A stretch of DNA of 64,000 bases from Clostridiales bacterium (GTDB lineage Bacteria > Bacillota > Clostridia > Oscillospirales > Oscillospiraceae), in NCBI GenBank assembly GCA_029265975.1, contig JAJUGN010000001.1, positions 1 to 64,000 of the forward strand. Reading direction: 5' to 3'. Below are positions 1 through 64,000 of the stretch, one piece after another. A program made the position numbers and the translations under genes. A model generated the notes under the pieces. The model worked only from the letters and a program-made list of their open reading frames with translations. It searched no databases and was not told where the DNA came from. How positions within the stretch are numbered: the first letter of the stretch is position 1; the number at the start of each line of letters is the position of its first letter.

Positions 1-65
1 AGTTCCTTCCCAATGGCATAGGCGCTCTTACCGCGCTGCGCTTTTTCTCGTATCATAAGTATCAT
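1..65 (-). CDS. istA: IS21-family transposase IstA, N-terminal fragment at window edge
   Basis: Only the first 21 codons are inside the window. The peptide (MILMIREKAQRGKSAYAIGKEL) resembles the N-terminal helix-turn-helix of IS21 IstA transposases, which usually begin with a short 'IRE...G.S...IA.EL' helix. An AAGGAG sequence lies just upstream of the ATG at 65; a second ATG at 56 is also possible. IstA is the DDE transposase that, with the ATPase IstB, moves the element. The neighbouring 115 bp carry the element's terminal repeats. Confidence 0.5.
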   Translation of the reverse strand, partial: MILMIREKAQRGKSAYAIGKE

Positions 66-180
66 CCCACTCCTTAGCATTGGCCTCACCCCACAATCTA
101 TTTTCGATCATGGTAGCCGTTTTTGTTGAGTGGGTCAATTCTCACCGGCGTTTTCGGTCAATTATATCCCGGCGATCACA
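1..180 (-). mobile_element. Terminal part of an IS21-like insertion sequence
   Basis: The minus strand reads inward from position 180 with TGTGATCGCC, followed by spaced copies of a motif like AATTGACC..AACGCCGGTGA, which is the layout of the multiple terminal repeats at IS21-family ends (TG at the tip). A short leader then runs into the first codons of an istA-like transposase. The rest of the element lies left of the window, so its integrity cannot be judged. Family assignment is from general knowledge of IS21 ends. Confidence 0.55.
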
Positions 181-457
181 TCAAGTACTGCTTTCTTTCT
201 ATCTTCAAGGGAATAAATGGGCAACCTCCTTACTTTTTGGTCCAGGATTTTGTCCCCACCCCCTTGACACATCTTACAAAATGATGAAATCCGAGATGCT
301 TGAGGCCGTAATTATGCGCTATCTTTACTTTGCTGAAGGCAGCTGTACTTTCCTTTTCAGGGTGCGCACCCCAATGCTCCTTTATGTATTAAGATTTGAT
401 GAGAATTTACAATAGTCAGAACTACCGTCATATCCGGTTGTTGCTTAGCTCAAATTG

Positions 458-522
458 AGAAGGCCAACCCTTTCGGGCTGACCTTCTTTCTTTTCGGGGC
501 TTCTTTTTGAGACAGCCCCTTT
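458..522 (+). terminator. Two adjacent hairpins, first with U-rich tail
   Basis: Hairpin 1 pairs 458-470 with 475-487 (loop TTTC, two mismatches) and is followed by TTCTTTT, so it is an intrinsic terminator on the plus strand. Hairpin 2 (GGGGCT...AGCCCC, about 497-520) follows. No plus-strand gene is seen upstream inside the window. The pair may also limit read-through from the minus-strand operon ending at 548. The rest of 181-547 holds no gene I can support. Confidence 0.5.
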
Positions 523-547
523 CAACTTTAACTTTTTAATTGACGGT

Positions 548-1333
548 TTAGAAGGCATACTGGAAGCTATTGTAAGCGCTGATTCCCATTATGACTATCA
601 TCAAAATTATGAAAAGCTTTTCAACAGCCTTGTTGTCCATTTTTTTGTATAAATATCGCCCCAGAATTCCGCCTAGAATTCCTCCTGCAACCATCATAAT
701 CAGCGTCATCCAGTCAAATTGAGGAACCGTATGCGTTACAAGTGTGGAAATGAGACTTGCAATCTGGCTAAACAAAATTATGTATAGGCTGTTCTGGGCC
801 GCGGTTTTTGTGTCCATCGAAAAGAAAAAGTACAGTACCACCAGGTTTATCGGGCCGCCCCCTATCCCCAAAAAGCTCGACATTATTCCCAGGAAGAACC
901 CTATTAGTATGCAAACAAACTTGCTGTTAATCTTTAATGTCTTTATCTTGTCTTTTCGCAACGTATAGATTAGCGTTCCCAATGTGATAAGCAGTAAGCA
1001 AACAGACTGTACGGCTCCCACGGTATTCCCGTTTGCAAACAGGTTTTTAACTGCAGTAAATAATTCTTTACCCACCACTCCGCCTATGGCCGCTCCTGCT
1101 GCCAGCGCTGTTCCGGTTTTCAGATCGACCTTGTTTTCTTTCGCTAATATCGCCTTCCCTACAGAATAAAAAGACATTGAAAGCACTGTGCAGCCTGAAA
1201 GAAAGCTAATCGTCGAAACGCTGCCGACCTTAAAAAAATCCAGAGTCGGTTTGATTATAACCCCGCCGCCGACGCCGCAAATCGCCCCAACCAAGGAAGA
1301 TAGGATCGCAATTACAAAGCAGATAAAGATCAT
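548..1333 (-). CDS. TauE/SafE-family membrane anion exporter
   Basis: This 261-residue, highly hydrophobic protein has the two-half layout of the TauE/SafE family. Glycine-rich loops follow the first helix of each half: G-x-GGG near residues 20-24 ('GVGGGVIIKP') and 'GIGGGPINL' near 157-165. The family exports sulfite, sulfoacetate and related organosulfur anions or other small anions. It is the last gene of the sulfatase operon, about 20 bp after the glycosidase. A role in disposing of sulfate, or of a sulfonate, released by the three sulfatases is therefore attractive, but this is inference from position. The start ATG at 1333 was chosen because it opens directly into the first membrane helix. 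Substrate is unknown. Confidence 0.85.
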   Translation of the reverse strand: MIFICFVIAILSSLVGAICGVGGGVIIKPTLDFFKVGSVSTISFLSGCTVLSMSFYSVGKAILAKENKVDLKTGTALAAGAAIGGVVGKELFTAVKNLFANGNTVGAVQSVCLLLITLGTLIYTLRKDKIKTLKINSKFVCILIGFFLGIMSSFLGIGGGPINLVVLYFFFSMDTKTAAQNSLYIILFSQIASLISTLVTHTVPQFDWMTLIMMVAGGILGGILGRYLYKKMDNKAVEKLFIILMIVIMGISAYNSFQYAF

Positions 1334-1354
1334 TTTTTACCACCTTAATTAATA

Positions 1355-3799
1355 CTAATTCACAAAGACTCGACATGTATAAGAACGAGCTCCCATAATG
1401 TTTGCCTTTTCCCCAACAAGCTTTGCTGACAGCTTAAGCGGCAGCTCTTTAGCGCTTGTCCCAACCATAATATTGAGCGTACCGGGTTCTACAACAAATT
1501 CCATATCTTCATTATAATAACCAAGCTGTGCCATCTTTAGGTCAAAGCTGACTGTTTTTTCTTCTCCCGGCTCCAGAGAAACGCGAATAAATCCGCAGAG
1601 CTGCTTATTCGGGCGTATTACATGCGCGCCACTAAAGCTTGTATAAAGCTGCACAACCTCGTCGCCGCTTCTTGTACCAGTATTTTTAACCTTGCAGGAT
1701 ACGATAACTTCACCGTTTGTTGGTACTTCATTTGAAGATAAAATTAAATCACTAAGCTCGAAGCTTGTATAGCTAAGTCCGAAACCGAAGTGATACAAAG
1801 GATCATCTGGGCCGTCCACATATCCTCCGGAAAATATTGTGCTAGCTCCGCTGTTGGCATCAGCACCGCTGCAGTAACCGCTTCCTATCCTGTGGTTGTA
1901 GTAAAGCGGGACCTGCCCGACATGCCTTGGAACGGTTAAAGGAAGTTTTCCGCCTGGATTTACCTTTCCGCTCAATACATTAGCAATTGCCTTACCCGCA
2001 TGAGGTCCCGGCATCCAAGCCTGGAGTATCGCGGAGACGTTTTTATCGGCCCAATTAACGCCAAAACAGCCCGGTCCGTAAAGAATGACTACAACCGGTT
2101 TTCCCGTGGCGGCAACAGCTTCGAGAAGCTGCTGCTGTACTCCAGGCAAATCTAACGATGAACGGTCCTTGCCCTCTCCGCCGGTTACATTGACCCAGCC
2201 GCAATTGCCGCCAAGGGCTAGAACCGCGACATCGCTTTCCTCCGCCGTTTTAACGGCCTCGGCAAAACCATCTGTTGATCTGTCTATTATCTTGCAGCCC
2301 TCGGCATACTTAACATCAAAGCATTCTTCAAGCGCTTCCTTAAGTGTTGCAGCACCAGCTTTACGCAGCACACCGTTCATATCGTCGAGCTGCTTAATTT
2401 CATCCTCTGTAAATATTGAAAACATAGTTTCAAAGGGTCCTAAGGGCCCCTTGCCTTTTTCTTCCTTATGCTTTGCCGCCTCGTCGGCAATACCGTTGAA
2501 GGTTACGGCTCCGTTATTGACACCGGCATGCATCATCTCTATATATGCGGGATATGTATAACCGCTTACGGGATAGCGCAGAGATTCGGCATGAGGCCCT
2601 ATCACAGCAACTTTTATGCCCTTATTAAGGGGCAGTATGCCGTCGTTCTTGAGCATTATTATAGATTTTTCAGCTATCTTCTGGCTAAGCTCCTGACTTT
2701 CACGAGTGGCCATGTTTATGCTGACATTAGTTCTCTCGGAATACGGGTTCTCGAAAAGACCGCATTTAAACTTAACTGTAAGCACTCTGCGCACAGACTC
2801 GTCTATCAGCGCTTCATCCAGATCACCAGACTTTACGTAATTCGTAAGATTGCGGAAGGACGCTCCGACCGGAATCTCGGTGTCGAGCCCGCCCTTTTTT
2901 GCTATCAGGCCGGCTTCCATATAGTCTTTTGATATGTGATAATAATTGAACATTTTAAGTATTGCCGCGCCGTCGGAGGTAAGAACGCCTTTGAACTTCA
3001 TGACATCGCGGAGAAGCTTTCTGGCGATATCCTTATTTGCTCCTACCGGAAGACCGTTTATTTCAGAATAGCTTGCCATCATAGCATCAAGGCCGGCTTC
3101 GTTTGCCGCCGCTTCAAACGGGGTAGCAAAGATTTCGTAAAGCTCCCTGTCATTCATACGGGTTATCGCGGCGTTGAGTCCCCCTTGTGTTTCTGCATAG
3201 GCAAGAAAGTGCTTGGCTATACAGCTTACACCCTGGGCCTGCATGCTTTTAATATATTCGATTCCCATTTGGCTGATAAGATATGGGTCCTCTCCGAAGG
3301 TCTCGTAAGTTCTGCCCCAGCGCGGATCTCGAGAAACGTCAAGAACCGGGCTCATTGCCGAGGTTATTCCGACGGAACGAGACTCTCTGCCGATTATTGA
3401 GCTCATTTCACCGGCAAGTTCCGGCTGCCAAGTAGAAGCGAGATTAAGCATCGATGGGAAGACCGTACCACCTGCCGCTGGATATCCGCATAGGTTTTCC
3501 GACTGCAGTGCTACAGGTATTCCGAGCCTTGTTTCCTTAACAAAAAACTCCTGAATCTCATTTGTCGCGGCGGCAATTCTGTCGGGGTTTGAAAGGCCTA
3601 ACATCGAATACTGGGTAATGCGGCCAAGCCCGTCTGAGAACTTCTCTTTTAGCTTCTTCTTGCTAACTTTTCCGTCCTCAATTACACTGGCGGGAAGGTC
3701 GCCACAAAGCTGCGCAACCTTCTCCTCCAGCGTCATTATAGAAAGCAGATCTTCAACGCGGCTTTCTATAGGTTGATTCTTATCCTGATATATTCTCAC
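1355..3799 (-). CDS. Glycoside hydrolase family 3 (beta-glycosidase)
   Basis: An 814-residue GH3 enzyme in the three-domain bacterial layout: N-terminal TIM barrel, alpha/beta sandwich (GH3_C, about 390-640) and a C-terminal fibronectin-III-like domain (about 700-790). The barrel shows 'DPRWGRTYETFGEDP' near 158-172 and 'AKHFLAYAE' near 195-203. The likely nucleophile is Asp276 in 'GVLTSDGAAI'. GH3 members include beta-glucosidases, beta-xylosidases and N-acetylglucosaminidases, and the sequence alone does not fix the sugar. There is no signal peptide, so it acts in the cytoplasm on an imported glycoside. The start is GTG, with AGGGAG a little far upstream (about 13 nt). It sits between the LarA-like gene and the exporter gene of the same operon. 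Confidence 0.93.
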   Translation of the reverse strand: MRIYQDKNQPIESRVEDLLSIMTLEEKVAQLCGDLPASVIEDGKVSKKKLKEKFSDGLGRITQYSMLGLSNPDRIAAATNEIQEFFVKETRLGIPVALQSENLCGYPAAGGTVFPSMLNLASTWQPELAGEMSSIIGRESRSVGITSAMSPVLDVSRDPRWGRTYETFGEDPYLISQMGIEYIKSMQAQGVSCIAKHFLAYAETQGGLNAAITRMNDRELYEIFATPFEAAANEAGLDAMMASYSEINGLPVGANKDIARKLLRDVMKFKGVLTSDGAAILKMFNYYHISKDYMEAGLIAKKGGLDTEIPVGASFRNLTNYVKSGDLDEALIDESVRRVLTVKFKCGLFENPYSERTNVSINMATRESQELSQKIAEKSIIMLKNDGILPLNKGIKVAVIGPHAESLRYPVSGYTYPAYIEMMHAGVNNGAVTFNGIADEAAKHKEEKGKGPLGPFETMFSIFTEDEIKQLDDMNGVLRKAGAATLKEALEECFDVKYAEGCKIIDRSTDGFAEAVKTAEESDVAVLALGGNCGWVNVTGGEGKDRSSLDLPGVQQQLLEAVAATGKPVVVILYGPGCFGVNWADKNVSAILQAWMPGPHAGKAIANVLSGKVNPGGKLPLTVPRHVGQVPLYYNHRIGSGYCSGADANSGASTIFSGGYVDGPDDPLYHFGFGLSYTSFELSDLILSSNEVPTNGEVIVSCKVKNTGTRSGDEVVQLYTSFSGAHVIRPNKQLCGFIRVSLEPGEEKTVSFDLKMAQLGYYNEDMEFVVEPGTLNIMVGTSAKELPLKLSAKLVGEKANIMGARSYTCRVFVN

Positions 3800-3817
3800 T
3801 TTTACAAAGCCACTCCC

Positions 3818-5302
3818 TTATCCGCAGCAGGGATGATTTACGTTTATGCTTGTGCTGTTTTGTGCCGGATCTTTCATGCAAAGATGAACCGAAGCGGTTT
3901 TAAAGGTACGGGGAAGCGCGAGAATGTTTGGCTTAGGTCCGACATACTTCTTCATGGCATCGGCCAGGGCTTCCTCGAACGTCGCCCTCGTTTTGAGTCC
4001 CATGCCTCTTGCGTAGCCGGGCTCCTGCGCTCCGACGAGGTAGATTGCCGATGCATTCTCTTCCGCAATGTGTGCACAACTCATCATCGAAAAGCCATGA
4101 AACGGGTGGAAGGCGTTGCAATAACGGTATTTTCTAATATATTCCTCGTTAGTTGCAAAATACTCTCCGTAACGGTTTAAATCAGGCAGCACATTCATAT
4201 AGTCATGCTGGAACATATCATAGCATTCCCTGAGATATGGCCAAAGCTCATCATGAAAATAACCATTGCAGATTGATGAACATATTATAACACACTTATC
4301 GCTCATTACTCTCTTATGTCTGATAATTTGTGCCGAAATTGCCTGCATTAGCATGATCGGGTTAGTGCCCATCCCTTCTCCGTAGTGGAAAAACTGCGGC
4401 ATCCCAAATACCATTATGTCGTACTTCTTTTCCGCCCAGTGAACATAGGTGCGCTTATCGGCGGTAGCCCAGGATATGGGCTGCATCTCCTTAGCGTATC
4501 CGCTGTTGATTTCAATCTGCCGTGATTTTGTGTCCAGCACGGCGTCGCAGCAGAAGAACTTTTTACCCATACACTTTTCCATATGCTGGCCGATTTCATC
4601 AAACTTCGAGCGCATCAGTGAATTGCTGTTTACCGGAGTAAAATCCTTCCTGTGCATCACCTCGGGAACATGATGCGAGGCGATAGAGCGCCAATGCGTT
4701 ATGCCTGTGGCGCAATGCTTATAGCCTCCCGAGTAGCCCCCATAAGGATTGCCCTGCGTGTGTCCAATTAAGATTGGCACATCGCAGTCGTAAACATACT
4801 TATTCATTATCACCGGGTCGCCGCGGTCTGTTTTGCCAAGGTCGACCAAATGCTCATAATCCTCACTGTCGTGGTTTATTATCTGATGGCTGTACCAGAA
4901 TTCATTGAACAACTCGTCGCCGAGGACTCCGCGAATCTCCTGCTCAGTATTTTTGCGATGCAAGCCGTTTGAGCATAGAAGAAGAATGTCTTTCTTCTCC
5001 ACGCCAGCAGCATAAAGCTCCTTCAGAATAAGCTTTATGCTTATTTTTCTGTGTGATGTCGCCTGTTCTCCGCCCTTTACGCGGTCGGGAAACACTATCA
5101 CGCACTTGCTTCCCTTGTGCGCAAGCTCAGAAAGGGGCGGCATGCCAATCGGATTACGTAAGCTCTTAAGGGTTTCCTCTTCAATCTTATCCTCCGGTAT
5201 ATAAGGCGGATCAGGCACCGTTTCACCCGGCACAAAAACGTCAGTCCAGTCAGGCAGTTCGGCGCTCATCATCCCCAGGCCGTATTCAAATTCAAGCTTC
5301 AT
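3818..5302 (-). CDS. LarA-like nickel-pincer 2-hydroxyacid racemase/epimerase (DUF2088)
   Basis: A 494-residue protein of the lactate racemase LarA superfamily. The N-terminal DUF2088 half carries Asp73-Arg74 ('FPDR'), His115 ('GLHRK') and His181, followed by the 'GGYSGGYK' loop whose Lys195 corresponds to the lysine that holds the NPN nickel-pincer cofactor in LarA. His210 and His211 follow. LarA relatives racemise or epimerise 2-hydroxyacids from lactate to longer aldonate-like acids. Company with sulfatases, an aldolase and a TIM paralogue suggests a sugar-acid intermediate rather than lactate, which is inference. It is about 70 residues longer than LarA itself. LarB, LarC and LarE, which build the cofactor, are not in this window. 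The gene lies 6 bp after the TIM paralogue gene. Confidence 0.85.
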   Translation of the reverse strand: MKLEFEYGLGMMSAELPDWTDVFVPGETVPDPPYIPEDKIEEETLKSLRNPIGMPPLSELAHKGSKCVIVFPDRVKGGEQATSHRKISIKLILKELYAAGVEKKDILLLCSNGLHRKNTEQEIRGVLGDELFNEFWYSHQIINHDSEDYEHLVDLGKTDRGDPVIMNKYVYDCDVPILIGHTQGNPYGGYSGGYKHCATGITHWRSIASHHVPEVMHRKDFTPVNSNSLMRSKFDEIGQHMEKCMGKKFFCCDAVLDTKSRQIEINSGYAKEMQPISWATADKRTYVHWAEKKYDIMVFGMPQFFHYGEGMGTNPIMLMQAISAQIIRHKRVMSDKCVIICSSICNGYFHDELWPYLRECYDMFQHDYMNVLPDLNRYGEYFATNEEYIRKYRYCNAFHPFHGFSMMSCAHIAEENASAIYLVGAQEPGYARGMGLKTRATFEEALADAMKKYVGPKPNILALPRTFKTASVHLCMKDPAQNSTSINVNHPCCG

Positions 5303-5308
5303 TTCATC

Positions 5309-6145
5309 CTACCTTCCCAAATATGCACTGATGATTTCGAGGTATTCCTCAGGGTAGAATCCGATTTCTCCTGAGAATCTCGTGAGTGCAATTAATCCTC
5401 CGTCAATTACTGGTATGGAAGCCAGCATTTTTGCGTTTTCAAGCTTTAGCCCGCCGCCATATACAACATCCATGCCGTTTGTTTTATTTTTAACGAATTT
5501 CGCGATTTTAGTAATATACTCCTTGTTGGGAGGAGTTTTTCCAGGACCTATTGACCATACGGGCTCGTATGCTATAACTACATTTGATGTATCTACGCCA
5601 TTAAGCCCGATTTGAAGCTGTTCTTCTAGCACCTCCTGCCAAACATCCTGCTCTTCGCCTGTTTCTCCAATGCAGTACAGAACTTTAAGCCCCTGAGAAA
5701 CGGCAATGGTAATTTCCTTATTCAGCAGCCTGTTAACGGCAGCCGAATTGTTAATGTCCGTCTCCGCAAGAATACCCTTCTTATCCATGCGTTCCTCACA
5801 ATGTCCTATGATTGTTGCGGTGCAGCCCATAGCTTTTACAATCGAGGCCGGGCGATTTGATGTAAACGCACCGAAGTTTCCCCCTAACTCGGTGTCGAAG
5901 CGGTAGACGCTTTGGCTGCCAATCTGTATCGGACTGTTTTCGCTTAATGCACTTACAGCGCTCAAAATATGCGCTTCGGGAAAAAACTGTATGAATTCAA
6001 CCTCTTTAGGGTCGTATTTTTTCAAGTATTCCTGGGTGCTTTTAACTATGTATGGGCCCCAGTCTTTTAGAGCCGCCAATCTGTTAACTCCGCCGTTTTC
6101 AACAGGTACGTCAAATCGCTTTAGGTTCAGATATATATGTTTCAA
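5309..6145 (-). CDS. Triosephosphate isomerase family protein (TIM paralogue)
   Basis: At 278 residues this is somewhat longer than housekeeping TpiA (about 250), but it keeps the catalytic set: Asn7 and Lys9 ('NLK'), His115 in 'IIGHCEER' (classical GHSERR) and Glu194 in 'AYEPVWSIG'. The phosphate-binding 'YGGGLK' is near 235. It therefore probably interconverts a ketose and an aldose phosphate. Divergence and operon context suggest a pathway-specific isomerase, like the TIM paralogues of tetrulose catabolism, rather than glycolytic TpiA. The start is TTG with GAGGAA six bases upstream. It sits between the class II aldolase and LarA-like genes. Confidence 0.82.
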   Translation of the reverse strand: MKHIYLNLKRFDVPVENGGVNRLAALKDWGPYIVKSTQEYLKKYDPKEVEFIQFFPEAHILSAVSALSENSPIQIGSQSVYRFDTELGGNFGAFTSNRPASIVKAMGCTATIIGHCEERMDKKGILAETDINNSAAVNRLLNKEITIAVSQGLKVLYCIGETGEEQDVWQEVLEEQLQIGLNGVDTSNVVIAYEPVWSIGPGKTPPNKEYITKIAKFVKNKTNGMDVVYGGGLKLENAKMLASIPVIDGGLIALTRFSGEIGFYPEEYLEIISAYLGR

Positions 6146-6195
6146 GAACGCTTCCTCACTTTTTATAAAAATGCTGCGGATATCAATCTGGCTGT

Positions 6196-7353
6196 TTATA
6201 TCCCTTTTTTCTTATACCGCTGCGCCATCTCATCCAGGGATATACATTCTACCAAGTAGGCCTTGCCAAAGCTTTCAAACTCGATTATCAGGGTGCCAAC
6301 TACTTCTTTTACGCCTTTTTCAATACAGCTAACGACTGCTCCTATCGCATCATTAGGCACTGTTCCAAACATTACGGTATCCATAATCGGCGGAAGAAAT
6401 ATTCTAGGATCAAAAGCAGACTTATTCTCGGTCAAAAGCTTATATATATCCCCAACCGTCTCGCTTTTTTGCAGCTCCGGTCGATTTTTAAAGAGTTCTC
6501 TCAGATTTCGGGTCACAGCCAGACGTATATCAGTATCAACGTTAATCTTTCCTATGCCAAGCTTAGAAACTTCTTTTAGCTGCTGCATGGAAATACCGTG
6601 TGCATCTCTTATGTCTCCGCCCAGTTCGTTAATTTCCTTGACTATGTACTGAGGAACTGTTGAGGATCCGTGGCTTACAAGCGTACCCTCGATATTTTCG
6701 TGGCGCATGCATTCCTTGGTAGCAATCGCAATTTCTTTACGTATTACAGTATCCCGACCCTTGTTCGCTCCGTGCATTGTTCCATAGCTGATTGCAAGAG
6801 CATCGACTCCCGTCTTTTTAAAAAACTCAACTGCATCCAAGGGATTTGTGTACGTTGATTCTGCAGAAAAGACGTGATCCTCCACACCGGCTAGAACACC
6901 CAGCTCGCCTTCGACGGTAACACCACGCTCATGAGCATACTTTACCACTTCCCTAGTTAGCTCGATGTTATCCTTAAACGGCAGTGAAGAGCCGTCTATC
7001 ATAACGCTGGTATATCCGCCGTCAATCGCAGCAATGCAGGAGTCCAAATCTTTGCCATGATCTAGATGCAGCGCAATAGGTATTGGGCTTGTTTCTGCAT
7101 ACTTCTTAACCGCATTAGCAATGTTTATAGCTCCTTTTTTCTTATCCTCAAGAGTTGCGTTGCCGAAATCTACGCGTCCCCCCATAAAACCGTTGGCGAG
7201 ATCCGCTCCCTGCAGAATTGCCGCTGAGCGGAACATTTCATGAACCTCTATTACAGCCTTAGCCTGCGCTACGGCGTTTACGTTAAAAGCGCCCTGCGCG
7301 TAATTGAATTTATCTGTGGCATCCAGAATTGCTTTCATTGGAACTAAAGGCAA
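6196..7353 (-). CDS. Class II (zinc) ketose-bisphosphate aldolase
   Basis: A 385-residue class II aldolase. The N-terminus 'MPLVPMK' is typical of the family. Asp98 and the zinc ligand His99 lie in 'HLDHG' (96-100). Further family blocks are 'SYGTMHG', 'VSHGSS' (zinc and phosphate site) and 'KINVDTDIR'. Such enzymes cleave fructose-, tagatose- or related ketose (bis)phosphates to dihydroxyacetone phosphate and an aldehyde. It precedes the TIM paralogue, which could handle the triose or tetrose product. Start choice: TTG at 7353, because AGGGG lies 8-9 nt upstream and the resulting N-terminus fits the family; the in-frame ATG at 7338 would drop five conserved residues. The carbon chain length of the substrate is unknown. 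Confidence 0.9.
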   Translation of the reverse strand: MPLVPMKAILDATDKFNYAQGAFNVNAVAQAKAVIEVHEMFRSAAILQGADLANGFMGGRVDFGNATLEDKKKGAINIANAVKKYAETSPIPIALHLDHGKDLDSCIAAIDGGYTSVMIDGSSLPFKDNIELTREVVKYAHERGVTVEGELGVLAGVEDHVFSAESTYTNPLDAVEFFKKTGVDALAISYGTMHGANKGRDTVIRKEIAIATKECMRHENIEGTLVSHGSSTVPQYIVKEINELGGDIRDAHGISMQQLKEVSKLGIGKINVDTDIRLAVTRNLRELFKNRPELQKSETVGDIYKLLTENKSAFDPRIFLPPIMDTVMFGTVPNDAIGAVVSCIEKGVKEVVGTLIIEFESFGKAYLVECISLDEMAQRYKKKGI

Positions 7354-7388
7354 CGTGAATGACCCCTTTCTATCAAAATACTGCTTAA

Positions 7389-8747
7389 TTAAACTCTAAA
7401 AACTATTTTATTGAAATCTGGCAGAACTGGGTCATTCGTCTGCTCCATATACTTCTTAAGCTCACTTCTGAAGAAGCTGACTTGCTCCTGATATGACGGG
7501 TCATCTATCAGATTGTTTAGCGCATCCGGATCATTTCTGAAATCATAGAATTCTTCTCTGCAGCGGTAGTCAAAAAATCTGACACGGTCCGCAATTTCTC
7601 GATCATCCTCAGCAGCCTCCTTCATTGCTTTATATGTAAGACCTATCTTGGATTCGTTTTTGAAGAAAGTTGCTCCGTCTGCCCACGAGTTGAAAATATA
7701 ACCGAACTGACCGGTCTGCATGCAACGCATTGGGAATGAGGCCTTCATTGAGGTTGTGTTAAATTGTGTAAAGACAACATTCCGTCCTTCATGCTTTTCC
7801 CCCTTCAGAAGCGGCAGATAACTCTTACCGTCACAGCTTAGCTTGTCCAAAAGCCCAACTGCTTCGAGGATTGTTGGAGTATAGTCGATACCAGAAATAT
7901 AGTCGGTATTGTTCCAGGAACCGGGCTTAATGTGACCCGGCCAGCGTGCAATAAAAGGAGTTTTGGTGCTGTTCAGGTAGCAATTGGCCTTTGAGAACGG
8001 GAAAGCCATACCATTGTCGCTCATAAATATTACAAGCGTATCGTCAGCCATACCCGATTCGTCAAGCGCTTTGAGCACCTCACCCATTGATTCGTCGCAG
8101 CGGTGGCAGCTTGAATAATACTGTGCAAGCTCGGTCCTTATATCAGGCAAATCAGGAAGAAATCCGGGAACCCATGCTTCATCAGCAGTGTAATAACGGG
8201 AGGCATAGGTGTTGAATCCAAACGCATGTGGGTGGCTGTGGAGCTCCTGAGCGCTACCTGCAAAAGGCCTGTGAGGGTCATGCGAGTTTGCCATCAGAAA
8301 GAATGGCTTCCCTGCTTCCTTAGCCTTCTTAAAAAACTCAGCAGAATTTCTTCCGTAAATATACGGACTGCGTCCGTAGCAATTTTCAGCGTTAAAAACA
8401 TCGCTGAAGTAGTCCCATGCAAACTTGCTCTCAGGTTGGCAGTGCTCGACCTTGCCTATAATACCATTGTAGTAGCCGTTGTCTCTAAGCACCTCAGTCA
8501 AAGTAGTTACGTCTTCTCTGATGGGGTCAAAACCCAGTGCTCCATTATGGTGAGGATAAAGACCTGTCAGCATAGACTGGCGTGAGGGTTGGCAAACCGC
8601 TATAGTTACATGCGCGTTGTCAAAACGCATGCCTTCAGAAGCGAGCTTGTCAAGATTCGGAGAAATATTTTCCACAGGGCAGCCGTAGCAGCCGATTGTG
8701 TTATAGTTCATATCGTCCGCCAGAAGAAGCAGAATATTTACAGCCAT
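7389..8747 (-). CDS. Cytoplasmic sulfatase (Cys-type, heparan N-sulfatase-like)
   Basis: A 452-residue type I sulfatase. Metal-binding 'LLADDMN' opens the protein, and the modification motif C-x-P-S-R is at Cys52 ('VCQPSR'); this cysteine must be converted to formylglycine. 'FFLMANSHDPHRP' and 'VIFMSDNGMAFPF' supply further metal and substrate residues. The pattern is closest to the N-sulfoglucosamine sulfohydrolase branch, but the substrate cannot be fixed. There is no signal peptide, so desulfation happens inside the cell. Anaerobes need anSME for maturation, and none is seen here. The gene starts directly after the upstream permease stop, with AGGGG seven bases before the ATG. Confidence 0.9.
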   Translation of the reverse strand: MAVNILLLLADDMNYNTIGCYGCPVENISPNLDKLASEGMRFDNAHVTIAVCQPSRQSMLTGLYPHHNGALGFDPIREDVTTLTEVLRDNGYYNGIIGKVEHCQPESKFAWDYFSDVFNAENCYGRSPYIYGRNSAEFFKKAKEAGKPFFLMANSHDPHRPFAGSAQELHSHPHAFGFNTYASRYYTADEAWVPGFLPDLPDIRTELAQYYSSCHRCDESMGEVLKALDESGMADDTLVIFMSDNGMAFPFSKANCYLNSTKTPFIARWPGHIKPGSWNNTDYISGIDYTPTILEAVGLLDKLSCDGKSYLPLLKGEKHEGRNVVFTQFNTTSMKASFPMRCMQTGQFGYIFNSWADGATFFKNESKIGLTYKAMKEAAEDDREIADRVRFFDYRCREEFYDFRNDPDALNNLIDDPSYQEQVSFFRSELKKYMEQTNDPVLPDFNKIVFRV

Positions 8748-8749
8748 AA

Positions 8750-9814
8750 TTAAGCCCCTTTTCCCGCCAGGGCTGCGTCAAGCTCCTGTTCAGCTATTAT
8801 TGCCTCAGCAATTCTGGCTTTTCTCTTTTTGTGATACGCTATTTTCGGAGAATTGAAACGGTATACCATGAAAAACAGCCACAAGAAAAATACTACCAGC
8901 GACTGCCATGTTTCATCTAATCCTATTTTAGTAAGGCCTATTCTGAAAATTGAGAGGGAGACCGAACCGATGAATATGCCAAGAACCGGGCTGTTTGTAA
9001 AGCTGCCTACCCATATTCCGATCATCATAGGGAACATATAAGTAAAGACAGCTCCGTTTGAGCTCATTCCTAGAACCGGAATAAGTGCGCCCTGATAAGC
9101 GGTTTTGAATACACCAGAGGCGGCAAATAATGCCCCGGCTATAAGATAGCACTGAATACAGTTCCAATAAATATTGATTCCAAAATCGCTAGCAAGGCGC
9201 TGACTCCCCTGAATTGCTTTGCGGCGGAAGCCAAATGTGCTGAAGCTGAAAAAATAAGTAACTGCTATAATCATAATAGCGGCAAAAATAAGGATATATC
9301 CGGTATCAGAAAGCACGTCCATACCTTTTTTACCGTATAGCATAAGTCCCTGCTGGTTGAAGGCGCTAAATGAAATGGTTTCAAATATAAGCGTCATGCC
9401 AAGTCCCAAAACCATAGGAAGAATACGAAGCGTTACAAAGGCAGTTCCTACTACCATTCCGCTGATAGAACCAACAATCATGCTGAAAATCAGTACCCCC
9501 GTTCCCCCTAGACCCAACTGAATCGCAATATTACCGCCGATTATGCAGCCCATATACAGCTGTGCTCCTGCGGAAAGGTCCATTCTGCCAAGGGGGAAGT
9601 TGGCATTTAACGCGAGAGCAAAGCAAAAAGTCAATATTAGTGTACGGAGCAGATTTTTGACGTCAGCGCTTGAACTGAGAACTCCTTTTCCAGAAAGCGT
9701 ACGAGCAAGAATTTCCATTAAAATATAAACCACTATTGGCAGCGCTACAGTCTGCAGCAGCATTTTTAGTTTAACATAAAAAGCTCTATGTCCTTTTGCA
9801 GCAACATTGTTCAT
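8750..9814 (-). CDS. Sugar ABC transporter permease (RbsC-like)
   Basis: This 354-residue membrane protein of the branched-chain/ribose permease type (BPD_transp_2) has about eight to ten hydrophobic helices and a basic C-terminal tail ('HKKRKAR'). It is the second of two different permease subunits in the operon; the upstream one spans 9836-10846. The two probably form a heterodimer with the double-domain ATPase at 10860. RbsC-type systems import ribose, galactose, autoinducer-2 and other sugars or polyols. GAGAGGG lies about seven bases before the ATG. The context with sulfatases and a glycosidase points to a sulfated mono- or oligosaccharide, which is inference. Confidence 0.88.
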   Translation of the reverse strand: MNNVAAKGHRAFYVKLKMLLQTVALPIVVYILMEILARTLSGKGVLSSSADVKNLLRTLILTFCFALALNANFPLGRMDLSAGAQLYMGCIIGGNIAIQLGLGGTGVLIFSMIVGSISGMVVGTAFVTLRILPMVLGLGMTLIFETISFSAFNQQGLMLYGKKGMDVLSDTGYILIFAAIMIIAVTYFFSFSTFGFRRKAIQGSQRLASDFGINIYWNCIQCYLIAGALFAASGVFKTAYQGALIPVLGMSSNGAVFTYMFPMMIGIWVGSFTNSPVLGIFIGSVSLSIFRIGLTKIGLDETWQSLVVFFLWLFFMVYRFNSPKIAYHKKRKARIAEAIIAEQELDAALAGKGA

Positions 9815-9835
9815 ATGTAATCCCTCTCTTCCGCC

Positions 9836-10846
9836 TTAGAACTGCTGCCGTGACGGCAGTGTTGCCTGTCGCTCGCTAGAAAGATAGATTATCAACAGGA
9901 AAATTAAGCCACGTACCCCCTGAACTATCGCAGCTGATACGCCAATCATTAGCAAGCCCTTATTTAGAGCAGCAACAGTAAGCGCACCTATTAGCCCTGC
10001 ATAGCTGTTGGATTTGGCTCCCCCGAATATTGACATTCCACCCAAAACGGTTGCAAGCATAACGTTCATACCCATACCGTCTCCGGTAGTAATTGTAACT
10101 CCGGATGTTCTGATCAGCGAAAAAATTCCAGTCAATCCCACCCCAAGGCCGCATATTATGAATCCTATATACTGCAGTGATACCTTTGAAATTCCTGCTT
10201 GTATTGCGGCGTTTGCATTTCCTCCGTAGAATCTGGTCTTTCGTCCGACCGGCGTCTTTGTATAAACTATAAATACCAATAAGAAAAACAAGATAAAAGC
10301 AATAGGACGGAATCCGCTTTCCAGGCTTTCGCTCATTTTATAACTAACCACTATTTTGGCGTCATTTCCGAGCAGCGTTTCTCGAATGGCAGAATAAATC
10401 TGCATCATAACAATACCAACAGTCGCAGCCTTAACATTAAGAACTGTGCTGAGCGTACTGTTAATAGACATCAGAACGATGCCCAACGCTATGCTGGAAA
10501 TAATCATAAGAACTACTGAGCCTGTGCTGATGTAAATATTTGCCGCCAGAATAGAGCATAGCGCCATTGCGCTTCCTATGGATATATCAAGGTTTCCAGC
10601 AGTATATATAAGAGAAACCGATATCGCAAGCGTGGCAAATATAACCGCTTGATTAAATATGCCTGTAAGTACGGTTGCTCCAAAAAAATTATCTGTAGTA
10701 GCCCCAAAGAAAACGATTACCACAAGAAGAAGGAAAAATGGCAGCGCGGTGAAAACAAAACGATTATTCTTTATAACAGCAAATTTATCAGATAGGCTAA
10801 GCCCTGACATGCTTCTCATTTTCGTAAAATTATTTGAATGCATCAT
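9836..10846 (-). CDS. Sugar ABC transporter permease (RbsC-like), first subunit
   Basis: This 336-residue RbsC-type permease has a cytoplasmic N-terminus followed by multiple membrane helices and the typical 'AGNLDISIGSAMAL' block near residue 87, which matches the 'GGIDLSVGS' region of ribose permeases. A further block, 'ATVLGGMSIFGG', near residue 247, fits the conserved C-terminal motif. It follows the ATPase gene by 13 bp and precedes its partner permease by 21 bp. The ATG has AGGGGGAG immediately upstream. It should form the membrane channel together with the 8750-9814 product. Substrate unknown; see the binding protein at 12491. Confidence 0.88.
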   Translation of the reverse strand: MMHSNNFTKMRSMSGLSLSDKFAVIKNNRFVFTALPFFLLLVVIVFFGATTDNFFGATVLTGIFNQAVIFATLAISVSLIYTAGNLDISIGSAMALCSILAANIYISTGSVVLMIISSIALGIVLMSINSTLSTVLNVKAATVGIVMMQIYSAIRETLLGNDAKIVVSYKMSESLESGFRPIAFILFFLLVFIVYTKTPVGRKTRFYGGNANAAIQAGISKVSLQYIGFIICGLGVGLTGIFSLIRTSGVTITTGDGMGMNVMLATVLGGMSIFGGAKSNSYAGLIGALTVAALNKGLLMIGVSAAIVQGVRGLIFLLIIYLSSERQATLPSRQQF

Positions 10847-10859
10847 CTCTCCCCCTTTC

Positions 10860-12368
10860 TCAGATCATACAGTTGATAAGCTTTGTGTTGTCAAAACCCT
10901 CGGTGCGCATGAATTCTCCGGAAACCTTGCCGTTCTTCAGTATCAGGAGCCTATCACTCATTCCGCATAGCTCCTGAAGCTCTTCCGAAATCATTACAAT
11001 CGACTTCCCGGCTTTTTTCATTTGGTAAATAAGCTGATACATAGCAGCTTTAACGCCTATATCCACACCCCGAGTCGGGCAGTCAAGAATGAGAATGTCC
11101 GCATCCTCGGCAGTCCATTTTCCAAAGACAACTTTCTGTTTATTTCCGCCAGACAAGTTACGGACCGGCTGGAAGACATTCTGGCATTTTATAGCCAGGT
11201 TATTGACCTGAGTCATAACATATTCCTTTTCCTTTTTCGCTGATATAAACGGACCTTTTGAATTTATTTTGTATCCGGTAGACGCAATGTTTGCGAAAAT
11301 TGACGCATTAAGGTCGAGGCTCTCGGTATCACGGTCTTTGGAGACATATCCAAGGCCGTTATTAAACGCAACCTTTGGGCTCGTGATAGAAATATTGTTC
11401 TTACCCGGAAGCTTGACGCTTCCTCTTACGATATCCTCAAGGCCATAGAGCGCTCGTCCGAGTGTATGCATTCCGCAGTCGGACAATCCCCCGATGCCAA
11501 GTATCTCTCCTTTGTGAAGCTCCAGATCGAAGGCAAGAAGGTCCTTCATAGTTGTAATGCGCTCCGCCTTCAACACTACTTCATCACTATATCCATCAAA
11601 GTCGTCGCGATAGTAGCTGCCCTTTATTTCCCTACCGATCATTTTGAACTTTATATCGTCCGGATTAAAATCCTTACGTTCCAAGACATCTATAATTTCT
11701 GCGTCTCTGAGGATGATAAGCATATCGCAGTGCTCCATAACCTCATCGAGGTCATGGCTGATAATTATTACTGCCTTACCTCTCTCGGCATGCCTATGCA
11801 TTATTTTATAAAGGATTTCGCGTCCATAATGGGAAAGCGCCGTCGTAGTTTCATCGATAATCAATATGTCAGGATCATCATACATAGCGCGGGCAAGCTC
11901 GATAAGCTTTCTATCCTGCATATCATAAAGATGGGTAGGAAAGGTTGGGTCGATGTGCGTAACGCCGATTATTTCCAGCGCCTTTTGCGCTTCCTTATAC
12001 ATTAAATTTTTATCAACTATTGGCCCTTTGCGAAATTGCTTATACTTTCCAATGAAAATGTTCTCGGCCACGGAAACCGTAGGAATCGTGCCGGCTTCCT
12101 GCACGATCATCGCAATACCGGCCTTGGAAGCTTCCAATACGCTGGATGGCTTCCAAGGCTTGTCTTTATAAAACATCTCTCCGCTTGTTGCTGGTTGCAT
12201 ACCCGCAATAATAGAAGACGCCGTCGACTTTCCGGAGCCGTTTTCTCCAATCAATCCACAGATTTTGCCACATTGAATATCAAAATTGACGTTCTTCAAA
12301 GCATGGGTAACGCCAAAATTTTTACTGAGGTTTCTAACTTGTAATATTGCTCCCACCTTGCTTTCCAA
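10860..12368 (-). CDS. Sugar ABC transporter ATPase, tandem domains (RbsA/MglA-like)
   Basis: This RbsA-type protein has two fused ABC domains. The first has Walker A 'GENGSGKST', a Q-loop 'MIVQEAG' and Walker B 'ILIIDE' (LSGGQ is replaced by 'DMQDRKL'). The second has signature 'LSGGNKQKV' and Walker B 'ILILDCPTRGVD' but a degenerate Walker A, as usual in this family. I start it at the TTG at 12368 because GGGAGG lies seven bases upstream and the protein then begins close to 'VGAILQVRNLSKNFG'. An ATG at 12440 would add 24 unrelated residues and overlap a hairpin. It powers the two RbsC-like permeases encoded just downstream. The result is about 502 residues, the usual family length. Confidence 0.92.
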   Translation of the reverse strand: MESKVGAILQVRNLSKNFGVTHALKNVNFDIQCGKICGLIGENGSGKSTASSIIAGMQPATSGEMFYKDKPWKPSSVLEASKAGIAMIVQEAGTIPTVSVAENIFIGKYKQFRKGPIVDKNLMYKEAQKALEIIGVTHIDPTFPTHLYDMQDRKLIELARAMYDDPDILIIDETTTALSHYGREILYKIMHRHAERGKAVIIISHDLDEVMEHCDMLIILRDAEIIDVLERKDFNPDDIKFKMIGREIKGSYYRDDFDGYSDEVVLKAERITTMKDLLAFDLELHKGEILGIGGLSDCGMHTLGRALYGLEDIVRGSVKLPGKNNISITSPKVAFNNGLGYVSKDRDTESLDLNASIFANIASTGYKINSKGPFISAKKEKEYVMTQVNNLAIKCQNVFQPVRNLSGGNKQKVVFGKWTAEDADILILDCPTRGVDIGVKAAMYQLIYQMKKAGKSIVMISEELQELCGMSDRLLILKNGKVSGEFMRTEGFDNTKLINCMI

Positions 12369-12405
12369 GGTTATACCTCCCGCTATTATGCATTTATTGG
12401 TGGTA

Positions 12406-12451
12406 TTCGGCTCCCCGTGGAATTGCTGACATAACCTCACAGGGAGCCGAA
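12406..12451 (-). other. Stem-loop between binding-protein and ATPase genes
   Basis: TTCGGCTCCC (12406-12415) pairs perfectly with GGGAGCCGAA (12442-12451), and a few inner bases extend the stem. There is no T-tract after it on the minus strand, so it is not a standard terminator. Stem-loops in this place, just 3' of the binding-protein gene, are known in other importers (for example malE-malF) to protect the upstream mRNA and raise binding protein over membrane subunits. Function here is inferred. Confidence 0.6.
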
Positions 12452-12490
12452 CAAGAATTTATGTGTCTTGTTAGCTAGTTTATATTTCAG

Positions 12491-13777
12491 TTAACCTAGT
12501 TTCTTTGCCATAGAAAGTGCATAGTCTTTATCCATGCTGTCAAGTATCTTTTGGAACTGCGCGCTTGTCAAATTGGGGTTATTAACCGCCAAAAGCGAAT
12601 CAACCTTACTATAGTCTGCAACCCAAGACTTATTAGCGGCAACGTCCACTTTAACGAGTGCTTTGACTTCATCGGCGCTCTTGACACCCCATTGCGAGAA
12701 AGTATAACGTACGGGCTTTCCGTCCTCGCTCAAAATGTTTTTTGTATTGCCCGTAAGGATGTTGTAGGTAACGGCAAATATGGCGGCTCCCATTATGCTT
12801 GTGCATTTTACGGTTGCAAAGTCAAGACTTTGGTTTCCAAACTTATCCTTATTGTTCATAGCGCTAATAAGCTGATTACCTATAGAACCGATGCTCATAA
12901 CCTTTATATTTTTTCCAAGGCTCTGTTCTGCTTCCTGTATTATCTGGGCCGCTGTGGTATGCGCCGCAGCCGTGCTAATAAACCATTCGAAGTTTCCGCT
13001 TTGAATCAGGCGGGAGGCGTTTGGCAAGTAGTTATCTGCGTTCTGGTTGCCGGGATAAATATATATCTTTATGTTCTTGTTATTTTCTAAATATTGAGGG
13101 GTATTGACGACGGCGATTTTTTCCATATCCGTTACAGTCTGTCCGTTAAGGGTAAACGTTAAATTATAACGATCCTTAAGAGCCTTTAGAACTGCCGAGG
13201 TTATGTCCTTATGAGCAATATTGCCCGTTGAAGCCAAGCCGCTGCTTATAAGGAAACCTTCGTGCCCGTCGGCTGATGCGTTAGCTGCAAGATATTCTCT
13301 GAACTTATCACCGGTTCCTGCGGAGTCGTCTCCAGTGTTGCCGAAGAAATTGTCTAGTCCGCTTTCATAAAGGTCTTTTCTGTAAGTGCCGTTGTATACA
13401 TAAATCATCTTGAGCTTGTTGCAAAGGCGCGCGGTTTCCATGTATGTTTGAGCATAGTAGTCGATTACCGCATTACAGCCGGCATCTGCAAAGTTTTCAA
13501 CAATCGTAACAACCTCGTCATTTGACTTTACCTTTTCTGAAAATACGAATGTTACGTTGTAACGGGGACCCAGATAATTCTTAAAATATTCTGCACGGGC
13601 CACGGATTCGTCATTTGCCTGAGCTTCGATAACACCGATTTTAAAAGCCTTTTTATATGGGTTGTTGGCTGTGCTCGATGCGTTTGGAGAAGGGCTTGTT
13701 CCTGATGATTTCCCGCCGCAGGCAGCAAGTGAGAAACACATGGCTAACGCAAGGATCAAAGCAATAGTCTTTTTCAT
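12491..13777 (-). CDS. Sugar-binding lipoprotein of ABC importer
   Basis: A 428-residue secreted lipoprotein: 'MKKTIALILALAMCFSLAAC' is a signal peptide with lipobox LAAC and lipidated Cys20, followed by a Ser/Thr/Asn-rich linker to about residue 42. The mature part starts 'KIGVIEAQANDE' and has the alternating alpha/beta pattern of periplasmic-binding-protein type 1 (RbsB/XylF-like) folds. It should capture the substrate outside and hand it to the two permeases. It is larger than RbsB (about 280-300), which may suit a larger ligand. It is followed by a stem-loop and then the ATPase gene. The 77 bp in front contain only a weak promoter-like match, so the gene is probably read from the operon promoter near 17150. 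Confidence 0.87.
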   Translation of the reverse strand: MKKTIALILALAMCFSLAACGGKSSGTSPSPNASSTANNPYKKAFKIGVIEAQANDESVARAEYFKNYLGPRYNVTFVFSEKVKSNDEVVTIVENFADAGCNAVIDYYAQTYMETARLCNKLKMIYVYNGTYRKDLYESGLDNFFGNTGDDSAGTGDKFREYLAANASADGHEGFLISSGLASTGNIAHKDITSAVLKALKDRYNLTFTLNGQTVTDMEKIAVVNTPQYLENNKNIKIYIYPGNQNADNYLPNASRLIQSGNFEWFISTAAAHTTAAQIIQEAEQSLGKNIKVMSIGSIGNQLISAMNNKDKFGNQSLDFATVKCTSIMGAAIFAVTYNILTGNTKNILSEDGKPVRYTFSQWGVKSADEVKALVKVDVAANKSWVADYSKVDSLLAVNNPNLTSAQFQKILDSMDKDYALSMAKKLG

Positions 13778-13854
13778 AATCTTTTCCTTTCATTATTTGT
13801 TATTATTTTTTAAATCTATAGATTCGTTGCATTGCTAAGCAAAAGCGCAATTTT

Positions 13855-15312
13855 TTAATTAACACCCCTGATGCAGATTTCCGGGTTGCCGCGTGCATAA
13901 GGCGGATTACCTTTCCAACGCTCCTCTCCATCGTTAATTCCAATCGCATTTTCAAAGGTTGAAAAAAGCTCCGCAGCCCTATTGTGAAGTCTCTGAAGAC
14001 GCAGCGCCTCATCACGCATCTTGAGCTTTGCGGCCGCTGAGCGCATCTTATCGGCAATCTCTTTCTCCTCCTGAATCAGGTTGTGTCTTTCGTCAGGATC
14101 CTTGACCGTGTCATAAAGTCTTTCTTCTGCTTCAATTTCATCGAAGGACAAATATTTATATCTGCCGTCCTTGAGCATAAAACAGTATTTATTCGCGGGA
14201 GCTTGCCAGTTTTCTCTGTTCAGGAATTCACCGTAAACAGCATGTGGTTCCAATTCTTCACCTTTCAGGGCTTTATAAACGCTGACACCGTCTACGTCCA
14301 GCATTGGCTTTGCTCCTGTACATTCCAGCATTGTAGGTCCGATGTCCATTATGCTTACGGGTGTATCGACCTTTCTGCCGGCTTTAATTCCGGCACCGGC
14401 AAAGATTAATGGAATCTTGGCGGACTTTTCGTAAAATGTAGACTTTCCAAAAAGTCTACGGTCGCCGCATTGATCACCATGGTCTGAAGTGTAGCAGAAG
14501 ATTGCGGGAGCGCCGCGCTTTGCAGAAAAAACATTAAAGGCGTTTCTGACCTTAGCGACTTTACCGTCCATGCGCTCTATCATTGCACAATACGCTGCCT
14601 GTGCGCCGAGAGCCGCTTCCTCGTCCACATTTTCCTGTACATTGCCACGAAGCAAGCTTCCCGGGTCATCCATAAACGAAGCCGGGAGCTTCACCCTCTT
14701 TATGTATTTTTCAAAAAGCTCTCTGGGAGCAATATAAGGGAAATGGGGTCCGTAAATACCAACTACAATAAACTGGGGTTTGTCGTGAGATTCGCTGAGA
14801 TAACGAAGCGTCTCCTCAATCACCAAATTATCATAGTGTTCAACCGGTGACTCTCCGCCTCCGATTATTTTCATACAGTTAGGCTCATTAAATCCGAACT
14901 GGGTAACTCCGCGTTCCCGTTGAAGCGCCTTAACAGGCCTGTTCCATGTAACTGGAGTCATATCCGGCGCAAGCCTTTTTGTAAAGCCGTGGCGCTGATC
15001 GGAACCCAAAAAGTGCATTCTGCCAAGCAAAACAGTTTCGTATCCCTGCTCCACCAGATTGTGAAGAAAGGTAGGTGTCATATCCGGAAGCGCATCGTTC
15101 AAAGTAAATATCCCTGTTTTCCCCGGCCTCAGGCCACTAAGCATTGCAAGCCGCGACGGCACGCACAGAGGGCAAACGGTGTAAGCCTCAGTAAACTGGG
15201 TACCGTCCGCGCAAAGCTTATCGAGCGCCGGGGTATCGACATTTCCACCGTAGAAGCCCGAATAATAAGGCGTGTGCTGATCGCTCATAAATAGCAGAAT
15301 ATCAGGAAACAT
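13855..15312 (-). CDS. Cytoplasmic sulfatase (Cys-type)
   Basis: A 485-residue type I sulfatase without signal peptide. It opens 'MFPDILLFMSDQH' (metal ligand Asp11) and carries the formylglycine motif C-V-P-S-R at Cys50. 'GIYGPHFPY' and 'FCYTSDHGDQCGD' give the later metal-binding residues, and the end has 'YDTVKDPDERHNL', typical of sulfatase C-termini. It resembles choline-sulfatase/iduronate-sulfatase-type proteins more than the 7389 enzyme. Start: ATG 15312, with GAGGAG 11 bases upstream; an earlier possible start at 15354 would overlap the previous gene. Middle of three sulfatases in the operon, 16 bp after the first; the three differ clearly, so they probably remove different sulfate groups. 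Confidence 0.9.
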   Translation of the reverse strand: MFPDILLFMSDQHTPYYSGFYGGNVDTPALDKLCADGTQFTEAYTVCPLCVPSRLAMLSGLRPGKTGIFTLNDALPDMTPTFLHNLVEQGYETVLLGRMHFLGSDQRHGFTKRLAPDMTPVTWNRPVKALQRERGVTQFGFNEPNCMKIIGGGESPVEHYDNLVIEETLRYLSESHDKPQFIVVGIYGPHFPYIAPRELFEKYIKRVKLPASFMDDPGSLLRGNVQENVDEEAALGAQAAYCAMIERMDGKVAKVRNAFNVFSAKRGAPAIFCYTSDHGDQCGDRRLFGKSTFYEKSAKIPLIFAGAGIKAGRKVDTPVSIMDIGPTMLECTGAKPMLDVDGVSVYKALKGEELEPHAVYGEFLNRENWQAPANKYCFMLKDGRYKYLSFDEIEAEERLYDTVKDPDERHNLIQEEKEIADKMRSAAAKLKMRDEALRLQRLHNRAAELFSTFENAIGINDGEERWKGNPPYARGNPEICIRGVN

Positions 15313-15328
15313 ATTATTGTCAACTCCT

Positions 15329-16945
15329 CTATTTCTCAGATGTGTCAGCGGCAAGCATTCTGCAGTACAGAATTATTTCATTCATCTTGGCTCCGTTTTT
15401 GATTTTCGCTTTCACTTCCTGCTCAAATTGAGGCGGGCAAAAGGACTTGACCATGGCCCAAAGCATATCGACCGTAAACCGCATGTCGTATTCAAAAGGA
15501 ACAATGTCACAGGTCGCCTGATACCACCTTAGCATTTCTTCCTTCAGTTTAATAAGCTCTCCGGTATAAGACGGATCATCAATAAGATTTATCGTTTCTC
15601 CGGGATCTTTTTCCAGATCGTAAAGCTCGTCCTTACCTAGAGAACGGCTTATATATTTGAATCTCTCACCTCGAATCATCGTGGCTTTGGCATGGGCTTC
15701 ATCGTCAGTCTGCGCTAACATCTTTGGCCTGTAGGGATTATTAGGTCCCGGGCCGTTAGGAGATACTGAATGAAATTCGTCGCAGTGCGTCTCTCCGGGC
15801 ATTCTGCCGCCCTCACAGAAAACGTGATTACGGTGCTTTTTACTCCTGTTCTCGAGAACCGGACGCAGGCTTTTTCCAAAATGTGTACGATTTGGATTGA
15901 TCCCTGCAAAGTCAACCGCGGTGGCGTAAAAATCAATAAGTTCCACAAGACTATCGGACACTCCGGGGTCTGTTGGTATATTCTTAGGCGGTTTTATAAG
16001 CAGCGGAACCTTGGTCAAACAATCCTCAAAGCAATTTTGCGCCTTTTCCGTCAATCCGTAATCTCCGGTAAAATCACCGTGGTCGCTGAAGAAGAAAATT
16101 GCGGTGTCATCATAAATTCCGGCCTCTTTCAGAGCATCGCAAATCCTCTTAAACTGATAGTCAATTTTCATGCACATTCCGAGATAAGTGGCGCGGAGCT
16201 CGTCCCATTCCTGCTCCGTAAAATCCTGCAAGGACTGATATGCTCTAATAAGCTCCTGCATTTTTGGCTTCCCGCAGCACTCCTCAGGAAGGATTCGATG
16301 CGGAAGCTTGCTTCTGTCAATTGCGGAGAAATACGGTTCTTCTATTGCATATGGAGTATGCGGGTTGTTCAGCCCCAAAAACATACATAATGGCCTGTCA
16401 TCAACAGGATGCAGAATTCTGTCTATCGCGGCATCAACTATTTCATCGTCTCGACTGTAGTTCTTTCCGTTTTCATCAAGCTTCAGCCTACCCTCATAAT
16501 GAGAGTAGAAGTATTTCTTATCTGCTGCATGTAACTCAGCATTTTCCGGACCGGGTGCCTTTTTTACGTTTCCGCCTAAGAAGAGTTCGTCGGCGTGGGA
16601 TTCGGCCCAGCCGTCAAATTGCCCTGCGTACAGGTCATTTCTTCCGTTCATCCACACATAATAGCCCTCGTCCTTAAGCTCCTGAAAAAGGCTTTTCTCT
16701 CCGGGATGAAGTAAGTACGCCATCGTCCTGTGCCCTTTAACATGCGGATAGAGACCTGTAAAAAAGCTGCATCGGCTCGGGACACATACGGGATTCTGGC
16801 AGTAAGCATTTCTGAACGAAACGGCCTCAGTATTTGCAAATCTGTCCAAAAACGGCGTTATAGCTGCCGGATTGCCCAGATGCGTCAAAGAGTCAGATCT
16901 CATCTCATCGGGGTTAAAGATTAAGATATTAGTTTTCTTAGACAT
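15329..16945 (-). CDS. Cytoplasmic sulfatase (Cys-type), first gene of operon
   Basis: A 538-residue sulfatase beginning 'MSKKTNILIFNPDEMRSD' with motif C-V-P-S-R at Cys54. 'NNPHTPY' and 'AIFFFSDHGDFTGDYG' are the later active-site blocks. There is no signal peptide. The C-terminal 60 residues are extra relative to the other two and end with a charged helix. The ATG at 16945 is preferred over one at 16972 because AAGGAT precedes it at about ten bases and the protein then starts at the conserved strand. It is the promoter-proximal gene of the island operon, read from a good promoter at 17154-17181 under probable control of the divergent LacI-type regulator. Confidence 0.9.
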   Translation of the reverse strand: MSKKTNILIFNPDEMRSDSLTHLGNPAAITPFLDRFANTEAVSFRNAYCQNPVCVPSRCSFFTGLYPHVKGHRTMAYLLHPGEKSLFQELKDEGYYVWMNGRNDLYAGQFDGWAESHADELFLGGNVKKAPGPENAELHAADKKYFYSHYEGRLKLDENGKNYSRDDEIVDAAIDRILHPVDDRPLCMFLGLNNPHTPYAIEEPYFSAIDRSKLPHRILPEECCGKPKMQELIRAYQSLQDFTEQEWDELRATYLGMCMKIDYQFKRICDALKEAGIYDDTAIFFFSDHGDFTGDYGLTEKAQNCFEDCLTKVPLLIKPPKNIPTDPGVSDSLVELIDFYATAVDFAGINPNRTHFGKSLRPVLENRSKKHRNHVFCEGGRMPGETHCDEFHSVSPNGPGPNNPYRPKMLAQTDDEAHAKATMIRGERFKYISRSLGKDELYDLEKDPGETINLIDDPSYTGELIKLKEEMLRWYQATCDIVPFEYDMRFTVDMLWAMVKSFCPPQFEQEVKAKIKNGAKMNEIILYCRMLAADTSEK

Positions 16946-17060
16946 TGTGTGCCCAATCCTTTTTTGATTCAATCAATTTTCAATTAGCAAAAATACAAAG
17001 AAATTATCATGCAAAAGTGTATATAATTAGACAGATTTTTTGCAGTATATAAATCAGTAG

Positions 17061-17089
17061 TTGACACAAAAAACTAAAAATGTTATAAA
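17061..17089 (+). promoter_or_regulatory. Plus-strand promoter toward the LacI-type regulator
   Basis: TTGACA (17061-17066), a 17-bp spacer and TATAAA (17084-17089) on the plus strand. Transcription would start near 17096 and run about 200 nt to the regulator start. It converges with the minus-strand operon promoter (start near 17147), so the two transcripts would overlap. The 16946-17301 gap is otherwise very AT-rich and holds no gene. Confidence 0.5.
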
Positions 17090-17153
17090 TAATAATATAA
17101 AAAATATCAATAATAATGCAAATATTCCTAGTTTTATGACTCTTTCTAAACAT

Positions 17154-17181
17154 ATTCTATTAAAATTGACGTAAATGTCAA
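17154..17181 (-). promoter_or_regulatory. Sigma-A-type promoter of the sulfatase/ABC operon
   Basis: On the minus strand TTGACA (17181-17176) is followed after 16 bp by TAGAAT (17159-17154). The -35 box lies inside a perfect inverted repeat AATTGAC-N6-GTCAATT (17164-17183). Transcription would start near 17147, giving a leader of about 200 nt before the sulfatase ATG at 16945. The operator-like palindrome lies directly upstream of the -35. Confidence 0.6.
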
Positions 17182-17190
17182 TTGTTTTTA

Positions 17191-17206
17191 TTGAAAACGT
17201 TTGCAT
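17191..17206. promoter_or_regulatory. LacI/CcpA-type operator (cre-like palindrome)
   Basis: TTGAAAACGTTTGCAT fits the catabolite-responsive element consensus WTGNAANCGNWNNCW and the general LacI-family half-site pattern around a central CG. It lies 10 bp upstream of the -35 of the sulfatase operon promoter and about 95 bp before the LacI-type gene. Either CcpA or the adjacent regulator could bind it; the sequence cannot decide. Confidence 0.6.
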
Positions 17207-17301
17207 GAAATGATTCCAAGAGTGTTCACTTATTTTATTTCATTTTTTCACAATTTTTTCTAATTTTGCATTTATTTTTAATACAATCGGGGTTTTTTGC
17301 T

Positions 17302-18330
17302 ATGACTTTAAAGGATATTGCACAGGAATTGGGCGTCTCCATTTCTACCGTTTCGAGAGTTATCAACCAAAAAGGTGCGCACGTCGCAAACAAGGATATA
17401 CAGGATAGGATTTGGGAAATAGTTCGCCAAACGGGTTACATTCCCTCTTCTGCCGCTCGTTGCCTAAAGCGAGGCGCTGAAATTAAAGAAAAAAATCGAG
17501 TTATAGCCTGCCTTTATGCCAGAGAGCCAATAGGCAATATTGATAGCCCGTTTTTTTCACGCATGTCAAGAAGCATCGAGGAAGAAGCGCTGCATTATGG
17601 CTACATTGTCAAATACTTCTTTACTGCGTCCGACTTGGATAATGTGGAAAAACTCGGCGTACTTTATGACAGCAATGTTGAAGGACTTATAATTTTAGGG
17701 AGGCACAATCTCGAGACTATCCGCAAAATGCGGCGATTTTTTAACAAAAACATTATATACGTCGGTCTTAACCCCCCCGTTGACGCAAAATACGATTGTA
17801 TTTTATGTGACGGATATCAGATAGGAGTTGATGCAACTTCGTATCTCATAAAGTTAGGTCACAAAAATATCGCATACATAGGTGAAACAAAGAACGAGGT
17901 CCGATTTGACGGCTTTGTAAATTCTTTGGAGAAAAGCGGTTTTGCAGCTAACAAGGATTACATTGTATCTACAATGCCCTACGCAGAGAACGGTTATCAA
18001 TCTCTAAAAAAGCTGTTATCTCTTGATTGCCGTCCTACCGCAGTTTTTTGTATGAACGATAAGATAGCAATGGGAGCTATCAGGGCCGCACAGGATATGC
18101 ATGTACGAATACCGCGCGAACTTTCCATTATAGGCGTAGACGATACAGAATCTTCCAAATATTTGATCCCTAAGTTGACAACCGTTCACGTTCCCATCGA
18201 TGAGCTTGGAGCAATGGCCACAAAAATGCTTTATGATCGATTGGAAAAAGGCCACCAAATTAATATAAAGATGTACCTTCCCTTCTACATTATTGAACGC
18301 GAGAGCTGCGCCAAATGCCTTAATGGATAA
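17302..18330 (+). CDS. LacI-family transcriptional regulator
   Basis: A 342-residue LacI/GalR-type repressor. The N-terminal helix-turn-helix reads 'MTLKDIAQELGVSISTVSRVINQ', followed by a hinge helix region ('IPSSAARCLKRG') and a periplasmic-binding-protein-like ligand domain with 'GVDDTE' and 'LTTVHVPIDELG' near the end, both typical. It is divergent from the sulfatase/ABC operon and almost surely senses that operon's sugar or an intermediate, relieving repression. Start ATG 17302 is taken because the DNA-binding domain begins exactly there; an upstream start at 17266 adds 12 atypical residues. A 13-bp-stem terminator follows. It is the only plus-strand gene of the island. Confidence 0.93.
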   Translation: MTLKDIAQELGVSISTVSRVINQKGAHVANKDIQDRIWEIVRQTGYIPSSAARCLKRGAEIKEKNRVIACLYAREPIGNIDSPFFSRMSRSIEEEALHYGYIVKYFFTASDLDNVEKLGVLYDSNVEGLIILGRHNLETIRKMRRFFNKNIIYVGLNPPVDAKYDCILCDGYQIGVDATSYLIKLGHKNIAYIGETKNEVRFDGFVNSLEKSGFAANKDYIVSTMPYAENGYQSLKKLLSLDCRPTAVFCMNDKIAMGAIRAAQDMHVRIPRELSIIGVDDTESSKYLIPKLTTVHVPIDELGAMATKMLYDRLEKGHQINIKMYLPFYIIERESCAKCLNG

Positions 18331-18375
18331 ATATCATAAAATATAACTGAGGTGCTGTATCAAAACACCCTGAAA

Positions 18376-18421
18376 AAAGAAAAGAAGCCTCTGCTTTCGG
18401 AGATCGCTTCTTTTCTTTTTT
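18376..18421 (+). terminator. Intrinsic terminator of the LacI-type gene
   Basis: AAAGAAAAGAAGC (18376-18388) pairs with GCTTCTTTTCTTT (18406-18418), with an inner CTC/GAG pairing and a T-run after it. Confidence 0.85.
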
Positions 18422-18831
18422 ATTATAACTTTGTTATGACAAAAGTAAATTGACACTGCCTGAGTATGAAAACAAAAAGCCTCAAGTTTTCTTCGGTTCT
18501 TGCACAAAAGAGCTCTTCATGGAGCATTATTCCAGCGGCTGCCTTTCGTCTAAAAAAGCACTTTGATTCAGATACTATGCTCCCGGCTTACATACTCTCT
18601 GTCCTCGACTATCCCTTTCCATGCCTGACCCTTGAATTACGAACTGAATGCTTTTTCCATCTTTCTCACCATAAACCTTTCTTTTCGTTTTACTTGATGT
18701 TTATAGCGTCTATCAAGCCCGGTATATGTCAAAAGACAGTCTTAAAACCGTCATAAAATCATTTGTCAAGGCATTTTGAGTTCGTCTAAAATGTGCGGCG
18801 GCCAATGAAACCCGGATATATAATTTTTCTA
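18422..18831. other. Noncoding gap between island and ammonium channel gene
   Basis: About 400 bp with no gene I can support. A 96-codon plus-strand frame (18466-18756) has no ribosome site or recognisable domain. The minus strand shows short broken frames that might be an old mobile-element remnant, but no identifiable motif. Confidence 0.5.
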
Positions 18832-18860
18832 TTGACTCCGTTTAGCTTATTTGCTATAAT
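18832..18860 (+). promoter_or_regulatory. Strong promoter of the amt-PII gene
   Basis: TTGACT (18832-18837), 17-bp spacer, TATAAT (18855-18860). Transcription should start near 18867, leaving a leader of about 110 nt that contains an intrinsic terminator. Confidence 0.8.
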
Positions 18861-18867
18861 AGCGCCC

Positions 18868-18948
18868 GTGACAGTGATGTTGTTCAAATTAATATAGTTT
18901 TTTGTAATGGCAAAGGCGCCGAACTATGTGATAGTTCTGCGCTTTTTT
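18868..18948 (+). promoter_or_regulatory. Attenuator leader, probable ANTAR-type dual hairpin plus terminator
   Basis: The leader holds a complete intrinsic terminator: 18916-18927 pairs with 18931-18942 (11 of 12 bp), followed by six T. Upstream are two small hairpins with six-base loops: P1 at 18868-18883, loop AGTGAT, and P2 at 18908-18921, loop AAAGGC. Both loops have A at position 1 and G at position 4, the rule known for RNA targets of ANTAR antiterminators (EutV/NasR type), and P2's 3' arm overlaps the terminator's 5' arm so the two exclude each other. P1 is weak (two or three G-U pairs). ANTAR control of nitrogen genes, including amt, is known in Clostridia. The terminator is clear; the ANTAR reading is inferred. 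Confidence 0.6.
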
Positions 18949-18976
18949 GTTTTATTATTTTTTAGGAGATGAATTC

Positions 18977-20743
18977 ATGAGCACGACAGTTATTCTCGAT
19001 ACCTTATGGGTAATTCTAGCCGCCATACTCGTTTTCTTTATGAACCTGGGTTTCGCTGCCGTTGAAAGCGGATTTGCTCGTCAGAAAAACGCGGTGAACA
19101 TTCTTTCGAAAAACTTTATCGTTTTTGCCGTGTCCTCGCTCGGCTTCCTTGTTTTGGGCTGGGGGCTTATGTTTGGGGACGGCAACGGCTTCGTCGGACT
19201 GCAAGGTCTTTTTATGGCGAGCGGCGCCGATAACTCGCCGGCTACGGGAGAGCTTTACAAAGGAGTATACTCGGCGATATCCTGGGCGGGCGTTCCGTTC
19301 TGGGCTAAGTTTTTCTTCCAGCTTGTGTTCTGCGGAACCGCGGCCACAATAGTATCCGGCGCAGTTGCTGAACGCATAAAATACATATCCTTCATAGTCT
19401 TTTCTCTCTTCCTGACCATGCTCGTATATCCGATAGTAGGCCATTGGATATGGGGCGGCGGATTTCTTGCCAAGCTGGGGATGCTCGACTTTGCCGGAGG
19501 AACGGTGGTTCACTCCGTGGGCGGATGGGCGGCCCTCTCAGGCGTAATCATACTTGGCCCGAGGGTAGGCAAATATACTAAAGACGGAAAAATAAACCCG
19601 ATTCCCGGTCACAACCTTAGCCTTGCCACCATCGGAGCCTTTGTTCTGTGGCTTGGATGGTTCGGCTTCAACCCCGGCTCGACCATGGCAGCCGATCCTA
19701 CGGCTATTTCGCACATTCTTGTCACCACCAACACCGCCGGCATAATCGCCGTGCTCACATCAACCGCAACCGCCTGGATCGTAATCGGAAAGCCCGACCT
19801 CGGCATGTCCATAAACGGACTTCTCGCCGGTCTTGTCGCAATCACCCCGTGCTGCGCCTATGTGAGCGTGACAAGCTCCATAATCATCGGCGCGGTCGCC
19901 GGCATACTCGTTGTTCTATCCGTTATGTTCTTTGACAGAAGAAAGCTCGACGACCCCGTCGGCGCGCTGTCGGTGCATCTCGTTCACGGCGTCCTGGGAA
20001 CCCTTTGCATAGGCCTTTTCGCCCAGAACGGGATTGCCGGCGTCACCACACCAGACGGACTGTTTTTCGGCGGCGGCCTTTCGCTGCTCAAAAGCCAGGC
20101 TCTGGGCGTAGTATCGGTGGGGGCCTTCGTATTCGCGGCTTCCTCGATTATATGGCTTGCGATTAAGGCAACGATAGGACTCCGCGTCACCGTAAAGGAG
20201 GAGATAGAGGGCCTCGATATAGGCGAGCACGGACAGCAGTGCTATGCCGAGTTTGTATCGATTGACTACACAAATGCCGCCGAAAAACCCGAGGAAGAAA
20301 CGGTTGCCCCTTCCGCCCCCGCCGTCGTGCCTATGGAGCAGGCCGTTCCCACCGAAATTGTCCATGTGCCGGAATCGACCCCCGGCTTCAAGCTTACAAA
20401 GGTGGAGATAATTACGAAGCAGAACAAGTTCGAATCACTCAAAAACGCCATGGACAAAATCGGCATCACCGGCATGACGGTCACAAACGTCCTCGGCTAC
20501 GGAGCTCAGGGCGGGCACACGGAATATTACCGCGGCGTTGAATTTGAAACCAATCTGCTTCCGAAGGTAAAAGTGGAGATAGTTGTGAGCAAGGTTCCCG
20601 TAAGGCTCGTTATCGAAACGGCGAAGAAAGTTTTGTACACCGGAAATATCGGCGACGGCAAGATCTTCGTATATAACGTGGAAAACGCAATCAAGGTTCG
20701 CACCGGCGAAGAAGGCTACGACGCACTTCAGGACGTAGAATAA
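18977..20743 (+). CDS. amt: Ammonium channel Amt fused to a C-terminal PII domain
   Basis: One uninterrupted 588-residue frame. Residues about 1-410 are an Amt/AmtB ammonium channel with eleven expected membrane helices; the twin pore histidines lie in 'TVVHSVGGW' and 'SVHLVHGVLG'. A Pro/Glu/Ala-rich linker follows (about 430-465). Residues about 472-588 are a PII (GlnB/GlnK) domain with T-loop 'GGHTEYYRGVEF' (tyrosine at the uridylylation-loop position) and ATP-loop 'TGNIGDGKIFV'. Amt and GlnK are usually separate genes, with GlnK plugging the channel when ATP and 2-oxoglutarate signal nitrogen excess; here the plug is tethered. Start ATG 18977 follows AGGAG at eight bases; an upstream start at 18947 overlaps the terminator. 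Expression is probably attenuated in the leader. Confidence 0.95.
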   Translation: MSTTVILDTLWVILAAILVFFMNLGFAAVESGFARQKNAVNILSKNFIVFAVSSLGFLVLGWGLMFGDGNGFVGLQGLFMASGADNSPATGELYKGVYSAISWAGVPFWAKFFFQLVFCGTAATIVSGAVAERIKYISFIVFSLFLTMLVYPIVGHWIWGGGFLAKLGMLDFAGGTVVHSVGGWAALSGVIILGPRVGKYTKDGKINPIPGHNLSLATIGAFVLWLGWFGFNPGSTMAADPTAISHILVTTNTAGIIAVLTSTATAWIVIGKPDLGMSINGLLAGLVAITPCCAYVSVTSSIIIGAVAGILVVLSVMFFDRRKLDDPVGALSVHLVHGVLGTLCIGLFAQNGIAGVTTPDGLFFGGGLSLLKSQALGVVSVGAFVFAASSIIWLAIKATIGLRVTVKEEIEGLDIGEHGQQCYAEFVSIDYTNAAEKPEEETVAPSAPAVVPMEQAVPTEIVHVPESTPGFKLTKVEIITKQNKFESLKNAMDKIGITGMTVTNVLGYGAQGGHTEYYRGVEFETNLLPKVKVEIVVSKVPVRLVIETAKKVLYTGNIGDGKIFVYNVENAIKVRTGEEGYDALQDVE

Positions 20744-20754
20744 AAGAGTATCGA

Positions 20755-20787
20755 AAGCTCCCCTGCGGCGCCGCAGGGGAGCTTTTT
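20755..20787 (+). terminator. Terminator of the amt-PII gene, likely bidirectional
   Basis: A perfect 15-bp GC-rich palindrome (AAGCTCCCCTGCGGC and its complement) followed by TTT. It also lies after the minus-strand gene ending at 20838. Confidence 0.88.
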
Positions 20788-20837
20788 CATTGTTTTTTGA
20801 ATTTTTCGTTGAAAAAGAGCTGAGGGCCGGTTCGGTT

Positions 20838-21626
20838 TTATTTTTTCAGCGGTATGCCGTTCTGGCAGGGAACCGCCACCTGGCATTTGCCGCAGCCGTA
20901 CATCGGACTATACCTGGTCTTCGTGCCCTCGACGAACACCTGGCAGACAAACTGGTCCTTGCCTTTTTCAACGCTTATCGCATTTGCCGGGCAGCGCCTT
21001 GCGCAGGCTCCGCACATCGTGCAGTATTCATATACTTCGCTGTATTTCCTTATGCTCGGCTCAAAAAAAGCGGTCGTTACTACACTCCCGAAGCGCCCGG
21101 CTATGCCCTTTTCCGTTATCAGGCCTTTTGACAGCCCGAATGTACCGAGGCCGCATATGTAGGCTACATGGCGTTCGGACCAACTGCTGGTGAGCGGCAA
21201 ACCGTTCAAGTCCCTGTAACCCCTGAATCTGGAATCCAAAGACGGCACCGCTGCCTCAAAGCCGGCGTTCCTTAAAGCGTCTGCGAGGTGCTGCGACAGC
21301 TTGTTTATTATTATCTGACCCTCCCACCTGCCGTGAAGCCACTCCTCGGAGGGTTCCGTCCTGTCCGAAACATTGCTGCATTTTACGGTTTCGGTAAACG
21401 GAAGGAAGAAAGAAACAACGCTTTTTGCACCCGGGAGCCACTCGCATGGCGCAAGGAAGCCCTCGCCCACTATATGCGCCCTTTTATATTCATCAAAGAG
21501 CGGATCGCAGGCGTCCCCGTAAGCGAACAGCGGCGTTTCATATATCCTGCCGCCTGAAGCCAGAACATTTTCTTCCGAAGCCGCCAGATACTCGGACGCC
21601 GCGGCTTCCAGCCATATTTTATTCAT
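20838..21626 (-). CDS. QueG-like 4Fe-4S double-cluster protein
   Basis: A 262-residue protein related to the C-terminal part of epoxyqueuosine reductase. A DUF1730-like N-terminal half is followed by a ferredoxin-type cluster motif 'CTMCGACARRCP' near residue 203 and a second cysteine group 'CGKCQVAVPC' near 246-255. QueG also needs a cobalamin site and HEAT-like tail; this shorter protein lacks the tail, and similar short proteins in anaerobes are electron-transfer or dehalogenase-like proteins of unknown substrate. True QueG activity is therefore doubtful. The start overlaps the stop of the upstream SGNH-like gene by four bases (ATGA), so the two are co-translated. Confidence 0.75.
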   Translation of the reverse strand: MNKIWLEAAASEYLAASEENVLASGGRIYETPLFAYGDACDPLFDEYKRAHIVGEGFLAPCEWLPGAKSVVSFFLPFTETVKCSNVSDRTEPSEEWLHGRWEGQIIINKLSQHLADALRNAGFEAAVPSLDSRFRGYRDLNGLPLTSSWSERHVAYICGLGTFGLSKGLITEKGIAGRFGSVVTTAFFEPSIRKYSEVYEYCTMCGACARRCPANAISVEKGKDQFVCQVFVEGTKTRYSPMYGCGKCQVAVPCQNGIPLKK

Positions 21627-22651
21627 CTTAAATTCTCCCTAAGTCTGCTTGCTACCAGAGTGACCTTTTTTTCGTACTCTTCGAGCTCCGCGTTCCATTC
21701 TTCCGAATATTCGCTATCGTTGCGATGGTCCGGTACGGTGTAATTCCGGCTTATATACTGACCAAGATACACCGTGACCTTTGTGGCGCCGCTGGAATTC
21801 ATATGATAGCCTTTGTCCCTTGTGTCGGTCATCCAGTTAAGGCCTATTTCGTCGCGGCATAAGTTCAGATCCAGAAAGGTTATATTTTTTTGCTTGGCGT
21901 ACTCAGAAACCGCGTTATGCCTTGCGTAATTCCACGACTGGGAGGTAGGCATTTCAACGAACAGCAGCGGTATGTTCTTTTCGGCGCACAATTCGACGAT
22001 TTTGTTGAGGTACATCAGATTAGAGAGCTTTATCTCCTCTTTTTCGCTTGTCGGGATCATATACTCTTTGCCGTTATACGGGTCGATTTTGTTGCTTATT
22101 CCGAAGCCCTTGGACTTGCTTTTCCATGTATGCAAGGGTTTTTTTGTGAAATCCTCAAACAAAAGCGACTTCCAGCGGTCGTGGAATTCCACCACCGGAA
22201 ACGCATTCTGTATTCCGTTTGCAATTGAAATATTCAGTCTCATTGGATCGAGCCCGCCCTCATATATTGAGTCCGTTTCAAAAATAACAAGCTTCGGACT
22301 CTGACATGTCAGGGCCTCCCTGAGCAGAATATAGGCCTGACGCACCGTCTGCCTCGCTTCGCCCGAAACATACGATGTATAGCCGTGATTTTTCCAGAGA
22401 ACCATCGGAGAAAACGCGCTGTAGAGATCGCTGTTTCCCACAGCTATTATGTCAATGCTGTTATTCGGCTCTCCGTAAAAGCCTCTGGCGTTGAAATAAT
22501 TGATGCCGTTTTCCCTGATATTATGCTTTGGCATAAATATGTTCGATGTCACTGTCAGCAAAAGCGCAAAAATCCCGATAAATGCGACTGCCTTTATGAG
22601 AGGGCTGTAAACATGTATTTTTCTTTTATATGTCGACGGAAGAGTTAACAT
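21623..22651 (-). CDS. Membrane-anchored SGNH/DltD-like protein
   Basis: A 342-residue protein with one N-terminal membrane helix (about 13-35) and an extracellular domain. 'IIAVGNSDLYSAFSP' resembles the GDS block of SGNH hydrolases, and 'KGYHMNSSGATKV' near the C-terminus could supply the catalytic His, as in DltD/AlgX-like proteins. Such proteins often transfer or remove acyl groups on cell-envelope polymers, but no dlt genes are near, so the function is open. Start ATG 22651 follows AGGAG at five bases; an earlier frame start at 22771 would add 40 atypical residues. The gene lies downstream of the hairpin array and overlaps the QueG-like gene. Confidence 0.65.
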   Translation of the reverse strand: MLTLPSTYKRKIHVYSPLIKAVAFIGIFALLLTVTSNIFMPKHNIRENGINYFNARGFYGEPNNSIDIIAVGNSDLYSAFSPMVLWKNHGYTSYVSGEARQTVRQAYILLREALTCQSPKLVIFETDSIYEGGLDPMRLNISIANGIQNAFPVVEFHDRWKSLLFEDFTKKPLHTWKSKSKGFGISNKIDPYNGKEYMIPTSEKEEIKLSNLMYLNKIVELCAEKNIPLLFVEMPTSQSWNYARHNAVSEYAKQKNITFLDLNLCRDEIGLNWMTDTRDKGYHMNSSGATKVTVYLGQYISRNYTVPDHRNDSEYSEEWNAELEEYEKKVTLVASRLRENLR

Positions 22652-22854
22652 GGCCACTCCTGAAATAATAAAAGTTATAAAACGCCTTACGGGCCCGGAC
22701 GACGCAACCCCGCTTCTCGCAAGGCTTTTTGAGCGTAGAAGTATTATAAGCCATTTGCATCTGCATATCAAGCTTTTCGGCTAAAAATTGCGTGCCCGTA
22801 TGCGCAAATACGGCTCCCGAACCTAATGATTTTGAAAGAAAACCGTGTTACGCG

Positions 22855-23115
22855 CATGCCCCGATTTTCGATGAAAATCGGGGCATGGCAGCTTGTCAAA
22901 AAACTTGTTTACAGCAAAAAAGCTTCGCAGAATTTCCGCCACGAATGGCGGAAACAAAGTCAAATCCGTCATTTCCAGCGGCGTGTACGTCGGAAATGAC
23001 ACCTCTCATGACAGGCGCGGCAGAGCAGCCGTCATGCAACCCCCTTGTCAAAAAAGCCCAAAGGGCTTTTTTGACAGCCTGGCATGCCCCGATTTTCGAT
23101 GAAAATCGGGGCATG
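22855..23115. repeat. Array of perfect hairpins bounded by two identical 33-bp palindromes
   Basis: Two identical copies of CATGCCCCGATTTTC-GAT-GAAAATCGGGGCATG (22855-22887 and 23083-23115; 15-bp arms) bound a 195-bp segment. It contains TTTCCGCC/GGCGGAAA (22933-22954), GTCATTTCC/GGAAATGAC (22968-23000), CATGAC..GGC/GCCGTCATG (23007-23036) and TGTCAAAAAAGCCC/GGGCTTTTTTGACA (23046-23076). The last can act as an intrinsic terminator on both strands and ends the surface-protein operon. The rest of the 22652-23171 gap shows no gene. The layout resembles a mosaic REP/MITE-like element, but the family is not recognised. Confidence 0.75.
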
Positions 23116-23171
23116 GTCTGAATGATGAAAAAAGGTTTTGAATAAATCGGTTCCGGTCTTATTACGCAGTC

Positions 23172-25808
23172 TTATGATATTACGAAGGTGGCGGTTATTG
23201 TTCCAGAGCTTGCGGAATTGGAGGTAGTATTCGCCTGCAAACCTACGGAGTCAAAAACCGTAAAGAAGTTGGCGGGAACTCCCGAGAAGGTGTAGCCTGT
23301 TTTTGCGGAGAGACTGATCGTCGCCGTATAAGTTCCCGCTACGCTGAAGCTTGTAACGGTCTTTGAGCCCCTCTTCCATGTGATGCTGGAGGACGTGAAC
23401 TGATCCGTCGCCGTTACCGATGTCGGGCATGTTCTGCCGAGACCCACCTGCCCGCTCAGATTTACCTGAGAGATGTTGACTGTTGCCGCCGTTACCTTAG
23501 CCGTCGCGGCGCTTGTAACAGAGCCTGTATATCCTCCTGTCCCAGTAACAGTGACCTTGATATAGCGGTTGACCTGTGACGGCTGGATGGTATATGTCGG
23601 CCCAGTTGCGCCGGAGATGTTCGTGTATATGCCGCCAGACGTGAGTGAGCTCTTCCATTGATAAGTCACGGTGGCGCCGGCAGGTACGGGATTTGCCGTC
23701 AGCGTCTGCCCGACCTTGGCAGTGCCGGTAATTGAAACCGAGGTCAGGGCTGTGGACGCCACCGGCCCCACATATGAGCTTACGGCAAAATCAGTATAGA
23801 TTCCGGTTCCGGTGACCTTAACCTTGATATACTTCTGGTAGTCGGAGCTCTGAAGGACATAAGTGCTTGATGTTGCACCCGCGATGTCCGTATATATTCC
23901 GCCCGCCGTAGAAGACGACATCCACTGGTATGTGACTGTCGCGCCGCTTGGCAGTATGGAAGAAGCCGTAAGAGTATTGCCGCATTTGGCGGTTCCGCTG
24001 ATCGAAACGCCGGTTACGGGCGTCGTTACCGGGCCGGCTGAGGGGCTCGATACGGAGCCTTCATAATTGCCGGTTCCCGTTGCCGTGACCCTTATGTATT
24101 TGCCGACGTCGGACGACTGTGTCGTATATGTGGCAAGCGTGGCGCCGCTTATTGCGCTCCATGTGCTGCCGTTTGTGCTGTTGTACCATTGATATGTCAC
24201 CGTGGCGCCCGATGGAGCCACCGAGCCGGCAGTTAGAGTATTGGTGCTCCCGCTCGCCCAGGCGGCGTTGCCGCTTATAGCTCCCAGGCTGTCAAGAGAG
24301 CGTTTGGCAACCGGCCCCACGCTCGGGCTCGTCACGGTGCCGCTGTAATTTCCGGTTCCGGTGGCCTTCACGACTATGTACTTGCCTATGTCGTTTGCGG
24401 TAAGCGTATATGTTGAGGAGGTCGCGCCTGAAATATCTGTGAACGGACCGGAGGATGACGCGCCGCTCTGCCACTGATAAGTCACGGTCGCGCTGTATGG
24501 CGCCACAGCGCCCGCGGTCAGTGTATTTGTGTACTGGGGCGTGCCCGTGGGCGCGGCTATCGAAGTAATAGGGTATGTCACAGGGCCGATATAGGCGCTG
24601 GTAACGGTCCCTCCATAGTTGCCCGAGCCTGTCGCCCTGACTACTATATAGTATCCCACGTCTGCGTTTGTCAATGTATAAGTATTCGATGTCGCTGAAG
24701 CTATGTCGCTGTATGGACCAGCTGGATCAAGAGCTCTCTGCCACTGGTAGGTTACCGTAGCGCCGCTCGGCGTAACCGCACCCGCTGTGAGCGTTGAGCC
24801 GTATTGCGGGCTGCCGCTAATCGGTCCTATTGAGATCAGGGAGGTTGCCACCGGGCCGACGTAGTCGCTTGTAATTGTGCCGGTGTAGCCGTTGTAGCCC
24901 GTAACCCTGAGCTTTATGTAATAGCCCTCGTCTGCGGCCTGAACTATGTAAGTGCTGCTCGTTGCGCCCGAAATGTCGGTATAGGCTCCGCTGGGGGATG
25001 TGCTTCTCATCCACTGGTATGTGACCGTGGCTCCGCTCGGTGTGAGATTGGCAACTGAAGAAAGGGTATTTCCGGCGGCCGGCGCACCCGTTATCGTTAC
25101 TGTTCCGGTTATGGAAGTCGCGGAAACCTGCAGCGGAGAGGAACTGACCGACCCTGTATAGCCGCCCGTGCCGGTGGCCACAACCTTGATATAGTATCCG
25201 TAGTCGCCCGCCTGGAGAGTATAAGAGCTGGCAGTGACCCCGGTGCTTGTCCATGTGCTGTTGTCGAGGCTCCTCATCCAGTTATAGGACGCGGTGGCCC
25301 CGGAAGGAAGAACCGACGCAACGGATAGCGTGTTGCCTACGCTTGCGATGCCGCTGACGGTTACCCCCGTGAGCGGGCAGGCGAGCACCGGGCCCGAGTA
25401 CTCACTGGTCACGGAGCCCGAGTAGTAGCCGTATCCGGTCGCGACTACTCTTATAAATTTTCCGTAGTCGTTCGTATTAAGGGTGTAGGAGCTGGATGTG
25501 GCTCCCGTAATATTGCTGTACGGGCCTCCGGGCGAGCTGCCGCTCATCCACTGATAGTTTGCGGTGGCGCCTGAGGGCGTGAGCTGCCCAGCTGTGAGAG
25601 TGCTGCCCACCTGAGGAGTACCCGATGTCGCGCCTATTGCCGTAAGGTCAAAAGTAGCGGAGGCGTTTATGGATACCGTGTAGAAAATAGAATTGAAGAC
25701 ATACTTTGATAGAGAGGGTGTAAAGGAAAATACCGAAAAAATCAGCACAAGGAAAAGAAGAAGACCTATTTTCCGGACAGCTCCCCCGCCCTTTTTCCGT
25801 CTATTCAA
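23172..25808 (-). CDS. Secreted protein with eight Ig-like tandem repeats
   Basis: An 878-residue protein. The N-terminus has a basic stretch, a membrane helix (about 12-30) and 'SLSKYVFNS', similar to the SipW-type signal peptides of its neighbours. From about residue 52 eight repeats of 85-92 residues follow, each with 'G.TLTA......SGATVTYQW', 'I.GATSSTYTL...D.G.YI.V.ATG.G.Y.G.V.S'; this is a bacterial Ig-like surface repeat. About 100 C-terminal residues form a different beta-rich domain ending in 'TFVIS'. No LPXTG motif, so it is probably held by the fibre system or another protein. Start is TTG with AGGAGGGG six bases upstream. Last gene of the SipW/TasA-like operon. Confidence 0.85.
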   Translation of the reverse strand: MNRRKKGGGAVRKIGLLLFLVLIFSVFSFTPSLSKYVFNSIFYTVSINASATFDLTAIGATSGTPQVGSTLTAGQLTPSGATANYQWMSGSSPGGPYSNITGATSSSYTLNTNDYGKFIRVVATGYGYYSGSVTSEYSGPVLACPLTGVTVSGIASVGNTLSVASVLPSGATASYNWMRSLDNSTWTSTGVTASSYTLQAGDYGYYIKVVATGTGGYTGSVSSSPLQVSATSITGTVTITGAPAAGNTLSSVANLTPSGATVTYQWMRSTSPSGAYTDISGATSSTYIVQAADEGYYIKLRVTGYNGYTGTITSDYVGPVATSLISIGPISGSPQYGSTLTAGAVTPSGATVTYQWQRALDPAGPYSDIASATSNTYTLTNADVGYYIVVRATGSGNYGGTVTSAYIGPVTYPITSIAAPTGTPQYTNTLTAGAVAPYSATVTYQWQSGASSSGPFTDISGATSSTYTLTANDIGKYIVVKATGTGNYSGTVTSPSVGPVAKRSLDSLGAISGNAAWASGSTNTLTAGSVAPSGATVTYQWYNSTNGSTWSAISGATLATYTTQSSDVGKYIRVTATGTGNYEGSVSSPSAGPVTTPVTGVSISGTAKCGNTLTASSILPSGATVTYQWMSSSTAGGIYTDIAGATSSTYVLQSSDYQKYIKVKVTGTGIYTDFAVSSYVGPVASTALTSVSITGTAKVGQTLTANPVPAGATVTYQWKSSLTSGGIYTNISGATGPTYTIQPSQVNRYIKVTVTGTGGYTGSVTSAATAKVTAATVNISQVNLSGQVGLGRTCPTSVTATDQFTSSSITWKRGSKTVTSFSVAGTYTATISLSAKTGYTFSGVPANFFTVFDSVGLQANTTSNSASSGTITATFVIS

Positions 25809-25832
25809 TGCACTCCCCTCCTTTTTATCAGG

Positions 25833-26360
25833 TTAAGCGTTCGCCTGCTCGGCGTCCACCTGTATTTTAACCGACTGGGATTGACCCGCGTACTGGGTGC
25901 TGTCTTCACCCTGCGGCCATGTTACCGTAAGCGTATAGATATGTGTGGTCTGGATCCCGTGCTCTAAGTATACCCAGCCGCCCCCCGCGGAAGGGTATGT
26001 GTCGCTGGGCGTCAGCGTATATGTAAGCGGTATGACCTTCTCCGAAGGATCAAAGCTCACGGAAAGCAGGTATTTCATCAAAACTTCGCTGACATCCGAA
26101 TCCTTGTAGTTTCGTATCTGAAATGAGTAAACCAAAACGCTGCCCGGCTGCACGTTTCCGACGGATATCCCGCCGCTTATGCTTGCGATCGGTATATCGT
26201 TCAGCGTCGCGCTTATGGGCACATAATCGAAGGCGACCTTAGCAACAACAGCCGTGTCGCTTGCCGATCTCACCACCGTGTATCGTGAAAAGCTGGCGAC
26301 TGTTACTGAAAAAGTGACTAGCACCAAGTATAAAAGAAGTAAAGGCAGCCTTTTTTTCAT
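25833..26360 (-). CDS. Small secreted protein with SipW-type signal peptide
   Basis: About 175 residues. 'MKKRLPLLLLYLVLVTFSVTVASFSRYT' is a signal peptide with the Ser-Arg/Lys-Tyr pattern after the hydrophobic core that also marks the TasA-like protein at 28393 ('SGTYSKYT'). The mature part has 'NVQPGSVLVYSFQIRNY' and 'VIPLTYTL', which align by eye with the TasA/camelysin-like block (PG..G...F.V.N ... IP..Y.L) of the other operon members. Probably a second fibre or minor subunit processed by the signal peptidase encoded next upstream. ATG at 26360 is preferred (AGGTG six bases before) over GTG at 26369. The gene sits 24 bp before the Ig-repeat gene. Confidence 0.7.
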   Translation of the reverse strand: MKKRLPLLLLYLVLVTFSVTVASFSRYTVVRSASDTAVVAKVAFDYVPISATLNDIPIASISGGISVGNVQPGSVLVYSFQIRNYKDSDVSEVLMKYLLSVSFDPSEKVIPLTYTLTPSDTYPSAGGGWVYLEHGIQTTHIYTLTVTWPQGEDSTQYAGQSQSVKIQVDAEQANA

Positions 26361-26369
26361 CGTCAACAC

Positions 26370-26885
26370 CTATTTTTTCGAACGCTTCAACCTGCCCAGC
26401 ATATCTGGGAATTTATAAATCACGAAAATCAACAGGACCATAATTAAAATGCCTATCGGTGTCCTGAGAAAAAGCGTAATGTTCCCTATCGAAGGTATCC
26501 TCAGGATGACTTTGCCCTCTATCTCCGAAATTGAAACGGCCTGGTCGGAAACATTATTGAAGTCCCCTTTGGTGATGAACCTCGTCGGATCTCCGTCTTG
26601 AAGCCCCACTATCCTGTGTGTCACGAAGGTTCTTCCCCATCGGTATGTAACAATATCGTTTACCTGATAACTTTTCTGCTCCCTCAGGATAAGCATATCG
26701 CCTATCTCGTAGGTCGGTCGCATGCTGCCGGAAATTACGACTACCTGCGTAAATCCGAAGACCTTTGGAAGATTATTTTTAAAGAATACGCGGGCAATTA
26801 TTGTGTAAAGGTTCACAACGAGCATTATTGTAAGAGCCGCGGCCAAAACAAACTGCAAAACCTTCAACAGCTTATGACGAAACAT
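26370..26885 (-). CDS. sipW: SipW-type signal peptidase I (second copy)
   Basis: A 171-residue membrane peptidase with an N-terminal helix (about 10-30), catalytic Ser in 'VISGSMRPTY' (about residue 53) and, where most bacterial enzymes have Lys, a His in 'TFVTHRIV' (about 90). This is the Ser-His or ER-like S26B type represented by Bacillus SipW. 'FITKGDFNN' is the conserved C-terminal block, followed by a second helix and a basic tail. SipW removes the signal peptides of the biofilm proteins TasA and TapA. It lies between a TasA-domain anchor gene and a SipW-type substrate gene. It is the second such enzyme of the operon, which suggests separate substrate sets. Confidence 0.9.
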   Translation of the reverse strand: MFRHKLLKVLQFVLAAALTIMLVVNLYTIIARVFFKNNLPKVFGFTQVVVISGSMRPTYEIGDMLILREQKSYQVNDIVTYRWGRTFVTHRIVGLQDGDPTRFITKGDFNNVSDQAVSISEIEGKVILRIPSIGNITLFLRTPIGILIMVLLIFVIYKFPDMLGRLKRSKK

Positions 26886-26898
26886 AAATTACCCCGCT

Positions 26899-28287
26899 TC
26901 AATTGGATTCGGCGTCAATAGTGATATTTATAACATAGTAATTCACGGTCTGCTGCTTTGCGAGCTCCGTGTCGTTCTCATTGCTTTGCGAAACCCATTT
27001 CCACTGCAGCGTATAGTAAGTATATTCGCCGGAGGATAGCTCCTTGCCGTTTACCTCTATCTCCTCGGCACTCTTCCACTCGTCATCGCCCACATAGCTC
27101 TTGTCGAGTTCTGAGATCCCCGAAAGCAGCCTGTATCTTATAGGCAGCCTGTAATCGGATTCGGAAAGCTTGAGCCAGTACCTCAGTGTGGATGAATCGG
27201 GATTATAAAGTCTGAACAGATACAGTCCGCTCGCTCCTGGAGCTATGACCTTTTCACCGTTAATAAGCTTCACGCCAGTGTCTTCGCGAGGAGCGAATAT
27301 GTCCACCTGGGAGATCTGCGTCCAGACCTTTGCCGAGCCGTAGTAATTATCCTCCGCCCTGATTATGGGGCTTGAGCTTGGCTGCGGCGTCGAGGGCTGG
27401 GTTCCCCCGGTCTGGCTTTCGCCTCCGGAGGACTGCTCGGAGGTGGGCTGAGGCCCGGGCGTCCCGGAAGGAGCCGGAGTAGCTGACGGCGTCACAGCGG
27501 GAGACGGTGTGGCGGATGGAACCGGCGGGAAAGCAGCGGATGGCGAAACAGCAGAAGGAGTTGTAAAAGGCGCGGAAACGCCAGGTACCGGAGAAGCGCC
27601 TGACTGGGGCCGGTTCTGCGCTCCAGGTGTGTTTGCGGCGGGACTGCTCCCCGGATTGCCGGTCGGGATGTTCGGGCCCTGCCCTCCCGTTGCGTCGGTC
27701 GTGCTTACGGTGCCTTTGACGCTTGTTACTGTCATTTTCTTATCATTGTCGCTTAGCTTGAGCTCAATTTGAACGCTTATCGTTTTAAGCGAGATCTTAA
27801 CCGAATAGTCGCCGTTGTCGAGCCGTATGACCTGAGCCTCGCTTACCTGCGGCGTCTTTTCGACTTGCACCCTGCAGGAGGCTATGGGCGTTCCGTTCTC
27901 GATTGCGTTTATAGTATGGCTTCCGGGCTCAACGCCGGGAAATGAAAAATAGCCTGCCGCATCAGTTCTTGTATATCTCGGCGTGCTTCGAAGCTCCACC
28001 ACTCCGTTGGAATACGGGGTGCCGTCGGAAAAAAGTATCCTGCCGGTCACGCTGAAGGTCTCCGACACCGCCGGAGTCGGCGTGGCTGCGGGCTTGAGCC
28101 TGTTTCCCGGAGTCAGTACTATTGTATCAATAAGCTTTCCGTAATAACCTATGCCCTGGACGGTTTTTCCTACCAAAAAGCCGGTAGTGGAAAGCGTGAC
28201 GGCGGAAAGAAACATTATTATCGCAAGCAGGAGGCTGCGTCTCTTTTTTCTGCTGTATCTGATTTCCCTTTCCAAAGAAATATTCAA
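26899..28287 (-). CDS. Membrane-anchored TasA-like domain protein with P/S/T stalk
   Basis: About 462 residues. A strongly basic start ('YSRKKRRS') is followed by a membrane helix, a carboxypeptidase-regulatory-like (CarboxypepD_reg/CNA-B-like) beta domain near residues 75-150, a Pro/Ser/Thr-rich stalk of about 120 residues, and a C-terminal domain with 'IAPGASGLYLFRLYN', 'LPIRYRLL' and 'YTLQWKW'. The last domain matches the TasA-like module of the 28393 protein. It could anchor or nucleate the fibre, as TapA does in Bacillus, which is inference. I start at TTG 28287 (AAAGGCGGTG six bases upstream); GTG 28317 is the alternative. Lies between the TasA-like gene and the second sipW. Confidence 0.65.
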   Translation of the reverse strand: MNISLEREIRYSRKKRRSLLLAIIMFLSAVTLSTTGFLVGKTVQGIGYYGKLIDTIVLTPGNRLKPAATPTPAVSETFSVTGRILFSDGTPYSNGVVELRSTPRYTRTDAAGYFSFPGVEPGSHTINAIENGTPIASCRVQVEKTPQVSEAQVIRLDNGDYSVKISLKTISVQIELKLSDNDKKMTVTSVKGTVSTTDATGGQGPNIPTGNPGSSPAANTPGAQNRPQSGASPVPGVSAPFTTPSAVSPSAAFPPVPSATPSPAVTPSATPAPSGTPGPQPTSEQSSGGESQTGGTQPSTPQPSSSPIIRAEDNYYGSAKVWTQISQVDIFAPREDTGVKLINGEKVIAPGASGLYLFRLYNPDSSTLRYWLKLSESDYRLPIRYRLLSGISELDKSYVGDDEWKSAEEIEVNGKELSSGEYTYYTLQWKWVSQSNENDTELAKQQTVNYYVINITIDAESN

Positions 28288-28392
28288 AAGAAACACCGCC
28301 TTTCCGAGAAACTTCACTGATAATATTTTTCCGCCCTTATGCTCACCCCTGCAGCTTGAGAAACTGCAGGGGTGATCTGGCTTGTTTAATTA

Positions 28393-29055
28393 TTAGGCGT
28401 CGAGCTGGGTGACTGTGGTCTGGATTGCGAGCGTTACGGTAGCGGTTCCGCCAATTCCGAGGGCTGTGTCGGCCGAGTCGGTCTGACCGGTTCCCGCGGA
28501 ATCAAAAGCCCATGTCCACTTGAGGTCGACCGTATTTGTGACCGGAGTTGTGCCGTCCGATGCGTTTATGGAAGCGATGGCCATGGCGGACTGGAGCGCT
28601 GAAAGGCTAGCATAAGTGCCGCCGCTGTATGTTCCCGTGAGCTTCGCGGAGTATCTCTGCGGATTGCTTCCGAGCGTGTAGTAGATGGGGATGTTGCTGT
28701 CGTTTGTTTCGGTGAGGACAAAAGTCGCTCCAACCTTGACTTCGCTCAGGTTCTCAACAGTGAAGTTAAGCGTTCCGGTGGTACCGGGGGCTATGATCTT
28801 TGTCGAGCCGGAGCCGTATACGCCTGCGTCGGTATGCTTGAAAATGTCGATTGCGCCGGATGAAGAAGACTGGGTAAGGACGTGAGCTCCGCCCGTATCC
28901 TTAAGGTTGAAGGCAAATTTTGCCACACGGACGGTATCCGTAGCCGTTACCTGTTGCGTATACTTCGAGTAGGTTCCGGATACCAGGGACGCGGTGATCA
29001 TGGTCATTACAAGGGTAATCGCTGCGAGCTTCATTGATAAACCACTTTTTTTCAT
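28393..29055 (-). CDS. TasA/camelysin-like secreted fibre protein
   Basis: A 220-residue protein with a SipW-dependent type signal peptide ('MKKSGLSMKLAAITLVMTMI' then 'SGTYSKYT'), followed directly by 'VRVAKFAFNL', the layout seen in TasA and CalY. The mature domain has 'IIAPGTTGTLNFTVEN', 'IPIYYTL' and a Trp-containing strand 'LKWTWAF', the shared module of this operon. TasA-type proteins polymerise into beta-rich extracellular fibres in biofilms. It follows the first signal peptidase by 31 bp and has GGGAGG before the ATG. It is probably the major subunit. Sequence similarity to Bacillus TasA is only at the level of layout and motifs, so the fold assignment is inferred. Confidence 0.78.
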   Translation of the reverse strand: MKKSGLSMKLAAITLVMTMITASLVSGTYSKYTQQVTATDTVRVAKFAFNLKDTGGAHVLTQSSSSGAIDIFKHTDAGVYGSGSTKIIAPGTTGTLNFTVENLSEVKVGATFVLTETNDSNIPIYYTLGSNPQRYSAKLTGTYSGGTYASLSALQSAMAIASINASDGTTPVTNTVDLKWTWAFDSAGTGQTDSADTALGIGGTATVTLAIQTTVTQLDA

Positions 29056-29086
29056 ATGTATTTCCTCCCGTTTATTTAAAGACTAC

Positions 29087-29773
29087 TCAGTATTTCCTGT
29101 TTTCATCTGTATTCGACCTGTTTGCTTCGTTGGCGCCGCCGGATTGTTTTTCGTTTTCAAGGCTGGAAATCATCTGCCGCATTCTTCTTATTTCCGCCTC
29201 TAGATCGTCGACCGATTTTACCTTAGGACGGTCGTAGAGCTTCCTTCTTATAAAGTCATATACGATAAACAGCAGGAGCGGAAGCGCTATGAACAACACC
29301 ATTCCTACCGGAGTCTGCATAAACAGGGCCGTATTGCCAAGCTTCGGTATATCCATTACCATCCTGCCCTCTACGGCGTTGCCGAGAACCGGCAGTCTGT
29401 CCTCGGTATTGTTGTTATCGCCCTTCGTAATAAACTGGCGCACCCCGTTCACTACTCTGACGTCGATAATCCTGTGGGTTATAACCGACTTGCCTTCCCT
29501 GAAAGCTATTATGTCCCCCTTTACGAGGCTGTTGGGGTCGGTTTCCCTGACTATTACAAGGTCTCCGGCTTTTATCGCCGGATACATCGAATCCGACAAG
29601 TCGATGAAAGGCTTGAATCCAAGGAAGCTGGGGACTTTGTCCGGGAACATGAAGGATTTCACTATAATCGTCACGTTCGCGATAAGCATCGGGATAAGTA
29701 TTATACAGAGTATTACCCCGAATACGGACATCGCCTTTTGCCCGGCAGTTCTGACCGATGATTGCTTTTTCAT
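29087..29773 (-). CDS. sipW: SipW-type signal peptidase I (first copy)
   Basis: A 228-residue S26B-type signal peptidase: N-terminal helix, catalytic Ser in 'DLSDSMYPAI' (about residue 62), catalytic His in 'SVITHRIIDV' (about 100), 'FITKGDNNN', then a second helix (about 157-175). A cytoplasmic coiled-coil-like tail ('DLEAEIRRMRQMISSLENEK') is absent from the second copy. First gene of the six-gene operon, so it is most directly exposed to the upstream c-di-GMP riboswitches. Expected role: cleave the SipW-type signal peptides of the TasA-like and related proteins. GGAGGA precedes the ATG. Confidence 0.9.
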   Translation of the reverse strand: MKKQSSVRTAGQKAMSVFGVILCIILIPMLIANVTIIVKSFMFPDKVPSFLGFKPFIDLSDSMYPAIKAGDLVIVRETDPNSLVKGDIIAFREGKSVITHRIIDVRVVNGVRQFITKGDNNNTEDRLPVLGNAVEGRMVMDIPKLGNTALFMQTPVGMVLFIALPLLLFIVYDFIRRKLYDRPKVKSVDDLEAEIRRMRQMISSLENEKQSGGANEANRSNTDENRKY

Positions 29774-29901
29774 TTACAGTCCTCCAATTTTTAAAGAAAG
29801 GCGCTCGCTTTCTTTGTTAAAAAAAACAGAACTGCATACAACATCTATAATCAGCCTGCCGCCGATGCCGCAAGCCCAACGTATATGCAGTACCCTTAAA
29901 C

Positions 29902-30003
29902 AAAAAAGCTACTGCAAATACATGGCAGTAGCAGCTGGCTGCCCTGGACGAACCGAGGGCCCTATTAGCTTTGCGTCACAAGCTTTCGCTTGCTTTGCCC
30001 TTA
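29902..30003 (-). ncRNA. c-di-GMP-I riboswitch (GEMM), proximal copy with terminator
   Basis: On the minus strand 'GGGCAAAGC', a hairpin with GAAA tetraloop (CAAGCGAAAGCTTG), 'GACGCAAAGCTAATAGGG' and a terminal helix with 'CAGCCAGCTGCT' reproduce the c-di-GMP-I aptamer (GGCAAA...GAAA...GACGCAAAGCC). The 3' end runs into GCTACTGC/GCAGTAGC followed by six T (29902-29932), an intrinsic terminator sharing bases with the aptamer's end, so ligand binding should decide termination. An ON switch seems likely, but the closing helix could not be drawn with certainty. It sits about 130 nt before the first sipW. Confidence 0.85.
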
Positions 30004-30078
30004 TTACTCTGTATATCTCAATTCTGGCCGCAAGGTGTCGAAAAGCGAATAAGCGTAAAATTAGGAATAAATGGCAAT

Positions 30079-30182
30079 AAAAAATGCTACCGCAATTACA
30101 AATGCAGTAGCAGCTGGCTGTCCTGGAGAAACCGAGGACCCTATTAGCTTTGCGTCGCAAGCTTTCGCTTGCTTTGCCCTTA
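30079..30182 (-). ncRNA. c-di-GMP-I riboswitch (GEMM), distal copy with terminator
   Basis: The second aptamer is nearly identical over its core (GGGCAAAGCAAGCGAAAGCTTG then GACGCAAAGC) and is the first to be transcribed. It ends in its own terminator, GCTACTGC/GCGGTAGC with a T-run (30079-30111). Two complete aptamer-plus-terminator units in series should give steeper or more stringent control than one. Confidence 0.85.
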
Positions 30183-30201
30183 TACTTATATTATTGACCA
30201 T

Positions 30202-30230
30202 ATATTAACATGTGGCAAAAAAATTGTCAA
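30202..30230 (-). promoter_or_regulatory. Promoter of the riboswitch/SipW operon
   Basis: On the minus strand TTGACA (30230-30225), 17-bp spacer, TAATAT (30207-30202). Transcription would begin near 30195, about 13 nt before the distal aptamer. The whole 29774-30401 gap is thus leader, promoter and the yebC terminator. Confidence 0.65.
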
Positions 30231-30349
30231 TATTTTTTTATGAAAATATGTAGAATTTGTTTACAATAATTTTTATTATCGCAACATAGAGCCGACCACA
30301 GTTTAGCAATACCGTCTTTTCCGGCAAAAATAGCATAAAAACATAAAAA

Positions 30350-30386
30350 GCATGGAGAGCCGCCGATTTTCGCCGGCTCTCCATGC
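30350..30386 (-). terminator. Intrinsic terminator after yebC
   Basis: GCATGGAGAGCCG (30350-30362) pairs perfectly with CGGCTCTCCATGC (30374-30386); on the minus strand TTTTTATGTTTTT follows. Confidence 0.88.
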
Positions 30387-30401
30387 CCCGTCATTATATT
30401 T

Positions 30402-31136
30402 TTATTCCTCTTCCCAGTTGTGCCAGACGTTCTGAACGTCGTCGTTGTCCTCGAACATGTCGAGCATCTTCCGCATGTTCTTTATGTCGTCCTCGCTGGT
30501 GAGTTTAATGTATGTCTGAGGTACCATTTCAACCTGGGCCGAGAGGAATTTATAGCCCTGCTTTTCCATGGTATCGGATACGGCCTGGAAGCTTTCGGGG
30601 CTTGTATAAACCTCGAACACTTCGCCCTCGTTTGAGATATCGTCCGCCCCTGCTTCAAGCGCGTCCTCCATGACCTTGTCTTCGTCAAGGTTACCGTATT
30701 CATTGTCAATAACGATAACGCCCTTTTTTTCAAAAGACCAGCTCACGCAGCCCGTCGTGCCCATATTCCCGCCGTATTTGTCAAAGTAGTGGCGCATCTC
30801 GGACGCCGTGCGGTTCCGGTTGTCGGTCATCGTCTCGACTATAACCGCTATACCGCTGGGTCCGTATCCCTCATAATTGATGCTCTCGTAGTTCGACGCG
30901 TCCCCGCCGCCGAGCGCCTTCTCTATCGTGCGCTTGATATTGTCGTTCGGCATATTGGCCGCCTTGGCCTTTGTAATCACCGCGGCAAGCCGGGAATTGT
31001 TGGCCGGGTCTCCGCTGCCGCCCTCCTTTACCGCAACCATCATTTCACGGGCTATCTTAGTGAAAGCCTGCGCGCGCTTGGCGTCCTGCGCGCCCTTTGT
31101 TTTCTGAATATTATGCCATTTTGAATGCCCAGACAT
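30402..31136 (-). CDS. YebC/PmpR-family regulatory or translation-factor protein
   Basis: A 244-residue member of the YebC/TACO1 family, recognised by its N-terminus 'MSGHSKWHNIQKTKGAQDAKRA', the 'NMPNDNIKRTIEKA' helix and 'YEGYGPSGIAVIVE'. The family has been described as transcription regulators (PmpR) and, more recently, as factors that help ribosomes through proline-rich stretches. Length is normal (about 240-250). It appears to be a single-gene unit between the pst terminator and its own strong terminator. The catalytic or binding mechanism cannot be read from sequence. Confidence 0.95.
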   Translation of the reverse strand: MSGHSKWHNIQKTKGAQDAKRAQAFTKIAREMMVAVKEGGSGDPANNSRLAAVITKAKAANMPNDNIKRTIEKALGGGDASNYESINYEGYGPSGIAVIVETMTDNRNRTASEMRHYFDKYGGNMGTTGCVSWSFEKKGVIVIDNEYGNLDEDKVMEDALEAGADDISNEGEVFEVYTSPESFQAVSDTMEKQGYKFLSAQVEMVPQTYIKLTSEDDIKNMRKMLDMFEDNDDVQNVWHNWEEE

Positions 31137-31218
31137 AAAGCCATCTCCTAAAAATTGTTTCGAGCTATTCTACCATAAAAATTACAGCCCGGCAACATCA
31201 AGTAAACAGGCTGTCCGC

Positions 31219-31262
31219 AAAAAACCGACGCCCTATGAGTCATTTGCGAAATTCGGCATCGG
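31219..31262 (-). terminator. Terminator of the pst operon
   Basis: On the minus strand CCGATGCC (31262-31255) pairs with GGCGTCGG across a 28-nt loop and is followed by TTTTTT (31224-31219). One pair is G-U. Confidence 0.6.
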
Positions 31263-31281
31263 CCCTCACCGGCTTTTCGTA

Positions 31282-32040
31282 TCAGCCGAATCTTCCTGTT
31301 ATATAATCGCTTGTCTTCTGCTCGCGTGGGTTCACGAACATCCGATCCGTATCCCCCTCTTCGACAAGCGTACCCATGAGCATGAAGCCCGCTCTGTCGG
31401 CTACGCGCGCCGCCTGCTGAATATTGTGCGGAACGATGATTATCGTAAAACGCTCCTTCAGGAGCTTCAGAGATTCCTCTATCTGAAACGTCGATATGGG
31501 GTCCAGCGCAGCGCACGGGCGGTCAAGCATTATTACCTCAGGCTCCAGCGCCAGTATCCGCGCTATGCACAGCCGCTGCTGCTGCCCTCCCGACAGGCGC
31601 AGCGCCGGGGAATGCAGCTTGTCCTTCACCTCGTCCCAAAGCACCGCCATCCGCAGAGACTTCTCCACCCTTTCGGCAAGTACAGCCTTGTTTTTTATTC
31701 CGCTCATGCGGGGGCCGTAGGCAATGTTGTCAAAAATGGACATGGGAAGGGGCACCGGCTCTTCAAAGACTATCCCGACTCTCCGCCTCAGCTCGGTGAT
31801 GTTGAAATCCGGAGACCGTATATCCCTGCCGTCAAGGAGTATCTCCCCTTCCGACCTGGTTCCGGGTATTAGGTCGCACATGCGGTTTATGGCTTTCAGA
31901 ATCGTTGTGGTCCCGCTGTTAGCGGGGCCGAAAATCGCATATATCTCGTTATATTTTATATCTAGGCTTACATCCTTTATCGCCTGGTGGTCATTATAGA
32001 AGAAATTAAGGTTTTTAATACTGATTTTTGCCCTATTATC
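31282..32040 (-). CDS. pstB: Phosphate ABC transporter ATP-binding protein PstB
   Basis: A 252-residue ABC ATPase, usual length for PstB. Domains in order: 'FFYNDHQAIKDVSL', Walker A variant 'GPANSGTTT' (the normal 'GPSGCGKST' lysine is replaced by Thr), Q-loop 'VFEEPVP', signature 'LSGGQQQRLCIAR', and Walker B 'VIMLDRPCAALDP' (the usual Glu after the Asp is Arg). Both substitutions are in catalytic positions, so activity may be altered; the bases read clearly on both counts. It follows pstA by 13 bp, with GGTGG near the ATG at 32040; an in-frame start at 32082 would overlap pstA. Last gene of pstSCAB; no phoU is seen. Confidence 0.85.
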   Translation of the reverse strand, partial: DNRAKISIKNLNFFYNDHQAIKDVSLDIKYNEIYAIFGPANSGTTTILKAINRMCDLIPGTRSEGEILLDGRDIRSPDFNITELRRRVGIVFEEPVPLPMSIFDNIAYGPRMSGIKNKAVLAERVEKSLRMAVLWDEVKDKLHSPALRLSGGQQQRLCIARILALEPEVIMLDRPCAALDPISTFQIEESLKLLKERFTIIIVPHNIQQAARVADRAGFMLMGTLVEEGDTDRMFVNPREQKTSDYITGRFG

Positions 32041-32053
32041 CATGCTCCACCCT

Positions 32054-32890
32054 CTAGCGGCTCTTGGCCACGAATTTTTCAAGCAGTATGTTCGCGGCGA
32101 CGTTTATTATAAGAATAACGATTATGAGAAGCGCGGCCGTGCCGTACGCCCTCTCCATTGATATGCCCTCGCGCGCCAGAATATAAAAGTGGACAGCCAT
32201 TGTCCTCGCCGGAGAGAAAAGCGAGGTCGGCATGCGGAGCGCCGAGCCCGCCGTAAGAATCACCGCGGCCGTCTCCGCCACGCAGCGGCCTATTCCCAGA
32301 ATAACGCCCGTGATTATGCCCGGCAGCGCCGAAGGGGCGACCGCGCCAACTATTGTCTGCCACTTTGTCCCTCCGAGCGAATAGCTCACATCGCGGTACA
32401 TAGGGTGCACCGCGCGTATCGCGTCCTCCGACGTTCGTATTATAGTCGGAAGTATCATTACGGCTAGAGTCAGACCCCCCGAAATAACGGACCATCCGAG
32501 CTTAAGGTAAACCACGAAAAATATGAAGCCGAAAAGTCCGTACACTATCGACGGTATTGCGGCAAGAGCTCCCGCGCAGAAGCGGATGATCCTGGTCACC
32601 CTGCCCTCCCGCGTATATTCGGTAAGGAAAAAAGCTGTACCGACACCAAAAGGCGTCGCCACCACAACAGCGACGGCAGTCACGAGCAGAGTGCTGACAA
32701 TCGTAGAAAGTATTCCTCCCGAGCGTCCCATATCGCGAGGCACCTCGGACAGAAACTGCCAGCTGAGCGTCGGAAGACCCTTCGCCAGAATGTAGGCCAT
32801 GATGAATATCAGCAGCAGAATAATGACGACCGCCACAGCCCATATGACAGTTTTCGCAATGATCTGGGCCTTTTTCGGACTTAACCTCAT
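32054..32890 (-). CDS. pstA: Phosphate ABC transporter permease PstA
   Basis: A 278-residue permease with six expected membrane helices and the binding-protein-dependent transport EAA-type loop 'SLGGTKWQTIVGAVAPSALPGI' region (positions about 195-216). 'GTAFFLTEY' and 'PSIVYGLFGF' are typical PstA blocks. With PstC it forms the phosphate channel driven by PstB. Start ATG 32890 follows GGAGG at about ten bases and lies right after the pstC stop at 32892. An upstream start at 32914 would overlap pstC. Confidence 0.95.
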   Translation of the reverse strand: MRLSPKKAQIIAKTVIWAVAVVIILLLIFIMAYILAKGLPTLSWQFLSEVPRDMGRSGGILSTIVSTLLVTAVAVVVATPFGVGTAFFLTEYTREGRVTRIIRFCAGALAAIPSIVYGLFGFIFFVVYLKLGWSVISGGLTLAVMILPTIIRTSEDAIRAVHPMYRDVSYSLGGTKWQTIVGAVAPSALPGIITGVILGIGRCVAETAAVILTAGSALRMPTSLFSPARTMAVHFYILAREGISMERAYGTAALLIIVILIINVAANILLEKFVAKSR

Positions 32891-32891
32891 G

Positions 32892-33743
32892 CTAATCCTT
32901 CCTCCTTTGCACAATAATCTGGGCTGCGGAGTTCAGAAGCATTATTATCGCAAGAAGCACTATGCCGGTCGCAAACAGCGCCTGCTGATGCTCGCCCGAG
33001 GCATAGCCCATTTCAATTCCTATGTTCGTCGTAAGTGTACGGGCCGGATCGAGTATGGATTTCGGCAGCGCAACCGCGTTTCCGAGAACCATTATCACAG
33101 CCATTGTTTCGCCTATCGCCCTGCCCATTCCGAGAATGACGGATGTCGTTATCCCTGATTTGGCGGCAGGCAGGAGCACCGAACGGACCGTCTGCCAGTG
33201 CGTCGCCCCAAGCGCGAGAGAGCCCTCTTTGTACTGGCGCGGCAGGGCGAGAATTGACACCTCCGATATGCTCACTATCGTCGGAAGTATCATTATCGCG
33301 AGGATTACCGAGCCCGCAAGCACGCTCAGCCCCGGGCCGCCGAGATAGTTTCTGATAAAAGGAACGATGAACGTGAGTCCCCAAAATCCGTAGACGACGG
33401 AGGGGATGCCGGCAAGGAGCTGTATGGCCGGCCTGACTATTTTGCTCACTGCCGGAGGCGCAAATTCCGTGAGAAAAATGCTGCAGCAGATTGCCGTAGG
33501 CACGCCAAGAATGGCCGCCCCGGCGGTAACGGAAACCGAGCCGACAATCATGGGAAAAATACCGAACGAGCCCTGGCTCGGCGCCCACTTCATACCGAAA
33601 ATAAAGTTGAAAAGCCCTACCTTTGCTATGATAGGCACGCCTTCTATAAGGATAAAAACCGTTATGAGCGCAAGTACCGAGAGCGTGGACAGAGCTATCA
33701 GGAAAAAGCCGTTTCCGATAAGCTTTTCTTTCAGATTGTTCAC
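32892..33743 (-). CDS. pstC: Phosphate ABC transporter permease PstC
   Basis: A 283-residue PstC with six expected membrane helices. Typical blocks: 'FGIFPMIVGSVSVTAGA', 'LLAGIPSVVYGFWG' and the EAA loop 'ALGATHWQTVRSVLLPAAKSGI' region near 180-200. It pairs with PstA to form the channel for inorganic phosphate. The start is GTG with AAGGAGAG eight bases upstream; the gene begins 2 bp after pstS. Confidence 0.95.
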   Translation of the reverse strand: MNNLKEKLIGNGFFLIALSTLSVLALITVFILIEGVPIIAKVGLFNFIFGMKWAPSQGSFGIFPMIVGSVSVTAGAAILGVPTAICCSIFLTEFAPPAVSKIVRPAIQLLAGIPSVVYGFWGLTFIVPFIRNYLGGPGLSVLAGSVILAIMILPTIVSISEVSILALPRQYKEGSLALGATHWQTVRSVLLPAAKSGITTSVILGMGRAIGETMAVIMVLGNAVALPKSILDPARTLTTNIGIEMGYASGEHQQALFATGIVLLAIIMLLNSAAQIIVQRRKD

Positions 33744-33745
33744 TT

Positions 33746-34648
33746 TCAGCTCTCCTTCCCCGTGGTGATAAGCCCTTCGGCGGCGAGCAGCCGCTGCCCC
33801 TCCGCAGAGAGAGTGAAGTCTATAAACCTTTTTGTGTCCCCCTCGGGTTCTTTATGGGTAATAAACAGAAACGGGCGCGAAAGGCGGTAGCTGCCGTTAA
33901 TAATATTTTCGCGCGTGGCCGCGACGCCTTCCATACTCAGGGCTTTCACCTTTTCGTTTACAAGTCCCAGCGAAATGAACCCTATGGCGGCCGGGTCGTC
34001 CTCAACAAGCTGCCTTACGGCCCCGTTGGAATCCTGGACCATGGCTTTCGGCGTTATCTCCTGACTGCCCATTACAAGGCTTTCAAAAGCCGATCTCGTT
34101 CCGGAGCCTTCCTCGCGTGTGATGACATGTATGCTGGAATTTAGCCCCCCAAGCTCTCCCCAGTTGCTTATTCCGGCCGTGTATATTCCCCTGATCTGCT
34201 CGAGAGTAAGGTTTGAGATTGGATTTTTGGGGTGAATGATAACCGCAAGTCCGTCTTTTGCAATCTCCACATACCACAGCTTCTTCTCTTCGGCGGTAAG
34301 GTCGCGAGAGGACATCCCTATGTTGGCGGTGTCGGATTTGGCAGCCATAACTCCCGCCGAGGAGCCACCTCCCTGTATGTCTATCGTTATTCCGGGATTG
34401 AGATGCATGTATTCCTCCGCCAGCGCCTCCGCAAAGGGCTGTACAGAGGTCGAACCGGCAACGATAATGCCTGCCTTGGTTTTGTTACCGCAGGCAGACA
34501 GCAGGCACATGGAAAATATTAAAGCGCATACCCCTAAGACCTTGAATAAACGTGTGGCTATGCTTCGCCCCGAGGCTTGAAATATGAATAAAAACAGCTG
34601 TGAAGACCCGTCAGAGTTTGAAGGCCTGTCCAGTCCTTTTATCATCAA
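33746..34648 (-). CDS. pstS: Phosphate-binding lipoprotein PstS
   Basis: A 300-residue phosphate-binding protein. The mature part begins with 'GIIVAGSTSVQPFAEALA' and contains 'GGGSSAGV', 'MSSRDL' and 'EEGSGTRSAFE', the phosphate-binding loops of PstS. A hydrophobic segment with lipobox LSAC puts the lipidated Cys at residue 53, so there are about 30 extra residues before the signal core. No ATG, GTG or TTG occurs between residue 2 and the hydrophobic stretch, so either this long signal is real or a rare start is used. First gene of pstSCAB, downstream of a promoter with Pho-box-like repeats. Confidence 0.93.
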   Translation of the reverse strand: MMIKGLDRPSNSDGSSQLFLFIFQASGRSIATRLFKVLGVCALIFSMCLLSACGNKTKAGIIVAGSTSVQPFAEALAEEYMHLNPGITIDIQGGGSSAGVMAAKSDTANIGMSSRDLTAEEKKLWYVEIAKDGLAVIIHPKNPISNLTLEQIRGIYTAGISNWGELGGLNSSIHVITREEGSGTRSAFESLVMGSQEITPKAMVQDSNGAVRQLVEDDPAAIGFISLGLVNEKVKALSMEGVAATRENIINGSYRLSRPFLFITHKEPEGDTKRFIDFTLSAEGQRLLAAEGLITTGKES

Positions 34649-34682
34649 ATAATCTCTCTCTTCCCAATTGCGTCCATCGCGC

Positions 34683-34721
34683 TTAACGTATGCTTTACGT
34701 TTATTTTACCATATCGTTACC
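34683..34721 (-). promoter_or_regulatory. Pho-box-like direct repeats, 11-bp period
   Basis: TTAACG (34683), TTTACG (34694), TTTACC (34705) and GTTACC (34716) occur on the plus strand at exactly 11-bp steps, as in PhoB/PhoP binding sites (TTAACA-type hexamers). They overlap the pst promoter's -10 and spacer. Confidence 0.5.
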
Positions 34722-34731
34722 CTTATAGCAA
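34703..34731 (-). promoter_or_regulatory. Promoter of pstSCAB
   Basis: On the minus strand TTGCTA (34731-34726), 17-bp spacer, TAAAAT (34708-34703); start near 34696, about 50 nt before pstS. The weak -35 fits an activated promoter. Confidence 0.5.
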
Positions 34732-34779
34732 CACTTGAGAAGCAAAAGGCCTAACTAATTCGCCATTTTAAAATATATT

Positions 34780-34812
34780 ACAAACAATAATGGGGAACTA
34801 GGCGTTCCCCAT
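34780..34812 (-). terminator. Terminator of the carboxyltransferase operon
   Basis: ATGGGGAAC (34790-34798) pairs with GTTCCCCAT (34804-34812); TTATTGTTTG follows on the minus strand. Confidence 0.7.
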
Positions 34813-34833
34813 CGGTTTACGGCAGATGTATTT

Positions 34834-35178
34834 TCAAAAAACCGCCAGAGAGTCGCCGGGATTCACCGAGTCTCCGACTTTTACGCAGACCGACGATACG
34901 GTTCCGTTCGCCGGAGCGATGATCTCGCTTTCCTCGTCGGATGAAGCAAGCGTCAAAAGAAGATCCCCGTTCTTCACCTGGTCGCCGGCTTTTATTACCA
35001 GAGAGCGGACAGTTCCTGCCATAGGGCTTGTCACCACGGCGCCTGCAGGAGCGGCCGGAACAGCCTGAACAGACGCCGGGGAACCCGCTGCGGCGGCCGG
35101 TGCGGAAGCCGCGCCGCCTGCATCCTCTACCGACACCGCAAAGGTTTTGCCGTTAACCCTTATGTTATACAATTTCAT
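34834..35178 (-). CDS. Biotin-carrier-like protein lacking the biotinyl lysine
   Basis: A 114-residue protein with the layout of the biotin carrier (gamma) subunit of decarboxylases: short N-terminal segment, Ala/Pro-rich linker (about 20-47) and a barrel-sandwich domain (48-114) with 'SPMAGTVRSLVIKAGDQVKNGD' and 'EIIAPANGTV'. The hairpin that normally reads E-A-M-K-M reads A-S-S-D-E here (78-82), so Asp81 replaces the lysine that carries biotin. The codons are unambiguous (GCT TCA TCC GAC GAG). It should not be biotinylatable. It may be a structural or lipoyl-like relic, or recruit a carrier from elsewhere. Last of three genes after the carboxyltransferase; a terminator follows. Confidence 0.85.
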   Translation of the reverse strand: MKLYNIRVNGKTFAVSVEDAGGAASAPAAAAGSPASVQAVPAAPAGAVVTSPMAGTVRSLVIKAGDQVKNGDLLLTLASSDEESEIIAPANGTVSSVCVKVGDSVNPGDSLAVF

Positions 35179-35191
35179 ACAGATTGCTCCT

Positions 35192-35476
35192 TCATTTCCT
35201 TAAGACTCTTCGGCTCTGGAAAGCATCCATCCTGCCGCAGAGCACCCAGTTTGAAACCGCTTTCGGACGCTCGGGCGCTGCAGGCGCTGATATGCTCTTA
35301 ATCCTGAAGTTTCCGGTGCCCGTATACGCGGCAATCGCCGCCGTTATGACCGCTACCAGCTCTCCGTCGTCGGGCTGCGTTTCCGCTGCGGCCGCGTTAA
35401 GCGCTGTGTCCTGCCCGACGGGGGCCTGCGCTATTTCACTCGTTTTCATACGTCTGTATCTCAGCACTCCAATCAT
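35192..35476 (-). CDS. OadG/decarboxylase gamma-like small protein without membrane anchor
   Basis: A 94-residue protein whose C-terminal two thirds ('DDGELVAVITAAIAAYTG' ... 'WVLCGRMDAFQSRR') match the cytoplasmic tail of sodium-pump decarboxylase gamma subunits (OadG/MmdD type), which helps assemble carboxyltransferase and carrier. The N-terminal membrane helix normally present is missing: only 'MIGVLRYRRMK' precedes the tail, and a stop codon lies nine codons upstream in frame. No alternative frame in the 97-bp gap encodes a hydrophobic helix. It lies between the carboxyltransferase and the lysine-less carrier. Confidence 0.65.
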   Translation of the reverse strand: MIGVLRYRRMKTSEIAQAPVGQDTALNAAAAETQPDDGELVAVITAAIAAYTGTGNFRIKSISAPAAPERPKAVSNWVLCGRMDAFQSRRVLRK

Positions 35477-35573
35477 TGCCGGGCCGGAACGGCCGCGGTG
35501 TCAAAACATTATATCACATATCCAGGTAAGCGGGGATGCTTGAAAACGCCTGCGCCGAAAGCACATACTCGTA

Positions 35574-37115
35574 TTAAAGCGGTATGTTCCCGTGCTTTTT
35601 CGGCGGAAGGGTCTGTCTTTTCCCTTCGCATACGGCAAAAGCGTTAATCACCTTGCTTCTTGTTTCGGAAGGCTCTATGACGTCGTCGATATAGCCCATC
35701 TCCGCGGCCGCGTATGGTCCGCTGAACTTCTCCCTGTACTCCTCTATCTTCTCCCTGCGCTTTTCCTCCGGGTTGGGAGCCGCGTTGATTTCCTTCTTGA
35801 AAACTATGTTGGCTGCTCCTTCCGCACCCATAACCGCTATTTCCGCGGTCGGCCAGGCGAATGCAAGATCCGCTCCCAGGCCCTTGCAGCACATTCCTAT
35901 ATAAGCGCCGCCGTAGGCTTTTCTTGTTACGACAGTTACCTTCGGAACAGTAGCCTCGCTGTAAGCGTAGAGCATCTTCGCGCCGTGGCGGATTATGCCG
36001 CTGTGCTCCTGGCCCGTTCCCGGAAGAAATCCCGGCACGTCCACAAGCGTAAGAAGGGGAATATTGAAGGCATCGCAGCGGCGGATGAATCGGGCGGCCT
36101 TGTCGGAGGCATTTACGTCCAGGCAGCCGGCGAGGAACTTGGGCTGATTTGCTATGATCCCGACGGTTTTCCCTCCCATACGGGCGAAGCATGTAATAAT
36201 GTTGAGCGCATACATGGGCTGCACGTCGAGTATTTCGCCGTTATCGACGATAGAGCGTATGACATCGTACATGTCATATGCCTTGTTGGGGCTTTCCGGA
36301 ACTATCGTGTCGAGATTCTCGGCCCTTCTGTCTATGTCGTCGCAGCATGGATGCTCGGGAGCGTTTTCCGCGTTGTTTGACGGCAGGTAAGACAGGAGGT
36401 TTTTAATCTGGGCTATGCACCCAGCGTCGTCCGGAGCTATGAAATGCGCAACACCGCTGACCTTGTTATGCACGGTAGCCCCGCCGAGCTCCTCAAAGGT
36501 AACGTTTTCTCCTGTGACGGTCTTTATTACGTCAGGCCCCGTAATGAACATATTCGACGTCTTGTCCACCATAAATATGAAGTCGGTAATAGCCGGAGAG
36601 TACACCGCGCCGCCCGCGCAGGGCCCCATTATCGCGGAAATCTGCGGTATGACGCCTGAAGAAATGGTATTTCTGTAAAATATCTTGCCGAATCCGAAAA
36701 GGGAGTTTACTCCCTCCTGTATCCTTGCGCCGCCGGAATCGAGGAGTCCCACAACCGGGCAGCCGTTCTGAAGGGCATAGTCCTGGACCTTGACGATTTT
36801 CTCGGCGTGGTATTCGCCGAGCGAGCCGCCGAGGACTGTGAAGTCCTGAGCAAAGGCATAAATCATCCTGCCGTCAACCCTGCCGTATCCCGTAACCACG
36901 CCTTCGCCGGGCGCTTCGGTCTTGTCCATGCCGAAATTGTTGCATCTGTGCTTAACAAAGGTATCCATTTCCACAAATGTGCCTTGGTCAAAGAGGAGTT
37001 CCAGGCGCTCCCTCGCGGTGAGCTTTCCCTTGGCGTGCTGGCTTGCAACGCCCTTTTCGCCCCCGCCGGCCTGGATGCGGGCTTTTTTCTCTCTGAGTTT
37101 CTGAAGTTCGCTCAT
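35574..37115 (-). CDS. Carboxyltransferase subunit of biotin-dependent (de)carboxylase (MmdA/PccB-like)
   Basis: A 513-residue acyl-CoA carboxyltransferase of the normal family length. N-terminal 'KGKLTARERLELLFD' and 'DFTVLGGSLGEYHAEKI' match propionyl-CoA carboxylase beta and methylmalonyl-CoA decarboxylase alpha. 'GGARIQEGVNSLFGFGKIF' and 'GPCAGGAVYSPA' form the first oxyanion hole; 'DVPGFLPGTGQEHSGIIRHGAK' (364-385 region) and 'KAYGGAYIGM' the second. It moves carboxyl between biotin and a CoA ester such as methylmalonyl/propionyl-CoA. Its usual partners are defective here (see the two downstream genes), and no biotin carboxylase or sodium-pump beta subunit is in the window. Promoter-like boxes lie at 37178-37206. 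Confidence 0.93.
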   Translation of the reverse strand: MSELQKLREKKARIQAGGGEKGVASQHAKGKLTARERLELLFDQGTFVEMDTFVKHRCNNFGMDKTEAPGEGVVTGYGRVDGRMIYAFAQDFTVLGGSLGEYHAEKIVKVQDYALQNGCPVVGLLDSGGARIQEGVNSLFGFGKIFYRNTISSGVIPQISAIMGPCAGGAVYSPAITDFIFMVDKTSNMFITGPDVIKTVTGENVTFEELGGATVHNKVSGVAHFIAPDDAGCIAQIKNLLSYLPSNNAENAPEHPCCDDIDRRAENLDTIVPESPNKAYDMYDVIRSIVDNGEILDVQPMYALNIITCFARMGGKTVGIIANQPKFLAGCLDVNASDKAARFIRRCDAFNIPLLTLVDVPGFLPGTGQEHSGIIRHGAKMLYAYSEATVPKVTVVTRKAYGGAYIGMCCKGLGADLAFAWPTAEIAVMGAEGAANIVFKKEINAAPNPEEKRREKIEEYREKFSGPYAAAEMGYIDDVIEPSETRSKVINAFAVCEGKRQTLPPKKHGNIPL

Positions 37116-37177
37116 ATATCCTCACTCCTAAAAATGCGGTAGGTTTTCCGTTGATATGCTTTATCGCCGTCCATGTA

Positions 37178-37206
37178 ATTATAATCTTATCTTTTATTCC
37201 CGTAAA
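37178..37206 (-). promoter_or_regulatory. Possible promoter of the carboxyltransferase operon
   Basis: On the minus strand TTTACG (37206-37201), 17-bp spacer, TATAAT (37183-37178); the -10 is perfect, the -35 weak. Start near 37171, about 55 nt before the gene. Confidence 0.45.
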
Positions 37207-37298
37207 GTCATTTTTTTGCCTGATATTTTATACTTTTCAGGCTCAAAGGCGGCGCCAGTCCCGGTCATCAGGCAACTTGAAAGTAACCGTAAAAGCTG

Positions 37299-37331
37299 AA
37301 AAGCTCCGGAAATTGCGTTCCGGAGCTTTTT
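37299..37331 (-). terminator. Bidirectional intrinsic terminator after clpE
   Basis: AAAAGCTCCGGAA pairs with TTCCGGAGCTTTT around a short loop, with T-rich flanks on both sides. It lies 9 bp after the stop of the clpE-like gene. The 37116-37339 gap otherwise holds only the promoter above. Confidence 0.8.
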
Positions 37332-37339
37332 GCGGCTTA

Positions 37340-39634
37340 TTAGTATGATATGAGCTGAACCTTGTCGTCGGCCGCCGTCAGAGAGATATTTTTGAACGGC
37401 TTTGCGTAATTGTCGATTATCAGGGCCGCCACCTTATCCTCAATTTCCTTCTGGATGAAGCGCCTGAGGTTCCTCGCGCCGTATGTGACGGAATAGGATT
37501 TTTTAATAAGATAATCAAGGAGAGCGTCGTCGTAGGTAAGGGTTATCCCCTTTTCCTTAATACTGCTCTGAAGCTCGCCAAGCATAATCTTCGATATGGC
37601 CCTGAAGTTTTCCTCCGAAAGCCTGTTGAAGTAGATGATCTCGTCGACTCTGTTTATGAATTCGGGACGGAGGAAATCGTTCAGGGCTTTGATTGCCTTT
37701 TCCCTGCCCTGATCGTTAAGGCTCATATTGAAGCCTATCGCACCGTCCTTTTTGTCGCTGCCGGCGTTGGTGGTCATTATTATGACCGTATTCTCGAAGT
37801 TCACCGTTTTGCCGTGGGCGTCCGTTATGCGTCCGTCGTCAAGTATCTGCAGGAGTATATTCAAAACGTCCGGATGCGCTTTTTCTATCTCGTCGAACAG
37901 CACAACGGAGTAAGGCTTGCGGCGGATCTTCTCAGTGAGCTGCCCCGCCTCATCGTACCCCACATATCCCGGGGGCGAGCCGATAAGCCTCGACACGGTG
38001 TGCTTTTCCATGAATTCTGACATGTCGAGCCTGATAAGAGACTCAGGCGTGTCAAATAGATCCGCGGCCAGACGCTTGACAAGCTCCGTTTTGCCGACTC
38101 CGGTGGAGCCGACGAAAATGAACGAAACCGGCTTGCGCTTGGCTGCTATGCCCACCCTGTTGCGCCGGATGGCGGCACAGACGGCGTCCACCGCTTCGTC
38201 CTGCCCGACGATATGCTCCTTCAGCCTCTTGTCAAGCTTCGACAGCTTTTCGTATTCGTCCTCTCTGATGCTTGCGGCCGGGATTTTAGTCCAAAGCTCG
38301 ATGATGCGGGCGAGATTGTCGATGGTCAGCTCGGGCATTCCCTCCCTGTGCAGCGTCGCAAGCTCGTTTTCAAGCTGGATGTCGCGGCTTCTCAAAACAG
38401 CAAGCCTCCTGTAGCTTTCCTCGCTGTTGTCCGAGAGGAGCAGTTCCCTCTCCTTGGCGAGATCCGCTCTCTCCTTCGTGATTTCTGCGATTCTCGCAAA
38501 GTTTTTGTTCTTCAGGTTAACATCTGAGCAGGCCTCGTCGATAAGGTCTATCGCCTTGTCTGGCAGAAAGCGGTCCGTGATGTAGCGCTCCGACAATATG
38601 ACAGCCTGGCGGCACATTTCCTCGGGGATCCTGACCCCGTGGAAGCTTTCGTAATACCGCGCTATTCCTTTTATTATCTCTACGGAGTCTTCTATCGACG
38701 GCTCGCCGACTATGACCGGCTGAAAGCGCCTCTCAAGAGCCGTATCTTTTTCTATATGCTTTCTGTATTCGGCGAAGGTGGTGGCTCCAATGACCTGGAT
38801 CTCCCCCCTTGACAGGGCCGGCTTAAGTATGTTCGCTGCGTTCATGGATCCCTCGGCGTCCCCGGCGCCGACTATGTTGTGAACCTCGTCGATAACAAGA
38901 ATTATGTTTCCCTGCTTCTTAACCTCGTCGATAAGGCCCTTCATGCGGCTTTCGAACTGCCCTCTGAACTGCGTTCCGGCAACTAATGCCGTAAGGTCGA
39001 GCAGGAATACTTCCTTGTCGCGGAGCTTATACGGCACCGTCCCGTCCACTATTCGCTGGGCAAGGCCTTCGGCTATCGCGGTCTTTCCGACGCCCGGCTC
39101 TCCTATGAGGCAGGGATTGTTCTTTTGCCTGCGGTTCAGTATCTGAATAACGCGCTCGGTTTCCTCTTCCCGTCCGACAATCCTGTCGATTTTTCCGTCG
39201 ATAGCCTTCTGGGTGAGGGAAATGCAGTAATTGTCGAGATATTTGCGTTTCTGTCCCCTGCTCTGGTTATCTCTTTCCTTGCCCGGAGTCGAGTGGGTAC
39301 CGCCTCCCGGCATCTGGGTCTCGCCCGACTCGGAATTAAACAGGCGGTTAAGGAAGGGAAATGTGGCGGTTTTCCCTTCCTCGGATTCTTCGTCCTCATC
39401 TGTATCGGTCAGGCTCTCGGCGCCCCCGAAGGCATCTAGCATTTCGTTGGATATGCCGTCGAGGTCCTCGTCGGAAATGCCCATCTTCTTCATTATATCG
39501 TCAACCGGCTTGATATTGAGCTCCTTGGCGCATTTCAAGCACAGGCCTTCATTCGTAGACTTTCCGTTTTCCATCTTTGTTATAAAAATTACTGCCACAT
39601 TCTTTTTGCATTTTGCGCATAGTGTCGGTTGCAT
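37340..39634 (-). CDS. clpE: Clp-type AAA+ ATPase with N-terminal zinc finger (ClpE-like)
   Basis: A 764-residue class I Clp/Hsp100 unfoldase. The N-terminus carries a four-cysteine zinc finger ('CAKCKKN' ... 'CLKCAKE'), the mark of ClpE. AAA-1 has Walker A 'GEPGVGKTAIAEG' and 'VIDEVHNIVGAG'; a short coiled-coil insert ('ITKERADLAKERELL') follows; AAA-2 has 'GSTGVGKTELVK' and 'LFDEIEKAHPDV'. It unfolds damaged proteins for ClpP and is a heat- or stress-induced protein in Firmicutes. No CtsR box was recognised. It starts 3 bp after pgsA, so it belongs to the DUF5711-cvpA-pgsA-clpE unit. Confidence 0.9.
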   Translation of the reverse strand: MQPTLCAKCKKNVAVIFITKMENGKSTNEGLCLKCAKELNIKPVDDIMKKMGISDEDLDGISNEMLDAFGGAESLTDTDEDEESEEGKTATFPFLNRLFNSESGETQMPGGGTHSTPGKERDNQSRGQKRKYLDNYCISLTQKAIDGKIDRIVGREEETERVIQILNRRQKNNPCLIGEPGVGKTAIAEGLAQRIVDGTVPYKLRDKEVFLLDLTALVAGTQFRGQFESRMKGLIDEVKKQGNIILVIDEVHNIVGAGDAEGSMNAANILKPALSRGEIQVIGATTFAEYRKHIEKDTALERRFQPVIVGEPSIEDSVEIIKGIARYYESFHGVRIPEEMCRQAVILSERYITDRFLPDKAIDLIDEACSDVNLKNKNFARIAEITKERADLAKERELLLSDNSEESYRRLAVLRSRDIQLENELATLHREGMPELTIDNLARIIELWTKIPAASIREDEYEKLSKLDKRLKEHIVGQDEAVDAVCAAIRRNRVGIAAKRKPVSFIFVGSTGVGKTELVKRLAADLFDTPESLIRLDMSEFMEKHTVSRLIGSPPGYVGYDEAGQLTEKIRRKPYSVVLFDEIEKAHPDVLNILLQILDDGRITDAHGKTVNFENTVIIMTTNAGSDKKDGAIGFNMSLNDQGREKAIKALNDFLRPEFINRVDEIIYFNRLSEENFRAISKIMLGELQSSIKEKGITLTYDDALLDYLIKKSYSVTYGARNLRRFIQKEIEDKVAALIIDNYAKPFKNISLTAADDKVQLISY

Positions 39635-39637
39635 ATG

Positions 39638-40192
39638 CTACTCCTTAATTTGTCCCCGTTTTTTAAGGGATTGTAAAATCTTAATATATTGAACCAGATA
39701 ACTGATAAAAGCCACAATCATTACAATAATCGCAAATGTAATCATAAGCGTCGCATATTGCCTGGGGATGTCCTTCAGTAGCATCAGCAAAGCGCAAACA
39801 ACTACGAAAACCACGGTCGCACACTTCCCGAAGTAATTGGAAGACGGCATATCGGTCAGCTTGTTGTAAACAAGCAGCCCCCCTACCGCCATGAGCATCT
39901 CCTTAACAAAAAAGATTACTACCGCCCAAACCGGAACCAGCTTATCTATCGTAATGCAGATCAAAACGGCGAATGTCATTATCTTGTCGCCGAGAGGGTC
40001 CAGTATCCTGCCGAGCTTGGACACCAGGTTGTATTTTCTGGCTATTCTGCCGTCAAGAAAGTCGGTTGCGGCCGCCAGAAGATATATTCCGGTCGCGTAT
40101 ATCTTAGCGTTGGCCGAGCCGCTGAAATAAGCGGCCACAAATACGGGCACCAGAATTAACCTGAACACCGACAGCATATTCGGAATGTTCAA
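39638..40192 (-). CDS. pgsA: CDP-diacylglycerol-glycerol-3-phosphate 3-phosphatidyltransferase
   Basis: A 184-residue membrane enzyme of the CDP-alcohol phosphatidyltransferase family. The catalytic motif D-x2-D-G-x2-A-R-x8-G-x3-D-x3-D is complete ('DFLDGRIARKYNLVSKLGRI' then 'LDPLGD'). N-terminal 'MNIPNMLSVFRLILVPVF' is typical of PgsA, which makes phosphatidylglycerol phosphate at the membrane. The start is TTG, supported by GGGAGA seven bases upstream. Neighbours: CvpA-like before, clpE after. Confidence 0.9.
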   Translation of the reverse strand: MNIPNMLSVFRLILVPVFVAAYFSGSANAKIYATGIYLLAAATDFLDGRIARKYNLVSKLGRILDPLGDKIMTFAVLICITIDKLVPVWAVVIFFVKEMLMAVGGLLVYNKLTDMPSSNYFGKCATVVFVVVCALLMLLKDIPRQYATLMITFAIIVMIVAFISYLVQYIKILQSLKKRGQIKE

Positions 40193-40211
40193 TCAGATCT
40201 CTCCCAACTTA

Positions 40212-40904
40212 TCATACTCCGAAAAAAGCGGCGAGCAGATTGTTTTTCATAAGCCATTTCAAAAACACGGTTTTGTCAACCGTTTCGTCTGGAAATATCC
40301 CGCCGAAATACCTCATAGCCCAGGCTATCGCAAAAAGCAGGAGCATCCCTTTCGCCGCGCCAAGCGCAAATCCGCCCGCGCTGTTGAGAAGTCCGAGCCC
40401 CGGAAGCCTGAACGCCGCGTCCAGCACCCGCATGACAAGAAACAGTACGATAGTCATCAGCAGGTAGGCCACCATGAAGGTCAGAATATACGCGACGGAA
40501 GAAGTTACTTTATTTGAAACAGCCTTTTTGAAATCCTGACCAACGGTTGTTACGGAGCCCTTCAGATCATCTATGATCTTCTGCGCCGTGCCCTCGAAAA
40601 GCCCCATCTTCAAAAGGCTGTCAAGCCCCACCGTGCTCAGTTCATCCTTTGCGGCTCCGGAAATATTCGAACTCGCCTGCTGCTTTGCCTCCAGCACCGA
40701 ACTGTCAACGAATTTGCTCACCGTCGGCTCTATCATCGGCTTAAACCTGTCGGAATATGTATTGGCTATCATGCCCGCCGCATAGAACGAGGCAATCATA
40801 ATAACAATACCGCTTATGCTTAAAATGAATCCCCTCTTTACGCCGTTCAGCACGGAAACCGCAACGATCAATATCAACACGACGTCAATAATTACAGGCA
40901 GCAT
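40212..40904 (-). CDS. CvpA-family membrane protein
   Basis: A 230-residue protein with four hydrophobic helices in CvpA layout: two at the N-terminus ('VIIDVVLILIVAVSVLNGVKRG' region, including the conserved G-x-x-R/K-G), a long extracytoplasmic loop (about 45-120) and two at the C-terminus ('GLGLLNSAGGFALGAAKGML'). CvpA proteins are linked to colicin V production and envelope integrity in other bacteria; the molecular role is unknown. The loop is longer than in E. coli CvpA. It lies between the DUF5711 gene and pgsA. Confidence 0.85.
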   Translation of the reverse strand: MLPVIIDVVLILIVAVSVLNGVKRGFILSISGIVIMIASFYAAGMIANTYSDRFKPMIEPTVSKFVDSSVLEAKQQASSNISGAAKDELSTVGLDSLLKMGLFEGTAQKIIDDLKGSVTTVGQDFKKAVSNKVTSSVAYILTFMVAYLLMTIVLFLVMRVLDAAFRLPGLGLLNSAGGFALGAAKGMLLLFAIAWAMRYFGGIFPDETVDKTVFLKWLMKNNLLAAFFGV

Positions 40905-40950
40905 GTTTTGCCCCCTTTCAATGGCCGAGAGAATACTCCCGGCGCAGGCC

Positions 40951-42051
40951 TTAAGGCTTGTATATCGCGGCTCCCGAGTTGGACAGCATGACGACTGAAC
41001 CGTCCGGCCTCATCAGCACCTGCCTTATACTTGATATATCGGCTGCTTTTGCGTAAACTGTCATATCACTTCTGTAAATTACGAGCGAATCGCTGTAAAG
41101 CACCGCTACATACTTGCCGCTTACGGAAAAAGACAGTATCTCGCTTTTCACGTCAAGCTTCCCGAGCTCGGCCCCGGCAGGCGAAAGCGTAACTATCGTC
41201 CCAGAGCTCCCCGCCTTGTATTTTCCTATCAAAAGAGCCGCAAACCCCGAGCCTTCAAGAGAAAAATCCTTCAGATACCCGTCGGTAAAATCATAACGCG
41301 ATATAAGGCTTCCCTTGTCGTTCAGAAAAAAGGCCGAGTTCATGGAAAGGGCGCAGACCGAAGAGTTGCTCAGGTACGCGAGGTCCAGCAGCACAGTATT
41401 CTCGCAGGTATAGCTCCCCTTCTGTTCCGTGCTGTTAAGCTGAAAGAACTGCACTCTGCTGCCCGATTCGCTAATTGTGTAGGCCGCCATTTTGTCGCTG
41501 GAATCGGAAATCGCGGCGTCAACAAGATACGCGTCTCCCGACGACCACTTGTAGACAGGCTTAAGCTTGCTGTTGTATACGCTGACCGAGCCCCTGTAGC
41601 CTTCCTCCTGCGCCGAAACCGCTACCCAGTTTTCCCTGTTGACGTAAAGATTTATTATCTTCCTGTCAAGCGATGTCCTTACAATTCCTTTTTCCTTGCC
41701 GACCGTATAAAAATCCTTGCCTCCCGTACTCCATACTGCGGCAAGAGCGGCGCTCCTCGCGACCGCCGGATTCTGCAGGATTACAGTATCTGCGGCTAAG
41801 GTTTCACCTCCGGCGCCTATAAGCTGTATGCCTGTGCCCGACGCCACCACAAGACCGTCTTCAATCCAGGCGTAGAGATTACCGGCGTTCACGTCAAAGC
41901 TTATCTGCTTAAAATCGCTCTTCCCGAACGAAAAGCCGTTATTTCCGATAGCCAGAAGCGCGGCGCTGACGGAGACGGTCAGAACAAGCAGAACCAAAAA
42001 AAATCTTAAAATCCAGCCACGATTTTTTGTTTTTTCTCCCGTATTATTCAT
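40951..42051 (-). CDS. DUF5711-like membrane-anchored beta-propeller protein
   Basis: A 366-residue protein with one N-terminal membrane helix (about 14-36) and an extracellular region of short beta-rich repeats ('GSVSVYNSKLKPVYKW', 'LKDFSLEGSGFAALLIGKY', 'VLMRPDGSVVMLSNSG') that look like a WD/PQQ-type propeller. This matches the DUF5711 proteins of Oscillospiraceae, whose function is unknown. First gene of the unit with cvpA, pgsA and clpE. GAGGAG lies just before the ATG, and an extended -10 promoter sits at 42068-42076. Confidence 0.7.
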   Translation of the reverse strand: MNNTGEKTKNRGWILRFFLVLLVLTVSVSAALLAIGNNGFSFGKSDFKQISFDVNAGNLYAWIEDGLVVASGTGIQLIGAGGETLAADTVILQNPAVARSAALAAVWSTGGKDFYTVGKEKGIVRTSLDRKIINLYVNRENWVAVSAQEEGYRGSVSVYNSKLKPVYKWSSGDAYLVDAAISDSSDKMAAYTISESGSRVQFFQLNSTEQKGSYTCENTVLLDLAYLSNSSVCALSMNSAFFLNDKGSLISRYDFTDGYLKDFSLEGSGFAALLIGKYKAGSSGTIVTLSPAGAELGKLDVKSEILSFSVSGKYVAVLYSDSLVIYRSDMTVYAKAADISSIRQVLMRPDGSVVMLSNSGAAIYKP

Positions 42052-42067
42052 CGAGTCTCCTCAAAGC

Positions 42068-42076
42068 ATTATAGCA
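42068..42076 (-). promoter_or_regulatory. Extended -10 promoter of the DUF5711-cvpA-pgsA-clpE unit
   Basis: The minus strand reads TGCTATAAT, a perfect extended -10 (TGnTATAAT) without a clear -35. Start near 42061, ten bases before the ATG. Confidence 0.5.
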
Positions 42077-42104
42077 CTACCGAATATAAAAATATACAAC
42101 AATT

Positions 42105-42865
42105 TTAACCCATCATCAATCCTACTGCTCCGTCGTACCATACTCCGGTCATATAAAGCCCTTCCGGAGGCACCGTGGGCCCGGCAAGCCGCCTGTCCCG
42201 GCTCTCGAGCAGCGCTCCGATCTCATCGGCGAAATCTTCCCGAGCGAAGCGTAAATAAGCGTTCCTGCAATCGCCCTAACCATATTGTACAGAAAGCCGT
42301 CCGCGCATATTCTTATCTTAATAAGTTCGCCCTTCCTCGCAACGTCGCAGTAGTGAACCGTTCTGACAGTGGATTTCACATCTGTGCCCACCGAGCGTAC
42401 TGCCGCGAAGTCATGGGTGCCTACAAAAGCCTTGGCCGCTCTGTCCATCACGGCCGCGTCAAGCGGTACTGGGTAAAAATAAGCCCTGTTGGCATACATA
42501 GGGTTTCTTATTCGGGCGTTGTATATATGATAAGTATATTCCTTCCTCTTGCAGGAAAGTATCGCGTTGAAGTCAGGCGGCGCTTCAACGGCGTCTATGA
42601 CCGCTATGTCCTGAGGTATGAGGGCGTTCACGGCCAAGGGCAGCCTGTCTGCCGGTATGCGTGACTCGGTTTTGAAATTGGCGCAGTAGCTTAATGCGTG
42701 CACCCCTGCATCGGTTCTGCCGCAGCCTACAATTTTAGTCGGGGCGCAGCATATCCTGCTCAGCGCCTTCTCAATCGTTTCGGCCACGGTTATCTCGTCT
42801 TTCTGAACCTGCCATCCGTGGTATCGGGTGCCGTCGTACATCAGCCTCATAGCGATGTTCCGCAA
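42105..42865 (-). CDS. truA: tRNA pseudouridine synthase A, apparent frameshift near the 3' end
   Basis: TruA makes pseudouridine at tRNA positions 38-40. N-terminal '[19 protein letters not shown]' and the catalytic '[11 protein letters not shown]' (Asp about 52) are intact, as is '[13 protein letters not shown]'. After 'SLGKIS' the reading frame goes wrong and stops at 42149. In the next frame the expected end is present ('[20 protein letters not shown]', '[12 protein letters not shown]') up to a TAA at 42105-42107. One missing base at about 42229-42231 explains it, so the gene is either recently broken or the sequence has an error. The start is TTG. It follows the ECF module, the usual Firmicutes order. 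Confidence 0.88.
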
Positions 42866-42881
42866 AAGACCACCCGCCTTC

Positions 42882-43685
42882 TCAAAGCCCCAGCACGGCG
42901 AGCATCACGGTGCCGGCTGCAAGAAGCACGCCGAGCGCAAGCGTCAGGTAATCCTGCGGCCTCAAGATAAGCTGCTTCATTTTTGTCCTTCCCTGCCCTC
43001 CGTGGTAGCATCGGCTCTCCATCGCCACCGCGAGCTCGTCCGCGCGCCTGAACGCGCTTACGAAAAGCGGGACCAGAAGCGGAAGCAGCGCCTTTGCGCG
43101 CTGGATGATGCTGCCCGTCTCAAAATCCGCTCCTCTCGCCTTCTGGGCGCTCATGATTTTATCCGTTTCCTCGATAAGAGTCGGTATGAACCTCAGCGCG
43201 ATGCTCATCATCATGGAAAGCTCATGTACCGGCGCCTTGAATTTTTTCAGCGGATTCAAAAGCTTTTCAAGCCCGTCCGTCAGGTCTATGGGAGATGTGG
43301 TGTATGTCAGAAGAAAGGTGCCCGCGATAAGCATCATTATCCTGATGACCATAAGGAAAGCGTTTTTAATTCCGGCGTCAGTTATTCTCAAAACCCAAAA
43401 GCTGACGACCGTATTGCCTGGCGTGTAAAAGAGATTGAGAAGAGCCGTCAGCACCACCAGTATGAGTATGGGCTTCATGCCGTTAAGTATAATCTTCAGC
43501 CTTACCTTAGAGACTGCTATTATAAGCACAAGATAGGCAAAGAGCAGGCCGTAGGAAAAGTAATCCCTCGCAACGAAGAGCAGAACTATATATTCAAGGC
43601 TCATAATAAGCTTTGTTCTGGGGTCGAGGCGGTGGATAAATGTGTCTCCGGGGAAATACTGCCCAAGCGTTATATCCTTAAGCAC
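42882..43685 (-). CDS. ecfT: Energy-coupling factor transporter transmembrane protein EcfT
   Basis: A 267-residue EcfT. Membrane helices occupy the first half; the two coupling helices contain the A-R-G motifs: 'SIALRFIPTLIEETDKIMSAQKARG' region and 'FRRADELAVAMESRCYHGGQGR' region. EcfT joins the ATPases to exchangeable substrate-binding S components for vitamins and metals; no S component gene is in the window, so this is a group II (shared) module. The start is GTG and overlaps ecfA2 by eight bases; truA follows. Confidence 0.93.
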   Translation of the reverse strand: MLKDITLGQYFPGDTFIHRLDPRTKLIMSLEYIVLLFVARDYFSYGLLFAYLVLIIAVSKVRLKIILNGMKPILILVVLTALLNLFYTPGNTVVSFWVLRITDAGIKNAFLMVIRIMMLIAGTFLLTYTTSPIDLTDGLEKLLNPLKKFKAPVHELSMMMSIALRFIPTLIEETDKIMSAQKARGADFETGSIIQRAKALLPLLVPLFVSAFRRADELAVAMESRCYHGGQGRTKMKQLILRPQDYLTLALGVLLAAGTVMLAVLGL

Positions 43686-44544
43686 CCCTTCCGCCCCCTT
43701 TCAGCGAAAGCAGAATGCTCTTGAGCTGCTCTATCGTGTAAACGGAGGTGTCTACCGGGAGGCCCAGCTCTCTTAAGCGCTTTGCTATCCTCGTAACCTC
43801 GGGAACCGAAAGGCCCATATCCTCGAGTTCCTCGCCGCGCGAGAAAACTTCCCCCGGAGTTCCGTTCATGGCTATCCTGCCGCGATTGAATACTACGATC
43901 CTGTCGACGGCCGAGGCTATCTCCTCCATGCTGTGCGTGACCATTATAACGGTCGCGTCTGTGGCTTCATGGTACCTCTTTATGTTTTCAAGGATGCTCT
44001 CCCTGCCACGAGGGTCGAGGCCCGCCCCCGGTTCGTCAAGTATGAGGACGCTCGGCCCCATCGCGATGACCCCGGCGATCGCTACGCGCCTTTTCTGGCC
44101 TCCCGAAAGGTCGAAAGGCGACCTTTCAAGAAGCTCGCTGTCAATTCCGACAAATTCCGCGGCTTCCCGCACGCGCATATCTATTTCATCGTCAGAAATT
44201 TTCATATTTTTAGGCCCGAAGGCAATATCTTTGTAAACGGTTTCCTCAAAGAGCTGATATTCGGGATATTGGAACACGATGCCGACCTTAAAGCGCGTTT
44301 CGCGCGTGGCCGCCTTGCTTTCCCATATGTCCCTGCCTTCGTAATAAACCCTTCCGGCGGTCGGCTTAAGCAGACCGTTGAGGTGCTGTATGAATGTTGA
44401 CTTGCCCGAGCCGGTGTGCCCGATCACGCCTATGAATTCGCCGCGTTTCGCCTCGAAATCTATATCCTCTATCGCCGCGCGCTCGAATGGCGTCCCGACG
44501 CTGTATCTGTGGCAAAGCCCTTCTGTTTTTATTATAGGTACCAA
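43678..44544 (-). CDS. ecfA2: ECF transporter ATPase EcfA2
   Basis: An ABC ATPase of about 288 residues. It starts 'VPIIKTEGLCHRYSVGTPFE', has Walker A 'GHTGSGKST', Q-loop 'VFQYPEYQLFEE', signature 'LSGGQKRRVAIAG' and Walker B 'VLILDEPGAGLDP'. The 'YPEYQLFEETVYKDIAFGPKN' region is typical of EcfA2. The TTG at 44544 is chosen as start because AAAGGA lies nine bases upstream and the N-terminus then fits the family; an ATG at 44583 would add 13 residues. It pairs with EcfA1 encoded just upstream. Confidence 0.92.
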   Translation of the reverse strand: MVPIIKTEGLCHRYSVGTPFERAAIEDIDFEAKRGEFIGVIGHTGSGKSTFIQHLNGLLKPTAGRVYYEGRDIWESKAATRETRFKVGIVFQYPEYQLFEETVYKDIAFGPKNMKISDDEIDMRVREAAEFVGIDSELLERSPFDLSGGQKRRVAIAGVIAMGPSVLILDEPGAGLDPRGRESILENIKRYHEATDATVIMVTHSMEEIASAVDRIVVFNRGRIAMNGTPGEVFSRGEELEDMGLSVPEVTRIAKRLRELGLPVDTSVYTIEQLKSILLSLKGGGRGA

Positions 44545-44622
44545 TGAATTCAATCCTTTTTCAAATGGTGGGTGCCGTCGCATACAGGGCAGGCTTCTTG
44601 CCGCAAAGCAGCGTGAAATGCC

Positions 44623-45465
44623 CTATGACAGTACGGCGTATATGGCGCTTGCACACTCCTCTACCGTTAAGGCCTCAAGCGGAAGGTTGAAGCCCTCCTC
44701 GTTCAGCTGAAAAATCAGCTCGGTAGTGTCCGGAACGTCCAGCCCCACTTCCTTCAGCTCCCGGACGTTTTTGAAAACCTCGCACGGAGCCCCGTCGGCG
44801 ACTATGCGCCCGTCTTTCATCACGAGAAGCCTGTCCGCATCTATGGTTTCCTTCATGTGATGGGTAATCAGCACCACGGTTATGCCGTTTTTGCGGTTAA
44901 GCTCGTGTATGGTGCTTATTACCTCCTCGCGGCCCATAGGATCCAGCATGGCGGTCGGCTCGTCTAAAACTATGCATCTCGGACGCATAGCTATGATTCC
45001 CGCTATGGCTATCCGCTGCTTCTGTCCGCCGGAGAGCAGGTGCGGAGCGTGGGTGCGGTATTCATACATGCCCACCTGCCTCAGAGCGTCGTCGACGCGC
45101 CGACGTATCTCGTTCGGATCAATTCCCAGATTTTCGGGTCCGAAGGCGACATCCTCCTCTACGACGTTCGCCACCATCTGATTGTCCGGGTTCTGAAAAA
45201 CCATACCCACCTGGCGGCGTATCTCTATGACGAGGTTTTCATCCGAGGTGTCCATGCCCGCTACATAGACCTTTCCGCCCTCGGGAAGCAGTATAGCGTT
45301 CATATGCTTTGCAAGCGTCGATTTTCCCGACCCGTTGTGTCCCAGAACCGCAACAAAAGAGCCCTCTTTTATACTGAGATTTATATGATCCAGCGCAACG
45401 GCGTTTTTGCCTTCTTCCGTCACATATGCGTAAGTTAAATTTTCGATTTTGATAATATCGCTCAT
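44623..45465 (-). CDS. ecfA1: ECF transporter ATPase EcfA1
   Basis: An ABC ATPase of about 280 residues with '[14 protein letters not shown]', Walker A 'GHNGSGKST', Q-loop '[12 protein letters not shown]', signature '[13 protein letters not shown]' and Walker B '[13 protein letters not shown]'. '[21 protein letters not shown]' region is the EcfA1 mark. First gene of the ECF module (ecfA1-ecfA2-ecfT-truA). Two close ATGs exist (45477 and 45465); the second begins at the conserved strand. It hydrolyses ATP to drive uptake of vitamins or metal ions. Confidence 0.92.
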
Positions 45466-45505
45466 ATTGATTTCCATTTCCTGGGCCGCCTCAAATGCCG
45501 ACCCG

Positions 45506-46366
45506 TCATTTTTCCCAGCGGTAGGATGCTCCGCACGGCAGGGCGAGCCCGCTTACCGTGACCGGTATTCCCAGCTCCTCGCTTATTCCCCGTCCCCCGA
45601 AGCGCTTTGTAAAAACCGTTTCGCCTATATAGGTCAGCGCCGAGGGAGAAATGCCCGTCGTATAAGAATTAATTATAACAAAGCAGGGGTCGTCGCTCAA
45701 AACATCCGCACACAGCTTTACGAACGGAAAAATATTGTCTTCAAACTTCCATATCTCGCCGGACGGCCCTCTGCCATATGAGGGCGGGTCCATTATCAGC
45801 GCGTCATAGCGCTTTCCTCTCCGTATTTCCCTTTCAACGAACTTAACGCAGTCGTCTATTATCCAGCGGATAGGCTTTTCGGACAGCCCTGACGCCCTCG
45901 CGTTCTCCCTGGCCCAGCTTACCATGCCCTTCGCGGCGTCGACATGGCAGACCGAGGCGCCGGCCGCGGCGGCCGCAGCCGTGGCCGCGCCCGTATAAGC
46001 GAAAAGATTGAGCACGCTAACAGGTCTGCCGGCACCGCGGATTTTGTCTGATATAAAATCCCAGTTTGCGCTTTGCTCCGGAAAAAGTCCCGTATGCTTG
46101 AAGTTCATGGGCTTAACGTTGAAAACAAGCTCCCCGTAGCTTATCTGCCAGCTTTCCGGAAGTCTGTGCTTTTCCCAGCTTCCGCCGCCGGACGACGAAC
46201 GGGTGTATCTGGCCGAATGCCTCTGCCAGCCCGGATGCTCCCTGGGAGTATCCCAAATCGCCTGCGGATCCGGCCGGACAAGAATCTCTCCGCCCCAACG
46301 CTCAAGCTTCTCTCCCCTTGAGCAGTCGATGAGTTCGAAATCCTTCCATTTGTCTGCGAGCCACAT
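45506..46366 (-). CDS. Class I SAM-dependent methyltransferase (RlmK/RlmI-like)
   Basis: A 286-residue methyltransferase. An N-terminal beta-rich region carries '[21 protein letters not shown]', then the Rossmann core has motif I '[16 protein letters not shown]', '[15 protein letters not shown]' and motif IV '[10 protein letters not shown]'. The NLFAYTG and DPPS pair is typical of m5C/m2G rRNA methyltransferases (RlmI/RlmK family). There is no PUA domain, so it is shorter than RlmI. The target nucleotide is unknown. It lies between the ECF module and the M24 peptidase. Confidence 0.85.
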
Positions 46367-46468
46367 ATCCGCGCTCCTTTTTGAGTATTAATGCAATATT
46401 ATATCATTTGTATTATTGGCAGTCAAACATTTATATCAACGCCGGTTCCGCTTATTTTAGCACGTTTA

Positions 46469-47536
46469 TCAGATTATCAGGAGCTCCTTTTCGGCGAGGG
46501 TGATGTTCTCGCAGCCTGCTTCCCTGATTATAATCACATCCTCTATCCGGACTCCGAAACGGTTTTCGATGTATATTCCCGGCTCGGCCGAAATTACCGC
46601 TCCCTTCGGCATTTTTGCTTCAGAGGAGGGCGATGCCGTCGGCTCCTCGTGTATCATGAGCCCTACTCCGTGCCCGAAGCTGTGCGTAAAGCATGAACCG
46701 TAGCCCGCTTCCTCTATCACCCTTCTCGCCGCGGCGTCAATGTCGCGCCCCCTGGCGCCTTCCCTTGCCGCGCTTATGCCGGCGGCCTGCGCCCTCAGCA
46801 CGGTGTCGTAGACCTTACGCATCTCGTCGCAGGCATGTCCGACCGCCACGGTTCTGGTCATATCCGAGCAGTATCCGTTATACTGGCAGCCGAAATCCAT
46901 GGTGACGAAGTCCCCCGGCTTTATCCTCGAGTTGCCCGGGCGTCCGTGAGGCATGCTTGTATTCGCCCCCGTCAGCACAATGGGGTCGAACGACGTGCGC
47001 TCACCTCCGTATTTGAGCATTCTGTAAGTGAGCTCCGCGGCGATATCGAGCTCGGAAACGCCCGGCTTTATAAGCCCCAGCACATCCTTATAAGCCTTTT
47101 CCGCAATGCGCTGCGCCGCGATAAGCTCCTTAATCTCGCTTTCATCCTTTGAGCGTCTGAGCTCTGTGAGCATGGACGAAACCGGCTTCAAAGGCAAGGC
47201 AAGCATTTCCCCGTATTTCAGGTAATCCGCATAGCTCATAAAGGCATCTTCGAAGCCAACGGCGGAACATTCGCTCCCCTTCAGGGCCGAGGTTATGCGC
47301 TTTTTGTATGTGTTCTCGGGGTTTACAAGCTGAACGGAAATCCCCGAAACCGACTTGCCTGCGGCCTCTATATATCTTGAATCGACAAAGAGATACGCCT
47401 CTTCCCTTGTGATGAGCACCACGCCGTCCGTAGAGTGAAAACCCGAGGCGTATCTGCGGTTCTCCGGCGTCGTGACGAGGATGGCGTCTATTTCAAGTTC
47501 GTCAAACCCGGACCTTATTTTTTCAATTCTGTTCAT
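46469..47536 (-). CDS. M24 family Xaa-Pro aminopeptidase-like peptidase
   Basis: A 355-residue M24B metallopeptidase. An N-terminal creatinase-type domain (1-130) is followed by the pita-bread catalytic domain with all five metal ligands: two Asp in 'TMDFGCQYNGYCSDMTRT', His in 'FGHGVGLMIHE', Glu in 'VISAEPGIYI' and Glu in 'GVRIEDVI'. It removes N-terminal residues in front of proline in the cytoplasm. Length and layout are standard. It overlaps the yqeG-like gene upstream by four bases. Confidence 0.9.
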   Translation of the reverse strand: MNRIEKIRSGFDELEIDAILVTTPENRRYASGFHSTDGVVLITREEAYLFVDSRYIEAAGKSVSGISVQLVNPENTYKKRITSALKGSECSAVGFEDAFMSYADYLKYGEMLALPLKPVSSMLTELRRSKDESEIKELIAAQRIAEKAYKDVLGLIKPGVSELDIAAELTYRMLKYGGERTSFDPIVLTGANTSMPHGRPGNSRIKPGDFVTMDFGCQYNGYCSDMTRTVAVGHACDEMRKVYDTVLRAQAAGISAAREGARGRDIDAAARRVIEEAGYGSCFTHSFGHGVGLMIHEEPTASPSSEAKMPKGAVISAEPGIYIENRFGVRIEDVIIIREAGCENITLAEKELLII

Positions 47537-48042
47537 CGTTTACCCTCCTTGTCATGCCCCGGCGCAAGCCGCCTGAAAACGTATTCCGCCCAGTACCTGA
47601 GCAGAAAGAACACATTCGTCAGCTCAAGAGGCCTCACAACTATCGACAAGGCTCCGGCGCGGTTTGCGCACAATACGTCAGTGAATATCTGGTCGCCCGC
47701 CAGCGCGGATTCCTCGGGCTTGGAGCCCATTTTCCTCATAACCTCGAGAACCTTCTTCGTCATCGGCTTCCCCGCGCGATCGACATAAGGGATCCCCATA
47801 TCTGCGGAAAAATTTTTGGCCCTGTCAGATTTTGTATTCGACACTATAATAAGACTTACTCCCGAGGAAACGAGGCCGTCTTTCCATTCCATGAGCCTCC
47901 CCGAAGGCTTCGAGTCCCGGTACGGCGCAAGAGTATTGTCGAGGTCGAGCATAAGCAGCTTTATATTCCTCCTGTGCAAAAGCTCAGGGGTTATCTCGAA
48001 TATGCTTCCGAGCCTCACGGCCGGAACGAGCTTTTCAAACAT
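47533..48042 (-). CDS. YqeG-family HAD-IIIA phosphatase
   Basis: A 169-residue HAD phosphatase. Motif I is 'LMLDLDNTLAPY' (nucleophile Asp near 33), motif II 'IIVSNTKSD', Lys in 'GKPMTKKVLEVM' and motif IV 'ALAGDQIFTDVLCAN'. YqeG of Bacillus is in this family; the substrate is unknown in most species. Start ATG 48042 follows GCGAGG at six bases; an earlier start at 48066 adds eight residues. Co-translated with the M24 peptidase by a four-base overlap and divergent from the unknown gene at 48108. Confidence 0.88.
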   Translation of the reverse strand: MFEKLVPAVRLGSIFEITPELLHRRNIKLLMLDLDNTLAPYRDSKPSGRLMEWKDGLVSSGVSLIIVSNTKSDRAKNFSADMGIPYVDRAGKPMTKKVLEVMRKMGSKPEESALAGDQIFTDVLCANRAGALSIVVRPLELTNVFFLLRYWAEYVFRRLAPGHDKEGKR

Positions 48043-48107
48043 ACATACCTCGCTTTGAACTGTCATAGATTTATTATTGATGATTATAAAAAGGCGGGTG
48101 CCCGAGC

Positions 48108-48842
48108 ATGCAGTATATTATCGCCGTAGAGCCCGAAGAAATGAAAAGCGTTTCTGGCACAAAGCTCCCGATTGCCTATTCGGCCTACAAAATCGGAGGG
48201 GACGGCAGGCTTTACCGCGCCGCGGCGGCAGTTAATCCGGGGCGCGGTTATATGATACTCAGCGCCGAAACGGAAGAGCCGCCCTTTGACATGGAAACTG
48301 TTTCCGAAATTATGGCTGAATGCGGAAAATTTAATTTTTCCGGCGTTTTCGCAAATTTCAGATCGGAACCGCTGCTTGACATATTATCCTCCGCGTTGTC
48401 CGGAAAAAAACTCCGCCTTATGGTCCACGAGGAGCTCGGAGTCCGATACAGGCAAGCGTGGGTAGTGGTGTCAACCTCGATGTCCGGAGGCACGCTCAGA
48501 AGGCGGCTTTATGAGGCTTCGGAAGCCTTCGGCGCCGAAAGGATCGTGCTTGACGTCGAGCGCGTCTGCAAGGACTTCGTTCTCCCCGCCCCCGACGGCG
48601 AGGGCAGGGACATTTCGAGGGATGAGTTTTCGGGGCTTACCGAGAGGCTTTCGCCGGAGCAGTTTTTCTCTCCCGAGCTGTGCTGCCAATACTTCTTCTA
48701 CACGGAAAACGGAGAAACGCACTTCATACTCTTTGACAATCTGGGCAGCATAAAAAGCAAGCTGTCCGTGGCGGAAAGCCTCGGCATAAGCAAGGCCATG
48801 TTCCTATACGGAGAGATGAAGGGCTTTCTGAAAAGCCTCTGA
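48108..48842 (+). CDS. Protein of unknown function, plus strand
   Basis: A 244-residue soluble protein with no signal peptide or membrane helix. It begins 'MQYIIAVEPEEMKSVSGTKLP', contains 'MVHEELGVRYRQAWVVVSTSMSGG' (117-140 region) and a terminal 'SLGISKAMFLYGEMKGFL'. The alternating strands and helices, with a C-terminal 'G.s.AMF.YGEM' block, faintly recall the barrel fold of GH18-like spore proteins, but I see no catalytic DxxDxDxE motif and make no assignment. It is the only plus-strand gene in the right half, divergent from yqeG and ending just before a bidirectional terminator shared with rpsU. GC content matches its neighbours. Confidence 0.7.
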   Translation: MQYIIAVEPEEMKSVSGTKLPIAYSAYKIGGDGRLYRAAAAVNPGRGYMILSAETEEPPFDMETVSEIMAECGKFNFSGVFANFRSEPLLDILSSALSGKKLRLMVHEELGVRYRQAWVVVSTSMSGGTLRRRLYEASEAFGAERIVLDVERVCKDFVLPAPDGEGRDISRDEFSGLTERLSPEQFFSPELCCQYFFYTENGETHFILFDNLGSIKSKLSVAESLGISKAMFLYGEMKGFLKSL

Positions 48843-48907
48843 AGGAGCCTTTCCCTTAAAGCAGTTTACCACCGCTTTCCTCCCTTCGCAACAGTATATG
48901 CCGATTG

Positions 48908-48938
48908 AAAAATTCGGGCTGCCAAACGACAGCCCGAA
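48908..48938. terminator. Bidirectional terminator between the 48108 gene and rpsU
   Basis: TTCGGGCTG (48913-48921) pairs with CAGCCCGAA (48930-48938). On the minus strand TTTTTC follows, ending rpsU; on the plus strand the tail is weaker. Confidence 0.8.
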
Positions 48939-48944
48939 CTGATT

Positions 48945-49130
48945 TTAAAAAAACTTCTTATTTTTGTTTTTCCTCGCCGCTTCAGATTTTTTACGGCGCT
49001 TTACACTTGGACTCTGATAATATTCTTTCTTTCTGAGATCCGACAGCACTCCGGCCTTAGCACAGCTGCGCTTGAAACGCTTAAGCGCGCTGTCCAGCGA
49101 CTCATTATCCTTCACATGAACTTCCGACAT
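48945..49130 (-). CDS. rpsU: Ribosomal protein bS21
   Basis: A 61-residue basic protein: '[23 protein letters not shown]' is the bS21 signature, followed by '[22 protein letters not shown]'. bS21 joins the small subunit near the mRNA exit and aids initiation. Start ATG 49130 is set by GGGAGGG; a start at 49148 would lie upstream of this site. It has its own consensus promoter in the leuS-rpsU gap and an intrinsic terminator after it. Confidence 0.95.
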
Positions 49131-49198
49131 TAGCTTCCCTCCCTCCAAATACGCCGAAAACCGGCGCTTTAAGGGCCATGTTATGGCTTCACAAAGGT

Positions 49199-49227
49199 AT
49201 TATAAAATAATACCCGCTTATTGTCAA
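49199..49227 (-). promoter_or_regulatory. Consensus promoter of rpsU
   Basis: TTGACA (49227-49222), 17-bp spacer, TATAAT (49204-49199), a perfect sigma-A promoter overlapping the end of leuS. A small hairpin (CGCCG/CGGCG) lies in the 60-nt leader. Confidence 0.85.
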
Positions 49228-51644
49228 GACTTTTGCGGTTTGACGATCAAATTAATAAGTTTATTTTTTACTATTATGGTTTTTGATAGCTCCATTCCAT
49301 CCGTCGCGCGCCTGACCTTCTCGTCCGAGAGGGCCAGCTCGGTCAGCTCTCCGTCGGAACAGTCCGTCGGAGCGGTTATAGTGGTTTTGAGCTTTCCGTT
49401 TATCTGAACGGCGATAACCTTTGTCGCGTCCACCATTTTGCTTTCATCGTATGAGGGCCAGGGCTGCTCACAGCAGAGACCTTCTCCCCCCAGCATCTCC
49501 CAAAGCTCTTCTGCGATGTGAGGCGCAAAAGGGCTCAAAAGACACAGAAGGGTTTTTACGTCGGCCCTGCTGCATCCGTTGTCCGAAAGCTCGTTGACAA
49601 GCGACATCAGGCTCGCTATCGCGGTGTTGAATTTCATGCTCTCGATATCTTCGCCGACTTTTTTGATGGTATGGTTTATTATGGACTCGTTTTTCGGCGA
49701 ATAACCTTGAACCGTTGAATCAAGCGCCTTTTCCCCGAGATTCCACACTCTGTCCAGGAAACGCTTGCAGCCCTTCACGGCGGTTGAGGACCAGGGCGCG
49801 GCTTTTTCAAAATCCCCGATGAACATGATATAAAGCCGCAGCGTGTCGGCTCCGTACTCGTCCACTATCTCGTTCGGGTTCACGACGTTGCCTCTGGACT
49901 TGGACATTTTCTCTCCGCCCTCGCCCAGTATCATGCCGTGGCTTGTCCTTTTCGAATACGGCTCTGAAGTTGGAACGACGCCGATGTCATAAAGAAACTT
50001 ATGCCAGAACCTTGAATACAGCAGGTGCAGAGTGGTATGCTCCATGCCTCCGTTATACCAGTCCACCCTGTTCCAGTAATCGATAGCCTCTTTTCCGACA
50101 AGAGCGTTTCTGTTGTAAGGATCCATATAGCGCAGGAAATACCACGAGGAGCCGGCCCATTGGGGCATCGTATCGGTCTCCCGTCTCGCCGGAGCTCCGC
50201 AGGACGGGCATGATGTTTCAACCCATTCTTTCATGGCCGACAGCGGAGATTCGCCGTTATCGGTCGTTTCATAGGACTCCACCTCCGGCAGAAGCAGCGG
50301 AAGCTCATTCTCGGGTATGGGAACCCAGCCGCATTTTTCGCAGAAGACGAGAGGGATAGGCTCTCCCCAGTAGCGCTGGCGGCTGAAGACCCAGTCGCGC
50401 AGCTTGTAATTCACCTTCCGCTCACCGAGACCCTTGTCGGTCAGCCACTCCGTAATCTTGAGCTTTGCGTCCTCCACGGAAAGCCCGTTGAGAAAACCGG
50501 AATTCACCATTATGCCTGTCTGGCAGTCCGTGAAGGCGGCTTCCTCGATATTTCCGCCCCTTACAACCTCTATTACAGGCAGTCCGAACTTTCTGGCGAA
50601 CTCCCAGTCCCTTTCGTCGTGTCCCGGAACGGCCATTATAGCGCCGGTGCCGTATGTCGCCAGAACATAATCGGATATGAATATCGGTATCTCGCCGCCT
50701 GTGACGGGATTTACGGCTTTTACGCCTTTGAGTTCGACGCCGGTCTTTTCCTTTGCCATCTCCGTGCGCTCAAAGTCGGACTTTCTTGCCGCCGCCTCCT
50801 GATAAGCCGATATTTCTTCCTTATTTGCAAAAAGAGGGAACCACTTCTTGAGCAGAGCATGCTCAGGCGACATCACCATATAAGTCGCTCCGAAAAGCGT
50901 GTCCGGTCTGGTCGTGAAAACCCGGAGAGTATCGCCCGCGGTCGTGGCAAAATCCACCTCGGCCCCGGTGGAACGGCCTATCCAGTTTTTCTGCTGGGTC
51001 TTTACCCTTTCAATAAAATCGAGGCCGTCAAGGTCGTTTATCAGGCGTTCCGCGTAAGCCGTTATCCTGAGCATCCACTGGCTCTTTTCCTTCCTGACCA
51101 CCTCGCTGCCGCAGCGCTCGCAGACTCCGTCAACGACTTCTTCGTTAGCCAAAACGCACTTGCAGGACGTGCACCAGTTTACCGGTATCTTGGCCTTGTA
51201 GGCAAGCCCGTTTTCAAACAGCTTGATAAAAATCCACTGCGTCCACTTATAGTACTCAGGATCGGTTGTATCTATGACGCGGTCCCAATCGAAGCTGTAT
51301 CCCAGCATCTTGAGCTGCGATGTAAAACGGGCTATATTTCGTTTTGTGACCTCACGCGGATGCATTTTATGCTTTATGGCATAGTTTTCCGTCGGAAGTC
51401 CGAAAGCGTCGTAGCCTATGGGAAAAAGGACGTTGAAGCCCTGCATGCGGCGCTTCCTTGCGATTATGTCCATAGCCGTATACGGCCTCGGATGCCCGAC
51501 GTGCAGCCCCTCGCCCGACGGGTAGGGGAACTCTATCAGCGCGTAAAATTTCTGCTTTTCGCTCTTATTCGACGCGCAGTAGCATTTTTTATCTTCCCAT
51601 ATCTTCTGCCACTTTTTTTCAATGGTACCAAAATCGTATTTCAT
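49224..51644 (-). CDS. leuS: Leucyl-tRNA synthetase
   Basis: An 806-residue bacterial-type LeuRS. The class I signature 'HVGH' is in '[15 protein letters not shown]' near residue 45; the 'KMSKS' loop in '[13 protein letters not shown]'; the CP1 editing domain lies about 220-410 with '[15 protein letters not shown]'. Two zinc-type Cys clusters ('[12 protein letters not shown]...CERCG' and '[11 protein letters not shown]') are present. It charges tRNA-Leu. No T-box leader fits in the 62-bp gap upstream, which has only a 10-bp hairpin. It follows rsfS. Confidence 0.97.
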
Positions 51645-51706
51645 ATGTTACACATCTTTTCTGAGATTATGTTGGAGCGGAAGAGGTCTCCTCCTCCGCA
51701 AAAATA

Positions 51707-52066
51707 TCATTCCGTTACTATCGAGGATATGTCGATCTGCTCGGCGTCTCCCCAGAGCCTTTCGAGTCCGTAAAACTTCCTCATCTCGTCGGTGAAAATA
51801 TGAACCACCACGCAGCCGAAATCGACAAGGACCCATCCTCCCGCGCGGTAACCCTCGGTCCTTAAGGGCGGCTCTCCATTTTCGCTCAGCACCCTGTCGG
51901 TCTCCTCCGCAAGCGTTTTTACATGCGTGGATGAAGTGGCCGTGCAGATTACGAAATAATCGGCGAGAATTGTTATTTTATCGGTTCTCAGGACCTTAAT
52001 GTCTCCGGCTTTTTTAGAGTCAAGGGCTTTTACGATAAGTTTCATTACTTCCGTGGAAGTCAGCAA
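51707..52066 (-). CDS. rsfS: Ribosomal silencing factor RsfS
   Basis: A 119-residue RsfS/YbeB protein: 'LDSKKAGDIKVLRTDKITILADYFVI' region, 'STHVKTLAEE' and 'GYRAGGWVLVDFGCVVVHIF' are the family blocks. It binds uL14 and blocks 50S-30S joining when nutrients are short. I start at the TTG at 52066 because GGGAGG sits seven bases upstream; starting at 52081 would place that site inside the gene. It follows the LCP gene and precedes leuS, a common Firmicutes order after nadD-yqeK. Confidence 0.92.
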   Translation of the reverse strand: MLTSTEVMKLIVKALDSKKAGDIKVLRTDKITILADYFVICTATSSTHVKTLAEETDRVLSENGEPPLRTEGYRAGGWVLVDFGCVVVHIFTDEMRKFYGLERLWGDAEQIDISSIVTE

Positions 52067-52083
52067 ATTTATACCTCCCAAAT

Positions 52084-53295
52084 TCAGCTTGATATCTTTC
52101 CGGCGGTGGAATAAAGATTGCCGGCGCCGTCCCGGGTTAGCACGTCGAGCTTGTCCCCGGTGATTTCCTCCTTGTAAGGATTAAGCTTGGAATTTATCAC
52201 CTTCAGCCAATCGTCCAGCTTTACGGTCACGCAGGCGGTCTCCATTGCGTAATCTTCATAGTTTGCCGGCATTGTCATAAAGTTTATATTGTCGCTCTTG
52301 ATATTGAGAAACTGGAGGCCGAACCAGACCATGTTGCCGGCTGAAAGGTTTGTTTCGACGTAATCCTTGAATATCTGAGCAAATTCGTTCACCTTTGTGG
52401 CGTTTCCTATTTTCAGACACTGCTTTGCGAGCGCCTTCATGAAACTCTGCTGCGTCGCGATGCGGTCTATGTCTGCCCTCGGGTATCCCGGCCCGAACTT
52501 TGAGCCCTCGTTGTTCTGCCTGAAGCGAACGACGCCGAGGGCGGCCTCGCCGTTTAAATGCTGGGGGCCGGCCATCAGATGGACTCGGAAATCCTGGATG
52601 TCGTCGTCATAATCCATGTTTACAGGAACGTCAAAATCAACGCCGCCCACCGTATCCACTATCTTCTCGAAAGCCTTTATGTCAATAACGGCGTAGCAGT
52701 CTACGGTAAACCCGAGAAGCGACTTGAGCTCGGCCTTCACCTTTTCAATATCTCCGCCGTTATGGGAATACATGCCGTTTGCCTTCTTGTAGCTGCGCGA
52801 CACGTTTATGAGCGTATCCCTCGGTATGCTGACTACGTTCAGAGTATTTGTGGCAGTATCTATGGACCCGACGAGTATAGTATCGGTAAGTCCCGCCTCC
52901 ACATCCTTGCCAAGCAGCAAAAATGTAAAAAATCCGGTTTTTCGCGTATAGGAGACAACATTTGCCGTCGAGGCGGAAGCGGTTGCAGAAGGCTTAGCCG
53001 TAGCAACGGACGGAGGCGTAACCTCCGGCGGACGGACGAGGCTCTTCCACAGCAAGGCTGCCGCGGCTGCCAGAATAAGCAGAATCGAAAGTATGAATAT
53101 CCTTTTCCGCCTTTTGTACCTCTGGTATCTTTCTATCATCCTATCGATGCGCTTCAGTTCTTCCGGGGTTCTGCGCCTTGTCGGTTCGTCGTCCTCATAA
53201 GGCCCTTCGGCCCGCGCCTCTTCAATTATTCTGTCATCGAATCTTCTCGGCGTTTGTCTTCTCCTCCGGCCGCTGTTTCCACCGTAAAGCTTCAT
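52084..53295 (-). CDS. LytR-CpsA-Psr family cell-wall polymer ligase
   Basis: A 403-residue protein with a very basic cytoplasmic N-terminus, one membrane helix (about 65-85), a Ser/Thr/Ala-rich stretch and an extracellular LCP domain: 'DTILVGSIDTATNTLNVVSIPRDT' region with the conserved Arg-Asp, 'MYSHNGGDIEKVK', 'VGGVDFDVPVNMDY' and 'RFRQNNEGSKFGPGYPRADIDRIATQQ' region with the conserved Arg residues. LCP enzymes attach teichoic acids or glycans to peptidoglycan. It overlaps the nadD-yqeK gene by four bases. Confidence 0.92.
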   Translation of the reverse strand: MKLYGGNSGRRRRQTPRRFDDRIIEEARAEGPYEDDEPTRRRTPEELKRIDRMIERYQRYKRRKRIFILSILLILAAAAALLWKSLVRPPEVTPPSVATAKPSATASASTANVVSYTRKTGFFTFLLLGKDVEAGLTDTILVGSIDTATNTLNVVSIPRDTLINVSRSYKKANGMYSHNGGDIEKVKAELKSLLGFTVDCYAVIDIKAFEKIVDTVGGVDFDVPVNMDYDDDIQDFRVHLMAGPQHLNGEAALGVVRFRQNNEGSKFGPGYPRADIDRIATQQSFMKALAKQCLKIGNATKVNEFAQIFKDYVETNLSAGNMVWFGLQFLNIKSDNINFMTMPANYEDYAMETACVTVKLDDWLKVINSKLNPYKEEITGDKLDVLTRDGAGNLYSTAGKISS

Positions 53296-54476
53296 TGCCC
53301 CAAAATGCTCCTTTTAAAGTACTCTATCGCCAACAGAGTATTCTGATGCGGAGTCTTTCCCCGTTCTGTTATTTCCGCAACAGTCATACTGAGCCCTTCA
53401 AGCATTGCGGAGTCGAGATCGCTGTACGCAAGGGCTCTCAGCTTTTCTACACCGTCAAAAGTCCTTGTCGGCTCTATGTAGTCAGATATATATATGATTT
53501 TTTCAAGAAGCGACATCCCGGCCTTCCCCGTGGTGTGCCATCTTATGGCGCTGCACACCTCTGAGGGCATTCCGAATTCATGCTCGGCCATCGCCGCCCC
53601 CGTGACGGAATGCAGGAGCTTCACTTCCCGCCTTTCGACAATATCGATTATGATACCATATTTTTCACATAATATCAACTGCTCTTCAAGGCTTAATTTT
53701 TTCGTCAGGTCATGCAGTATTGCGGCGCACCTTGCGTCTTCCACGTCCGCTCCCCATCTAAACGAAAGCGCGGCCGCCTCTTCCTCGCAGCCGAGCACAT
53801 GCGGCACGCGCTTGGGGTCAAGCATTTCGCCCGCCCTTTCCCTGAGCCAGCCGAATTCCGCCCGGGAGCCGAAAAGGCGGTTTTTAATGATGTAGGCATA
53901 AACTTCCGGGTCGAGGTATCTGAGGCCGTCTCTGTTTTTAAGCATCTCGCGCAGCTCGGAGGACGATATCTCCAGCGCGTCGTTTTCGGCCAAAACCACA
54001 TTTATGCCGTATTTTTTCCGCAGCTCCGCGGCCGCCGCCTTCAGCCTCTCCGTATCAGCCCGCCTCGAAAGCGCGCAAACGTATACGTTCCTTTTCAGCC
54101 AATCGAAATTATTCCATTTTTCGAAACATTCCAGCATGTCGCCGCCCATTATGAGCCACAATTCTGCATTGGGATGCTTCTCCTTAAACGTCCTGACGGT
54201 TTCGTCTGTGTAGCTTGTTCCCCCGCGTTTTATCTCTATATCTGAAACCTCGGCGTTTTCAATGTTCTTAAGCGCAAGTCTCAGCATCTCAAGGCGCATC
54301 TCGCCTGAGGCCGCCTCAGGGGGAAGCTCCTTATGCGGCGGAACGGCGGCCGGAATAAATATCAGTTTTGTTAAGCCGAGCTTATCCGACGCGGCTTTCG
54401 CGGCGGCGACATGACCGAGATGAACAGGGTCAAAGGTGCCTCCGAATATGCCTATTTTTTCTCTTTCAAGCGCCAT
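53292..54476 (-). CDS. nadD: NadD-YqeK fusion: nicotinate-nucleotide adenylyltransferase plus HD hydrolase
   Basis: A 394-residue fusion. Residues 1-200 are NadD: 'GIFGGTFDPVHLGH' (nucleotidyltransferase HxGH), 'PHKELPPEA' and 'ISSSELREML' (ISSTxxR-type). Residues about 205-394 are a YqeK-type HD-domain protein: 'HVLGCEEEAAAL', 'AILHDLTK', 'LLHSVTGAAMAEHEFG', 'IRWHTTGKAGMSLLEKIIYISDYIEP'. NadD makes deamido-NAD; YqeK hydrolyses Ap4A. In Bacillus they are adjacent separate genes; here there is one frame with no stop. It lies between yhbY and the LCP gene. Confidence 0.92.
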   Translation of the reverse strand: MALEREKIGIFGGTFDPVHLGHVAAAKAASDKLGLTKLIFIPAAVPPHKELPPEAASGEMRLEMLRLALKNIENAEVSDIEIKRGGTSYTDETVRTFKEKHPNAELWLIMGGDMLECFEKWNNFDWLKRNVYVCALSRRADTERLKAAAAELRKKYGINVVLAENDALEISSSELREMLKNRDGLRYLDPEVYAYIIKNRLFGSRAEFGWLRERAGEMLDPKRVPHVLGCEEEAAALSFRWGADVEDARCAAILHDLTKKLSLEEQLILCEKYGIIIDIVERREVKLLHSVTGAAMAEHEFGMPSEVCSAIRWHTTGKAGMSLLEKIIYISDYIEPTRTFDGVEKLRALAYSDLDSAMLEGLSMTVAEITERGKTPHQNTLLAIEYFKRSILGQ

Positions 54477-54495
54477 TCTCCATCCCCCGCAAGCT

Positions 54496-54789
54496 CTATT
54501 TTACAAGCTGGATCCCCGGCTTTTCCCTGTTTTCTTTGTAGATGACGAATCTCGTGCCTATAACCTGAACCGGCTCCGCCCCGGTAAGCCTCGCCATCTC
54601 GTCGCAGGCTTCCCTCGCCGTGAGCATGGAGTTTTCAAGAACCCTGCATTTTATAAGCTCCCTCGCCTTTAGTGCGTCTGCAGCCTGTTTAACTATATTC
54701 TCCGTTATGCCGCCTTTTCCGATGTGCACTATCGTCTCCTGGGAGTTCGCCAGGGAACGGAGCTGCGCCCTCTGTTTGCTCGTCAGCAT
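54496..54789 (-). CDS. yhbY: YhbY-family RNA-binding protein
   Basis: A 97-residue CRM-domain protein: 'LTSKQRAQLRSLANSQETIVHIGKGGI' region with the GxxG loop, then 'ELIKCRVLEN' and 'VIGTRFVIYKEN'. YhbY binds pre-50S ribosomal particles. Length is typical. Located between rdgB and nadD-yqeK, a common Firmicutes arrangement. Confidence 0.93.
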   Translation of the reverse strand: MLTSKQRAQLRSLANSQETIVHIGKGGITENIVKQAADALKARELIKCRVLENSMLTAREACDEMARLTGAEPVQVIGTRFVIYKENREKPGIQLVK

Positions 54790-54805
54790 ATATTTTCTCC
54801 CCGTT

Positions 54806-55402
54806 TTAGTATTTCAAGTCTGAATTTTCCAATTTTATTTTCAGCTCCCTGAGCGCCTTCGCCCTGTGCGAAATGGAGTTTTTCAGGCCGGCATCCATTT
54901 CCGCCATTGTCTGACCGTATTCCGGGACAAAAAACAGAGGATCATAGCCGAAGCCGCCGGCGCCCCTGAATTCCCTCAGTATTTCGCCGCGGCACTCCCC
55001 CCTCGCGCTTATCCTCCTGCCGTCGGGAAATGCGCAGACAATCACGGATATAAACGACGCCTCACGGCGGATTTCTCCCTCCATGGCCCGGAGAAGGTGC
55101 TGGCAGCGCTCGAAATCGTTTCTGCAGCTTTCTCCGCCGAAGCGGGCGGAATATACGCCCGGCCTTCCCCCGAGAGCGTCCACCGAAAGGCCGGAATCGT
55201 CCGCAATGGCCGGCATATTAGCGGCGCGCATAACGGCTTCCGCTTTTAAGAGGGCGTTTTCCTCAAAGCTTTCCCCTGTCTCCTCGACTTCCACGTTCAC
55301 GCCGGCTTCGCTCTGTGTTATTACCTCTATACCCAATTCGGAGAGAATAGCGCGCATTTCTCCGAGCTTTTTCTTATTATTGCTCGCAAGCACAAACTTC
55401 AT
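54806..55402 (-). CDS. rdgB: XTP/dITP diphosphatase (RdgB/HAM1)
   Basis: A 198-residue house-cleaning nucleotidase. 'LASNNKKKLGEM' (SNNxxK), 'ADDSGLSVDALGGRPGVYSARF', 'GFGYDPLFF' and the end 'SHRAKALREL' are the family's substrate and metal sites. It hydrolyses deaminated purine nucleotides to monophosphates. Length is normal. It lies 3 bp after ftsY, so it is probably in the same transcript. Confidence 0.95.
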   Translation of the reverse strand: MKFVLASNNKKKLGEMRAILSELGIEVITQSEAGVNVEVEETGESFEENALLKAEAVMRAANMPAIADDSGLSVDALGGRPGVYSARFGGESCRNDFERCQHLLRAMEGEIRREASFISVIVCAFPDGRRISARGECRGEILREFRGAGGFGYDPLFFVPEYGQTMAEMDAGLKNSISHRAKALRELKIKLENSDLKY

Positions 55403-55405
55403 ATT

Positions 55406-56314
55406 TCACCTCAGGAGCGCGTCCACAAAAGCCTCCGGCTCAAAGTCAAGAAGGTCGTCCGCCTGCTCGCCCACCCCAACAAACCTTACGGGAAGGCCGA
55501 GCTCGTGGGCAATCGCAAACACGATCCCTCCGCGGGCAGTTCCGTCAAGCTTTGTCAGCACGAGGCCCGTTACTCCAGCGGCCTCCCTGAACTGCTTGGC
55601 CTGTATAAGCCCGTTCTGGCCGGTCGTTGCGTCAAGAACCAGAAGCGTTTCCCTGTCGCAGCCGGGAAGCTCCCTGTCTATTATGCGGCTGATTTTTGAG
55701 AGCTCGTTCATAAGGTTCTGCTTGTTGTGGAGCCTTCCGGCCGTATCGCAGATTACAATGTCGGCGCCCCTCGATTTGGCGGCGGAAATGGCGTCAAAAA
55801 CCACCGAGGCGGGATCCGAGCCTTCCTCGTGCCTTACAAGGTCGGCCCCGGACCTGTCCGCCCAGATCTTAAGCTGTTCCGCGGCGGCGGCCCTGAAGGT
55901 GTCGCCCGCGCACATCAAAACGCGCTTGCCATCCTTCGCGAAACGCGACGAGAGCTTTCCTATCGTAGTGGTCTTGCCGACGCCGTTTACGCCTATCATC
56001 AGTATCACGGAAGGCTTTGTGGCAAGCTTAATGCCGCCGTCTTCAAATTTCAGAATCTCGAGCAGTATCTCCGAGAGCGCGCCCTTCAGCTCTTCCGCGC
56101 CTCGGAGGCCCCTGGACTTCGTAACTTCCCTGAGCTTTTCTACTGCGCTTACGGCGAGTTCTGCGCCGAGGTCCGCGGCTATCAAGGTTTCCTCAAGCTC
56201 CTCAAAGAATTCCTCGTTTGCGCCCGTGAAGGAATCGAACATTCCCTTGAGCTGCACCGTAATATTCTTTCTTGTTTTGGACAGGCCCTCGAATATCTTA
56301 TCAAAAAACGACAT
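55406..56314 (-). CDS. ftsY: Signal recognition particle receptor FtsY
   Basis: A 302-residue FtsY of the short type (no acidic A domain). The N domain covers 1-90; the G domain has G1 'GVNGVGKTTTIGKL', 'DTFRAAAAEQL', G3 'DTAGRLHNK' and G4 'TKLDGTARGG'. It docks the SRP-ribosome complex at the membrane. Position after smc is the conserved Firmicutes order. The gene begins 10 bp after the smc stop. Confidence 0.96.
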   Translation of the reverse strand: MSFFDKIFEGLSKTRKNITVQLKGMFDSFTGANEEFFEELEETLIAADLGAELAVSAVEKLREVTKSRGLRGAEELKGALSEILLEILKFEDGGIKLATKPSVILMIGVNGVGKTTTIGKLSSRFAKDGKRVLMCAGDTFRAAAAEQLKIWADRSGADLVRHEEGSDPASVVFDAISAAKSRGADIVICDTAGRLHNKQNLMNELSKISRIIDRELPGCDRETLLVLDATTGQNGLIQAKQFREAAGVTGLVLTKLDGTARGGIVFAIAHELGLPVRFVGVGEQADDLLDFEPEAFVDALLR

Positions 56315-56324
56315 CTATTTTCTC

Positions 56325-59300
56325 CTATGCAGTCATTATACCTTTTTCTGTATCGCTCAAATCAATGCTCAGAATTTTGGACACTCCCTGCTCCTGCATT
56401 GTGACTCCGTAAAGGACGTCCGCCTCCTCCATCGTGCCGCGCCGGTGAGTTATGACTATGAACTGTGTGCTTCGTGACATGCGCCTCATATATTCCGCAA
56501 AGCGCGCAACGTTTGCGTCGTCAAGCGCGGCCTCGATTTCGTCCATTACGCAGAAAGGGGTCGGGCGCACCTTAAGTATCGCGAAAAACAGCGCGATTGC
56601 CACAAAGGCTTTCTCGCCTCCGGATAGAAGGGTTATCGTCTTAAGCGATTTTCCCGGAGGCTGAACCCTTATTTCTATTCCGCAGTTCAGAATGTCTTCC
56701 TCGTCCTCAAGCTCCAGCGAGGCTTTCCCGCCCCCGAAAAGCTCCGTGAAGGTTTCCTGGAACCTTTCGTTGATGGCTTTGAACTCGTGCGAGAAAATCT
56801 GCTTCATTTCCGAGGTTATGCTTCTGATTATTCGCTCCGTTTCCTTTTTCGCCAGTTCGATATCGTCGCGCTGGCTCACGAGATAATTATAGCGTTCGCT
56901 TATCCTGTCGTATTCCTCAATGGCTCCCAGATTGGGCGTTCCGAGGGACGCTATGTCCCTTTTCAGCTCGGCTATCTGGCGCTGCGCCTTCTGCAGACTC
57001 TCATACTCCACCCTGACGGACTCGGCCGAGGTCCTGCTGAGGCCGTAAGTGTCCCAAAGCTTGTCCACTATCTGCTTTTCTTCCATATCCGCGGCAAGCT
57101 TTTTCTGTTCAAGACGCGAAAATTCCTTTTCCAACTCAAGAATATTTCTGCTCTTTTCCTGGGCATCCTTCTCCGTTTTTGTGCGCCGGGCTTCCAGCGC
57201 AAGCTTTCCGTTTATTATGTCCGAAAGCTGCTTTTTATTCCGTTCGATATCGGCTTTTACCGCTTCCAGGCGCTTTTCCTGCTGCTCAAGCTGCGAAAGT
57301 ATCTGCTCGTTTTGGGTTTTCAGGCCGCATATGTCGGCAATCCTCTGATCCTTGTCGCCTGAGATGGTCCGGTTGAGCGCGTCGAGCTCCTCGATAGCCC
57401 TGCGGGTTGCTGTACGCTCGGCGTCCAGAGAGGCAGCCTTCGTTCGCAGCTCGGCCAGCCTATCGGAAAGCTCCGCGCTTTTTGCAGCAAGCTCCTCTTT
57501 TCCTGACGAAAGCCTTTCCGCTTCGGACCTTCGGAGCTGCGCGGATTTCTCATGCTCCGCAATGAAAGCCCTCGCTTCGGCAATTTCCCTTTCGCATTTG
57601 AGAGTGCGCTCGGCGACGTTTCCGATGCTGAGCCTCAGCGTTTCGCAGTTGTCCTTAAGCGCGGATATCAGGAGCTTATGCTGGGAAATCTCTGATTCGG
57701 CCTTGAGGATGCCGTCCTCAAGACGTCTTTTCTCGCTTTCCGCAAGCTCAAGCTCGTAACTTACCGCCGAAAGCTCCCTTTCGGCTTCTGCAAGCTCCTT
57801 TTCCAGGGCCGCATACTCCGCGGCAAGCTTAAGCTCCTGCTCCCTGAGCCGCGTTATCTCGTTTGCTCTTGAAAGAATGCCGGCACTATTCGACGCGCTC
57901 CCGCCCGTCATGGAGCCTCCGGCGTTTATCACCTGTCCGTCAAGCGTCACGATTCTGAAGCGGTTTGAATATTTCCTGGCTATCCTTATCGCGCTGTCCA
58001 TATCCTCAGCTACGGCGGTGCGGCCCAGAAGGTTTATAATGATCTGCTCGTACCTTTTGTCGAAGCTCACCAGATTTGACGCTATGCCCTGAAAGCCCTC
58101 CTCGTTTTCAAGGCCCTGCTCCCTGAGAATGGTCCCCCTTATCGCGGAAAGCGGAAGGAATGTCGCCCTGCCGCCGTCGCGGCGTTTCAAAAAGCTTATC
58201 GCCGCCTTTCCGTCCTCCTCGCGATCTACGATAATGCTTTGCGCGGAGGCGCCGAGAGCGGTCTCGATTGAAAGGGCGAATTTGTCGGGGGCTTTCACCG
58301 CATTCGCCACAGGTCCGTGAATATTTCTGAGAGCGCCCCTTGAGCTTTCCTGCATGACAAGCTTTACCGATTTTGAATAACCTTCGTATTCCTTTTCCAT
58401 CTCGCTCAGCATGGCAATCCGAGATTTAAGGGCGCTCTGCTCCATTTTTAGCCTGGTGCTCTTTTCCCTCAGCGCCTCAGCCTTATTGAGACGGGATTTT
58501 TGCCTTAGCCTATGGCCGTTAATTACGTTGGAAAGCGTCGTTTCCTCTTCTTTCATGGCGGAAAGCTCCGCTTCACGTGAAACAAATATTTCCATTTCGG
58601 CTTCCAGGCGCTGATTCACCGCGGAAAGCTCGCCTGAAAGAGAGGCTTCGCGGTCGCAGAGCTCCTGAAGCGAGGATGCAAGCGCGGACAGCGTTTCCTT
58701 AGCTTCGGCCGTCAGCGCGAGCTCCGATGATTCGGAGCTCAGCAGCTCGTTGACCCTTGCGGCAAGTTCGTCGGCGGACGCGCAGTTTTTCTCAAAATCG
58801 TCGAGCAGGAGCTGTGTCTGCGACTCAATTGCCGATTTTTCCGCGTCTATTTGCTCTATTCTTGTTCTTCTCTGCTCTATCTGACCGCTAAGCGCCTCGG
58901 CTCTGCCCTCGTGCTCGGAAAGCTCCGCCTCAAGCCTTTTAAGGCTTTCAAAGTTGTTCCGGAGATTTGCCCTCAGAACCGCGGCCGAGCTTTCAAGCTC
59001 CGACGACGAGGCTTCAAGCCCCGATATCGTTTCGCGTAAGGCTTCCGCTTCCATATCCTTGGCGCGCATCTCCTCGGACAGCTTTTCGGTTTCCGAATAA
59101 AGCTCCTCCACAAGCCTGTTTTCGTTTTCAAGCTGCAGCCTTGCGCTGTTGAAGTCATGCTCCGATTTGAGCGCCGAAACCCTGAGCTTTTCAAGCGTTT
59201 CAAGCCATACGGATACCTCGAGGGACCGAAGCTGATCCCTGAGCAAAAGGTATTTCTTTGCCGTTTCCGCCTGACGGCGCATCGGCTCTATCTGGATTTC

Positions 59301-59894
59301 AAGCTCTGAAATCTTATCGCTTACACGCAGCAGGTTCTCGTCTGTCCGTTCAAGCTTCCGCTCCGCTTCTTCCTTTCTATGGCGGAACCTGGAGATTCCC
59401 GCCGCTTCCTCAAAAATTTCGCGTCTGTCGGTGCTCTTTTCGGACAGTATATTGTCGATTTTTCCCTGTCCGATTATCGAATATCCGTCTTTTCCGAGAC
59501 CGGTATCCATAAACAGCTCGTAAATGTCCTTCAGTCGGACGGATTTCTTATTGATGCAGTACTCGCTTTCTCCGCTGCGGTAGTAGCGCCTCGTGACCAT
59601 TACTTCCGAGCCCTCGATATTGAAAAGGCCGTCGCTGTTGTCCAGAATAAGCGATACCTGGGCGAAGCCCAGCTGTCCCCGATTCTGGGTCCCGCCGAAA
59701 ATTACGTCCTCCATTTTGCCGCTGCGGATCGTCTTCGTGCTCTGTTCGCCCAGCACCCAGCTTACGGCGTCGGATATATTCGATTTTCCGCTGCCGTTCG
59801 GCCCTACTATAACCGTAATGCTTTTATCGAAAGTCAGCCTGGTTTTTTCGGGGAACGATTTGAAGCCCTGGATTTCTAGCGCCTTCAGGTACAA
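56325..59894 (-). CDS. smc: Chromosome segregation protein SMC
   Basis: A 1189-residue SMC. The N-terminal head has 'LKALEIQGFKSFPEKTRL' and Walker A 'GPNGSGKSN'; a long coiled coil follows; the hinge lies about 505-650 ('VANAVKAPDKFALSIETALG' region); a second coiled coil; then the C-terminal head with signature 'LLSGGEKAFVAIAL' and Walker B 'PFCVMDEIEAALD'. It compacts and separates chromosomes with ScpA and ScpB. Start TTG 59894 follows GGGAG at nine bases and gives the family N-terminus; a frame start at 60014 would add 40 unrelated residues. The coding GC is high and even, unlike the island. Confidence 0.96.
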   Translation of the reverse strand: MYLKALEIQGFKSFPEKTRLTFDKSITVIVGPNGSGKSNISDAVSWVLGEQSTKTIRSGKMEDVIFGGTQNRGQLGFAQVSLILDNSDGLFNIEGSEVMVTRRYYRSGESEYCINKKSVRLKDIYELFMDTGLGKDGYSIIGQGKIDNILSEKSTDRREIFEEAAGISRFRHRKEEAERKLERTDENLLRVSDKISELEIQIEPMRRQAETAKKYLLLRDQLRSLEVSVWLETLEKLRVSALKSEHDFNSARLQLENENRLVEELYSETEKLSEEMRAKDMEAEALRETISGLEASSSELESSAAVLRANLRNNFESLKRLEAELSEHEGRAEALSGQIEQRRTRIEQIDAEKSAIESQTQLLLDDFEKNCASADELAARVNELLSSESSELALTAEAKETLSALASSLQELCDREASLSGELSAVNQRLEAEMEIFVSREAELSAMKEEETTLSNVINGHRLRQKSRLNKAEALREKSTRLKMEQSALKSRIAMLSEMEKEYEGYSKSVKLVMQESSRGALRNIHGPVANAVKAPDKFALSIETALGASAQSIIVDREEDGKAAISFLKRRDGGRATFLPLSAIRGTILREQGLENEEGFQGIASNLVSFDKRYEQIIINLLGRTAVAEDMDSAIRIARKYSNRFRIVTLDGQVINAGGSMTGGSASNSAGILSRANEITRLREQELKLAAEYAALEKELAEAERELSAVSYELELAESEKRRLEDGILKAESEISQHKLLISALKDNCETLRLSIGNVAERTLKCEREIAEARAFIAEHEKSAQLRRSEAERLSSGKEELAAKSAELSDRLAELRTKAASLDAERTATRRAIEELDALNRTISGDKDQRIADICGLKTQNEQILSQLEQQEKRLEAVKADIERNKKQLSDIINGKLALEARRTKTEKDAQEKSRNILELEKEFSRLEQKKLAADMEEKQIVDKLWDTYGLSRTSAESVRVEYESLQKAQRQIAELKRDIASLGTPNLGAIEEYDRISERYNYLVSQRDDIELAKKETERIIRSITSEMKQIFSHEFKAINERFQETFTELFGGGKASLELEDEEDILNCGIEIRVQPPGKSLKTITLLSGGEKAFVAIALFFAILKVRPTPFCVMDEIEAALDDANVARFAEYMRRMSRSTQFIVITHRRGTMEEADVLYGVTMQEQGVSKILSIDLSDTEKGIMTA

Positions 59895-59964
59895 AAGCAA
59901 ACACTCCCAGTTTAACAGCAATTTTCTTATCAGTATATCTTTTTTCAGGAGTCCTTTCAAGAAT

Positions 59965-60975
59965 TTAATGCAAAATAGCAACCTTTTTGCCGCTCGGCAC
60001 TTCAGTCTCAACAATTTTTACCGTGTTGAGTCCGTATTCATTGATCAAGGCGTAAATATTGCTTCTCTTCTGCCCGGTCATTAGGGAAACGCAGCCCCGC
60101 CCGACTCCGAGCACGAGGTCCCTGTCATGCCGAGCAGATGACAGCAGCTCTCTCGCGCAGTTCAGGTAAGCTCTCGAACGCGCGAGCTCCCCCAGAGCAG
60201 GGTGGTAGGCGCCGCCGGCCGCTTCGCCCCCGGAAAGCTCGTCTGTGGGATTAAGCCCGAAACGTATGACAGGTATGTCGGCTTCCTCAAAAAGCGTTAT
60301 AAGCCTTGCACCCAGGTCTACCGCGGCTTCCACGCTGTGCTCGCCGTACTCCCCCTTTTCCCAGAGCTCGTAAAGCGCAGTGTCCCTTATTATCACGGTA
60401 GGGTATATCCGCACGCCGTCCGGAGACAGGGAAATTAGTTTTTTTGCGGTGAAAATGGATTTTTCATCAGTATCTCCAGGCAGCCCCGTCATCATCTGAA
60501 GTATGAGGCCGAGTCCTAATTTCTTAATAAGCTTTGCGGCCCGTTCGGTGTCCGCGGAGCAGTGTCCCCTGCCCGAAGCTTTCAACACCTCGTCGTCCAT
60601 GGACTGGGCGCCAAGCTCCACGGTTTTCACCCCGTAGTCGCAAAGCCTTTTAAGACGCTGCTCATCGACGGCGTCCGGCCTTGTTGAAACCCGTATTTCG
60701 CTTATAGCTCCGGAACGCAAAAATGGCAACGCCGCTTCGAGGAGCGCAATCTGCTCCTCCGCAGGAATTGCCGTAAAGCTGCCTCCGTAAAAAGCGAGCT
60801 CCGCCGACGCGTCGGCCGGAAGCCATTTTATCACGGACTCTATTGCTTTTTTTACAGTTTCTCCGTCCGCCGGTTCGCGCTTTCCCGATATCTTGCGCTG
60901 GTTGCAGAAAACGCAGTCGTTTGGGCAGCCGAGGTGCGGCACGAAAACCGGAATAATGTGTCTTTTAGGCTTCAT
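59965..60975 (-). CDS. Radical SAM protein (Elp3-like, rnc-smc neighbour)
   Basis: A 336-residue radical SAM protein. The cluster motif Cx3Cx2C is in 'LGCPNDCVFCNQ' near residue 17-24, with 'AFYGGSFTAIP' and 'VSTRPDAVDEQRL' following, as in the Elp3-type core, but without a GNAT domain. Similar genes commonly sit between rnc and smc in Clostridia; the reaction is not established and they are often labelled 'coproporphyrinogen-like' or 'Elp3-like'. It overlaps rnc by 11 bases and precedes smc by 70 bp. Confidence 0.85.
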   Translation of the reverse strand: MKPKRHIIPVFVPHLGCPNDCVFCNQRKISGKREPADGETVKKAIESVIKWLPADASAELAFYGGSFTAIPAEEQIALLEAALPFLRSGAISEIRVSTRPDAVDEQRLKRLCDYGVKTVELGAQSMDDEVLKASGRGHCSADTERAAKLIKKLGLGLILQMMTGLPGDTDEKSIFTAKKLISLSPDGVRIYPTVIIRDTALYELWEKGEYGEHSVEAAVDLGARLITLFEEADIPVIRFGLNPTDELSGGEAAGGAYHPALGELARSRAYLNCARELLSSARHDRDLVLGVGRGCVSLMTGQKRSNIYALINEYGLNTVKIVETEVPSGKKVAILH

Positions 60976-61651
60976 TGTCCAAATCAGAAAGCGCGTTCTT
61001 GGCCGCTTCCTGCTCCGCTTCCTTCTTGCTTTTTCCGCTGCCTACGCCTATGCGCGCTCCGTTAAGCAGCACCTCCGCTTCAAACTGCTTGCAGTGGTCA
61101 GGTCCGCTTTCGGAAATTATATTGTAGGAAAGCTGGTTCCCGCTTTTTCTCTGAATCAATTCCTGAAGGGCCGTTTTATAATCGCGCAGCTTGTTTTTTT
61201 CATCCAGCGAAGACAGGATAAACTTGAGTATGAAGGCGTGCACATGGTCTTTCCCGCCGTCCAGATAGAGCGCGGCTATAATCGCCTCAACAGCATCGGC
61301 CAGTATGGAGGGGCGCGACCTTCCGTTTCCGCTCTCCTCGCCCTTCCCCAGCCTGATAAAATCCCCCAGGCGGATTTTCTTCGACGCCTCGAAAAGGCTG
61401 CGCTCACAGACAAGCTCGGCGCGGAGCCTTGTCATTTCGCCTTCGGGCATGTTCGGAAACTCTTTGTACAGATACCTTGCAACAGACATCCCGAGGATGG
61501 AGTCGCCCAAGAATTCGAGACGCTCGTTGCATACCGCTCCGGCGCCGCGATTTTCGTTTGCATAGGATCTGTGAGTAAGGGCCGTCAGTAAAAGCTCACG
61601 GTTTTTGAACTCATATCCGAGGATGCGTTCAAGTTCTTTAAGTTCGTTCAT
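60965..61651 (-). CDS. rnc: Ribonuclease III
   Basis: A 228-residue RNase III. The catalytic domain has the signature 'NERLEFLGDSILGM' (Glu and Asp metal ligands) and 'LADAVEAIIAALYLDGG'; a C-terminal dsRNA-binding domain begins near 155 ('YKTALQELIQRK') and ends with 'GSGKSKKEAEQEAAKNAL'. It processes rRNA and double-stranded RNA. Start ATG 61651 is set by GGGAGTGG upstream; an earlier ATG at 61687 lies within the hairpin. A perfect hairpin sits 20 bp upstream between acpP and rnc. Confidence 0.95.
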   Translation of the reverse strand: MNELKELERILGYEFKNRELLLTALTHRSYANENRGAGAVCNERLEFLGDSILGMSVARYLYKEFPNMPEGEMTRLRAELVCERSLFEASKKIRLGDFIRLGKGEESGNGRSRPSILADAVEAIIAALYLDGGKDHVHAFILKFILSSLDEKNKLRDYKTALQELIQRKSGNQLSYNIISESGPDHCKQFEAEVLLNGARIGVGSGKSKKEAEQEAAKNALSDLDNEA

Positions 61652-61669
61652 GTGATCGAGCCACTCCCA

Positions 61670-61705
61670 TTTTTTTGGGCGGGTCATTTTTACCCGCCCA
61701 AAAAA
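61670..61705. other. Perfect 14-bp hairpin between acpP and rnc
   Basis: TTTTTTGGGCGGGT (61671-61684) pairs with ACCCGCCCAAAAAA (61692-61705), loop of seven. It starts immediately after the acpP stop. The T and A runs form part of the stem, so no free U-tract follows on the minus strand and it need not terminate. It could be processed by RNase III or uncouple acpP from rnc. Confidence 0.75.
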
Positions 61706-61939
61706 CTAATCGATTTTGTCTGCAATGTATTTAGCAAGATCGCCTACTGTGAGAAGCTTAGGCAGGTCGTTGTCGTCTATTTCGGAAATATCAAATTCCT
61801 CCTCGATAGCCATCGTCAGCTCGACTATGTCCAGCGAATCCGCCCCGAGGTCGTCAATAAACGAAGTATCGGCTGTAATTTCGTCCTCGTCAACCATAAA
61901 CTGCTCTGCAATCAACTGTTTTAATTTTTGCAAAACCAT
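61706..61939 (-). CDS. acpP: Acyl carrier protein
   Basis: A 77-residue acidic ACP. The 4'-phosphopantetheine serine lies in '[11 protein letters not shown]'; '[11 protein letters not shown]' and '[10 protein letters not shown]' complete the family pattern. It carries acyl chains in fatty-acid synthesis. Start ATG 61939 follows GAGGTGA; longer starts reach into plsX. It has its own promoter in the 60-bp gap after plsX. A perfect hairpin follows the stop. Confidence 0.95.
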
Positions 61940-61959
61940 TCTGCTCACCTCAAGAAAAT

Positions 61960-61988
61960 GATATTCACGGTCAAAGTATTTGTCAACT
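61960..61988 (-). promoter_or_regulatory. Promoter of acpP
   Basis: TTGACA (61988-61983), 17-bp spacer, TATCAT (61965-61960). Transcription would begin about 14 nt before the ATG, almost at the Shine-Dalgarno sequence, so the 5' leader is very short. Confidence 0.65.
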
Positions 61989-61998
61989 GTTTTTTTAC

Positions 61999-63021
61999 TT
62001 ATTCTTCTCCCGCATCTATGTCCCAAAGATTATCCTGAATGTCCTCTATAATTCCCGTTTTTACTATCAGAGCCGCCTGACGGATAGCATTGGCAAAAGC
62101 GTTTGCGTTAGAGGAGCCGTGCGCCTTGATGACCGGCTTGCTGACGCCCAGGAAAACCGTTCCGCCGACCTCGGTATAGTCAAGCCGCTTCTTGAAATCG
62201 CGCAGCGGCTTTTTTACTATCGCCGCCGCCAGGTTTGTCATGGCGTTTCTGAGGAATATCTCTTTCAAACCGCCCAAAATAAACGAAGCGGTCCCTTCTA
62301 TCGCCTTCAGAAGTATATTCCCTGAATAACCGTCGCATACCACAACGTCCGCAAGCCCGAAAAGAACATCCCTCGCCTCAATATTGCCTATGAAGTTGAT
62401 GCGCTCCTGCTCCTTCAGCTCGTTAAGCAGCTTGTATGCCTGCCGCTGAAGCTCCGTGCCCTTTCCCGGCTCGGCGCCTATATTCAAAAGCGCGACGCTC
62501 GGACTCGGCTTGTTCAGCAGGTTCGCCACATAGCTTGAGCCCATGAATGCGAACTGCACGAGATATTCGGGCGTGCATTCGGCGTTCGCCCCGCAGTCGA
62601 TAAGCAGGCAGCCCCCGTTTTCGGTAGGCAGAATTGGAGCAAGCGCGGCTCTCCTTATGCCTTTTATGCGCTTTACAACGAGCGTAGCGCCCGAAAGAAG
62701 GGCCCCGGTATTGCCCGCCGAAACAAAGGCGTCGCCCTCTCCGTCACGCAGCATTCTCAGCGCCACCGCCATTGAGGAGTCTTTTTTGTTTCTGACAGCC
62801 GTCGAAGGATCGTCCTCCATATCGACAACCTCCGACGCATAGGCTATCTCGATTCCCTGAGGCAGAGTTTTTTTACCCTGTTCTTCCAGACATGTCAGGA
62901 TTTTTTCTCCGCGGCCGACGAGTATTATCTCAATACCGTCTTCCCCGGCGACTTTCAGAGCCCCTTTTACAACCTCCGATGGCGCGTTGTCTCCGCCCAT
63001 GGCGTCAACTATTATTTTCAA
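61999..63021 (-). CDS. plsX: Phosphate acyltransferase PlsX
   Basis: A 340-residue PlsX. '[14 protein letters not shown]' is the invariant start; '[18 protein letters not shown]' and '[16 protein letters not shown]' are further family blocks. It makes acyl-phosphate from acyl-ACP, feeding phospholipid synthesis with PlsY. The start is TTG, overlapping the trmFO stop (TTGA). It precedes acpP, the usual order. No FapR gene is present in the window. Confidence 0.95.
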
Positions 63022-64000
63022 TTCAGATTTCCTCCCGCCGCTAATCGGTCAATTATTTCCAGCGCCCTCTTGGATATCTCCATATTTTTGTTCCTCTTGC
63101 CCCTGATTCTCTGGTCAAGGGCCGCGATTATACCGAAATTGATATTCATCGGCTGAAAATCCGACACGGACTCGTCGCTCACATACAGCGCCAGGGCCCC
63201 TATCGCTGTTTCTTTCGGAAAACACACAGGGTCGAGAGCCCTTAATTCCCGCGCCGTTTCGATTCCGCACAAAAGTCCGGAGGCCGCAGACTCCACATAG
63301 CCTTCGACGCCGGTTATCTGTCCCGCAAAGCGTATCCTTTTTTCGCGGCGAAGCCTGTAATATCGGTCCAGAAGCCGCGGCGAATTGAGATAGGTATTTC
63401 GGTGCATGACGCCGTACCTGACATATTCTGCGTTTTTGAGAGCGGGTATCATAGAAAAAACACGCTTCTGCTCAGGAAAGGCCAGGTGAGTCTGAAAGCC
63501 CACAAGATTGTACAGCGTGCCGCTTGCGTTGTCGCGACGGAGCTGGACCACGGCATAATATTCCTCTCCCGTTTCAGGATTCCTCAAGCCGACGGGCTTA
63601 AGAGGTCCGTAGCGCAGAGTGTCCTCTCCCCTTCTCGCCATCACCTCGACCGGCATGCAGCCCTCGAATACGGCGCCGTCTTCAAAGCCGTGGACATGAG
63701 CTTCCCTTGCGGTTTTCAGCTCGTTCCAGAAAGCCAGGTACTCTTCCTTTGTCATCGGGCAGTTAATATAGGAGGGGGTTCCCCTGTCATATCGGGACGC
63801 AAAAAAAGCGCTGTTCATGTCGACGCTTTCCATGGTCACTATCGGCGCAGCCGCGTCGTAGAAGTTCAGGTATTCTTGGTCCGGAAAAAGACTGTTTATG
63901 CTTTTGGACAAAGCCTCCGAGGTCAGAGGGCCCGTAGCGACGATAACGCATCCTTCGGGTATCTCCGTGGCCTCCTCCGATTTCACTTCTATATTCGGAT
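63018..64000 (-). CDS. trmFO: tRNA (uracil-54-C5)-methyltransferase TrmFO, C-terminal part
   Basis: The frame runs to the window edge at 64000, so the N-terminal FAD-binding Rossmann region (about 110 residues) is missing. What remains matches TrmFO: 'VIVATGPLTSEALS', 'SRYDRGTPSYINCPMTKEEY' region, 'FEGCMPVEVMARRGEDTLRYGPLKPVGL' region with the conserved catalytic Cys, 'FAGQITGVEGYVESAASGLL' and 'FQPMNINFG'. It methylates U54 of tRNA using methylenetetrahydrofolate. It shares its stop with the TTG of plsX. Confidence 0.94.
   Translation of the reverse strand, partial: PNIEVKSEEATEIPEGCVIVATGPLTSEALSKSINSLFPDQEYLNFYDAAAPIVTMESVDMNSAFFASRYDRGTPSYINCPMTKEEYLAFWNELKTAREAHVHGFEDGAVFEGCMPVEVMARRGEDTLRYGPLKPVGLRNPETGEEYYAVVQLRRDNASGTLYNLVGFQTHLAFPEQKRVFSMIPALKNAEYVRYGVMHRNTYLNSPRLLDRYYRLRREKRIRFAGQITGVEGYVESAASGLLCGIETARELRALDPVCFPKETAIGALALYVSDESVSDFQPMNINFGIIAALDQRIRGKRNKNMEISKRALEIIDRLAAGGNLN

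Follow-up and report, generated by a model that had tools for sequence, protein, structure and literature searches.

TasA-type matrices are best known from Bacillus, where they are SinR-controlled. With the tapA-sipW-tasA operon of Bacillus subtilis, as covered by the accessible parts of two reports (PMC9674648; PMC10151520), the locus analyzed here shares an ER-type SipW, a predicted TasA-fold subunit, SipW-type signals, and a short operon with an accessory protein for anchoring or assembly. In those parts, B. subtilis is described with one SipW, control by SinR, and a TapA that donates a strand, whereas the locus in the window (the whole stretch of DNA analyzed, 64,000 nucleotides) comprises two SipW lineages, a membrane anchor with a TasA-like domain, a second subunit, an Ig-repeat protein, and c-di-GMP-I riboswitches. 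The sipW-bsaABCRSD system of Clostridium perfringens (PMC7395162, in its accessible part) likewise belongs to Clostridia and is comparable with respect to a SipW-dependent secreted polymer, a pellicle biofilm, and several secreted accessory proteins per operon, but it has one SipW and a gene set other than that of the window. TasA, CalY, and CapP of Bacillus cereus (PMC13082335, excerpts) offer the parallel of two co-assembling TasA-type subunits, a dedicated assembly protein, and independence from sortase; there, in contrast, one SipW serves all three proteins, which are encoded in separate transcription units of the SinR regulon. Archaeal bundling pili (7ueg; AbpX) match the anchor model and subunit 1 structurally, and are likened to the locus by structure only. 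In Bacillus thuringiensis, a c-di-GMP riboswitch reportedly precedes the surface adhesion gene cap (PMC4933901), which is a single collagen adhesion gene, unlike the fiber and peptidase operon of the window.

Layout of the locus and its two signal peptidases

A first-pass annotation of this DNA had proposed a six-gene surface-fiber locus, and its gene content was confirmed: all six ORFs are complete and lie on the minus strand (Table 1), with intergenic gaps of 31, 75, 13, 0, and 24 nt in order. Along that strand, the first element is a likely promoter, after which come two c-di-GMP-I riboswitches with one terminator apiece. The genes then begin with sipW1 and a TasA-like subunit, continue with a membrane anchor that bears a TasA-like head, and end with sipW2, another TasA-like subunit, and an Ig-repeat protein. 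No DNA-level tandem repeats were found between positions 22700 and 28400.

Table 1. Features of the locus, in the direction of transcription.
Feature	Positions	Strand	Basis
Likely sigma-70-type promoter, TTGACA-17-TAATAT, TG ahead of second hexamer	30202..30230	-	Consensus scan, 10/12
c-di-GMP-I riboswitch aptamer 1	30106..30188	-	RF01051, 59.9 bits (gathering 35)
Intrinsic terminator 1	30085..30112	-	Consensus scan; hairpin -15.9 kcal/mol
c-di-GMP-I riboswitch aptamer 2	29927..30009	-	RF01051, 57.0 bits (gathering 35)
Intrinsic terminator 2, T tail	29902..29932	-	Read from sequence; hairpin -12.2 kcal/mol
sipW1, ER-type signal peptidase I, 228 aa	29087..29773	-	TIGR02228, 100.2 bits; sipW1 group in tree
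TasA-like subunit 1, 220 aa, signal GTYS↓KYT	28393..29055	-	AF2 pLDDT 83.2; Foldseek 8aur_A; VIA
Anchor, 472 aa	26899..28317	-	Pfam, disorder, hhalign, Foldseek; no sorting signal
sipW2, ER-type signal peptidase I, 171 aa	26370..26885	-	TIGR02228, 85.5 bits; sipW2 clade 100/99
TasA-like subunit 2, 178 aa, signal ASFS↓RYT	25833..26369	-	hhalign to subunit 1 profile, 99.7%, E 6.8e-27
Ig-like repeat protein, 878 aa, SipW-like signal SLS↓KYV	23172..25808	-	NF040485, PF23197

The presence of two Ser/His SipW-type peptidases also held, as both exceed the curated cut-off (51.85 bits) of TIGR02228, the archaeal/ER-type signal peptidase I family. Both remain below the cut-offs of Pfam S24 and S26 and do not reach that of the Bacillus SipW equivalog NF046067 (90.6 and 66.7 bits; cut-off, 190 bits). 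Both have Ser62, His100, and Asp119, which are invariant in all six sequences compared; more broadly, the catalytic Ser and His are present in 81 of 81 sipW1 and 60 of 60 sipW2 rows, and the Asp in 76 of 81 and 59 of 60, respectively. In the tree, 61 of 62 sipW2 sequences fall into one clade, and, judged from the sequences, sipW1 and sipW2 are two old, separate lineages. A recent duplication was rejected: median identity within a locus is 28%, and a sipW2 is closer to its own sipW1 than to any other sipW2 in only one of 60 loci. Divergence of the two is correlated across 60 pairs (Mantel r 0.871; 0 of 2000 permutations as high), a value that still includes shared species history.

The SipW-type N termini TYSKYT, SFSRYT, and SLSKYV noted in the first-pass annotation are all present. 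The corresponding sites (SKY in subunit 1, SRY in subunit 2, and SKY in the Ig-repeat protein) have a small residue before the cut and an aromatic residue at P2′, a position whose role in SipW-type cleavage is treated in the accessible part of PMC10269814. Among the relatives, the motif [AST][KRH][YFW] follows the signal in 69 of 72 proteins of gene 2 and 53 of 57 of gene 5, versus 3 of 65 anchors. A clean Lys/Arg split between genes 2 and 5 was not found: gene 2 has AKY in 59 of 70 cases (62 with Lys), gene 5 has ARY in 15 and AKY in 13 of 56, counts that include several misfires of the motif script. The Ig-repeat protein belongs to the ZirU family NF040485 (204.1 bits in seven stretches; cut-off, 100) and carries AIR9 Ig domains PF23197 (103.8 bits; cut-off, 27.5).

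TasA-like domains, the anchor, and their recurrence

Neither window subunit scored above any cut-off in Pfam/NCBIfam, and searches of PDB sequences with the three profiles returned no TasA. TasA/camelysin PF12389 (gathering, 22.5) was not reached, with 14.1 bits (E 0.043) for subunit 2 and no match at E ≤ 0.1 for subunit 1 and the anchor; nor was the TapA equivalog TIGR04087 (80 bits), for which the best score was 12.8 bits, confined to residues 2–52 of subunit 1, with none for the anchor at E ≤ 0.1. The models of subunit 1 and the anchor rest on alignments of 52 and 53 sequences. Structural comparison of the subunit 1 model gave the TasA fiber 8aur_A (E 1.7e-4, probability 1.00) as the sole Foldseek match with E ≤ 0.001 out of 1005 with E ≤ 10. 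In VIA, the TasA fiber was the top row (Z 7.2 over 138 aligned residues, rmsd 4.8), which is below the tool's Z of 8, and its fiber form 8aur scored higher than the monomer 5of2 (Z 5.3); the archaeal bundling pili 7ueg were matched as well. A Z of 7.2 with an rmsd of 4.8 lies in the range for which VIA urges caution, the TM-scores amount to 0.41/0.39, and chaperone-usher pilins reach Z 6.5; the fold by itself therefore does not point to TasA uniquely. All three TasA-like domains (both subunits and the C-terminal domain of the anchor) are related to each other by hhalign. A TasA-type fold is supported for subunit 1 by its predicted structure. Of the two outcomes that the first-pass annotation had named as speaking against its reading, predicted folds unrelated to TasA and absence of the gene order from other genomes, neither occurred.

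The fourth protein had been described as a TasA-like head on a membrane anchor and a Pro/Ser/Thr stalk, and this architecture was recovered: an N-terminal helix, a transthyretin/CpD-like domain (residues 88–204; CarboxypepD_reg PF13620, 41.7 bits, cut-off 32.3), a disordered Pro/Ser/Thr stalk (209–326), and a TasA-like C-terminal domain (332–471) linked to subunit 1 by profile comparison. The GTG start is the choice of the prediction tool, and the true start may lie downstream. TapA of B. subtilis is not known to have a membrane stalk. With the anchor model, Foldseek placed 8aur at rank 25 (E 2.5e-3, probability 0.99; the table gives no matched range) and 7ueg at rank 42 (probability 0.98), behind mainly dioxygenases and carboxypeptidases. 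In VIA, transthyretin and hydroxyisourate hydrolase took up the list with matches to residues 84–206, leaving the C-terminal domain uncovered and without a TasA row, and the anchor profile searched against the PDB gave AbpX (E 0.13–0.18) and FliL (E 0.0039). Among the listed loci, 38 of 65 anchors end in a sorting signal (34 identified by script, the rest from printed tails), and a sortase was present in all 27 genomes tested out of these 38; the window anchor carries no such signal.

The gene order recurs in other genomes: sipW1-tas1-anchor-sipW2-tas2 was found in 52 of the 80 named loci listed, and in 49 of the 62 with at least 5 kb downstream; the culturable commensal Blautia sp. MSJ-19 (L069) has it in full. 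These loci (at least 80) are matches to a sipW1 profile built from three loci of the same order and are not a random sample. Together with the TasA-like fold predicted for subunit 1 and the membrane anchor with its related domain, this conserved order sustains the notion of a larger relative of TasA/SipW systems. The gene set is shared by numerous further bacteria; no published account of it came to light.

The riboswitch leader

Promoter-like sites in the region are about as frequent as expected (9 versus 8.1), and the promoter call is therefore based on its position 13 nt before aptamer 1. Similarly, position is what counts for terminator 1 (6 terminator-like sites versus 9.3 expected), the 5′ arm of which overlaps the 3′ side of helix P1 of aptamer 1. 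The consensus scan did not pick up terminator 2. When a narrower stretch was scanned, aptamer 2 was assigned instead to the sister model RF03167, with 53.4 bits and below its gathering score of 59. Both riboswitches lie inside the upper boundary of the stretch to which the first-pass annotation referred, yet were not mentioned there. The genome (1.97 Mb) encodes 14 GGDEF domains.

Among the 80 loci listed, 13 have a c-di-GMP-I aptamer in the 600 nt preceding sipW1, all above the Rfam gathering score. The other 67 have none within this distance (six of them offer fewer than 600 nt of sequence there), so c-di-GMP control is not a feature of the gene set in general. Where at least 600 nt were available, the riboswitch accompanied 0 of 33 sortase-type versus 10 of 17 membrane-type anchors (Fisher 1.9e-6, ignoring phylogeny and with 9 of 65 anchors unsorted). 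A search of 46 genomes for c-di-GMP-II riboswitches gave no match and, having had no positive control, is uninformative. As L056 illustrates, the individual blocks of the gene set can each have a leader riboswitch of their own.

Proposed function and alternative readings

The best explanation (probability roughly 0.7) is an operon that c-di-GMP induces and that encodes a heteromeric TasA-type fiber. High c-di-GMP would bind both leader aptamers and stabilize P1, thereby preventing both terminators and allowing the six genes to be transcribed; aptamers and terminators are evident in the leader, the direction of control is our proposal. The Ser-His peptidases would cut both TasA-like subunits, as well as the Ig-repeat protein, at the motif observed there, Ala/Ser↓Lys/Arg-Tyr, whose aromatic P2′ residue is handled poorly by general signal peptidase I. 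The freed N-terminal strands may, considering the predicted fold, polymerize by donor-strand exchange as in TasA. The 472-aa anchor has no SipW-type site; it would stay in the membrane via its N-terminal helix and could, by its architecture, serve as the foot of the fiber, its TasA-like domain held out through the wall on the flexible stalk. The Ig-repeat protein might be a fiber-linked coat or adhesin.

Some c-di-GMP-I switches are off-switches, and the lowest-energy fold of leader 1 holds aptamer core and terminator together. Nevertheless, that the ligand favors termination and turns the same operon off is quite unlikely, as UACU is common to P1 and the 5′ arm of the terminator in both window switches, AGTA/TACT is kept in both switches of L053, and no separate anti-terminator was seen for switch 1. 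What speaks against induction is that P1 comprises only four base pairs and that forcing it in the absence of ligand costs 13.5 and 5.5 kcal/mol in leader folding. Other roles were once proposed for camelysin-type proteins, and the models stem from the alignments of the sizes given above; still, it is unlikely that the secreted TasA-like proteins are monomeric or matrix adhesins forming no ordered, anchored fiber, as the best match is the fiber form of TasA rather than its monomer and the conserved gene order includes an anchor that bears a related domain. A sortase-assembled pilus, which the sorting signals and sortases of the relatives might suggest, is highly improbable and was rejected for the window: besides the anchor lacking the signal, no sortase (PF04203) was found in its 89%-complete genome, and the subunits of the window, L033, and L034 carry no sorting signal. 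Were the missing 11% to encode a sortase, wall anchoring would come back into question, but not polymerization.

It had been suggested that the two peptidases may serve different substrates. That they are distinct is supported by their separate lineages in the tree. A division of substrates does not follow, as the cleavage motifs of genes 2 and 5 overlap and L070, L102 (Lactonifactor longoviformis), and L130 keep genes 1, 2, 3, and 5 without a sipW2 in the locus. In these three genomes, a sipW2 query finds its best match in the sipW1 of the locus itself, which would fit one sufficient peptidase and a sipW2 that is redundant, regulatory, or structural. We consider this somewhat doubtful, because further, weaker SipW matches (3, 5, and 2 matches in all) could stand in, and because sipW2 has kept its catalytic residues as an old lineage beside sipW1, with correlated divergence.

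The recurrent gene set would tie a TasA-type fiber directly to c-di-GMP, and it adds a second peptidase and an anchor occurring in a membrane and a sortase form. Two questions thereby become testable: how such a fiber is attached to its cell, and by what it is switched on in these anaerobes. Tentatively, the gene set may represent an undescribed, widespread class of donor-strand pili, present in anaerobic Bacillota and in some Actinomycetota. Two different subunits would be matured in turn by the two old peptidase lineages, and a third TasA-like domain would be fixed either to the membrane or, through sortase, to the wall; in some lineages, transcription would be gated directly by c-di-GMP via leader riboswitches able to head each block. 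The gene set can be larger in relatives; this, like the sortase-anchored majority form, is a feature on which the first-pass annotation was silent.

Leader and layout of the operon

The six open reading frames that the first-pass annotation had taken for a SipW/TasA-like surface-fibre operon are all complete and all on the minus strand, separated by 31, 75, 13, 0, and 24 nt. A consensus scan for intergenic terminators on this strand found none (the same scan overlooked terminator 2, and its site counts were not clearly above those of shuffles). The operon itself proved real. The two c-di-GMP-I riboswitches in its leader had gone unnoted; they were the only two matches when the whole window was scanned with Rfam at gathering scores.

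Features of the operon and its leader (all minus strand)
Feature	Position	Basis
Promoter-like site	ends 30202	consensus scan
Aptamer 1, c-di-GMP-I	30188-30106	Rfam, above gathering
Terminator 1, GC-rich hairpin and T run directly 3′ of aptamer 1	30112-30085	−15.9 kcal/mol
Aptamer 2, c-di-GMP-I	30009-29927	Rfam, above gathering
Terminator 2, GC-rich hairpin and T run directly 3′ of aptamer 2	29932-29902	−12.2 kcal/mol
sipW1	29773-29087	
Subunit 1 (gene 2, tas1)	29055-28393	
Anchor	28317-26899	
sipW2	26885-26370	
Subunit 2 (gene 5, tas2)	26369-25833	
Ig-repeat protein	25808-23172	

In a narrower scan, RF03167, a sister model, took aptamer 2 at 53.4 bits, below its own gathering score of 59. P1 of both aptamers is a four-base AGUA/UACU pairing built with the first arm of the terminator and, because it uses this arm, P1 and terminator are mutually exclusive. 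From this arrangement we infer the direction of control: as predicted from sequence, the leader has the layout of an on-switch. The nearest relative (L053) keeps the shared P1/terminator arrangement in both its aptamers, and the genome of the window contains 14 GGDEF domains.

Downstream of the operon, a 382-aa protein (21623-22771, minus strand) showed only a sub-threshold GDSL match (E 0.023); a protein of similar size likewise follows the operon in L053. A dispersed repeat of ∼190 bp lies just downstream of the operon (22889-23081; query 22860-23120), and two 33-bp palindrome copies flank it there. It was found at 90-96% identity in at least 39 further places of the 1.97-Mb genome, a lower bound as 40 of 166 candidates were scored, and several contigs begin at a copy.

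TasA-like subunits and their anchor

When the predicted structure of subunit 1 (220 aa; alignment of 52 rows, pLDDT 83.2) was compared with known folds, as the first-pass annotation had proposed, the TasA fibre 8aur_A was the top match and the only Foldseek match at E ≤ 0.001 among PDB chains (1.7e-4, prob 1.00). VIA also placed the TasA fibre ahead (Z 7.2, by itself not decisive; TM-scores low, 0.41/0.39) of chaperone-usher pilins (6.5), archaeal bundling pili (5.8), and the TasA monomer (5.3). As modeled, subunit 1 is TasA-like by fold. Sequence search retrieved no TasA chain from the PDB; TasA being unreachable by sequence, the protein is therefore not filed under Pfam or NCBIfam families. 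Profile comparison linked subunit 1 to subunit 2 (99.7%, E 6.8e-27) and to the anchor (99.7%, E 3.3e-26), and subunit 2 to the anchor (98.2%, E 5e-14); subunit 2 scored 14.1 bits against Pfam camelysin, below the cut-off of 22.5.

The putative cleavage motifs in three proteins of the window are SKY, SRY, and SKY. Of the proteins compared, 69 of 72 from gene 2 and 53 of 57 from gene 5 carry a site [AST][KRH][YFW] after the hydrophobic core, as do only 3 of 65 anchors. According to PMC10269814, an aromatic P2′ residue hinders general signal peptidase I, SipW processes such a site, and other residues surrounding the TasA site matter too. The lack of the motif in the anchor is in keeping with a protein that would retain its N-terminal helix.

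The anchor model (pLDDT 75.2, pTM 0.49) shows this helix and two β domains, one at residues 88-204 and one C-terminal, with residues 209-326 between them disordered. Foldseek ranked the TasA fibre 8aur 25th (E 2.5e-3, prob 0.99, matched range not given), mainly behind dioxygenases and carboxypeptidases, and in VIA residues 88-205 matched transthyretin (Z up to 9.0). Of the 65 orthologues identified by their position in the locus, 38 were classed as ending in a sorting signal (34 by script, the rest from their C-terminal tails), 18 as ending directly after the TasA-like domain, as in the window (membrane type), and 9 were left unsorted. Sortase genes were present in all 27 genomes tested of the 38 with a sorting signal, in 14 of 17 membrane-type loci tested (the eighteenth, L103, shares its genome with L057), and in two unsorted loci (L061 and L096); the search found none in L053, L055, and L081, nor in the genome of the window. 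The occurrence of both forms, together with this sortase distribution, supports an anchoring role, exerted by two routes.

Two SipW lineages

Both peptidases of the window score above the TIGR02228 cut-off and retain Ser, His, and Asp. A maximum-likelihood tree was built from 154 SipW rows (82 sipW1, 62 sipW2, and 10 other SipWs of the family); its bootstrap had not settled. In it, 61 of 62 sipW2 rows grouped as a single clade (100/99), the sipW1 rows fell into one weakly supported group (64/87), and the 10 others formed a third (100/91); the stray sipW2, L122_s2, has a branch length of 2.11. Distances within sipW1 and sipW2 were correlated over 60 loci (r 0.871, shared species history included; 0 of 2,000 permutations as high). 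Judged from these data, sipW1 and sipW2 are two old lineages maintained together. A local duplication as origin of the pair was rejected.

That the two peptidases serve different substrates, as had been suggested, was an over-reading: three loci (L070, L102, and L130) keep gene 5 with no sipW2 found in the locus. They belong to five loci in which gene 5 directly follows the anchor; in the other two (L096 and L128) a sipW comes later. In the genomes of the three, the top match to a sipW2 query was the locus's own sipW1, and the further, weaker SipW matches (3, 5, and 2 in all) could be stand-ins for sipW2.

A different recurrent cluster (L035, L038, L040, and others) contains two SipWs of another clade; that of L035 also encodes a 541-aa protein with an AAA_5 match (22.9 versus 22 bits) and a second one, of 629 aa, for which Pfam gave no match.

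Spread of the gene set and of the riboswitches

The survey of gene order, using the best 80 of 487 relatives, found sipW1-tas1-anchor-sipW2-tas2 in 52 loci (49 of 62 with at least 5 kb downstream), the first four genes in 7, no sipW2 between anchor and tas2 in 5, an end after the anchor in 1, and other layouts in 15, 13 of these with less than 2.4 kb downstream. The system is real and widely conserved. In the mostly open-access literature covered, PMC7395162 among it, we found no account of a TasA operon with two SipWs, nor a paper joining a c-di-GMP riboswitch with SipW. Among the full-order loci are some from Lachnospiraceae and Oscillospiraceae, as well as a Desulfotomaculaceae (L073) and a single Actinomycetota (Adlercreutzia, L077). 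In Eggerthella sinensis (L070) the set occurs minus sipW2, and a c-di-GMP-I aptamer lies 33 nt upstream of sipW1. Lateral transfer into these two Actinomycetota is possible.

The distribution is patchy. The subunit-1 profile had matches in 7 genomes, one of them the window's, out of 398 in the phylum, and subunit 1 alone in 2 of 5 within the genus. SipW matched 27 of 150 family genomes; 20 stretches from 16 of these were inspected, and the operon type was seen in three genomes, the window's included (G000, G014, and G088). Among 18 loci compared, a further SipW-signal protein (246-290 aa) is encoded in 8, and 11 carry a protein of 1,600 aa or more, in some cases truncated where the locus stops; in the window and L053 an 878-aa Ig protein takes their place. 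Giant proteins (1,810-2,135 aa) close the operon in L130:14429-19909, L102:14467-19932, L070:14406-19838, and L033:10980-17387, with a similar C-terminus (TYR..F......PYN.IV) noted by eye; of those scanned in Pfam (L130, L102, L065) or NCBIfam (L130, L065), none scored above cut-off.

With a model built from 8 aptamers, a c-di-GMP-I aptamer was found within 600 nt upstream of sipW1 in 13 of 80 loci, all 13 above Rfam gathering, followed in 10 by a terminator-like hairpin (weak in L102; absent in L070, L100, and L115). By anchor type, riboswitches occurred in none of 33 sorting-signal and 10 of 17 membrane-type loci (raw counts, kinship ignored). In L056, with three aptamers in all, one stands before sipW1, one before a further TasA-like gene, and one before the anchor block; L100 and L055 have further ones ahead of TasA-like genes, and none was found in the orthologues L033 and L034. 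RF01051 matched 45 of 150 genomes of the family sample at E ≤ 0.001. Compared with the SipW places of the family, the sites listed were SipW-adjacent in three genomes (G000, G024, and G144), so few that most c-di-GMP-I switches of the family serve other genes.

c-di-GMP-I aptamers also occur in two further family loci that have a SipW but a different make-up. In L047 (5978-10083; same genus), two lie ahead of a gene for a 182-aa protein resembling a SipW substrate and of genes for two S26-like peptidases that stay under the Pfam cut-off; in its counterpart in the window's genome (L048), neither aptamers nor the 182-aa gene were seen. In L049 (6837-8466), one aptamer is followed by genes for a SipW from another clade and for a 191-aa protein. 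On another contig of the window's genome (L046:6716-7270; G000:C13:51715-52269), three consecutive c-di-GMP-I aptamers precede the gene of a 284-aa protein whose Pfam matches all stay below cut-off.
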